From assembly GCA_016288855.1 (NCBI GenBank), contig JAEELJ010000009.1, positions 1 to 33,835 on the forward strand: a stretch of DNA of 33,835 nt. The letters run 5' to 3'. Below, in pieces: positions 1-33,835 of the stretch. How positions within the stretch are numbered: the stretch's first letter is position 1; every line of letters starts with the position of its first letter. Below the pieces are notes generated by a model. The model was not told where the DNA came from, searched no databases, and was given only the letters and a program-made list of their open reading frames with translations. Source of the stretch: Acholeplasmatales bacterium (GTDB taxonomy: Bacteria > Bacillota_I > Bacilli_A > Acholeplasmatales > Anaeroplasmataceae). A program made the translations under genes and the position numbers.

Positions 1-190
1 CTTTGTTATGTTAAGTTAACTCATCCACCTAATGGGCCTTGATATTAAGTTCTTGTTCATAGGACCACGATTTCGCTATTGCTTCTTTTCACGCTCCATT
101 ACTGGTTTACGCTTTGCAAGTTGCTATCGAGTTGGCGACAAATACCTCTCTTGGGACTTTCACCCTAGACATATAACATGCCCGACATAC
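1..190 (-). mobile_element. Group IIC intron, 5' part (domain I), cut by window start
   Basis: Read on the minus strand, the element starts at 190 with GTATGTCGGGCATG. This aligns without gaps to the 5' end of the Oceanobacillus iheyensis group IIC intron as I recall it (GUGUGCCCGGCAUG). Further matches follow in the same order: AGGGTGAAAGTCCC, then GAACAAGAACTTAATATCAA, then GGATGAGTT, then TAACATAACAAAG at the window edge. These are domain I landmarks of a self-splicing ribozyme. The 5' boundary lies directly after an intrinsic terminator hairpin (194-229), the typical target of class IIC introns. The reverse transcriptase/maturase gene and domains V and VI would lie to the left of position 1 and cannot be seen, so completeness is unknown. 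The match is from memory and not from a search. Confidence 0.85.
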
Positions 191-193
191 TAC

Positions 194-229
194 AAAAAAG
201 TAGACAATTTTTTCTTTGTCTACTTTTTT
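194..229 (-). terminator. Intrinsic terminator used as intron target
   Basis: Perfect 14-bp stem: 194-207 pairs with 216-229, with an 8-base loop. The core is GTAGACAA/TTGTCTAC extended by A6/T6. On the minus strand the T-run precedes the intron 5' end at 190. Because the arms are A6 and T6 it could work in both directions. It is the second terminator after dnaN. Confidence 0.8.
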
Positions 230-242
230 ATATTTTATTAAA

Positions 243-287
243 AAGTAAAAGAAAAGCTGTTAAGAAACCTTTTAATTTCTTAACAGC
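243..287 (-). terminator. Terminator of the dnaA-dnaN operon
   Basis: Twelve-bp perfect stem (256-267 with 276-287, GCTGTTAAGAAA/TTTCTTAACAGC) with an 8-base loop. On the minus strand it is followed by a T-rich run (TTTTCTTTTACTTTTT). It lies 10 bases past the dnaN stop codon. Confidence 0.85.
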
Positions 288-296
288 CCATAATAA

Positions 297-1433
297 TTAA
301 TTCATTCTAACAGGTAGAATTAACTGAGTTAAATTTGAATCATTTTCACCACGTACAATAAATGGTCTAGTTTCAGCTTGTAAGCCTAATGTAACCTCAG
401 TTGAAATAAATGATTTTAATGCATCAAGTAAATATCTAGATGAGAATCCAACTGCGATAGGACCATCAGCATCAATACCTGTAGGTAATAATTCTTCTTT
501 TGCATCACCAATTTGAGAATTTGTTGTAGAAATTTCTACACTTCTATCCTTCTTTAATTCTAATTTAACAATAGAATATGTAATTTCTTTATCCTTAGCA
601 GAATCTCTTGGTGAAAGTAATGATACTCTTTCTACTGCTTCAATTAATTCATCCTTATTGAAAGTTAAATTAATTGCAAAATTAGAAGATATTAATTTAG
701 ATGTATCTGGATAGTTACCATCTAATAATCTTGTTTGGAAACAAACATTTTTAAATTGTGCTAATAATTTATTAGATTGGAAGTATAAATTAACATCTCC
801 AGCAAATTGATCAATTGCCTTTAATAATTCATCTAAAGACTTATTTGGAATAGTAATATTAAAATCATTATATGGTTCAATTGATATTACCTTTTGTGAT
901 AATCTAAATGAATCTGTTGCAACAACTGTTAATGTATTATTTACATTAGTGAAATTAACACCAGTTAAAATTGGCTTCTTTTCTGATGATGATGTTGCAA
1001 ATACAGTTGACTTAATCATGTTCTTTAAAACATCAGCATTAAGCTTTAAAGGATTTTCTAATGCAACAAAATCCATCTTTGGATATTCTAATGGATCCAT
1101 TACATATAATTTATATTCACCTCTATCAGCTTTAATAACTAAAATTTTATCTTCAGCTAAATAGAGGTTAACTTTTCTAGAATTAATTTTTCTAATAATA
1201 TCTATAAATTTTCCTGGTACAACAGTTTGACCTGGTTCTTTAATTTCTAATGAAGCATCATTAATTGTTACTTCTACTGAAATATCAGAATTAGATGAAG
1301 TCATAAATAAATCATTTTCTGTTACATAAAGTTTAATACCAGTTAAGATAGGCATTGGTGATTTAGTTGGAAGTCCTCTTGAAATTGTATTTAAGTTTTC
1401 AAGCAAAACTTCTCTATCGATTGTTAGATTCAT
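297..1433 (-). CDS. dnaN: DNA polymerase III beta subunit (sliding clamp)
   Basis: 378-aa ring-forming clamp that tethers DNA polymerase III to DNA. The protein shows the three-domain DnaN pattern: N-terminal MNLTIDREVLLENLNTISRG, a central GVNFTNVNNTLTVVATDSFRLS (the clamp signature ATDSxRL), and the C-terminal end TQLILPVRMN, matching the usual P-(V/I)-R-x ending. Length is normal for the family. An in-frame ATG five codons upstream (1448) is rejected because the Shine-Dalgarno AGGGAGG overlaps it and is well spaced from the ATG at 1433. The gene lies downstream of dnaA on the same strand, 152 bases away, as in most Bacillota. Two terminators and an intron follow it, so the usual recF-gyrB continuation is not directly attached. 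Confidence 0.97.
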   Translation of the reverse strand: MNLTIDREVLLENLNTISRGLPTKSPMPILTGIKLYVTENDLFMTSSNSDISVEVTINDASLEIKEPGQTVVPGKFIDIIRKINSRKVNLYLAEDKILVIKADRGEYKLYVMDPLEYPKMDFVALENPLKLNADVLKNMIKSTVFATSSSEKKPILTGVNFTNVNNTLTVVATDSFRLSQKVISIEPYNDFNITIPNKSLDELLKAIDQFAGDVNLYFQSNKLLAQFKNVCFQTRLLDGNYPDTSKLISSNFAINLTFNKDELIEAVERVSLLSPRDSAKDKEITYSIVKLELKKDRSVEISTTNSQIGDAKEELLPTGIDADGPIAVGFSSRYLLDALKSFISTEVTLGLQAETRPFIVRGENDSNLTQLILPVRMN

Positions 1434-1471
1434 AAAATCCTCCCTCATAAAAAAATAAAATAATATTTCTT

Positions 1472-1507
1472 TAGTAATAGTAATAAGGAATGTTGATATG
1501 TGGATAA
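1472..1507 (+). promoter_or_regulatory. Origin unwinding element: DnaA box plus DnaA-trios
   Basis: An exact DnaA box (TGTGGATAA, the reverse of TTATCCACA) lies at 1499-1507. Reading 3' to 5' away from the box on the plus strand, a 12-base spacer containing GG is followed by AAT-AAT-GAT-AAT-GAT (1486 down to 1472). These are five consecutive 3'-(G/A)AT-5' DnaA-trios. An A/T-only stretch then leads toward dnaN. This matches the order box, spacer, trios, AT-rich DNA known from the Bacillus subtilis unwinding system, which is also between dnaA and dnaN. Confidence 0.7.
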
Positions 1508-1550
1508 CTCAAAAACCCCTTATAAATACTGATATAATTATATCATAATT

Positions 1551-1580
1551 AAAGTGGAAAATAAATAATATTTCCACTTT
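1551..1580 (-). terminator. Weak hairpin after dnaA
   Basis: Ten-bp perfect stem (AAAGTGGAAA/TTTCCACTTT) with a 10-base A/T loop, five bases after the dnaA stop. The minus-strand sequence beyond it is AT-rich but lacks a solid T-run. It may be a partial terminator or an RNA-stability element between dnaA and dnaN. Confidence 0.4.
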
Positions 1581-1585
1581 ATTCT

Positions 1586-2911
1586 TTATAGTTTTTTAAT
1601 TATTGCTTCCACTGCCATTTCTAGTTCTTGGTTAGTTTTTAAATCATCTTCTATTTTATTGCAACCATTCATGACAGTAGTATGATCTCTACCATTTAAG
1701 ATATTACCTATTTTAGAATATGTAAGATTATATTTAGTTTTTAATATATACATACATATGTGTCTAGGTAATACATATTTTCTATCTCTATTTGAACTTA
1801 ATATATCAGCAACAGAAACATTATACATATCAGATATTATAGATAATACATCTTCATAATTAGCTTTCTTTTCTGATTGTTTTTTAGATTTAATTAAAGG
1901 ATCTAGTGCTTCTATAGCTATTTCTAATGATAATTGATTATAAATATCAGAGTATAATAATACTCTATTTAAAGCTCCTTCAAGCTCACGTACGTTAGTA
2001 CTAAATTCCTTTGCAATATATTCAATAATTTCGTCTGAAATTGTTTTAGTAGTATGTTCTACAACCTTTTGACGTAGAATTTTTATTCTTTCATCATAAT
2101 CTGGTTGTTTCATGTCAGCAAAAATACCCATTTGGAAGCGTGAAGTTAGACGATCAACGAATCCGTTTAATTGATTTGCTGGTCTATCTGATGTAATAAT
2201 AATTTGTTTTCTATTATTACTCATAGTGTTAAATAAATTAAAGAAAGCTTCCTGAGTAGCACTTTTATCTTTTAGCATTTGAATATCATCTAGTAATAAA
2301 ACATCAATATTAGAATACTTGTTTTCAAATTCACTCATTTGATGATCTCTATTAGACTTTATAAAGTCTGATAGATAATCATTTGCTTGAATATATAAAA
2401 TCTTATAATCTGGATGATTTAAAGAAATAAAATTACCAATGGCTTGCATTAGGTGTGTTTTACCTAATCCTACTCCTCCAAAAATATAAAATGGGTTAAA
2501 TAGAGTACCTGGATTATCTGCAACCTTTAATGCAGTTAAATAAGCTGTTCTATTAGACCCACCTACAACAAATGATTCAAATGTAAAATTTAAATTTAAA
2601 TTATTATTTGAAATCGTTGGAAAATTTTGTTGTACAGGAGCCATAGGAATTTCATCTTCTGTAACAAATCTTACTTGATATTTAGAATTTATATCTTCTA
2701 AAATCTTTTTTATGTTTTCAAAATATGTGTTGTTAATCTTGTGTTTAATGTATTGGTTTGGTGTTAAAACAAATAAAGTATTGTTTTCCTCTTTAACAAC
2801 CTTGCGCGCGCTCATAAAAGTATCTTCAAAAGTATTAGGGGCAAGCTTGTGTTCTAAGACATCCAAAACCTCATTCCAAACATTTTGACCAGCTAGTACC
2901 TGATCCATCAT
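1586..2911 (-). CDS. dnaA: Chromosomal replication initiator DnaA
   Basis: 441-aa AAA+ initiator that binds DnaA boxes and opens the origin. Domain I is at residues 1-80 and a short linker (domain II) at about 85-108. Domain III carries Walker A GGVGLGKT (145-152), Walker B LLLDDIQ (about 205-211), and sensor motif ITSDRP. Domain IV at the C-terminus has the DNA-binding signature RHICMYILKTKYNLTYSKIG and GRDHTTVMNG. Two adjacent ATGs (2911 and 2908) follow the Shine-Dalgarno AGGTGAG. The second is better spaced, so the protein may start one residue later. A candidate promoter lies at 2935-2962, with two DnaA boxes immediately upstream that suggest autoregulation. Confidence 0.98.
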   Translation of the reverse strand: MMDQVLAGQNVWNEVLDVLEHKLAPNTFEDTFMSARKVVKEENNTLFVLTPNQYIKHKINNTYFENIKKILEDINSKYQVRFVTEDEIPMAPVQQNFPTISNNNLNLNFTFESFVVGGSNRTAYLTALKVADNPGTLFNPFYIFGGVGLGKTHLMQAIGNFISLNHPDYKILYIQANDYLSDFIKSNRDHQMSEFENKYSNIDVLLLDDIQMLKDKSATQEAFFNLFNTMSNNRKQIIITSDRPANQLNGFVDRLTSRFQMGIFADMKQPDYDERIKILRQKVVEHTTKTISDEIIEYIAKEFSTNVRELEGALNRVLLYSDIYNQLSLEIAIEALDPLIKSKKQSEKKANYEDVLSIISDMYNVSVADILSSNRDRKYVLPRHICMYILKTKYNLTYSKIGNILNGRDHTTVMNGCNKIEDDLKTNQELEMAVEAIIKKL

Positions 2912-2934
2912 AATCTCACCTACAATCTAGTATA

Positions 2935-2962
2935 AATATAGCATAAAAAAGTGCATTTTCAA
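2935..2962 (-). promoter_or_regulatory. Candidate dnaA promoter
   Basis: On the minus strand: -35 TTGAAA (2962-2957), 16-base spacer, -10 TATATT (2940-2935). It lies just upstream of the dnaA Shine-Dalgarno. DnaA boxes at 2970-2978 and 2984-2992 abut its upstream side. Confidence 0.55.
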
Positions 2963-3196
2963 GGCTTTTTTATCCACCGAAAATGTGGATAACTTTTTCA
3001 TTCACATAGGTAAAAATAACTATTTTTTGTGGATAACTTGATAAAAAAAGCCTTATATTACTTGATTTTTTTTAATTTATCCACATTTTAACCTATTTTG
3101 AAAATGTTATTAAAATTATCCACAATACCAAAAAATTTTTCAACTTTTTTTTACAAAATTTTATACAAAAAAGTGGATATTTTTTAAACAAAAATT

Positions 3197-3236
3197 CTTT
3201 CATAGTTTTCATTTAATTTTTTGAAAAAAATGAAAG
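3197..3236. repeat. Imperfect inverted repeat inside oriC
   Basis: CTTTCAT (3197-3203) pairs with ATGAAAG (3230-3236). Inside, TTTTCA faces TGAAAA, giving a hairpin of about 13 bp with a small asymmetry. No T-run gives it a terminator character in either direction. Confidence 0.5.
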
Positions 3237-3419
3237 TAATATTATCTTACTTTTTTACTTGAATTTTTTTAAACTTTTTATATAGATTAGGTATAAAAAT
3301 TACGCTAATTTATATATATATTTTTTTATTTTATTACGTACACATACGTATATAATATATATAATAAAGATGGAAAAATGATATTTTTCTTAATCAATGA
3401 AAAAGAAACTAAAAATATG

Positions 3420-3448
3420 TTGACATAAATATTCATATTTGATAAAAT
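3420..3448 (+). promoter_or_regulatory. rpmH promoter
   Basis: Consensus -35 TTGACA (3420-3425), 17-base spacer, -10 TAAAAT (3443-3448). Transcription would start near 3455, giving a leader of about 35 bases with Shine-Dalgarno AAAGGCGG ahead of rpmH. Confidence 0.85.
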
Positions 3449-3489
3449 AAGTGAGCGTGGTTTCAAATAAAGAAAGGCGGTAACAAGAT

Positions 3490-3624
3490 ATGAAGAGAAC
3501 TTATCAACCTAATAAACTTAAGAGAAAAGTTACACATGGTTTCCGTGCTAGAATGGCAACAAAGAATGGTAGAAAAGTTATTGCTGCTAGACGTAAAAAG
3601 GGCAGAAAACATTTAACTGCATAA
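3490..3624 (+). CDS. rpmH: Ribosomal protein bL34
   Basis: 44-aa, very basic ribosomal protein of the large subunit. Translation gives [20 protein letters not shown], then [20 protein letters not shown] and HLTA. This is the almost invariant L34 sequence with the MKRTYQP start and the GFRARMxTKxGRxVIxxRRxKGR core. It starts at the ATG at 3490 behind AAAGGCGG, with a consensus promoter upstream. It is divergent from dnaA across oriC and precedes rnpA, the conserved arrangement. A terminator-like hairpin (3653-3692) separates it from rnpA and probably lets rpmH be expressed well above rnpA. Confidence 0.98.
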
Positions 3625-3652
3625 TTTAACAATTATAAATTGACAAAACAAG

Positions 3653-3692
3653 TACGACCAGAACAATTTAAATGTTTCAGGTCGTATTTTTT
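3653..3692 (+). terminator. Terminator/attenuator between rpmH and rnpA
   Basis: Stem TACGACC (3653-3659) with GGTCGTA (3680-3686), extended by an inner GAAC/GTTT pairing, followed by T6 (3687-3692). No separate promoter is obvious between here and rnpA at 3713, so read-through is the likely source of rnpA transcripts. Confidence 0.8.
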
Positions 3693-3712
3693 GTTTTAAT
3701 TGGAGATATTCT

Positions 3713-4063
3713 ATGAAAAAACAATATCGCGTTAAGAAAAATCAAGAAATAGAATTAATATTAAAGGAAAAAAGATTTTCTAAAAATCGTTATTTTTCAC
3801 TTTATCAAAGAATAAATCCTGAAACCATCCACTTCAGATATGCGATTAGTGTAGGTAAAAAAATAGGAAATGCTGTTATGCGCAATAGAACAAAGCGACA
3901 GATTACTTCTATTATTGATAACCTAAACATTAAAATGGATAATAATAAAGATATATTTATTATAGTTAAGCCAACTGTGCTTGAATTAGATTTTAATGGA
4001 ATGAAAAAAGAGTTGGAATATCTTTTTAACAAGCAAAAGTTATTAAAAGGAGATATCAAGTGA
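3713..4063 (+). CDS. rnpA: Ribonuclease P protein component
   Basis: 116-aa basic protein that joins the RNase P RNA to mature tRNA 5' ends. It shows the N-terminal KKQYRVKKNQEI helix start, FRYAISVGKKIGNAVMRNRT (residues 41-60) containing the RNR signature at 57-59, and the IIVKPTVLELDF strand typical of the family. Length is normal. The start at 3713 has Shine-Dalgarno GGAG. Its TGA stop overlaps the GTG start of yidC in a GTGA junction, indicating translational coupling. Confidence 0.96.
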   Translation: MKKQYRVKKNQEIELILKEKRFSKNRYFSLYQRINPETIHFRYAISVGKKIGNAVMRNRTKRQITSIIDNLNIKMDNNKDIFIIVKPTVLELDFNGMKKELEYLFNKQKLLKGDIK

Positions 4064-5046
4064 GCAAGTTTTTAAATAAAAACAAATACAAAATTGCTCT
4101 TGTACTAGTTTTTGCAGTAGTAGTATTATCCTTAACAAGCTGTAGATTTGACTCAGGCTCTTGGTATACAAAACCATATACAACATATGGTCAAGAGTGG
4201 TCAGATTTATGGAACGGAGGTAAAGGCTTCTTTAATGCAATTTTTGCATGGCCTGTAAATCTACTTTCTTACCCAATCGCATGGCTTTGCTCATCAATTG
4301 GTAAAGGAATAGGTAACTCATTCTTCTGGGGAATCTTCTTTACTACTCTTATTGTAAGAACATTAGCATGGCCTATTTATTCTCGTCAAAATGGTATGAG
4401 CTTAAAGATGAGTTTAATGCAGCCTGAAATGAACAAGATTCAAAGAAAATATCAGGGAAGACAAGATCCTAGAAGTCAGCAAATGATGCAACAGGAAATG
4501 ATGCAGCTTTATAAAAAGTATAAGATCAATCCTTTAGGATGCTTTGGTACAATGATTCTTCAATTCCCTATTTTCATGTCAATGTACGAAGTTGTACAAA
4601 GAATTAACGCTACTTCTACTGTTACAGTAGATGGTATTAGTATTACAACAACAGGTGTTTTTGCTTTACATAACACTAAATTCTTAGGATTTGAAATTGC
4701 TACTTCTTTTATGAATGCTTCAAACCCTGGTGATAAGATTTTTGGTTTAGTAGTTGCACTATTATTTGGTGGAGTTACTTACTTATCACAAAAGTTAGGA
4801 CAACGTCCTATGAAGTATCAAAAGAATTATAATAATGTTCAAACTAAGGATCAATCTAAGCAAGGTAATCAAATGAAGATTATGTTGGTTGTAATGAATG
4901 TAGTATTCGTATTCATGGCATTACAGTCAACAGCTTTAGGTATTTACTGGTTAATTGGTGGTATTTATCAGCTATTCCAATCACAAGTTGGACGTTGGAT
5001 GAACCAAAGAAATTATGAAAAAGCACAAAAAAATAACATACTATAG
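4060..5046 (+). CDS. yidC: Membrane protein insertase YidC/Oxa1 (lipoprotein form)
   Basis: 328-aa insertase for inner-membrane proteins. The N-terminus is a lipoprotein signal peptide with lipobox LTSC (lipidated Cys28), as in SpoIIIJ-type YidC of Bacillota. The 60KD_IMP core begins near residue 85. The first core helix contains TLIVRTLAWPIY with the conserved groove Arg, followed by a charged cytoplasmic hairpin (MQPEMNKIQRKYQGR). Later helices include GCFGTMILQFPIFMSMYEVV and a C-terminal TALGIYWLIGGIYQLFQ. It starts with GTG overlapping the rnpA stop, and jag follows 10 bases downstream. Confidence 0.96.
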   Translation: MSKFLNKNKYKIALVLVFAVVVLSLTSCRFDSGSWYTKPYTTYGQEWSDLWNGGKGFFNAIFAWPVNLLSYPIAWLCSSIGKGIGNSFFWGIFFTTLIVRTLAWPIYSRQNGMSLKMSLMQPEMNKIQRKYQGRQDPRSQQMMQQEMMQLYKKYKINPLGCFGTMILQFPIFMSMYEVVQRINATSTVTVDGISITTTGVFALHNTKFLGFEIATSFMNASNPGDKIFGLVVALLFGGVTYLSQKLGQRPMKYQKNYNNVQTKDQSKQGNQMKIMLVVMNVVFVFMALQSTALGIYWLIGGIYQLFQSQVGRWMNQRNYEKAQKNNIL

Positions 5047-5056
5047 GTGATAATAT

Positions 5057-5665
5057 ATGCAAAAGAAAATTGAATTTATCGCAAAAACTCAGGAGGAAGC
5101 AGCAGAAATTGCTGTAGCAAAGCTACATTTACCTTCTGAAAAAATATTTATTAATGTTTTAGGTGAATTACCAGAAGGCCTTAACTGTGAAGCTTTAGTT
5201 GATGTTAATGTTACACTTGAAGGAAAGAAATACCTTGAAGGAATCTTAAAATCATTAGGAATTGGCTATAGAATTGAAGCTAGATCTGTAAATGGTGAAC
5301 AAGAATTACATTATTTAATCGATACTTATGAAAATTCATTATTAATTGGCGTTAAAGGTAAGACATTAGATGCTTTACAAGTACTTCTTCGCCAGGTTGT
5401 TCAACAATATTCTGATGAACATTTAATTGTTTCTTTAGATATTGGTGGATATCGTCAAAATCATATTCGTCAGTTAGAAATTCTTGCGACTAAAACAGCT
5501 AAGGAAGTTGTTAAGACTAAGGTTGCTGTTAAGCTTAATCCAATGAATTCTTTCGAAAGACATGTTATCCATGAAAAGTTAAGTGATTGGAGAGATGTTT
5601 ATACAGAATCTGAAGGCGAAGGCGAAAATAGAGCAATCGTTATTAAGCCAAAGACTGCTGAATAA
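5057..5665 (+). CDS. jag: RNA-binding protein KhpB/Jag (KH + R3H)
   Basis: 202-aa cytoplasmic RNA-binding protein. An N-terminal Jag-N domain (QKKIEFIAKTQEEAAEIAVA, about 1-55) is followed by a type II KH-like domain (about 70-150, with LLIGVKGKTLDALQVLLRQV) and a C-terminal R3H domain with the R-x3-H signature in FERHVIH. KhpB homologues bind many RNAs with KhpA and influence cell elongation and division. It sits directly after yidC, the conserved partner order. A terminator at 5691-5719 closes the rpmH-rnpA-yidC-jag unit. Confidence 0.95.
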   Translation: MQKKIEFIAKTQEEAAEIAVAKLHLPSEKIFINVLGELPEGLNCEALVDVNVTLEGKKYLEGILKSLGIGYRIEARSVNGEQELHYLIDTYENSLLIGVKGKTLDALQVLLRQVVQQYSDEHLIVSLDIGGYRQNHIRQLEILATKTAKEVVKTKVAVKLNPMNSFERHVIHEKLSDWRDVYTESEGEGENRAIVIKPKTAE

Positions 5666-5690
5666 AATAAATATTTATAGTTAATAAAAA

Positions 5691-5719
5691 AAGTCTTAGT
5701 TTTACTAAGGCTTTTCTTT
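5691..5719 (+). terminator. Terminator after jag
   Basis: Nine-bp stem AAGTCTTAG/CTAAGGCTT (5691-5699 with 5705-5713, one G-T pair) followed by a T-rich stretch. An A-run precedes the stem. Confidence 0.75.
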
Positions 5720-5736
5720 ATTATTATATTTTTTTA

Positions 5737-5745
5737 TGATAAAAT
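5737..5745 (+). promoter_or_regulatory. Extended -10 promoter, possibly leaderless
   Basis: TGATAAAAT forms an extended -10 (TG-N-TAAAAT). The predicted start site, six or seven bases downstream, coincides with the ATG at 5752. No Shine-Dalgarno lies upstream of that ATG. No good -35 is present, as is common with extended -10 promoters. Confidence 0.5.
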
Positions 5746-5751
5746 GTTAAT

Positions 5752-6564
5752 ATGAAAAAGTATTTTAGGTTTTATTTAAAGGCAATATTAATAGTTTTAC
5801 ATTTTGTAATATTATTCATACTTGTTTGGGGCTTAAGCCTTTGTACTGTTAAGAATATTATGACATCTTTCATAATAGATAATTTCAGACAAAAGGGTGT
5901 ATTACAGGAGGATATATCAAACGATAAGGTGAAATACTACAAGATTGAATCAGATAATCCTTTAGAAGCAGCATCATTTACTCATTATAATGAGAAATTT
6001 GATGGTTGGCCAAAGGATATACCAGGTTCTAAATGTGATATTTTAGTATCTACACAAGCAACACTTGTAGGACCTATTACTTCTGGTTTTATTACATATA
6101 CTGTTGGTGGTCATGCAGCATTATCTACTTCTTCTTATCTTGATAGTGAATTTGTGCTAAATGATGATAGAATAATTGAGGCAACTGGTATGAACGAAGG
6201 AGAAAATCCTACTGTTGTATCTTCTAAAACATATTGGGTTAATGATAAAACATTTAATTCGATGATGGTTTTAAGAACTAACGCAACTGAGGCTCAAAAG
6301 GATGAGGTAATATCATATTGTTCTACATTCATTGATGACCCTTATAATTTTTCTTTTTTATTTAATACAAAAAGAAGTGTTTATTGTACTGATATAATAT
6401 CAAGATCATTTAATAAGGTTGGAATAAACCTAAATAAGGATGGATTCCAAACAACTGTTTATGATTTAATTGTTTCTAATGAATCATATTTGTCTTATTA
6501 TCATATATTTGAAGATGGTATTAAAAAAATATATTATTTAGGAAGTTATAACGGAACTTTTTAA
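5752..6564 (+). CDS. Membrane-anchored YiiX/YebB-like permuted papain-fold (NlpC/P60 superfamily) protein
   Basis: 270-aa protein with one N-terminal membrane segment (about residues 9-31) and a predicted extracytoplasmic domain. GGHAALSTSS puts a His (121) before a Glu (143, IIEATG) and then a Cys (212, VYCTDIISRSF). This His-first, Cys-last order is the circularly permuted arrangement of the YiiX-like branch of the NlpC/P60 superfamily. Members may be peptidases, amidases or acyl-transfer enzymes. The substrate here is unknown. It stands between jag and dnaX, where Bacillota often have other genes, and probably shares a transcript with dnaX 17 bases downstream. The start codon has no Shine-Dalgarno, and a promoter -10 lies just upstream, so translation may be leaderless. 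Family assignment is by motif only. Confidence 0.7.
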   Translation: MKKYFRFYLKAILIVLHFVILFILVWGLSLCTVKNIMTSFIIDNFRQKGVLQEDISNDKVKYYKIESDNPLEAASFTHYNEKFDGWPKDIPGSKCDILVSTQATLVGPITSGFITYTVGGHAALSTSSYLDSEFVLNDDRIIEATGMNEGENPTVVSSKTYWVNDKTFNSMMVLRTNATEAQKDEVISYCSTFIDDPYNFSFLFNTKRSVYCTDIISRSFNKVGINLNKDGFQTTVYDLIVSNESYLSYYHIFEDGIKKIYYLGSYNGTF

Positions 6565-6581
6565 TTAAGGAGGGCATAGAA

Positions 6582-8498
6582 ATGGCTTATGTGGCTTTAT
6601 ATCGTGCCTATAGACCTCAAAAGTTTGATGAGGTTGTAGGTCAAGAACACATTATAAAAACCTTAAAAAACGCAATAAAGCTTAATAAAGTGGCTCATGC
6701 TTATTTATTCTGTGGCCCAAGAGGTACAGGTAAAACAACAATGGCTAAAATTGTTGCTAAAGCCATGAACTGCGTAAATGGACCTACAACTGATCCATGT
6801 TGTGAATGCGAAATATGCCAAGGTATTGCAAAGGGTACAATACCTGATGTTATTGAAATAGATGCCGCTTCTAATAATGGTGCGGATGATATTCGTGATC
6901 TAAGAGATACAGTAAAATATTTACCTTCTGTTGGAAAATATAAGGTTTATATTATAGATGAGGTTCATATGCTTTCTAATGCGGCATTTAACGCATTATT
7001 AAAAACATTAGAGGAACCACCACATCATGTAATATTTATTCTTTGTACAACTGAACCTTATAAGCTTCCTGCAACTATTTTATCTAGATGTCAAAGATTC
7101 GATTTCAAATCTATTCAAATAGATGAAATTTTAAAAAGATTAAAAATAGTATCTGAATCTGAAGGTTTAAAGGTTACAGATGATGCATTACATCAGGTTG
7201 CAACATCAGCTGAAGGTGGAATGAGAGATGCCTTATCTTTATTTGATCAGGCCATATCTTATTCTGTTGGTGAAGAGGTAACATTAGATGATGTATTAGC
7301 TGTTTCTGGTAACATTTCATATTTAAAATTAATTGAATTATTATCAAGCTGTATATCTAAGGATGAATCTAATGCTTTATCTGTATTAGATTCAATCATA
7401 AAAGATGGTAAAGAAATAACTAGAATCGTTAATGATGCAATAATGTTCTTACGTGATACATTAATGTATCAAAATGATTCAATTATTGAAGAAAATCCAA
7501 TGTTTAATAATGATTCATTTAAAGAATTATCTAAAAAATTACCTAAAAAGGTAATATATCAATGGTTAGATATTTTAAATGAATGTAACAACGAAATGCG
7601 TTTTTCTACAAGGAAGCGTGCATATTTAGAGCTTGCAATATTAAAAATGAATGATACAAAGCTTAATGAAGAAGCTAATATGCAAGATAAAATTGAAAAT
7701 TTAGAGGCTGCAATAAATATGCTTACTCAAAAGGTAAGAGATTTAGAGGTTAATGGAGTTAAATCTAATGGCTTAAAGCAGCAATCTTATAGACCAAATA
7801 TACCTTCTTCTGACGCATTTTCAAAATACAATGAACCAGTAAGAAATATAGAATCTGAACCTAAAAAGGTTGAGGTTCCTATTGAACCAAAAGTAGAAAA
7901 TACTTCTAAAGAAAATGATTATGTTGAAGATAATAAACCAAACATAATTAATGAAAATACTAATGTAGAAAACAAACAAATTGTCGAAAATGTGCCACAA
8001 ATTGCTAAGAATGTTTCTGATGAAGTAACAATTAGTGATGTAGAAGAAATTTTATATCATGCTTCTAAGGAACAAAAAGAGGCATTAAATAAGATTTGGA
8101 ATGAAATTTCTATTAATTATCCTAATGAATTTACTATTCAAATACTAGTACATGGTAAGATTGTAGCAGTATCTGATAAATCATTCATTGTGGTACTACA
8201 GGATAAAGCGTTCTGTAATAGAGTAATGCTTTACCAAAGCTATGTTAAGATAATGGAAATATTTAATGAATTAGGTATAGGATTAACAGATTACATTTGT
8301 ATTCCTGTTGAGGTATGGAGAGAAATTATAACAGATTATAAATCTAAATACTCTCCTAATAATAGATATCCTAGTCTTAAGGAAATAAATATTGGTGTTA
8401 AAAAAAGAATCATTCCAACTGCTGAAGAGGAAAAAGAAGATCCTATGGTAGCTGGAGTTAAAGAGTTAGTTGATAATGTAAGAATTTTGGAGGATTAA
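6582..8498 (+). CDS. dnaX: DNA polymerase III subunit gamma/tau
   Basis: 638-aa clamp-loader ATPase. It opens with the family start MAYVALYRAYRPQKFDEVVG. Walker A is GPRGTGKTT (about residues 45-53). The zinc module has four cysteines in CVNGPTTDPCCECEIC, followed by Walker B IIDEVHML and sensor LLKTLEEPP. Residues 370-470 form a low-complexity linker rich in E, N and K, followed by a tau-type C-terminal domain. Strong Shine-Dalgarno AAGGAGGGC. It precedes ybaB and recR, the standard dnaX-ybaB-recR operon. Length is that of full tau. No convincing frameshift site for a short gamma form was seen. Confidence 0.97.
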   Translation: MAYVALYRAYRPQKFDEVVGQEHIIKTLKNAIKLNKVAHAYLFCGPRGTGKTTMAKIVAKAMNCVNGPTTDPCCECEICQGIAKGTIPDVIEIDAASNNGADDIRDLRDTVKYLPSVGKYKVYIIDEVHMLSNAAFNALLKTLEEPPHHVIFILCTTEPYKLPATILSRCQRFDFKSIQIDEILKRLKIVSESEGLKVTDDALHQVATSAEGGMRDALSLFDQAISYSVGEEVTLDDVLAVSGNISYLKLIELLSSCISKDESNALSVLDSIIKDGKEITRIVNDAIMFLRDTLMYQNDSIIEENPMFNNDSFKELSKKLPKKVIYQWLDILNECNNEMRFSTRKRAYLELAILKMNDTKLNEEANMQDKIENLEAAINMLTQKVRDLEVNGVKSNGLKQQSYRPNIPSSDAFSKYNEPVRNIESEPKKVEVPIEPKVENTSKENDYVEDNKPNIINENTNVENKQIVENVPQIAKNVSDEVTISDVEEILYHASKEQKEALNKIWNEISINYPNEFTIQILVHGKIVAVSDKSFIVVLQDKAFCNRVMLYQSYVKIMEIFNELGIGLTDYICIPVEVWREIITDYKSKYSPNNRYPSLKEINIGVKKRIIPTAEEEKEDPMVAGVKELVDNVRILED

Positions 8499-8502
8499 AA
8501 AA

Positions 8503-8796
8503 ATGAATCAGCAACAAATGATGAAATTAAGAAAGATGCAAAAGCAAATGATGGAGGCTCAACAAAAGCTTGAAGAAACAATCTTCACTGGTACTGCTGG
8601 TGGCGGAATTGTAACTGTTGAAGTTAAAGGAAACCATGAAGTAGTTTCTGTTTCTATCGATCCTGAGGCTGCAGCAGATGATATTGAAATGGTACAAGAC
8701 TCAATTGTTTTAGCATTAAATGATGCTAATAAGAAGATTGAAGAAGAAAGCCAGAAGTTATTAGGTGGCTTCGGCGGAGGAATGGGTTTATTCTAA
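8503..8796 (+). CDS. ybaB: YbaB/EbfC nucleoid-associated protein
   Basis: 97-aa DNA-binding dimer. It has the hallmark N-terminal helix QQQMMKLRKMQKQMMEAQQK, then GTAGGGIVTVEVKGNHEVVS and the C-terminal helix VLALNDANKKIEEESQKLLG. The Gly-rich, Met-containing C-terminus (GGFGGGMGLF) is typical of the family. Shine-Dalgarno GGAGG lies upstream within the end of dnaX. It overlaps no neighbour, and recR starts one base after its stop codon, so the two are tightly coupled. Confidence 0.95.
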   Translation: MNQQQMMKLRKMQKQMMEAQQKLEETIFTGTAGGGIVTVEVKGNHEVVSVSIDPEAAADDIEMVQDSIVLALNDANKKIEEESQKLLGGFGGGMGLF

Positions 8797-8797
8797 A

Positions 8798-9400
8798 ATG
8801 AATAAATATCCTAAATCTTTAGAAAGTTTAATTGAATCTTTTCAGCACCTACCAGGTGTTGGAAAGAAAACTGCAGAAAGATTTGCGTTATATACTTTAT
8901 TCAATATGACAGATACAGATGTCGAGGATTTCTCAAATATTTTAGCTAGTATAAAAAAAGACATTCATATATGCCCTTCTTGTGGAAATATTTGTGAAGA
9001 TGAATATTGTAGTATATGCAGCAATCCTAAAAGAGATCATTCTTCTATTTTAGTAGTTGAAGGAATAAAAGATTTAATTGCTATAGAAAATACGAGCCAG
9101 TATGATGGAATATACCATGTAATTAATGGCGCAATTAATTTTTCTAAAGGAATTACAATTGATGATTTAAATATTGATTCATTAATTGAAAAAGTAAAAA
9201 AAGGAAATGTTAAAGAAATAATTCTTGCAACAAACCAAACTCTAGAAGGTGAAACAACTGCTAGATACATAAAAGAATTATTAAGAGATTTCAACGTGAA
9301 GGTAACAAGATTAGCATCTGGTTTACCTGTTGGTGGAGACATTTCTTACGCAGATGAAATGACTGTAGTAAAAGCATTTGAAGGTAGACGTGAATACTAA
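8798..9400 (+). CDS. recR: Recombination mediator RecR
   Basis: 200-aa protein of the RecFOR pathway that helps load RecA at gaps. It has an N-terminal helix-hairpin-helix (LPGVGKKTAERFA, residues 18-30), a Cys4 zinc finger (C59, C62, C71, C74), a Toprim domain starting ILVVEGIKDL (84-93), and a Walker-like C-terminal segment. An 11-residue upstream extension is rejected because the MNKYPKSLESLI start matches the family and follows the ybaB stop directly. Its TAA overlaps the next ATG by one base. Confidence 0.96.
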   Translation: MNKYPKSLESLIESFQHLPGVGKKTAERFALYTLFNMTDTDVEDFSNILASIKKDIHICPSCGNICEDEYCSICSNPKRDHSSILVVEGIKDLIAIENTSQYDGIYHVINGAINFSKGITIDDLNIDSLIEKVKKGNVKEIILATNQTLEGETTARYIKELLRDFNVKVTRLASGLPVGGDISYADEMTVVKAFEGRREY

Positions 9401-9762
9401 TGGTAATTACATTTCATAGCATTGATAATGAAGAAAATAAGGTATTTTATAAAAGTGATGCTAAGATATATGATTCATATATAGAATTTGATGATAAAAC
9501 ATCAAATAACACTATTATAAAGCTATCATATACCACTTCTTCTATTAATATAGAAAGAATTGGTGATGTTAATATGAAGCTTCTTCTATTACAAGGTAAA
9601 ATAACTACTTCTTCATATAGTAATAATATGGGACTAAAATTTGATTTTAAGGTAAAAACTAATGAACTTTTAGTCAAAGAAAATAAACTTTTTGCAAACT
9701 ATGAATTGATATTGGATGAAAACGTAATTTCTTCACATAAAATATGGATAATATTTAATTAA
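9400..9762 (+). CDS. DUF1934 (YwiB-like) beta-barrel protein
   Basis: 120-aa protein of no known biochemical activity. The spacing pattern IxRIGDxxMKLLLLQGKxTTSSYSN, then KVKTNELLV, then LFANYELILD resembles the DUF1934/YwiB family, a lipocalin-like beta-barrel fold in Bacillota. No catalytic motif, signal peptide or membrane segment is visible. It overlaps recR by one base (TAATG) and is followed by rpoE after a new promoter. YwiB genes lie near argS and rpoE in some relatives, which fits. Assignment is by pattern and context. Confidence 0.6.
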   Translation: MVITFHSIDNEENKVFYKSDAKIYDSYIEFDDKTSNNTIIKLSYTTSSINIERIGDVNMKLLLLQGKITTSSYSNNMGLKFDFKVKTNELLVKENKLFANYELILDENVISSHKIWIIFN

Positions 9763-9767
9763 ACTAC

Positions 9768-9796
9768 TTGAAAAATCCATATATTTTAAGTAAAAT
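9768..9796 (+). promoter_or_regulatory. rpoE promoter
   Basis: -35 TTGAAA (9768-9773), 17-base spacer, -10 TAAAAT (9791-9796). Leader of about 25 bases with Shine-Dalgarno GGAGG before the ATG at 9829. Confidence 0.75.
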
Positions 9797-9828
9797 AGGT
9801 TGTAGTCGTAAATTTTGGAGGAATAAAA

Positions 9829-10374
9829 ATGGAAAATATTTCTGAAATGGCTTTAATTGATGTTGCATATAATGTTGTTAAAGAAGCAAAGGAACCAATG
9901 CACATCAACGATATTATTAATAAGGTATTTGAATTAAAAGGAATTGAAAAAACTATTGAACTAGTTTCTAAGTTATATGTAGATTTAACTGCTTCTTCTA
10001 AATTCGTATTTATGGGCGATGGCTTATGGGATTTAAAAGAAAAGCAATCATTAGATGAATTCGATAAAGACGGTTCAGCATACATGAAGGAAGATGCTAC
10101 TCAAGAATTAGATGATGAGGATGAAAACGACATCGAAGACGATGAGGATCTTGATGAAGATGCTGATGACGACGAAGACGATGATGAGTCTGATGACGAT
10201 GAAGACGAAGATGAAGACGAAGATGAAGAATCAGATGATGAATACGAATTCGATGATGAAGAATCTGAAGATGATGAGTCTGATGATGAATTAGACGATG
10301 ATGATTCAAATGACTTCGAGGAAGACAAGTACAATAAGTACATGGATGACTACGAAGACATGTATGAAAACTAA
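9829..10374 (+). CDS. rpoE: RNA polymerase delta subunit
   Basis: 181-aa protein that binds RNA polymerase and promotes its recycling from nucleic acids. Residues 1-75 form the HARE-HTH/delta N-domain (SEMALIDVAYNVVKEAKEPM, ending FVFMGDGLWDLKEKQ). From about 92 to the end it is nearly all Asp and Glu with some Ser, an unstructured polyanionic tail that mimics nucleic acid. Typical of Gram-positive delta. It has its own promoter and a strong terminator (10470-10498). The tail is encoded by GAT/GAA/GAC codon repeats that are prone to length change. Confidence 0.95.
   Translation: MENISEMALIDVAYNVVKEAKEPMHINDIINKVFELKGIEKTIELVSKLYVDLTASSKFVFMGDGLWDLKEKQSLDEFDKDGSAYMKEDATQELDDEDENDIEDDEDLDEDADDDEDDDESDDDEDEDEDEDEESDDEYEFDDEESEDDESDDELDDDDSNDFEEDKYNKYMDDYEDMYEN
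10108..10370 (+). repeat. Low-complexity GAT/GAA codon tract
   Basis: Imperfect trinucleotide repeats (GATGATGAA, GACGAAGAT and variants) encoding the acidic tail of the delta subunit. They are also the source of spurious open frames on both strands. Confidence 0.8.
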
Positions 10375-10469
10375 TATTTTACAACTTTAACATATTTTAG
10401 TGATATTATTTGGATATTTATACGATATAATGAACTAAAATAGTTGATTGTTTAAATTGTTGAATTATA

Positions 10470-10498
10470 GCACAACCAACTTGGTTGTGCTTTTTTTT
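10470..10498 (+). terminator. Terminator after rpoE
   Basis: Perfect nine-bp stem GCACAACCA/TGGTTGTGC (10470-10478 with 10482-10490), three-base loop, then T8. Its right arm overlaps a candidate -35 box for the next gene. Confidence 0.92.
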
Positions 10499-10513
10499 AA
10501 ATTAATGTATAAT
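10485..10513 (+). promoter_or_regulatory. Promoter of the two-component operon
   Basis: -35 TTGTGC (10485-10490, inside the terminator arm), 17-base spacer, -10 TATAAT (10508-10513), with TG directly before the -10. Predicted start near 10520, right before Shine-Dalgarno AAGGAG. Confidence 0.6.
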
Positions 10514-10535
10514 TTTAGAAAAGGAGTGATTGCTT

Positions 10536-11207
10536 ATGTATAAAATTGCGCTCGTAGAAGATGAAAAAGAATTACAAGAACTTGTAAAAAAGTATTTAAT
10601 TAAGGAAGGTTATGAAGTTGAATCTTTTACTACAGGTGAAGAAGCTATTGAACATGCAGGAGATGATTTCCATCTATGGTTATTAGATATAATGCTCCCT
10701 GGTGTTATATCTGGTTATGATTTAATCAAAAAGATTAGAGAATTAGATCCAAGAAAGCCTGTTATATTCACTTCAGCACGTGATCAAGATATTGATAGAG
10801 TAATGGGATTAGAATTAGGCTCTGATGATTATGTACCAAAGCCATATTCTATTAGAGAACTTGTATTAAGAGTTAAGAATTTATTATTAAGAAGTTATTC
10901 ACAAGAGACGACTGCAAAGAAAAATGTCGAGGATTTCAACGGCTATCAAATTGATTTTGATAAGCGTATTGTAACAGAAAATGGAAAGAATATAAATCTT
11001 ACTTCAAAGGAATATGATTTATTATTATTCTTACTTAAGAATAAGTCAAAAGCATTCTCAAGAGATCAAATTCTAGATTCTGTTTGGGGAAGTAATTATT
11101 TCGGATCAGATAGAGTTGTTGATGACTTAATGAGAAGATTAAGACAAAAGATGCCTAATCTATCTGTTGAAACAATTTATGGATTCGGATATAGATTAAC
11201 ATTATGA
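10536..11207 (+). CDS. OmpR/PhoB-family response regulator
   Basis: 223-aa transcription regulator. The receiver domain (1-115) has the acidic pocket E8/D9, phospho-acceptor Asp51 in LWLLDIMLPG, Ser/Thr at 79-80 (VIFTSARD) and Lys102 (YVPKPYS). A winged-helix output domain follows (about 127-223, with LTSKEYDLLLFLLKN and VDDLMRRLRQK, ending TIYGFGYRLTL). The ATG at 10536 is chosen over a TTG at 10530, which sits too close to the AAGGAG ribosome site. It overlaps the histidine kinase start by four bases (ATGA). Signal and target genes are unknown. A divergently oriented pectinesterase gene ends about 150 bases beyond the kinase. Confidence 0.94.
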   Translation: MYKIALVEDEKELQELVKKYLIKEGYEVESFTTGEEAIEHAGDDFHLWLLDIMLPGVISGYDLIKKIRELDPRKPVIFTSARDQDIDRVMGLELGSDDYVPKPYSIRELVLRVKNLLLRSYSQETTAKKNVEDFNGYQIDFDKRIVTENGKNINLTSKEYDLLLFLLKNKSKAFSRDQILDSVWGSNYFGSDRVVDDLMRRLRQKMPNLSVETIYGFGYRLTL

Positions 11208-12601
11208 GAAAATTATCAATTCCTTCCCAGCTTATAATTTTATTCTTTGCGATTATTTTAGTTTCAATGCTAACATTTACTTTAGCTACTGTAATGATGT
11301 TTGAGCAAACATATGAAGCAGATTATTTTGAAAGAATTAAAACTGCGGCAGAAAACATCCAACGCTATGAAGCATTTATGGATAAGGATGATTTAGAAAT
11401 CATTAAAACAAATGCTGAAGCAAGAGGAGAAACTCATTATAGAACTGAAGAATATGCAGATAGTTTAGTTAATATAGTATTTTATAAGTACTATGGTTCA
11501 CATCCACTCCTAAGAACAGAATATGTTTCAAGAGATTATAATCAGTTCGTTGAAACATATTTAGATAAAGAAACTGTTGAAGATATTAAAAATAAATCAA
11601 ATTTTGCTAGAGAAAATAATGTTGGTGTAGTTGGTAAAGAACGTTTTGGTAAAAATGTTATTTATTATGGATATTACACAACTGATAATGGTGATTCATA
11701 TACATTAGTATTGGCAACTGACGCGTTTGTATCTATTAAGGTACAAACTGTTGTTATTGAATTATCTATTATGTTCTTCTTGATTATTATTGTTGCGGTA
11801 TTAGTAATATACTTATGGTCAAATGCTTTAACAAAGAGAATTAAAAAAATCCAAACACACGTTTTGGATTTACCTAAAAATAAATATGAAACATCTTATA
11901 GAGATGATGCAGATGATGAGCTTGGCGAATTATCAAGAGCTATTGATGAATTAAGAATAGAGGTTATGAAGTCAGAGCAAACAAAGCGTGAAATGCTACA
12001 AAATATTTCACATGACTTTAAAACACCTATTGCAGTTATTAAGAGCTATGCAGAAGCAATTGAAGATGGAATGGCTGAGCCTAACGCTCCTTCAATTATA
12101 ATTAATCAGGCTAATTCATTAACTAAGAAGGTATCATACTTATTACAGTATAATTCATTAGAATATTTATCTAAGGATAGAGAATTTGAAGATGTAAACA
12201 TGACTGCCTTAATTAATGAGGTTGTAGATACATTTAGATATCAAACAAGCCTAAAATTTGAATTATTGCTAGAAAGCGACATTATTTTTAAGGGTTATAG
12301 AGAAAATTGGTATACAATTGTTTCTAATATTATTGATAATGCAAAACGTTATGCTAAAACAAGAATTAAGATAGTATTAAAGAAAGACAGATTAAGAATT
12401 TTTAACGATGGTGATCCAATTGATGAAAAATTTACTGATTCTAGGTTTAAGCCTTATGAAAAAGGATCTAAGGGTCAATTTGGATTAGGTATGTCTATCG
12501 TAAAAAAGACTGTTGATTTCTTTGATATGGAACTTAAGGTTGTAAATGAAGCTAAAGGTGGAGTTTCATTTATTATTGAAAGACGTCCCAAAAAATTTTA
12601 A
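11204..12601 (+). CDS. Membrane sensor histidine kinase
   Basis: 465-aa kinase. Membrane segment 1 is about 9-32, an extracytoplasmic sensor spans about 33-180, and membrane segment 2 is about 183-205. HAMP follows (206-258), then HisKA with phospho-acceptor His270 in QNISHDFKTPIAVIKSYAEA. HATPase_c has its N-box NIIDNA (375-380), G1 NDGDP (401-405) and G2 GQFGLGM (424-430). The sensor domain resembles nothing I can name. Four-base overlap with the response regulator shows a cognate pair. A terminator lies 47 bases downstream. Confidence 0.94.
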   Translation: MRKLSIPSQLIILFFAIILVSMLTFTLATVMMFEQTYEADYFERIKTAAENIQRYEAFMDKDDLEIIKTNAEARGETHYRTEEYADSLVNIVFYKYYGSHPLLRTEYVSRDYNQFVETYLDKETVEDIKNKSNFARENNVGVVGKERFGKNVIYYGYYTTDNGDSYTLVLATDAFVSIKVQTVVIELSIMFFLIIIVAVLVIYLWSNALTKRIKKIQTHVLDLPKNKYETSYRDDADDELGELSRAIDELRIEVMKSEQTKREMLQNISHDFKTPIAVIKSYAEAIEDGMAEPNAPSIIINQANSLTKKVSYLLQYNSLEYLSKDREFEDVNMTALINEVVDTFRYQTSLKFELLLESDIIFKGYRENWYTIVSNIIDNAKRYAKTRIKIVLKKDRLRIFNDGDPIDEKFTDSRFKPYEKGSKGQFGLGMSIVKKTVDFFDMELKVVNEAKGGVSFIIERRPKKF

Positions 12602-12647
12602 AATTTAATTAATTATTAAAATATCTATAAGATTATAGGTATAGCAT

Positions 12648-12693
12648 AAAAGCCCATTTAAACAGCAATTTTGCATGTTATAGTGGGCTTTTT
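12648..12693 (+). terminator. Terminator of the two-component operon
   Basis: AAAAGCCCA (12648-12656) pairs with TGGGCTTTT (12684-12692). An inner helix, AACA-GCAA/TTGC-A-TGTT, completes a long hairpin ending in a T-run. The flanking A-run makes some minus-strand activity possible. Confidence 0.85.
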
Positions 12694-12715
12694 AATTTAT
12701 ATGAAACTTCTATAA

Positions 12716-12746
12716 GAAAAGAAAAAGGATATCTTGCGATATCCTT
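12716..12746 (-). terminator. Terminator of the pectinesterase gene
   Basis: Nine-bp perfect stem AAGGATATC/GATATCCTT (12725-12733 with 12738-12746), four-base loop. On the minus strand it is followed by TTTTTCTTTTC-type sequence. It lies 14 bases past the stop codon at 12761. Confidence 0.85.
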
Positions 12747-12760
12747 AAACTTTTTAAATT

Positions 12761-15700
12761 TTAGTATGTAACCTTTAATGCTTGAATATAATCAGCTGCA
12801 GTAACAGTTAATACAATTGTAGAATCTTCACTCACTGAGAATGAACCAGGGTTTTCGCTAATTGCAGTAGCTGTACCATTATTAATTGTGTATGTTAATA
12901 CATTAGCTGTATATGTAGTTACAGTTACTGTTGCACCAGCTTTAACCTGGAATGTAATTACAGTACCAGCACCAATTTGAACATAACCTGTATTCCAAGT
13001 GTTATCAAACTTACCAGTTGTAGCATCTACGTTTAATACGTAATCACCACATGTTGCTGTACCTGCGTTTCCTTCGTATTTAACTTGTTCACATGTACCA
13101 TTAGTACCAAAGTTAATTGTAGTTGCCTTATCAATTAAATTAGCATCTTTTTCATAGAATGCTTCAACATTTACTGTAACAATACCAACTGTCTTTTTAG
13201 CAGTATTTGAGTAAATAACAACCTTATCAACAGCAGTTTCGAATTCAAATAAACCATCATTAGCGAATGTAATATCACCATTGCACTTAAGAGTTACTGT
13301 TGTACCAGTAATAGTTTGAACTTCAGTAGTACCACTGTAGAACTTAACGCCTACGAATGCAGAAGCGTTATCAGAACCAGTTGTGAAACCAGTCATAGAT
13401 AATTGAATCTTAGTAGTTGCCTTATCTAATGTTAATGTTAAATTTTCAGATTCAGTACCACTTGATACTTTACCACCAGTTACTGGAGTTGCATCCTTAG
13501 AAGCAGCAGAACCGTTATAAGTTTCAGCCCAGCTTGCTGCATTTTCTGCGCCATATGCATATGAATATGTTACAGATTCAGCAGCAGCTGTGATGTTTGC
13601 AACAACAGTAAGATCATTTGCTCCTACCTTGCCATCCCAAGCTGTAGCGAATGTATTATCAGTATATAATCCTTCAACTTGCTTGCCATCTTCAACTGTA
13701 ATTGACTTAATTAATTCAGTAATTTCAGATTCAGTTACTGTAGAATTCTTATAAACATCTAATGTAGCTAATACATTTCCGTCCTTATCAGTTACTGTAA
13801 CCTTAGTATCCTTTACCATAGTTCCTAACCATGTATCAGAATATTCAACTGCACCATTCTTTGTTGCGAAGATAACAGACATATCGTTATATTTACCAGC
13901 TTCTGTTTCTGTTAAATATGTACATCCAATGATTGTAGCAGCAGTAGTAGCATCTACAGCACCATCACCAGTGTTGCCATATTCAGCAAACTTAAGTGTT
14001 GATTCATTTGGTTGGTTACCACTCATACTTACATAACGATAGTTTTGGCTTGAATATGTACCTGCACCTGCAGCAGTTTCAACAGCAGACTTAGTTGAAA
14101 TATGTCCACCTAATTTAGAATTGATAATTGCAACCTTAGCATACTTACCCCAAGGTCTAGCAATAGCTGTATTACCAGATTGAGCAGTAGTACCATCAGT
14201 TAAAGTAGCGCCCTTAACTAGAACACCTGCATCACAAGTGAAGTTACATGCATCGAAGATTGCACCATATTCTACTGCATCAGTAGCTCCAGATGAGCAA
14301 CCCTTGAATGCTGTGATATATCCACCAGAAGTAGTAGTCTTTCCTGAAGAATCTTCTGCTTGAACTGTACGGATTTCACAGTTGTAGAAATATGTTGTAT
14401 TGTTTGAACCGAAGATGAAGTCTGTTGTACCAGTAATTAATGTATTCTGGATAACTTGACGACCCTTGAATAATTCAATTGTATCCTGGTAACCATATAG
14501 ATCACAGTCATCCATAACGAACTTATCAGCCTTAATTAAGATAGCTAAAGCTCTATGTTCACCATTGATATAAGTCTTACCAAGTGTATTAATGTAGTTA
14601 GAGATTGATACTCCAGTGATTGTGAAGTTTTCAGCAGTTTCTCTAACTGAAACTGTAGCTGTAGAATCAGTTGTATGAACTTGACCCTTAGCATCAGTCA
14701 TACCAAATTCAGCATTGAATTCGATAACTGTTGCATCAGTTACAGAAGTAAAGTCATAGTTTGCAATTGCAGCAGCTGCACCAGCTTCTGTTGTAGCAGC
14801 CTTATTAACTCTACCAGCACCAGTAACTGTCATGTTAGGTAAATCGAATTCTACCTTTTCATTATAGTAACCAGCAGCAATCATGAAGTTAATGTTGCAT
14901 CCTTCATATGCAGAATCCTTAGCATCTAAATATAAATGTAAGTAATCCATTGCGGCATTGATTGTGTTGAAGCAGTTAGCAGCAACTGAACCAACAGTAT
15001 TAGTATTTGCATTTGTACCTGCGTAATTAGCATCAACTGAAATGTTGATTGTATTAGTTTCTGAATCGTATGCAGGTTCAACAGATGTTACTGTTACACT
15101 GAATTGAGCAGATACGCTCTTGCCGTTTGTTTCATATGTATAAGTAATTGTTTGTACACCTTCAGTAGCAGTGTTGAATGCTGTTGCAGCATCAGAAGTA
15201 TATCCTGAAGTTAAGATATGATCTGCAGAACCTTCTAATGTAGTTGTATGCGCATGTACGATTAAATATGTTTGATTTAATGCACTATTGCTATTAGCTA
15301 AATATACTTGCTGTGCAGTATTGTTCTTATATGTACCAGAAGTATAAACGTTAGTTTCAAGAGTAATATCATCTAATTGTTCAACTTCAACAGCATATGT
15401 AGTAGTATAAGTATTTTCAACTTCAACGTTGAATAATGTTTCAGTAAGTGTATATGATACTGTAACATTGTATAAACCTGGAGTAGTTTCGTCTACTTTA
15501 GTTGTATCAATATTAACTCCCTTAGCGTTTAATGCGATTTCATCAGCTGCGCCATTTTCGTAAACAAGCTTAAATCCGATATCAGATGGATCATAATCTT
15601 GACCTTCGATAACCCAGTTTTGACCTTCGTTAGTAATTTCAATTGACTGAGCAGGAGATAGGTCAACTGTACAAGTCATATCAATTGTGAATACGTCAAC

Positions 15701-16774
15701 TGTACCAGCGCCTCTCTTTAAATAATATGTACCAGCTTTAACAGCAACATTTACTAATGTGCCGTTTGCAGAAGCTGTATTTCCATCTGCACCAATCTTG
15801 TCTTCAACAACAGTTGTGCATTTGTCATCAGAATATAAAGTTAAGTATGCATCTGTTGTAGATGATTGGTCTGCCATATCAATTGTCATTGTTGTATCAG
15901 CAGGAACAACAATCTTAATGATGTTAGCTTCTCCACCTAACTTAAATGAGTTATGAGCGTTTCCATCATGGTCTTTCTTGCTTCTAACTTCTGTGCCCTT
16001 AGCAACAGTATAGTTACCAGCCTTATAGTCAGCAGTTAAAGAACCAGTTGCGCACTTTGCAGCATCAATAGAATATGTAACGTTTGTGCTGTTACCAACC
16101 CACTTAGCATATAGGTGAGTTTCTTCAGTTACTGCTGCAGATGCATCGAATGCAGTTTGGCAATCTGTGTCAGTATACCAACCAGCAAATCTTCTATATG
16201 AATCAACTGGAACGTATTTTTCAATATCAAAGTCTGATGTTAAATCACCGAAAAGGTCTTCTTCAACTTTAACTTCTACTGTTTCGCCAATAGAAGAATA
16301 GTTATTTGTTGGATCATAGTGTAAATAAACATTTACTAATGTATCACCAGCTTCAGCAGTAGTTGGTTCTTCAGTAGTAGTGTTAACATCTTCAGTTGTA
16401 GTATTAACCTCAGTAGTTGTATTAACTTCAGTAGTAGTGTTAACATCTTCAGTTGTAGTTACCACTGGACCTGTAGTAGTATTAACCTCAGTAGTAGTTA
16501 CCACTGGACCTGTAGTAGTATTTACTTCAGTAGTAGTGTTAACTTCAGTTGTAGTATTAACCTCAGTAGTAGTATTAACGTCTGAAGTAGTTATAGGAGC
16601 TGAAGTTGTTGTATCAGCAGTAGTAGTTGTTGCAGTTGTAGTAGCTGCTGTAGTTGTAGTTTGAGTTGAATTTGTTCCGCTTGTAGTTGTATTGTCTGCT
16701 GTCTTACATGCTGTTAAGCCAACAACAGTAGCAGTTGCAACTAATGCGCCAAGAATTACTTTTTTCTTTTTCAT
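12761..16774 (-). CDS. Multidomain pectin methylesterase lipoprotein (CE8)
   Basis: 1337-aa surface lipoprotein predicted to remove methyl esters from pectin. A signal peptide ends in lipobox LTAC (Cys23). Residues 24-140 are a Thr-rich stalk with VNTTTE repeats. An InlB-type B-repeat follows (about 145-226, with RRFAGWYTDTDC and HLYAKW), then two all-beta Ig- or CBM-like regions (about 230-565). The pectinesterase beta-helix spans about 575-975, with GYQDT (catalytic Asp764), GTTDFIFG (nucleophile Asp785) and ARPW (Arg873, LGRPW equivalent). The C-terminal third holds another repeat-like region and two probable carbohydrate-binding domains. It has no LPXTG motif. The ATG at 16774 follows AAGGAGAAATCAA; an upstream in-frame ATG at 16819 lacks a ribosome site. 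It is oriented against replication. Promoter and cre sites lie at 16822-16886. Confidence 0.9.
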   Translation of the reverse strand: MKKKKVILGALVATATVVGLTACKTADNTTTSGTNSTQTTTTAATTTATTTTADTTTSAPITTSDVNTTTEVNTTTEVNTTTEVNTTTGPVVTTTEVNTTTGPVVTTTEDVNTTTEVNTTTEVNTTTEDVNTTTEEPTTAEAGDTLVNVYLHYDPTNNYSSIGETVEVKVEEDLFGDLTSDFDIEKYVPVDSYRRFAGWYTDTDCQTAFDASAAVTEETHLYAKWVGNSTNVTYSIDAAKCATGSLTADYKAGNYTVAKGTEVRSKKDHDGNAHNSFKLGGEANIIKIVVPADTTMTIDMADQSSTTDAYLTLYSDDKCTTVVEDKIGADGNTASANGTLVNVAVKAGTYYLKRGAGTVDVFTIDMTCTVDLSPAQSIEITNEGQNWVIEGQDYDPSDIGFKLVYENGAADEIALNAKGVNIDTTKVDETTPGLYNVTVSYTLTETLFNVEVENTYTTTYAVEVEQLDDITLETNVYTSGTYKNNTAQQVYLANSNSALNQTYLIVHAHTTTLEGSADHILTSGYTSDAATAFNTATEGVQTITYTYETNGKSVSAQFSVTVTSVEPAYDSETNTINISVDANYAGTNANTNTVGSVAANCFNTINAAMDYLHLYLDAKDSAYEGCNINFMIAAGYYNEKVEFDLPNMTVTGAGRVNKAATTEAGAAAAIANYDFTSVTDATVIEFNAEFGMTDAKGQVHTTDSTATVSVRETAENFTITGVSISNYINTLGKTYINGEHRALAILIKADKFVMDDCDLYGYQDTIELFKGRQVIQNTLITGTTDFIFGSNNTTYFYNCEIRTVQAEDSSGKTTTSGGYITAFKGCSSGATDAVEYGAIFDACNFTCDAGVLVKGATLTDGTTAQSGNTAIARPWGKYAKVAIINSKLGGHISTKSAVETAAGAGTYSSQNYRYVSMSGNQPNESTLKFAEYGNTGDGAVDATTAATIIGCTYLTETEAGKYNDMSVIFATKNGAVEYSDTWLGTMVKDTKVTVTDKDGNVLATLDVYKNSTVTESEITELIKSITVEDGKQVEGLYTDNTFATAWDGKVGANDLTVVANITAAAESVTYSYAYGAENAASWAETYNGSAASKDATPVTGGKVSSGTESENLTLTLDKATTKIQLSMTGFTTGSDNASAFVGVKFYSGTTEVQTITGTTVTLKCNGDITFANDGLFEFETAVDKVVIYSNTAKKTVGIVTVNVEAFYEKDANLIDKATTINFGTNGTCEQVKYEGNAGTATCGDYVLNVDATTGKFDNTWNTGYVQIGAGTVITFQVKAGATVTVTTYTANVLTYTINNGTATAISENPGSFSVSEDSTIVLTVTAADYIQALKVTY
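16370..16585 (-). repeat. Tandem 18-base repeats encoding the Thr stalk
   Basis: Imperfect 18-base units coding for VNTTTE, with two longer VNTTTGPVVTTTE-type units (residues 64-135 of the esterase). Near-identical units at this density favour slippage and length variation between strains. Confidence 0.8.
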
Positions 16775-16821
16775 TTGATTTCTCCTTTTTTTTGTAAAAC
16801 TGTTCATCGGTGTAAACACTT

Positions 16822-16835
16822 TGTAAGCGTTATCA
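16822..16835 (-). promoter_or_regulatory. CcpA cre site (exact consensus)
   Basis: Plus-strand TGTAAGCGTTATCA matches all 14 positions of the cre consensus TGWAANCGNTNWCA. It lies 13 to 27 bases downstream of the -10 of the esterase promoter, a roadblock position. Confidence 0.75.
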
Positions 16836-16848
16836 ACGATTTACGCTT

Positions 16849-16877
16849 ATTATATCATAAAGACTAAAAAACGTAAA
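16849..16877 (-). promoter_or_regulatory. Pectinesterase promoter
   Basis: On the minus strand: -35 TTTACG (16877-16872), 17-base spacer, extended -10 TGATATAAT (TATAAT at 16854-16849). The predicted start near 16842 leaves a leader of about 68 bases. Confidence 0.8.
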
Positions 16878-16886
16878 GCGTTTTCT
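16873..16886 (-). promoter_or_regulatory. Second, weaker cre-like site over the -35
   Basis: GTAAAGCGTTTTCT matches 11 of 14 cre positions, including the central CG. It overlaps the -35 box. Its centre is 51 bases from that of the exact cre site, close to five helical turns. Confidence 0.4.
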
Positions 16887-16942
16887 ATAAAAAAATAGAA
16901 TATTTTTTTTAGATTTTTCTATTCTTTCATAATTTGCACTAA

Positions 16943-16972
16943 AAACAATAAAACGCCTTAAAAGTAAGGCGT
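16943..16972 (-). terminator. Terminator of the PL1 pectate lyase gene
   Basis: Perfect eight-bp stem ACGCCTTA/TAAGGCGT (16953-16960 with 16965-16972), four-base loop. On the minus strand it is followed by TTTATTGTTTTT. It lies 24 bases after the stop codon and separates this gene from the esterase gene. Confidence 0.85.
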
Positions 16973-16996
16973 CTTGTATCTTTGTTTTATAAAATT

Positions 16997-19900
16997 TTAG
17001 TTATTTTTTGTTGCAACTGTGATATCAGAAACTGTTAGATTTCTTTCTGCTTTTGCTGTCATGAATTTTACTGCAACAATTTCACCAGCTTGATAGTTAA
17101 ATTCAACAGATGTACCGTTTACATCAATTTTTACAGTACCATTATCATAGTCAATTATAATTGTTACGACATAAGTTGAATTTGCAACCATCTTAGATGT
17201 AAGGATGTTATTTAATGTTGTTGCACCATCAATTGAATATGAGATGTATTTGCTACCATCTGTTCTAATAATAATGTTATTATTTCCATCATAGAATTCA
17301 GCAAGTGTCCAGCTTCCGCTATTAGTAGAAGGTGTTAATGTTACAGTATATTTTACAACACCACTATTATAAGTATTTTCATATTTATAGAATGCTGTTG
17401 TTCTAGCTTCAGAAGAAGTATCTACTAATGTCATCTTACCATTATTATAAGTTAAATAGTTATTAGTTGAATCTTCTGCATTTGTATACCAATATACACC
17501 AGGATTTTCTCCATATGTTTCGTTTGAAAGTGATGTAGTATTTTCTTCTGTTAAAGAAGCTTCTTCAACTGTTGTATAGTCAGTATCTACAATTGGATCT
17601 TCAACAACTGGATCGTCGATTACTGGGTCATCTACAATTGGATCATCAGTAGTATCATCAATAATCTCTCCACCTAAATAGTAATCTTGAACACCAGCCT
17701 TGCAACCAGAGCCTGCATATTCTTTTACTACTGCAGGAACATTTGATGCTTCATCCATTCTAGTAACTTTTGTTCTTTGATTTGTAGAATCATAATAGAA
17801 TAATGTTTTATCTGTATCAAATGATGAATAGTCAGTACCTGACCAACTATAGCCACTTGACTTGTCTTGACAAGAGTTTGTTACTGCCTGTGTTCTAGAA
17901 TCAGCATAAACAATTGTAGAAGAAGCAGCAGTTGAGCTTGTGCTATTAACTATATTATTCCATAATTTAATAACACCTTTTGAAGTTGTAAATGTCTTAT
18001 TAGTGTTTTCGAAATAGCAACCTTCGATAAATGCATATGCAGTATCGTTTATCTGCATATTTGTACCAGTTGATGCATAGTAATAACAGTTATAAATATG
18101 GAAGTTAGTATTTCTTGTGAAAGGAAGACGAGATCCACACTTATAGTAATAATTATGATGGAATGTAACATTATATTGGTATGAAGATGAACCTGAACCA
18201 ATTAATGCAGTTTTATGAGTCATATTATATCTACAATATGAAATTGTTAAATCATAGGCAAACTTGAAGTCTGTTGAACCATCGCCTTCATGCTTATCTG
18301 ATTCATATGTAACATCCCAGTTATTTACACCTTGATTGAATGTATTATGGTGAATCCAATATCCGTGGTAATCCATATTAGTTGCTTTAGAACCTTGGAT
18401 ACCTATTGCATCTTCTGTGTAGCTTGAGAATTCAAGATTTCTTACTTCGATTGAATTACATTGGTTGAAGCAGAATCCCCATTGGAAAATACCTGCATCC
18501 TCACCAATACCTTCAATTGTTAAATTTGAAGCTCCTCTTACATCAAGCTCATTGTAGTATGAATCATATTCTTGAACACCAGTTTTACTATCTACATTCT
18601 TAGAATAGTTAATTATATTTGTTAAACCGTCTAAGTGTGTAATTCCAGTAATTGTTGTTGCGTTACCATCTTGATCATATTTAACACCAGTATCAGTTAA
18701 TTCGTTGATACCATAAGCTATAATATCATCTTCACCAATTTTGTAATAATTAGAAGATGCATCCTGTCTAGTTGATGTATCTTCCCAATCAACTTCGCTA
18801 AATGCTAAATCTAAATTAGCATTTCTTGCTTTAGTGCTAGCTGTACCATATACTGATTTATCATTAATATATGCCCATTGTTGTGCTTGAATTTCATCTA
18901 GGATTCTAATATCTAGTGGAACTTTGCTATCCTTTTGTGCTTTTATGATATTAGATAAACCTGTATATGTAGTACCTGCAATAGTTGCAGTAACTGTGTT
19001 TTTAGTAGCATCAGAAACATAAACTACTACTGTATCAGTCTTTAATGAACCATCATCATTATAAGCACCGATTCCACTATTATAGAAATGTGCATAACCT
19101 GAACGGTCATATTCTAAAACCTCAACATTGCTAACAGTTGAATAAGATGAACTGTTACCATTGTATTCTAATTTAAAATCATATGAGCCTTCTGTTAATC
19201 CTAAATAATCAACTCTTAATTTATTATTCTTTACTCTTACTAATTCACTATCAATTGCAACAAAAGTAGAATCAGTTGTCTTCTTATAATAAGCAGTATA
19301 ATCTGAAGCATCAGTTCCATTGATTAATTGTGCTTCAATATATGCACCCTCAGAATAAGATTTACTTGTAAGAATAGTAAGACTACCCATATTATCAATT
19401 GTACCTGATTCAGTAGTAGTTAAATCCTCACTTGTTGTTTCTACATTTGATGAAGTATTTGTAGTTGAATTATAAGTAGTAGTATTGCTTGTGCTTACCT
19501 CAATTGCAGTAGTAGTTGCAATATTAGTTGAAGTATAAGGGAATGTAGTTGTTATATCAGCTGTAGTAGTATTTAAAGTTGTAGTTTGAGGAGAAGTAGT
19601 TGTTTCTTCTTCTGTAGTTGTTTCAACTGTTGTTGTTACTGGTTCTGTTGTAGTATTAGCAGCTGTAGTAGTATCTACAGTTGTAGTATTAGCTGTAGTA
19701 GTGTTATCAACTGTTGTAGTGTTATCAATAGTAGTAGTTTCAGCTGTAGTTGTTTCAACTGATGTAGAAATAGCCTCTGTTGTTGTAATAACCTCACCTG
19801 TAGTAGTTACATAGGTAGTAGTTACAGGAGCTGTAGAAGTTAAAGCTTCTGTTGTTGTAAATAAATCAGTTGTTGTAATATTAGAATTAATATCTTCAGT

Positions 19901-20050
19901 AGTAGTTTCAGCTATACTAGTAGTATCAGCTACGCTTGTAGTTTGAGTATTAGTACTAGTTCTAGTAGTCTTAGTGTTGAAAGTACATGCTGAAAGCAAT
20001 AATGCAATAGATGACATCCCAAGTCCTTGTTTTAATCTTTTCAATTTCAT
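16997..20050 (-). CDS. Pectate lyase lipoprotein (PL1)
   Basis: 1017-aa surface lipoprotein predicted to cleave demethylated pectin by beta-elimination with calcium. Lipobox LSAC gives lipidated Cys22. Residues 23-213 form a long Thr-rich stalk, and about 218-315 looks like an Ig-type domain. The Pec_lyase_C beta-helix runs from about 320 to 770. Its PL1 signatures are GYWIHHNTFN (563-572), the DLTISYCRYNMTHKTALIGSG strand with Lys613, and SRLPFTRN with catalytic-region Arg641 and Arg646. A DP-rich linker (DDPVIDDPVVEDP) follows. The last ~175 residues look like a laminin-G/concanavalin-like binding domain. The nearest good Shine-Dalgarno (AAGGAG) is about 15 bases from the ATG, so a weak AAAGG closer in may be used. 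It has its own promoter and terminator and is not clearly co-transcribed with the esterase. Confidence 0.9.
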   Translation of the reverse strand: MKLKRLKQGLGMSSIALLLSACTFNTKTTRTSTNTQTTSVADTTSIAETTTEDINSNITTTDLFTTTEALTSTAPVTTTYVTTTGEVITTTEAISTSVETTTAETTTIDNTTTVDNTTTANTTTVDTTTAANTTTEPVTTTVETTTEEETTTSPQTTTLNTTTADITTTFPYTSTNIATTTAIEVSTSNTTTYNSTTNTSSNVETTSEDLTTTESGTIDNMGSLTILTSKSYSEGAYIEAQLINGTDASDYTAYYKKTTDSTFVAIDSELVRVKNNKLRVDYLGLTEGSYDFKLEYNGNSSSYSTVSNVEVLEYDRSGYAHFYNSGIGAYNDDGSLKTDTVVVYVSDATKNTVTATIAGTTYTGLSNIIKAQKDSKVPLDIRILDEIQAQQWAYINDKSVYGTASTKARNANLDLAFSEVDWEDTSTRQDASSNYYKIGEDDIIAYGINELTDTGVKYDQDGNATTITGITHLDGLTNIINYSKNVDSKTGVQEYDSYYNELDVRGASNLTIEGIGEDAGIFQWGFCFNQCNSIEVRNLEFSSYTEDAIGIQGSKATNMDYHGYWIHHNTFNQGVNNWDVTYESDKHEGDGSTDFKFAYDLTISYCRYNMTHKTALIGSGSSSYQYNVTFHHNYYYKCGSRLPFTRNTNFHIYNCYYYASTGTNMQINDTAYAFIEGCYFENTNKTFTTSKGVIKLWNNIVNSTSSTAASSTIVYADSRTQAVTNSCQDKSSGYSWSGTDYSSFDTDKTLFYYDSTNQRTKVTRMDEASNVPAVVKEYAGSGCKAGVQDYYLGGEIIDDTTDDPIVDDPVIDDPVVEDPIVDTDYTTVEEASLTEENTTSLSNETYGENPGVYWYTNAEDSTNNYLTYNNGKMTLVDTSSEARTTAFYKYENTYNSGVVKYTVTLTPSTNSGSWTLAEFYDGNNNIIIRTDGSKYISYSIDGATTLNNILTSKMVANSTYVVTIIIDYDNGTVKIDVNGTSVEFNYQAGEIVAVKFMTAKAERNLTVSDITVATKNN
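19412..19984 (-). repeat. Thr-rich stalk coding repeats in the PL1 gene
   Basis: Degenerate ACT/ACA-rich repeats coding for TTT-x(2-4)-TTT motifs (residues 23-213), including two adjacent DNTTTV-type units. Less regular than the repeats in the esterase gene. Confidence 0.7.
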
Positions 20051-20103
20051 TTGCCTTTTTGTTATCTCCTTAAGTATTCTGTTGTCATCCCAATTTAATT
20101 TTC

Positions 20104-20131
20104 ATTATATATATGATATTGTGATTGTAAA
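20104..20131 (-). promoter_or_regulatory. PL1 pectate lyase promoter
   Basis: On the minus strand: -35 TTTACA (20131-20126), 16-base spacer, -10 TATAAT (20109-20104). A TGAAACCTTTTTCA palindrome (20134-20147) lies directly upstream. It matches 13 of 14 cre positions but lacks the central CG. Confidence 0.6.
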
Positions 20132-20277
20132 GTTGAAACCTTTTTCATACGTGGAAAAATTAACACAAAAATACAATTTTAGTCTATTTTTAGCTCGAAT
20201 TTGATAAAAAAGTAGCATTTTTAAGTAATGTATATATAAGATAAAAATGTATATAATAATTACTTCCTTTCTATAAT

Positions 20278-20305
20278 TTGAAAATTCTTTCATTTATGGT
20301 AAAAT
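20278..20305 (+). promoter_or_regulatory. Promoter of the HD-rnmV-rsmA-ispE operon
   Basis: -35 TTGAAA (20278-20283), 16-base spacer, extended -10 TGGTAAAAT (TAAAAT at 20300-20305). The -35 and spacer contain the palindrome TGAAAATTCTTTCA (20279-20292). Confidence 0.65.
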
Positions 20306-20327
20306 TATAGCAAAAGAAGGTGCTAAA

Positions 20328-21548
20328 ATGTTTGAGAAACTTTTAAGAACTAAAGTATTTAGAGATCCGCTATATGGTTATATAACTGTAGACTATAAAG
20401 TTATTAGTGATCTTATTGATACCAAGGAATTTCAAAGATTAAGAAGAATAAGACAATTATCTGGTGTTTCTATGGTGTTCCAAACTGCAGAGCATAGTCG
20501 TTTTACGCATTCACTTGGTGCATACCAAATGGCTAATTTCGTTTTAAATAATGTAGATGGAATTGAATGCTTAACTGAATATGAAAGATTATTATTCTTA
20601 ATTACAGCACTATTCCATGATATTGGTCATGGTCCTTATTCTCACGCATTTGAAACTATTCTTTCTGTTTCCCATGAAGAAATGGGAGCAAGAATTATTA
20701 CAGGAAATACTGAAGTAAATAAAGTATTAGTTAAAGAAAATCCTTCGTTACCTAATGATATTGCATCTATTATTAGACATGAAGGGAAGTTTAGCTTAAT
20801 AGAATCTTTAATATCATCTCAGCTTGATGTTGATAGAATGGATTATCTATCTAGAGATGCTTATTTTACTGGTGCTGCATATGGTCATATTGATTATTAT
20901 CGTATTTTAAGAAGCATGAAGATAATTAATAATAGATTATATGTTCGTGCAAGTGGAGTACATTCTATTGAATCATATTTAATGAGTAGATATCATATGT
21001 ATTTCCAAGTTTATTATCATCCACAGGCTAGAAGCTATGAATGTATATTAGATTCTATTTATAAAAGAATCAAATTCTTAATTGATACTAATAAATTTAG
21101 TGTATCTAATCTAAATATAAAAGAATTTGTTAATGTAATTAATAATCCAAATGACTTAGATTCTTACTATGAGCTTGATGATGCATATGTAAATGCGTTT
21201 ATTAAAAAGTTTGCAAAAACTACTGATAAGATATTAAGAACATTATGTAATGCATTTATAAAAAGACATTTATTTGAATGTATTGAAATGCAAAATGATC
21301 CAGATCCAAAAATGATAGAAGAAATTAAGCATAAGTATAGTCAAGAAGAATTACCATATTATTTCACATATAGTAAGGTATCCTTAGATACTTATAACCA
21401 TTCTTCTAAGGGTGATATTAATGATATTAAGGTATTATTACCAGATGGTAAATCTAAATCATTAGATCAATATTCTCCTATTATTAAGGATTTAAGAACA
21501 TCTGGTTCTAAGACAGTAGAAAGATATTATTATTTTATAGAGGATTAA
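20328..21548 (+). CDS. HD-superfamily phosphohydrolase (YwfO-like)
   Basis: 406-aa cytoplasmic metal-dependent phosphohydrolase related to dGTPase and SAMHD1-type proteins. It starts with the family signature RTKVFRDPLYGYITVDYKVI. The HD metal ligands are His61 (HSRFTHSLG), His97-Asp98 (ALFHDIGHGPYSHAFE) and Asp167 (SQLDVDRMDYLSRD). YwfO-type proteins act on nucleoside triphosphates in at least some Bacillota; the substrate here is unproven. Shine-Dalgarno AGAAGG precedes the ATG. rnmV starts one base after its stop codon, so it heads an rnmV-rsmA-ispE operon. Confidence 0.9.
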   Translation: MFEKLLRTKVFRDPLYGYITVDYKVISDLIDTKEFQRLRRIRQLSGVSMVFQTAEHSRFTHSLGAYQMANFVLNNVDGIECLTEYERLLFLITALFHDIGHGPYSHAFETILSVSHEEMGARIITGNTEVNKVLVKENPSLPNDIASIIRHEGKFSLIESLISSQLDVDRMDYLSRDAYFTGAAYGHIDYYRILRSMKIINNRLYVRASGVHSIESYLMSRYHMYFQVYYHPQARSYECILDSIYKRIKFLIDTNKFSVSNLNIKEFVNVINNPNDLDSYYELDDAYVNAFIKKFAKTTDKILRTLCNAFIKRHLFECIEMQNDPDPKMIEEIKHKYSQEELPYYFTYSKVSLDTYNHSSKGDINDIKVLLPDGKSKSLDQYSPIIKDLRTSGSKTVERYYYFIED

Positions 21549-21549
21549 T

Positions 21550-22089
21550 ATGAACGATGTAATTGTTGTTGAAGGATTACATGATGAAATAAGAATTAAG
21601 TCAGTATATCCTGATGCTAATGTTGTTATAACTAATGGAAGTGAAGTATCAGAAGATACTATAAAGCTTTTAAAGGAATTAGCTAAAACACATGATATTA
21701 TTATATTTACAGATCCTGATTCTCCAGGTGAAAGAATAAGATCTATAATTAATGCAAATATCCCATCATGTAAGCAAGCATTTCTACGTAAGAAGGATGC
21801 TATATCTAAAAATAAGAAGAAGGTTGGGATAGAGCATGCTGATTATGATATTATTAAAGAAGCATTAGAAAAAGTATTTTCTAATAAGGTAAATACAACT
21901 GAATCTATTACTTCTTTAGAATTATATGAATTAGGCTTAAATGGAATGCCTGATTCTTCTTTAATTAGAGATAAGATTAGTAATTATTTAAATATTGGTA
22001 AGCCTAATTTTAAAACTTTTTATAAGAGATTAAATCTTTTAGGTATTACTAAAGAGGAATTAAAGGATATTATATGCAAGATAAAATAG
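21550..22089 (+). CDS. rnmV: Ribonuclease M5
   Basis: 179-aa Toprim nuclease that matures the 5S rRNA precursor. The Toprim residues are Glu8 (VIVVEGLHDE) and Asp55/Asp57 (IIFTDPDSPGERIR). The family segment KKVGIEHADYDIIKEAL follows, then the C-terminal helical domain. It begins one base after the HD gene and overlaps rsmA by 16 bases. The rnmV-rsmA order is the normal arrangement in Bacillota. Confidence 0.95.
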   Translation: MNDVIVVEGLHDEIRIKSVYPDANVVITNGSEVSEDTIKLLKELAKTHDIIIFTDPDSPGERIRSIINANIPSCKQAFLRKKDAISKNKKKVGIEHADYDIIKEALEKVFSNKVNTTESITSLELYELGLNGMPDSSLIRDKISNYLNIGKPNFKTFYKRLNLLGITKEELKDIICKIK

Positions 22090-22937
22090 GTAATAAAAAG
22101 ATTATTGGTAAAGAATTAAGTAATAATAAATTAAGAGCAAAAAAGAAATTTGGCCAAAATTTCTTAATTAACCAAGATATATTAAATGGGATTGTTTCTA
22201 AATCCTTAATAGATAAGAATACCTTAGCTATTGAGGTAGGTCCTGGTCTTGGAAGCTTAACTGAGCACTTATGTGAAAATGCTGGTTATGTATTAGCTTA
22301 TGAAATAGATACTGAACTTTTACCAATATTAGATGAAAATTTATCAAAATTTTCTAATAAAACTATTATTAATAAAGATATATTAGATGTTGATATAGAA
22401 GATGATATAAAAAAATATAAGGGTGATTTAGAAAATGTATATATGGTTGCAAACCTACCATATTACATTACAACACCAATTATTTTAGGTACCTTAGAAA
22501 AAACTAAAATGATTAGAAAATATACTTTAATGGTTCAGCTTGAGGTTGCAGATAGAATTTGTGGTAAGCCTAAGACTAAGGATTATAATGCGTTAAGTAT
22601 TGCGATAGGCTATAGAGCAAAGGCAGTTAAGGTTTTAGATGTTAATAGAAAAAACTTTATGCCTGCACCTAATGTTGATTCAGCAGTTATTAGATTAGAT
22701 TTATATGATAATCCACCATATACTGCTACAAATGAAGAGCATTTCTTTAGATTTATTAGAGAATGCTTTACTCAAAGAAGAAAAACTTTAGTTAATAATC
22801 TATGCCAAGCCAATAATTATAATAAAGATAAAGTCTTAGAAATGCTTAAGGCATTAAATATTAAAGAATCAGTAAGAAGCGAAGAGCTTTCTATAGAAGA
22901 TTTTGTTAAGATGAGTGATTACTTATCTATGGAGTAA
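22074..22937 (+). CDS. rsmA: 16S rRNA dimethyladenosine transferase
   Basis: 287-aa SAM-dependent methyltransferase that dimethylates the two adjacent adenines near the 3' end of 16S rRNA. It has the family entry AKKKFGQNFLINQDIL, SAM-binding motif I AIEVGPGLGSLTEHL (52-66), and catalytic motif NLPYYI (125-130). The C-terminal part includes ECFTQRRKTLVNNL. The ATG at 22074 lies inside the end of rnmV with Shine-Dalgarno AAAGGA just upstream. ispE follows four bases after its stop. Confidence 0.96.
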   Translation: MQDKIGNKKIIGKELSNNKLRAKKKFGQNFLINQDILNGIVSKSLIDKNTLAIEVGPGLGSLTEHLCENAGYVLAYEIDTELLPILDENLSKFSNKTIINKDILDVDIEDDIKKYKGDLENVYMVANLPYYITTPIILGTLEKTKMIRKYTLMVQLEVADRICGKPKTKDYNALSIAIGYRAKAVKVLDVNRKNFMPAPNVDSAVIRLDLYDNPPYTATNEEHFFRFIRECFTQRRKTLVNNLCQANNYNKDKVLEMLKALNIKESVRSEELSIEDFVKMSDYLSME

Positions 22938-22941
22938 TAAA

Positions 22942-23760
22942 ATGGAAATAAAGGCATATGCTAAAATTAATTTAGCTTTAGAGGTAATGGGGTTATGTGA
23001 TGGATATCATATGGTTAATAACCTAATGGTATTAACTGACCTTTACGATGTAATAACATTAGAAAAGGATAAAAGCATTACCTTAAAGGATAATAAAATA
23101 GAAGATAATATAATGATTAAAGCAGCAAATGCCTTTTTTAATCATTTTAAAATTGATTCTGGTGTTTATATGACATTAGATAAAAGAATACCTGTTGCTG
23201 CAGGGCTTGCAGGTGGTTCTACTGATGCTGCTTCTGTATTAAAGGGATTAAATGAATTATATAATGTTAATGCTTCTAGTAAGGAATTAGAGGATATAGC
23301 TAAAACATTAGGTAGTGATGTTCCTTTCTTTATTGATGGTAGGATAGCTCTATGTACTAATAGAGGAGAAGTAGTAAATCATCTTAATTGTAATGTTCCT
23401 CTAATGAGATTAACATTAATTAAGATTGAAGAAGGATTATCTACTGCGTTAGTATATAAGAATTATAAATATGAAGGTATATCTAAGAAGGATAAGATAG
23501 ATAATATAATAGATTCTCTAAACGAAGGTAATATTGATAAATTAAAGGATAATATATTTAATGATTTAACAAAGCCTGCATTATCATTAAATGAAAATTT
23601 ATCTAATTTATATAAGAAATTAAATTTAGGTGCTAGGATTTATTTATCTGGATCTGGTCCTACTATGTTTGGTATTAACTTAAGTGAAAAAGAACTAGAA
23701 TATGTTAAAAATAATCTACCAGAAAATACATTTATTTACGAAGGATATATAGGAAAATAA
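22942..23760 (+). CDS. ispE: 4-diphosphocytidyl-2-C-methyl-D-erythritol kinase
   Basis: 272-aa GHMP kinase of the non-mevalonate (MEP) isoprenoid pathway. It opens EIKAYAKINLALEV, with Lys8 in the expected catalytic place. The ATP loop is PVAAGLAGGSTDAASVL (84-100). The motif LGSDVPFFI contains the conserved Asp, and the GHMP C-terminal motif ARIYLSGSGPTMFG is present. An extended start at 22915 is rejected because the ATG at 22942 has Shine-Dalgarno GGAG at seven bases and matches the family N-terminus. Its stop codon is part of the terminator stem at 23756-23788. The gene implies MEP-pathway isoprenoid synthesis in the host. Confidence 0.95.
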   Translation: MEIKAYAKINLALEVMGLCDGYHMVNNLMVLTDLYDVITLEKDKSITLKDNKIEDNIMIKAANAFFNHFKIDSGVYMTLDKRIPVAAGLAGGSTDAASVLKGLNELYNVNASSKELEDIAKTLGSDVPFFIDGRIALCTNRGEVVNHLNCNVPLMRLTLIKIEEGLSTALVYKNYKYEGISKKDKIDNIIDSLNEGNIDKLKDNIFNDLTKPALSLNENLSNLYKKLNLGARIYLSGSGPTMFGINLSEKELEYVKNNLPENTFIYEGYIGK

Positions 23761-23792
23761 GAGGTGAAAACGAGATTCACCTCTTATTTTTT
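23756..23792 (+). terminator. Terminator of the HD-rnmV-rsmA-ispE operon
   Basis: Perfect 13-bp stem AATAAGAGGTGAA/TTCACCTCTTATT (23756-23768 with 23776-23788), seven-base loop, then T-run to 23792. The left arm includes the ispE stop codon. Confidence 0.92.
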
Positions 23793-23876
23793 GTCCTTTA
23801 TACGTCAACTTTATGGAAAAAGTTGCACAAAAACAACATATTAGAACTTTTTTAATCTCTTTGTCTCTTGACGTTA

Positions 23877-23905
23877 TTGCTAAAAAAATTAAATGTTGTT
23901 ATAAT
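23877..23905 (+). promoter_or_regulatory. Promoter of the lipoprotein-PL9 operon
   Basis: -35 TTGCTA (23877-23882), 17-base spacer, -10 TATAAT (23900-23905). Leader of about 32 bases ends in Shine-Dalgarno AAGGAGG. No cre match was seen nearby. Confidence 0.7.
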
Positions 23906-23944
23906 GTTAATTGGAATATTATTTCAAAAGGAGGAATATACTAT

Positions 23945-25576
23945 ATGAAAGGCTTAAAAAAGCTAAGTATTTTAGGATTAGGTTTAGCACTTACTGCTAG
24001 TCTTGCCGCATGCAGTAACTCTAGTGCTTTAACAAATGAGCTTAATGCTGTACCTGAAGCACAGCAAGAAGTATATCCTGAAGTGACTTTCGATGAGAAC
24101 TATGAAAAAGAAGATCTTAGATTATCATCAATCATTTTAGATACTACAAATGCTAAAACTACATTCTATTTAGGTGAAGAATTCACTACTGAAGGTCTTA
24201 CTGTTAATGCAAGATACTTAAAGTATGAAAACAAAAAGGTAGTAGGTAGAGTTGATGTACCTATCGACGATTATTCTATTGATGCCTCAGATGTAAATAT
24301 TTATAAGGCTGGAACATATTCTGTAATAGTAAGTTATAGAGTAGGTACAGTACCTAAGACAAATACATATAAGGTTACAGTAAAGAATAACAAATATGAA
24401 GGAACTCCAAATGCAGTTTATTTATCAGGAATTGATATTGCATGGAGTGATGCTATGCAAGCAGATGAAACTTTCTGCGAAACAAGCGATACTACATTAA
24501 CTGTTTATGTTAATTCAGATCCTCAGGCAACTGAAGATTTAAAGGCAAAACTTACAACATCAGCATTTAATGCAACAGTTTACATTACAGCAAATGATGC
24601 AACTGGTAGTCCAACTATTTCATCAACAAAGCAATGGAATAAGGCAACTTTTAATCCAGTTGTTGATTGCTCAAGTGTTAATTTAGCTGTACCTGGTGTT
24701 TACATGGTTAAGTTAACATTAACTCGTACAATAACAGTTGATGGTGAAGCAATTACTGTTCCAGTAACTGGCTTCGTATTAATTAGTGTAAGAGATGTAA
24801 TCTCAAGCGCAAGCTACGCAGGTTACTATAATGAAGATGGAGAATTAGTAGAAAATGGTGTAATTGATATTCCATCATCTATTGATCCAATTGATTATAG
24901 TGATTTAGCTTATAAATTACAATATTATTCTGGTTCTAAGATTGTTAGAGTTGGTGATTATCCAGATCTATTCAATTTCTCAATCAATGTTATTCCACCA
25001 TATAAGCTTGGTACATCTAATGTAACTGTTAAGTTAACAGAAGCAAACTTAAATGGTGTTTATCCAACAGCAAGCTGTGATATTAATATTGTTGATTCTG
25101 GTAGAACATTTACTGTATATAACGCTAAGGACGAAAATGATTTTGTTGGCGTAGTAAATTATGATGAGGCAACTCAAAAGTATACAGATGCAACAATTGG
25201 TGCAACTGAACAACCAATTTCTATTGATGGAAATGTAGTTGCTGCAAATGTAGCAGGTCATAACGCAGCAGTTAATGTTGACGGTTTATCATTATCATAT
25301 AGATTAAAGATTACTAAGAATACAGGATATGTAAAAGTTAAGACAACTGGTAAGGGTATTATCAGATTCTATGCTGACTTTGGTTCAACAGGTAATATTA
25401 TTGTAGCTAATTCAAAGGGCGAAACATTATATACATCAGAAACTAAGGCTGGTAATAATGGTTCTAAGATTGAAGAAATAGTTACATTAAACTGTGAAGC
25501 TAACGATGAATTCGTTGTTAAGTCTAGTGCAGGTACTTGCTACTTATTCGGTATTGCAATTCAGTATGAGGCTTAG
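23945..25576 (+). CDS. Surface lipoprotein with bacterial Ig-like domains
   Basis: 543-aa lipoprotein of unknown function. The signal peptide ends in lipobox LAAC (Cys23). About residues 55-145 resemble a Big_3-type Ig-like domain (TTNAKTTFYLGEEFTTEGLT, ending in KAGTYSVIVSYRVG). A second beta-rich region spans about 155-290 and a third about 290-385. The last ~150 residues (from TFTVYNAKDENDFVG) look like a beta-sandwich carbohydrate-binding domain, comparable in style to the esterase C-terminus. No catalytic motif is visible, and unlike its neighbours it has no Thr stalk. The ATG at 23945 has AAGGAGG upstream; an extended frame from 23813 is rejected. The PL9 gene starts 10 bases downstream, so a pectin-binding or accessory role is inferred. 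Confidence 0.75.
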   Translation: MKGLKKLSILGLGLALTASLAACSNSSALTNELNAVPEAQQEVYPEVTFDENYEKEDLRLSSIILDTTNAKTTFYLGEEFTTEGLTVNARYLKYENKKVVGRVDVPIDDYSIDASDVNIYKAGTYSVIVSYRVGTVPKTNTYKVTVKNNKYEGTPNAVYLSGIDIAWSDAMQADETFCETSDTTLTVYVNSDPQATEDLKAKLTTSAFNATVYITANDATGSPTISSTKQWNKATFNPVVDCSSVNLAVPGVYMVKLTLTRTITVDGEAITVPVTGFVLISVRDVISSASYAGYYNEDGELVENGVIDIPSSIDPIDYSDLAYKLQYYSGSKIVRVGDYPDLFNFSINVIPPYKLGTSNVTVKLTEANLNGVYPTASCDINIVDSGRTFTVYNAKDENDFVGVVNYDEATQKYTDATIGATEQPISIDGNVVAANVAGHNAAVNVDGLSLSYRLKITKNTGYVKVKTTGKGIIRFYADFGSTGNIIVANSKGETLYTSETKAGNNGSKIEEIVTLNCEANDEFVVKSSAGTCYLFGIAIQYEA

Positions 25577-25586
25577 GAGGTAGAAT

Positions 25587-28500
25587 ATGAAGAAAAGAAT
25601 TATTTTAAGTGCCTTAGCTTTTACTGGTTTAGCACTTTCACTTACAGCATGTAATACTGGTGGAACTTCAACTACTACAGGTTCAGGTTCAACTACAACA
25701 ACTACAGGTGTAACTACTACATCTGGAGTTACAACAACATCTGATGTAACAACAACTACAGGTGCAACAACATCTGATATTACATCAACATCTACATCAC
25801 TTTATACATCAACAACTGCAGCAGCAGAAGCTACAACATATTATGTAACACCTACTGCATCAGCTACAGGTGCTGGTACAAAGGCAAATCCTATTTCATT
25901 CTCAAAGGCTTATTCACTTGCTCAGCCAGGTGATACAATCCTTTTAGCTGGCGGTACATATACTTATTCATATCGTCAGGAATTTAAGAATTCAGGTGCT
26001 CCTGGTCAATATATTACAGTAGCTCCTGAGGTTGAAGGAGAAAGAGTAGTATTTGATTTCTCAAGTATGACTTTTGATTCATCAGCTCGTGGATTCCAAG
26101 TATATGGTGATTATTGGCATTTCTATGGTATTGAAATAACTGGTGCTGGTGATAACGGTATGTATATTGCTGGGGATCACAATATCATTGAAAACTGTAT
26201 GTTCTATGGAAATAGTGATACAGGCTTACAATTAGGTCGTGGTTATAATACTGAAAACACATTAGATACATGGCCTTCATATAACTTAATTAAGAACTGT
26301 ACATCATTCGCAAATATTGATGAACCAACATATGGTGAAAATGCCGATGGTTTCGCAGCTAAGTTAACAATCGGTTATGGTAACATATTCGATGGCTGTA
26401 TGGCATTTAGAAACTCAGATGATGGTTGGGATTTATTCGCTAAGGTTGACTCAGGTAACATTGGTACAATTACTTTATACAACTGTGTTTCATTCGAAAA
26501 TGGTTTTATGCCATATGTAGTTGATAGAGTAGCTGATGGTGTTAATTTCAAATCATACAACACAATGAACGGTGATGGTATTGGATTTAAGCTTGGTGGT
26601 TCAACAATGATGGGTGACGTTGTTTTAAATAACTGTTTAGCATTTAATAACAAGTTACACGGATTTGGTGATAACTCTAACCCAGGTGTAATTTCAGTTA
26701 CTAACTGTACAGCATTTAATAACTGTGCAGGTTTAATTGGTATGGGTACTAAGACAGATCAAAACTTAGATGGTCGTATTTCTCAAGTAAGAGGAATTGA
26801 TGGTGATACTAATAAGTCACATAACATCGACCTTGCTCGTACTAATGGTTCATATAACAACTATTATGGTGTATTATCATACACTAATAACCAAGATGGT
26901 TATACAGTATCTGGTGATTCAACATTCAATGCTGACTCATACAAGGGTGCAGTAGCATATTCAGTATTCAATACTGGTTATGATGCTGGTGAAGTTTATA
27001 CAACATTCACAACACCAGAAGATGCATCTTCTTATAAGACAGCAACAGTAGATACAGCATTCTCAAATGGTTCTACTGGAACTACAACATTAACAGATGA
27101 TGATTTCATTGATTTATCTGCAATTAATGCAATTTGTGATTCAGCTGAAGATGTTGCTATTATGGGTCGTGAAATCGTAAGCATTTATAGAAATGCTGAT
27201 GGTTCTATTAATATGCATGATAAGGTTAAGTTAGACGAATCAAGCGAATTCGCAACTTATAATAATGGTTCTCCAATTGGTGCTACATTAGATAAGACAT
27301 CAAATGATGCATATCCACATCCAGATTTCTATACATTCCAAACAATTGAAGCAGGAACAGCAGCAGAAAAGGTAGCTGTATTATCAGCATATCAATCTTG
27401 CCAGCCTATTACTTCAACATTTGCAACATATCAAGATTTCGATTTACCAAAGCTAGTTAATGGTTGTGATATCACTTGGACTTCAAGTAATACTGATGTA
27501 ATTACAATTAATCCAAATGAAGAAACAACTGTATCTGGTTCATTCACTTCTAAAGCAGAAGTAACTGTACCAGAAGGCTCAGTAGATGTAGTATTAACTG
27601 CAACTATTGTTAATGGTGCTTATTCAATTACAAGAGATTTCACAATCCATGTAGTTGGACGTAATCAAGATTTAGGTGCATTAACTTCAACTGGTTCAAC
27701 AGCAATTAGAGTTGATAAATATGGCTCATATGTTGCACCAAGAGTATATGCCCTAGATTCATCATCTGTTTCTTTATCAGAATTACCACAAGGCTTATAC
27801 AATATTGAATATTCTTACGAATATGCAACATCAGGTAAGGCAACATTCTATAATGTAGATGGTGTTTATACATCAATTCCAGGTGTATATAGAGTAACTG
27901 CAACAGCAACATCAACTAAGTCAGGTGTTGTATCAACATTTGTATATAATGTTTATATCGTTGACCCTGATTGTGATATTGATTTCGTTGGTGGTGCAGA
28001 AGTAACATTAACTTCAACTGGTGTTCAATTAGTTGGTAACTTATCTAATATCGAAGGTAGTGTTTATGCATTAGTTTCTTCTGAAGCTATTACAGATATT
28101 ACTTATGCTGATATTATTAATTCTGAAAATGTTCAATCTGTACAAATTATAACAGATTCAATCGTTGCTAAGTTTGATGCTGACAACCTTAACCTTAAGG
28201 CTGAAGATGGTATCCAATATTATGTATACTATGTTGTTGCTAACGATAATAAGTCTAATACATCTAATATCGTTAGAAGCTTCTCAGTATCTTCTAAGTC
28301 AATTTCAACTAATGATGAATTCTATCAATTAGCTCGTACAGGTAAGTTAAATGTTGAAACTGAAACTTCAGCATTAACAATCTATAGCTTAAAGAATGAC
28401 TTAGATTTCACTGGCTATTATTGGGATATTAAGACAACATCTGGCTTAAACGGATTCTCTGGCTTATTAAATGGTAATGGTCATACAGTATCTAACATTT

Positions 28501-29501
28501 CAATTACTACAATTGATGATGAAGGTCAACCAGTTGATATTAAGAATAATAAGAAGGTTGTAAATGTATTCTACCAGTTAACTGGTGGTGTAATCATGAA
28601 TGTCAATATTGATGAATTATCAATCATTGATTCAACTAATACAGCAACTCAAGTCGGCTTAGTAGGCGAAATGAGAGGCGGTTACTTACATAAGATTCAA
28701 TTTACTAATGTTAAGGCTACAGGTTATGATTCTGTTGGTGCATTAGTAGGTAAGGTTTCTGGTGGTTACAACTATGTAACTGAATGTCAATTAATTAACC
28801 CAATTCCTGAAGATTATACTGAAAACGAATATGTAATTTCTGTTGTTAACAAGTATGCTGCAGGTTTAATTGCAAACGTTCAAGCAAACTCTGATTCTTC
28901 AGTAGTAGAATTATATGTTTCTGATTGTGCTGTTTTAGCTAACATTGGTGATGGAACAGATGCAGGTGGAAACATTGGTGGTATCGTTGGACGTATTAAG
29001 GGTGAAGATTCTAGATATACATTATCTATTACTCAGTGCTACTATCATGGTACAATTATCGCTAAGGGTCAGTACAACGCTGGTATCTTAGGCGATATTG
29101 AATCTGGTGCTGGTGATATTACAGTATTAAGAAATTACTCTGATGTAATCTTCGTTTATGCTGGTGCTTATCTTGAAGCTTGGGCTGCAAGAAAGTCTAA
29201 TACAGACCAATATTATGCACATAAGAACTCTAACCCAATCATTGGACGTGCAACTCTATCTTCAGGCTCAATTACATCTGATATTTCTAATATCGGTACA
29301 TGGGCTGATTACTATTGCGTAACATCTAACATCATCATTACTAAGTCAATTGTATTCGACTTAACAACTGATGAAGATGATCAAATGTTTGAAGTTACTA
29401 AGTCTTACTGTGAATTATTATTAAAGTTAGACTTCTCTGAAGACGGCGCATGGAATTATGATGATACTACAGGTATCTTATCATTAAAGCCATTAGCATA
29501 A
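25587..29501 (+). CDS. Pectate lyase lipoprotein (PL9)
   Basis: 1304-aa lipoprotein. Lipobox LTAC gives Cys22, with a Thr-rich stalk at 23-82. A PL9 beta-helix lies at about 83-560: it starts TYYVTPTASATGAGTKANPI, then has NADGFAAKLT (Asp254) and NSDDGWDLF (Asp278, 279, 282). These have the same 24-residue spacing as the calcium ligands Asp209/233/234/237 of Dickeya Pel9A. Lys335 in GIGFKLGG is the probable catalytic base (Lys273 equivalent), after a roughly 17-residue insertion. An atrophied Ig-like domain (about 590-690) and further beta domains follow. The C-terminus (about 905-1304) has GLUG-type repeats (NGNGHTVSNI, GLVGEMRGG, GALVGKVSGG, GGIVGRIKG). The AGGAGG ribosome site overlaps the stop of the preceding gene. 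Confidence 0.9.
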   Translation: MKKRIILSALAFTGLALSLTACNTGGTSTTTGSGSTTTTTGVTTTSGVTTTSDVTTTTGATTSDITSTSTSLYTSTTAAAEATTYYVTPTASATGAGTKANPISFSKAYSLAQPGDTILLAGGTYTYSYRQEFKNSGAPGQYITVAPEVEGERVVFDFSSMTFDSSARGFQVYGDYWHFYGIEITGAGDNGMYIAGDHNIIENCMFYGNSDTGLQLGRGYNTENTLDTWPSYNLIKNCTSFANIDEPTYGENADGFAAKLTIGYGNIFDGCMAFRNSDDGWDLFAKVDSGNIGTITLYNCVSFENGFMPYVVDRVADGVNFKSYNTMNGDGIGFKLGGSTMMGDVVLNNCLAFNNKLHGFGDNSNPGVISVTNCTAFNNCAGLIGMGTKTDQNLDGRISQVRGIDGDTNKSHNIDLARTNGSYNNYYGVLSYTNNQDGYTVSGDSTFNADSYKGAVAYSVFNTGYDAGEVYTTFTTPEDASSYKTATVDTAFSNGSTGTTTLTDDDFIDLSAINAICDSAEDVAIMGREIVSIYRNADGSINMHDKVKLDESSEFATYNNGSPIGATLDKTSNDAYPHPDFYTFQTIEAGTAAEKVAVLSAYQSCQPITSTFATYQDFDLPKLVNGCDITWTSSNTDVITINPNEETTVSGSFTSKAEVTVPEGSVDVVLTATIVNGAYSITRDFTIHVVGRNQDLGALTSTGSTAIRVDKYGSYVAPRVYALDSSSVSLSELPQGLYNIEYSYEYATSGKATFYNVDGVYTSIPGVYRVTATATSTKSGVVSTFVYNVYIVDPDCDIDFVGGAEVTLTSTGVQLVGNLSNIEGSVYALVSSEAITDITYADIINSENVQSVQIITDSIVAKFDADNLNLKAEDGIQYYVYYVVANDNKSNTSNIVRSFSVSSKSISTNDEFYQLARTGKLNVETETSALTIYSLKNDLDFTGYYWDIKTTSGLNGFSGLLNGNGHTVSNISITTIDDEGQPVDIKNNKKVVNVFYQLTGGVIMNVNIDELSIIDSTNTATQVGLVGEMRGGYLHKIQFTNVKATGYDSVGALVGKVSGGYNYVTECQLINPIPEDYTENEYVISVVNKYAAGLIANVQANSDSSVVELYVSDCAVLANIGDGTDAGGNIGGIVGRIKGEDSRYTLSITQCYYHGTIIAKGQYNAGILGDIESGAGDITVLRNYSDVIFVYAGAYLEAWAARKSNTDQYYAHKNSNPIIGRATLSSGSITSDISNIGTWADYYCVTSNIIITKSIVFDLTTDEDDQMFEVTKSYCELLLKLDFSEDGAWNYDDTTGILSLKPLA
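25653..25832 (+). repeat. Thr-rich stalk coding repeats in the PL9 gene
   Basis: ACT/ACA-rich degenerate repeats coding for GVTTTS- and DVTTTT-type units (residues 23-82), shorter than in the two minus-strand enzymes. Confidence 0.65.
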
Positions 29502-29518
29502 TAAAATAGTATTATTAA

Positions 29519-29553
29519 AAAGTACGATATGTCCTTCATATCGTGCTTTTTTC
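29519..29553 (+). terminator. Terminator after the PL9 gene
   Basis: Eleven-bp stem AGTACGATATG/CATATCGTGCT (29521-29531 with 29537-29547, one G-T pair), five-base loop, then a T-run. Confidence 0.88.
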
Positions 29554-29633
29554 TTTCTTATAAAATTTATATAATTATTATTTTCATACACAATGGTTTT
29601 ACAATTTACCATAAAAATATAAAAAAATCGTTG

Positions 29634-29639
29634 TATAAT
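29634..29639 (+). promoter_or_regulatory. Candidate -10 box for tilS-hpt-ftsH
   Basis: TATAAT preceded directly by TTG, 21 bases before the tilS ATG. No convincing -35 at 16-18 bases (ATAAAA). Confidence 0.45.
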
Positions 29640-29660
29640 AAATTTGTTGAGGTAAGTTAT

Positions 29661-30971
29661 ATGGAAGAATTAGTAAAGAATTTCTTAAAACAGAATAATA
29701 TAATCATTACTAAGCCATGTGTTGTAGCTGTATCAGGTGGTGCTGATTCAGTATGCTTATTACATATTATGATTAATTTAGGATATCAATGTATTCTTGC
29801 CCATGTTAATCATCACAAAAGAAAAGAATCAGATATTGAAGAAGAAGCTATGAGGGCATTAGCAAAAGAACTTAATATTCCATTTGAATTATTATCATAT
29901 AACCATAATAATATTGGTAATTTTGAGAATGATGCACATCACGCAAGATATCAATTCTTTAGAGATGTATGTCAAAAATACGATACTAATGTAATCTTAA
30001 CAGCACACCATCTAGATGACCAAATAGAATCTATTTTAATGAAGATTATGGAAGGTTCTAATCTATATGGCTATGCAGGAGTTCCTGTGCTTACTACAAA
30101 TGATAGTGAATTTGTTACAATAAGGCCATTATTATGCGTTTCTAAGGAACAAATATATAAATACATGGAAGATAATAAATATCCTTATTTTGAGGATATT
30201 TCAAATAAGAGTGATGATTATTTAAGAAATAGAATAAGACATCATGTAACTCCATTCTTAAAGAAGGAATGTAGGGATATTTATAATAAAATTAGTGAAT
30301 ATTCTACTCAAGCTCATGAAGCATTTAGCTTCATTAGAAATGAAAGCATTAAATATTTAGAATTAAATCTAGGTAGAATAGATACAACTACATTTAATGA
30401 TTTAGATATAGCATTAAAAAAGGATATAATCTCATTAATGCTTGAAGGATATAACATTAGAAAGAATAAAGATATAATCTTAAATATTTTAGATATATTA
30501 TCATCATCAGATGGTAATAAAAAGCTAATGCTTATGCAGGATTATATATTTGTTAGAGAATATAACCTAGGTTATATAAAAAAGGAATCTAAAATATCTA
30601 ATGAAATATTAGAATTAGGGCTTCATGATAGAACAATATTTAATGGTAAATATCTATTTTATTTTTCAAAAAATAAGCCTAATTCTAATGTAAAAAGCAT
30701 AAAATTATGCTATAATATGCATAAGTTGCCGTTTATCATTAGGACAAGACAGAGTGATGATGAAATAGCAATGAGCTTTGGTACAAAGAAAATCAATAGA
30801 TTATTTATTGACGAGAAGGTAGCAAAGGATTTAAGAGATGATATCCCACTTATTTTTGATAATGATAATAATTTATTATGGGTTTATGGCTATGCTAAAT
30901 CTATTGATATTACAAAAGAAAAAAATGATGGCGATATTTATTTAGTATGTGAGGAAAAAGAAAATGAATAA
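29661..30971 (+). CDS. tilS: tRNA(Ile)-lysidine synthase
   Basis: 436-aa ATP-dependent enzyme that turns C34 of the CAU-anticodon tRNA-Ile into lysidine. The PP-loop VVAVSGGADSVCLL (SGGADS at 25-30) is near the N-terminus, followed by HVNHHKR and LTAHHLDDQIES, both family motifs. A C-terminal TilS domain includes FIIRTRQSDDEIAM and LWVYGYAKS. The ATG at 29661, with Shine-Dalgarno TGAGGTAAG, is chosen over a hydrophobic 44-residue upstream extension. Eight-base overlap with hpt; the tilS-hpt-ftsH order is conserved in Bacillota. Confidence 0.95.
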   Translation: MEELVKNFLKQNNIIITKPCVVAVSGGADSVCLLHIMINLGYQCILAHVNHHKRKESDIEEEAMRALAKELNIPFELLSYNHNNIGNFENDAHHARYQFFRDVCQKYDTNVILTAHHLDDQIESILMKIMEGSNLYGYAGVPVLTTNDSEFVTIRPLLCVSKEQIYKYMEDNKYPYFEDISNKSDDYLRNRIRHHVTPFLKKECRDIYNKISEYSTQAHEAFSFIRNESIKYLELNLGRIDTTTFNDLDIALKKDIISLMLEGYNIRKNKDIILNILDILSSSDGNKKLMLMQDYIFVREYNLGYIKKESKISNEILELGLHDRTIFNGKYLFYFSKNKPNSNVKSIKLCYNMHKLPFIIRTRQSDDEIAMSFGTKKINRLFIDEKVAKDLRDDIPLIFDNDNNLLWVYGYAKSIDITKEKNDGDIYLVCEEKENE

Positions 30972-31494
30972 AGACATTGAAGAAATATTATATTCAGAAG
31001 AGCAATTACATTTAACTACTGGTAATATGGCTAAGTTAATTGATAATGATTATAAGGATACCCTACCATTATTAGTTGGTATCTTAAATGGTGTAGTACC
31101 ATTCATGGTTTCATTAGTAAATCAAATAACTATACCAATGAATATGGATTTCATTAAAGTTAAATCTTACTCAGGTGTACATTCTACAGGTAATGTTCAA
31201 ATTATTGGATATGTTCCTGATGTTAAGGATAGAGATGTAATCATTTGTGATGATATCTTAGATACAGGACGTACTTTAATTGAATTAAAGAATCAGTTCT
31301 TATCTTTAGGAGCTAAATCAGTTAAGGTTGCAGTTTTACTTAACAAGGTTGGTACAAGAGTTGTAGATATTGAAGCGGATTATAAGGGATATGATGTTCC
31401 TAACAAGTTTGTTGTAGGATTCGGTCTAGATTATAATGAGCTTTATAGAAATCTTCCTTATATTGGAGTTTTAAAGGAAGAAATTTATAAGTAG
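30964..31494 (+). CDS. hpt: Hypoxanthine-guanine phosphoribosyltransferase
   Basis: 176-aa purine salvage enzyme joining hypoxanthine or guanine to PRPP. It has the PPi-binding region LVGILNGVVPFMVSL, the flexible-loop region VKSYSGVHSTG, and the PRPP-binding signature DVIICDDILDTGRTL (91-105). The purine-binding C-terminal part includes KFVVGFGLDYNELYRNLPYIGV. The ATG at 30964 with GAGGA upstream is preferred over an in-frame GTG at 30949. It lies between tilS and ftsH in one operon. Confidence 0.95.
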   Translation: MNKDIEEILYSEEQLHLTTGNMAKLIDNDYKDTLPLLVGILNGVVPFMVSLVNQITIPMNMDFIKVKSYSGVHSTGNVQIIGYVPDVKDRDVIICDDILDTGRTLIELKNQFLSLGAKSVKVAVLLNKVGTRVVDIEADYKGYDVPNKFVVGFGLDYNELYRNLPYIGVLKEEIYK

Positions 31495-31507
31495 TAAGGA
31501 GTAAATT

Positions 31508-33667
31508 ATGCAGGACAACAATCAAAATAATAATCAAAATAATAGTCCTAAGCGTCACTTCTTTGACTGGAGATTCTTAATTGTTATTGTATTATTAATT
31601 GTAGGTATAGTATTCTTTGTAAGACTATTAACTCAAACTAGTGCAACAACAATTAGCTATTCTGAATTTGAATATTACATTCAAAAAGGCAATAATTATC
31701 AGGTTACAGAAGTTACAGCTACACCTTCAAAAGAATATTCTAATTTAGCTGTTGTTGAAGGTAATTATCAAGTAACTAAGGATGGAAAAACTACACAATA
31801 TTCATTTAAGGTTATTATGACATATGATCAATTAAGTGAAATTGTTGCAAAAATCCAGGACTCAGCTGATACAACATATGAGGATGTTAAGGTTACATAT
31901 ACTAACCCTGAAACATCTATGTGGTTATCAATACTTGTTACATTCTTACCAACAATTATAATTTTAGTAATATCATTTATTTTATTTAGAAGCTTATTAA
32001 GAAGCCAAGGCGGTGCTGGTGGTGCAATGGATTTTGGTAAATCTACTGCAGTATTAAACCGCGGTAAAACTTGTAAATTTGAAGATGTTGCAGGTTGCGA
32101 TGAAGAAAAGGATGAATTAGTTGAAATCATTGATTTCTTAAAGAATCCTCGTAAATATAATGAAATTGGTGCAAGAGTACCAAAGGGTGTTATTTTATTT
32201 GGACCTCCAGGTACAGGTAAAACATTACTTGCGAAAGCAGTAGCTGGTGAAGCTGGTGTTCCATTCTTCTCAATTTCAGGTTCTGATTTCGTTGAAATGT
32301 TCGTTGGTGTTGGTGCATCAAGAGTAAGAGATATGTTCAAAACTGCTAAGCAAAACGCCCCTTGTATCATTTTCATTGATGAAATTGATGCGGTAGGTAG
32401 ACAACGTGGCGCTGGTATGGGTGGCGGACATGATGAAAGAGAACAAACATTAAACCAATTATTAGTTGAAATGGATGGTTTCAATGGTAATACAGGTATT
32501 ATTGTTATGGCAGCTACTAACCGTCCAGACGTATTAGACCCTGCCTTATTAAGACCAGGTAGATTTGACCGCCAAATTACAATCTCTAATCCAGATGTTA
32601 GAGGAAGAGAAGCAATATTAAAGGTTCATGCAAGAAATAAGCATATTGATCCATCAGTTAAGCTAGATGGTGTTGCAGCAAGAACACCAGGATTTAGTGG
32701 TGCTGATCTTGAAAACTTATTAAATGAAGCTGCATTACTTGCAGCAAGAGAAAACCGTAAGGTTATTAATCATCAGGATATTGATGAGGCAACAGACCGT
32801 GTAATGATGGGACCTGCGAAGAAGTCTAGACAATATACTGAGCATGAAAGAAAGCTTGTTGCATATCATGAAGCTGGACATGCAGTAATTGGATTAAAAC
32901 TTGAAAATGCATCTATCGTTCAAAAGGTTACAATTGTTCCAAGAGGACAAGCTGGCGGATATAATTTAATGATGCCACGTGAAGAAACTTATTTTAGAAC
33001 ACAAAAGCAATTAAAAGAAACTATTACAGGCTATTTAGGAGGCCGTGTTGCAGAAGAAATTATTTTTAAGGATGTATCTACAGGTGCATCAAATGACTTC
33101 GAAAACGCAACTAAGCTTGCAAGAGCCATGGTTACAGAATATGGTATGTCTCCTTTAGGACCTATTCAATATGAACAGCCTAATGGTTCTGTATTCTTAG
33201 GTCGTGATTACTTAAAGGATAAGAACTTCAGTGATCAGGTTGCAATGGAAATCGATAAGGAAGTTAGAAATATTATTGAAGATTGCTATGCTGAATGCCA
33301 AAAGGTAATAGGTGAAAACTTAGATTTATTAACTAATATTGCTAATTACTTATTAAAACTTGAAACATTAAATAAGGCTGATATTGATGAAATCGCATCA
33401 ACAGGTCACCTATCTTGGTATGATAATAAGGTTTCAGCTGCTGAAGTTAATAATGAAGAAGAAGCTGATACTTTAGAAAATTCAACTGAAGTAAAAGAAG
33501 ATGCTAAAGAATCAACTGATAAAGAAGTTAAAATAGAAGAAGCAAAAGAAGATAACAACCTAGTTTCTTCAACTGAAGTTAAGGTTGATGAAGTAAAAGA
33601 ATATAATCCTTTAGAAGATAATAAAGAATCTTCTTTAGATGATACAAAAGAAGATAAGACTAAATAA
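31508..33667 (+). CDS. ftsH: ATP-dependent zinc metalloprotease FtsH
   Basis: 719-aa membrane-bound AAA protease for membrane and regulatory protein quality control. TM1 is at about 22-41, an extracytoplasmic segment at about 42-138, and TM2 at about 139-160. The AAA domain has Walker A GPPGTGKT (232-239), Walker [13 protein letters not shown], and second region of homology [22 protein letters not shown]. The M41 zinc site is HEAGH (454-458). After about residue 640 a long, acidic, low-complexity tail of roughly 80 residues rich in E, K, D and S is longer than in most homologues. Shine-Dalgarno AAGGAG. Its stop overlaps the start of rqcP by one base. Confidence 0.97.
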
Positions 33668-33835
33668 TGAGATTAGATAAATATTTAAAAGTCTCAAGAC
33701 TTATAAAAAGAAGAACACTTGCGAAAGATGTTGCCGAATCAGAAAGAATATTAGTAAATGACATAGTAAAAAAGCCAAGCTATGATTTAAAAATTGGTGA
33801 TGTTATTACTATTATGTTTGGTAATAAAATAGTTC
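33667..33835 (+). CDS. rqcP: S4-domain ribosome quality control factor RqcP (partial)
   Basis: The frame begins at the ATG overlapping the ftsH stop (TAATG) and is open to the window edge, 56 codons. It reads [20 protein letters not shown], then [18 protein letters not shown] and [18 protein letters not shown]. This is the RqcP (YabO) S4 RNA-binding domain almost complete. In B. subtilis RqcP helps RqcH add Ala tails to stalled nascent chains on 50S subunits. Only the last residues are probably missing. The S4 heat-shock protein Hsp15 is the main alternative, but the [20 protein letters not shown] start fits RqcP better. Confidence 0.9.

Follow-up and report, generated by a model that had tools for sequence, protein, structure and literature searches.

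A predicted DnaA-trio unwinding element in the dnaA–dnaN gap of an Acholeplasmatales bacterium and switching of the trio middle base among its relatives

The gap between dnaA and dnaN of an Acholeplasmatales bacterium carries a perfect DnaA box followed by an in-phase run of DnaA-trios, and related genomes carry tracts in the same register whose middle base is either adenine or thymine. Our joint reading, which we consider likely, is that this gap holds the basal unwinding system (BUS) of the chromosome origin, that the trio of the class is 3'-[A/G][A/T]T-5', and that a DnaA pocket reads the middle base and changes together with it. The anatomy of the element, its place in relatives, the register of the tracts, the A/T switching, and the statistical covariation with DnaA were computed here; binding of DnaA and opening at the gap element are what we infer from these sequences.

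Anatomy of the dnaA–dnaN gap

The window, that is, the whole stretch of 33,835 nucleotides analyzed here, is a single contig of a 1.77-Mb genome. Its features around dnaA are the following.

297..1433, minus strand: dnaN (P0001)
1449..1471, no strand assigned: A/T stretch past the trios with 22 A/T bases out of 23, where opening is predicted to begin
1472..1486, plus strand: five DnaA-trios, 3'-AAT AAT GAT AAT GAT-5', from 1486 down to 1472
1487..1498, minus strand: 12-base spacer TATCAACATTCC, from box to first trio
1491..1499, minus strand: degenerate second DnaA box ATATCAACA, 2 mismatches, mostly within the spacer
1499..1507, minus strand: DnaA box TTATCCACA, 0 mismatches, predicted loading site of the DnaA filament, at the same place in the genus
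1537..1547, minus strand: extended −10 promoter-like element TATGATATAAT, 29 nt before the box
1551..1580, minus strand: inverted repeat directly after dnaA (AAAGTGGAAA / TTTCCACTTT), perfect 10-bp, with degenerate DnaA-box halves
1586..2911, minus strand: dnaA (P0002); residues at B. subtilis positions 187/190/193/202/228/231 are S/I/N/E/A/N
2970..3124, no strand assigned: cluster of five boxes upstream of dnaA, none with more than 1 mismatch (TTATCCACC at 2970, plus strand; TTATCCACA at 3077 and 3116, plus strand, and at 3036 and 2992, minus strand)

For dnaN, a start at 1433 is likelier than one at 1448. Beyond dnaA lie plus-strand genes that we take, from gene order and sequence, to be rpmH, rnpA, and yidC, which they resemble.

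Read 5' to 3' on the minus strand, TTATCCACA (1507–1499) is followed by TATCAACATTCC (1498–1487) and by TTA TTA CTA TTA CTA (1486–1472), with all five trios in one phase. This confirms the perfect box, short spacer, and five (A/G)AT trios that an initial annotation had placed here (1507–1472); the same annotation had the trios lead into pure A/T DNA, a description that needs amending for one C (1469) within 1449–1471. By the published rule, a BUS is predicted where a box has no more than two mismatches, the spacer does not exceed 16 bp (its lengths peak at about 10–13), and three or more 3'-NAN-5' trios stand in a row on the strand whose 3'-to-5' direction leads away from the box (PMC8287927; Pelliciari 2021). 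The window element has a box with 0 mismatches, a spacer of 12 bp, and five trios that are all 3'-RAT-5', and is, judged by these features, on its own a further predicted member of the BUS. A tandem second box is reported for 57% of predicted BUS and is not required (PMC8287927; Pelliciari 2021); relatives show a clearer WWTCCACA at the place of the second box. The looser form of the rule (box with at most two mismatches and at least three NAN trios) has 22 matches per strand in the AT-rich window, so that only the strict form is informative: a perfect box, a spacer of 8–16 bases, and at least five RAT trios occur together at one place only in the 33.8-kb window (both strands), and when the box was held fixed and the following 50 bases were dinucleotide-shuffled, at least five RAT trios arose in 2 of 20,000 shuffles.

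Order and orientation had also been said to match the basal unwinding system of B. subtilis, and this claim holds for architecture, strand, spacing, and place, in which C. difficile agrees as well. The B. subtilis BUS comprises DnaA-boxes 6/7, a GC-rich spacer, and six DnaA-trios in the dnaA–dnaN gap; the window is like it in place, order, strand, spacer length, in-phase RAT trios, and a second box cluster upstream of dnaA, and unlike it in the weakness of the second box, in a DnaA that keeps only I190 among the base-contact residues, and in having relatives with mostly T-middle trios.

The element at 1537–1547 is likely the dnaN promoter. An extended −10 (TRTGnTAWAAT) precedes the BUS box in 86 of 99 order-level loci, at a median of 29 nt (IQR 28–30), and in 14 of 1,980 shuffles; in the wider class, it is found in 23 of 75 loci, mostly at 18–19 nt. 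Since the promoter-like element precedes the box, the BUS would lie within the dnaN leader, and transcription through this leader may help or hinder opening. The inverted repeat at 1551–1580 is situated between dnaA and the putative dnaN promoter, where some relatives have GTGGA ... TCCAC pairs, and is possibly a terminator or a DnaA site.

The gap and the upstream box cluster as sites of opening

With its second cluster of DnaA boxes upstream of dnaA, the window has the layout of a bipartite dnaA origin. In the window, none of the five boxes of the upstream cluster is followed by a trio tract. Among relatives, where a strict BUS was defined as a box with at most one mismatch plus at least four units, the gap holds one in 57 of the 90 order-level loci with both sides available and lacks one in the other 33, and the 600 nt upstream of dnaA hold one in 0 of the 90 (shuffled upstream DNA, 2 of 460). 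It could be argued that the DNA opens in the A/T-rich upstream stretch (3125–3400) and that the gap tract is a mere regulatory DnaA site in the dnaN leader. The upstream region does contain more boxes (a mean of 5.0 versus 1.6 in the gap at order-level loci) and long A/T stretches; the skew changes sign near 3000–3500; dnaA seems, by third-position skew, as co-oriented with its fork as dnaN; and the dnaN promoter-like element stands 29 nt before the gap box. We nevertheless regard this alternative as quite improbable, given the absence of trio tracts upstream in all 90 loci and the mapping of C. difficile unwinding downstream of dnaA (PMC7561715). The whole-window sign change near 3000–3500 does not decide between the candidate opening sites. 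Third-position GC skew of dnaA and dnaN in 35 loci (means 0.146 vs 0.110, p 0.33) did not discriminate and gave no sign of forks diverging downstream of dnaA, and the four-fold sites of the window are too few for a fork-direction test. The dnaA–dnaN gap, which had been annotated as the place of opening, is well supported by its anatomy as the predicted site. A known parallel in layout is C. difficile oriC2, likewise part of a two-part origin with trios beside boxes in the dnaA–dnaN gap, where unwinding maps beside the trios and needs both origin halves; a difference is that the trio sequence quoted for C. difficile is of the CTA/TTA (RAT) kind (PMC7561715).

Under our preferred reading, DnaA would bind the box pair (1507–1491) and then pass onto the trio strand, which is the plus strand of the window. 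A filament growing three bases per step toward dnaN would open the DNA from about 1486 toward 1449, as in B. subtilis, and the upstream box cluster would serve as the accessory half of a two-part origin, probably by looping. A DnaB_2 domain is present in the genome of the window (G000:C42), as it is in the control genome, B. subtilis, and makes a Bacillus-type loading route plausible; the domain search that found it identified no separate dnaD in the genome of the window. The ORF with the DnaB_2 domain adjoins an ORF with a weak DnaA match (G000:C42:31913-32811), and the two are perhaps a helicase loader pair, dnaB-dnaI.

Register and middle base of the trios in relatives

We gathered 243 dnaA loci from the order and the class, partly hand-picked for spread from listed genomes, with one genome per species and many draft assemblies, and retained 210 after the removal of 33 duplicates. 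Leaving aside 19 of the 210 loci without a box (at most two mismatches) after dnaA and, from the remaining 191, 5 loci that were too short or contained odd letters, 186 tracts were analyzed by unsupervised EM with a tied three-base unit, using 60 random starts and three designed registers. The phytoplasma-like genomes (group g18) mostly dropped out, having no box in the gap. Over the 186 tracts, the best unit on the top strand is [T.74/C.18][A.60/T.35][A.85], and its start offsets peak at 12 and 13 nt after the box, inside the range published for spacers. Read on the trio strand, the unit becomes 3'-[A/G][T/A]T-5' in the canonical register, with positions 1 and 3 kept and the middle position split. 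The calls of tract type, which depend on thresholds, divide the 186 tracts into 108 RTT, 40 RAT, 23 mixed, and 15 uncalled; the two-state tests used 148 tracts, with the 38 of 186 that were mixed or uncalled left out. Among 739 in-register units, the middle base on the trio strand is T in 476, A in 247, and another base in 16, and a conserved middle adenine was not found as a trait of the class. The initial annotation had suggested that trios and their three-base phase be examined in close relatives: register and phase are kept there, and the middle base is not. The genus of the window, with 21 tracts, has 11 RAT, 7 RTT, 2 mixed, and 1 uncalled.

Every register fits a pure TAA repeat, and the T-middle tracts might have been misread by one base, being really 3'-T[A/G]T-5' with a middle adenine that is mostly kept and a first base that changes; the simplified NAN rule finds such an out-of-register match in 73 of the 108 RTT tracts. 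We think this improbable, because the EM, from whichever start, gave [Y][W][A] as its best unit at the canonical spacer of 12–13 nt and because mixed tracts hold one phase (e.g., L105, TTA TAA TTA CTA CAA). Moreover, C on the top strand, which is G on the trio strand, occurs at positions 1, 2, and 3 in 32, 0, and 2 of 200 units of RAT tracts and in 96, 7, and 7 of 540 units of RTT tracts, and its place at position 1 in both types argues that RAT and RTT share a register. A shift by one base would often put G in the middle of the trio, which B. subtilis DnaA disfavors (PMC10721633). An adjacent-run phase test (10 in register, 5 at offset 2, and 0 at offset 1; 40, 66, and 20 in 50-fold shuffles) leaned the right way and was replaced by the EM because short overlapping runs blur the phase. 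A strand flip of the trinucleotide tract, considered on a first look at the relatives, was dropped, since the register analysis shows that only the middle base differs.

That the three-base pattern is kept by DnaD rather than by DnaA seems very improbable to us. TAA and TTA repeats both yield TnnT on the top strand, opposite the trios, and 5'-TnnT-3' is the published DnaD motif (PMC10201434). Against this, C at position 1 breaks the motif in 138 of 772 scored units, TnnT requires neither a fixed distance of 12–13 nt from the box nor A at position 3, and the residues that covary with the middle base sit in DnaA.

Two groups of relatives have gaps of other kinds. In four small genomes of group g18 (L157, L160, L161, and L162), about 40–52 nt separate dnaN from the preceding dnaA and contain neither a box nor a trio tract, and the unwinding element appears to have been lost or moved. 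In L142, L143, and L144 (group f3), a short tract resembling TTAATAATAAAG comes directly after the box pair and continues straight into the ribosome site of dnaN; on its sequence, this layout is a predicted compressed BUS.

Middle-base switching and the DnaA pocket

When the five pocket columns were left out of the DnaA tree, at least 16 changes of RTT/RAT state were counted, compared with a mean of 35 changes for shuffled labels; a second tree gave 17 changes. In the family tree, most of the 16 members of the group that includes the window are RAT and the adjacent groups are RTT, so that the canonical trios of the window may have been regained, depending on where the root lies. Tracts are also purer than expected: of the 140 that have four or more good units, 78 proved pure, versus the 26 expected with independent middle bases.

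In the structure of B. subtilis DnaA, Asn187 and Glu183 hold the middle adenine, Arg202 and Glu228 hold the guanine of the first base, and Ile190 and Ile193 flank the third base; activity fell when T or G took the place of the middle A and did not fall with C there (PMC10721633). Of N187/I190/I193/R202/E228, the DnaA of the window keeps only I190, its residues being S, I, N, E, and A. Because it differs at four of these five contact residues, the likeness to B. subtilis covers the layout and not the known chemistry; since, according to the structure paper, no contact residue is universally conserved (PMC10721633), the mismatch bars only a claim of the same chemistry and not membership in the BUS.

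To relate DnaA to the middle base, 390 DnaA columns were scanned against a null of traits simulated on the tree under a simple two-state model, and the p-values accordingly depend on this model, the tree, and the rate (a rate of 1.3 corresponds approximately to the observed number of changes). At rate 1.3, the columns ranked 1–4 of the 390 are 228, 15, 231, and 187 (BH 0.024–0.036), with p = 0.00006 for 228 and p = 0.0003 for 187. In the B. subtilis structure, residues 187 and 228 contact bases, and 231 is a neighbor; the chance of two of five named contact residues falling in the top four is about 8 in 10,000. The result was stable across two trees and three rates, and 187, 228, and 231 did not rank high for the control traits (spacer length and box variant). 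With strict tract calls (n = 78), 231 ranks 4, 228 ranks 7, and 187 ranks 27 (p 0.03), and with the first three units only, 187 ranks 15. Columns 183, 193, 196, and 202 show no association with the middle base in the scan, and 190 shows a weak one (p 0.03). Where E/V187, E228, and K231 occur together, 79 of 93 tracts are RTT and 4 are RAT; where none of the three occurs, 24 of 46 are RAT and 9 are RTT. Positions 15 and 76, which lie outside the pocket, also score high. Position 15 (B. subtilis DnaA numbering) belongs to domain I, far in sequence from the single-stranded DNA pocket, and tracks the middle base as strongly; its association is perhaps hitchhiking.

An explanation by residue 187 alone was set aside. 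In independent pairs, residue 187 gave 8 pairs (2.5 the same way, 0.2 the other way, median p 0.5), a comparison of low power; among the outputs listed, 202 and the reverse test for 228 were also nonsignificant, and at the family level, 187 and 228, with two pairs each, gave no signal. The column scan is more powerful, though tree- and rate-dependent. The contact residues EIINE occur in genomes of both kinds (L206 is RAT, and L209 and L211 show TAA runs), so the five contact residues are not the whole rule.

It is also conceivable that the middle base is not read at all, that mutation and slippage let the tract drift back and forth between TAA and TTA, and that the covariation is residual shared ancestry. 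Repeated switching, E187 genomes of both types, and the nonsignificant independent pairs would fit such drift. We find it rather unlikely in view of tract purity far above expectation, of the rarity of C or G in the middle (16 of 739 units), and of top covarying columns that include two base-contact residues under a phylogenetic null and that control traits miss. The pocket apparently changes together with the middle base; the association was computed statistically, and a causal or compensatory role would be our interpretation of it.

In our preferred reading, the first purine and the third T of the trio would be kept, and the pocket of DnaA to which positions 187, 228, and 231 belong would read the middle base, A in some lineages (that of the window included) and T in most, and would change along with it. 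Glu187 could accept thymine N3-H, Lys231 could meet thymine O4, and Asn or Asp at 187 would suit the amino group of adenine. We put forward tentatively, leaning slightly against it ourselves, the stronger proposal of a lineage-specific trio code in which residues 187/228/231 set a middle A (N/D/S187, often with non-E228) or a middle T (E/V187, E228, K231), tracts and pocket switch together many times within the class, and the E. coli motifs TTATT/TTGT are the T-middle form.

Relation to known systems and implications

The single-stranded DUE motifs of E. coli, 5'-TTATT-3' and 5'-TTGT-3' on the trio strand, contain 3'-[A/G]TT-5', which is the T-middle unit, and E. coli DnaA has Q187 and V190; the best-studied copies are more distant from box R1, and their binding to box-bound DnaA is by ssDUE recruitment (PMC10316083). 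The equivalence of these motifs to T-middle trios is a resemblance only. In E. coli oriC (L299), two in-phase TAA units begin 14 nt past box R1 on the box strand (3'-ATTATT-5' on the trio strand). The eTrio of Thermotoga maritima is similar in having TAG repeats on the same strand and a TTATT motif in the same element, and differs in its box motif and its directional binding (PMC10316083).

The middle adenine of the trio has been called highly conserved and possibly pivotal (PMC8235120), and a 2026 review gives the motif as NAN (PMC13220808). The authors of the BUS survey suspected deviant trios without the middle adenine, and the sections of the survey on BUS prediction show no example of them (PMC8287927). 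The titles and abstract openings of the literature that we found include none on such trios, though supplementary logos may already show them. Relative to this literature, what is new is a class whose trio middle base switches; the window element alone is not new in kind. Of the 108 RTT tracts, the simplified NAN rule misses 34 and misregisters 73, figures that are an indication only, because the rule was applied without the published trio score and misregisters 17 of the 40 RAT tracts too.

The middle adenine is the sole base that the published search (3'-NAN-5') demands, and it is explained by a named cryo-EM contact. A class that switches this base in register, together with pocket residues, supplies natural swap pairs for studying how DnaA reads single-stranded DNA. 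Should the proposed code be true, two separate descriptions of DnaA holding single-stranded origin DNA would become one. For 15% of genomes, no unwinding module is predicted; T-middle trios could account for some of these, and the motif 3'-[A/G][A/T]T-5' would allow origin calling.
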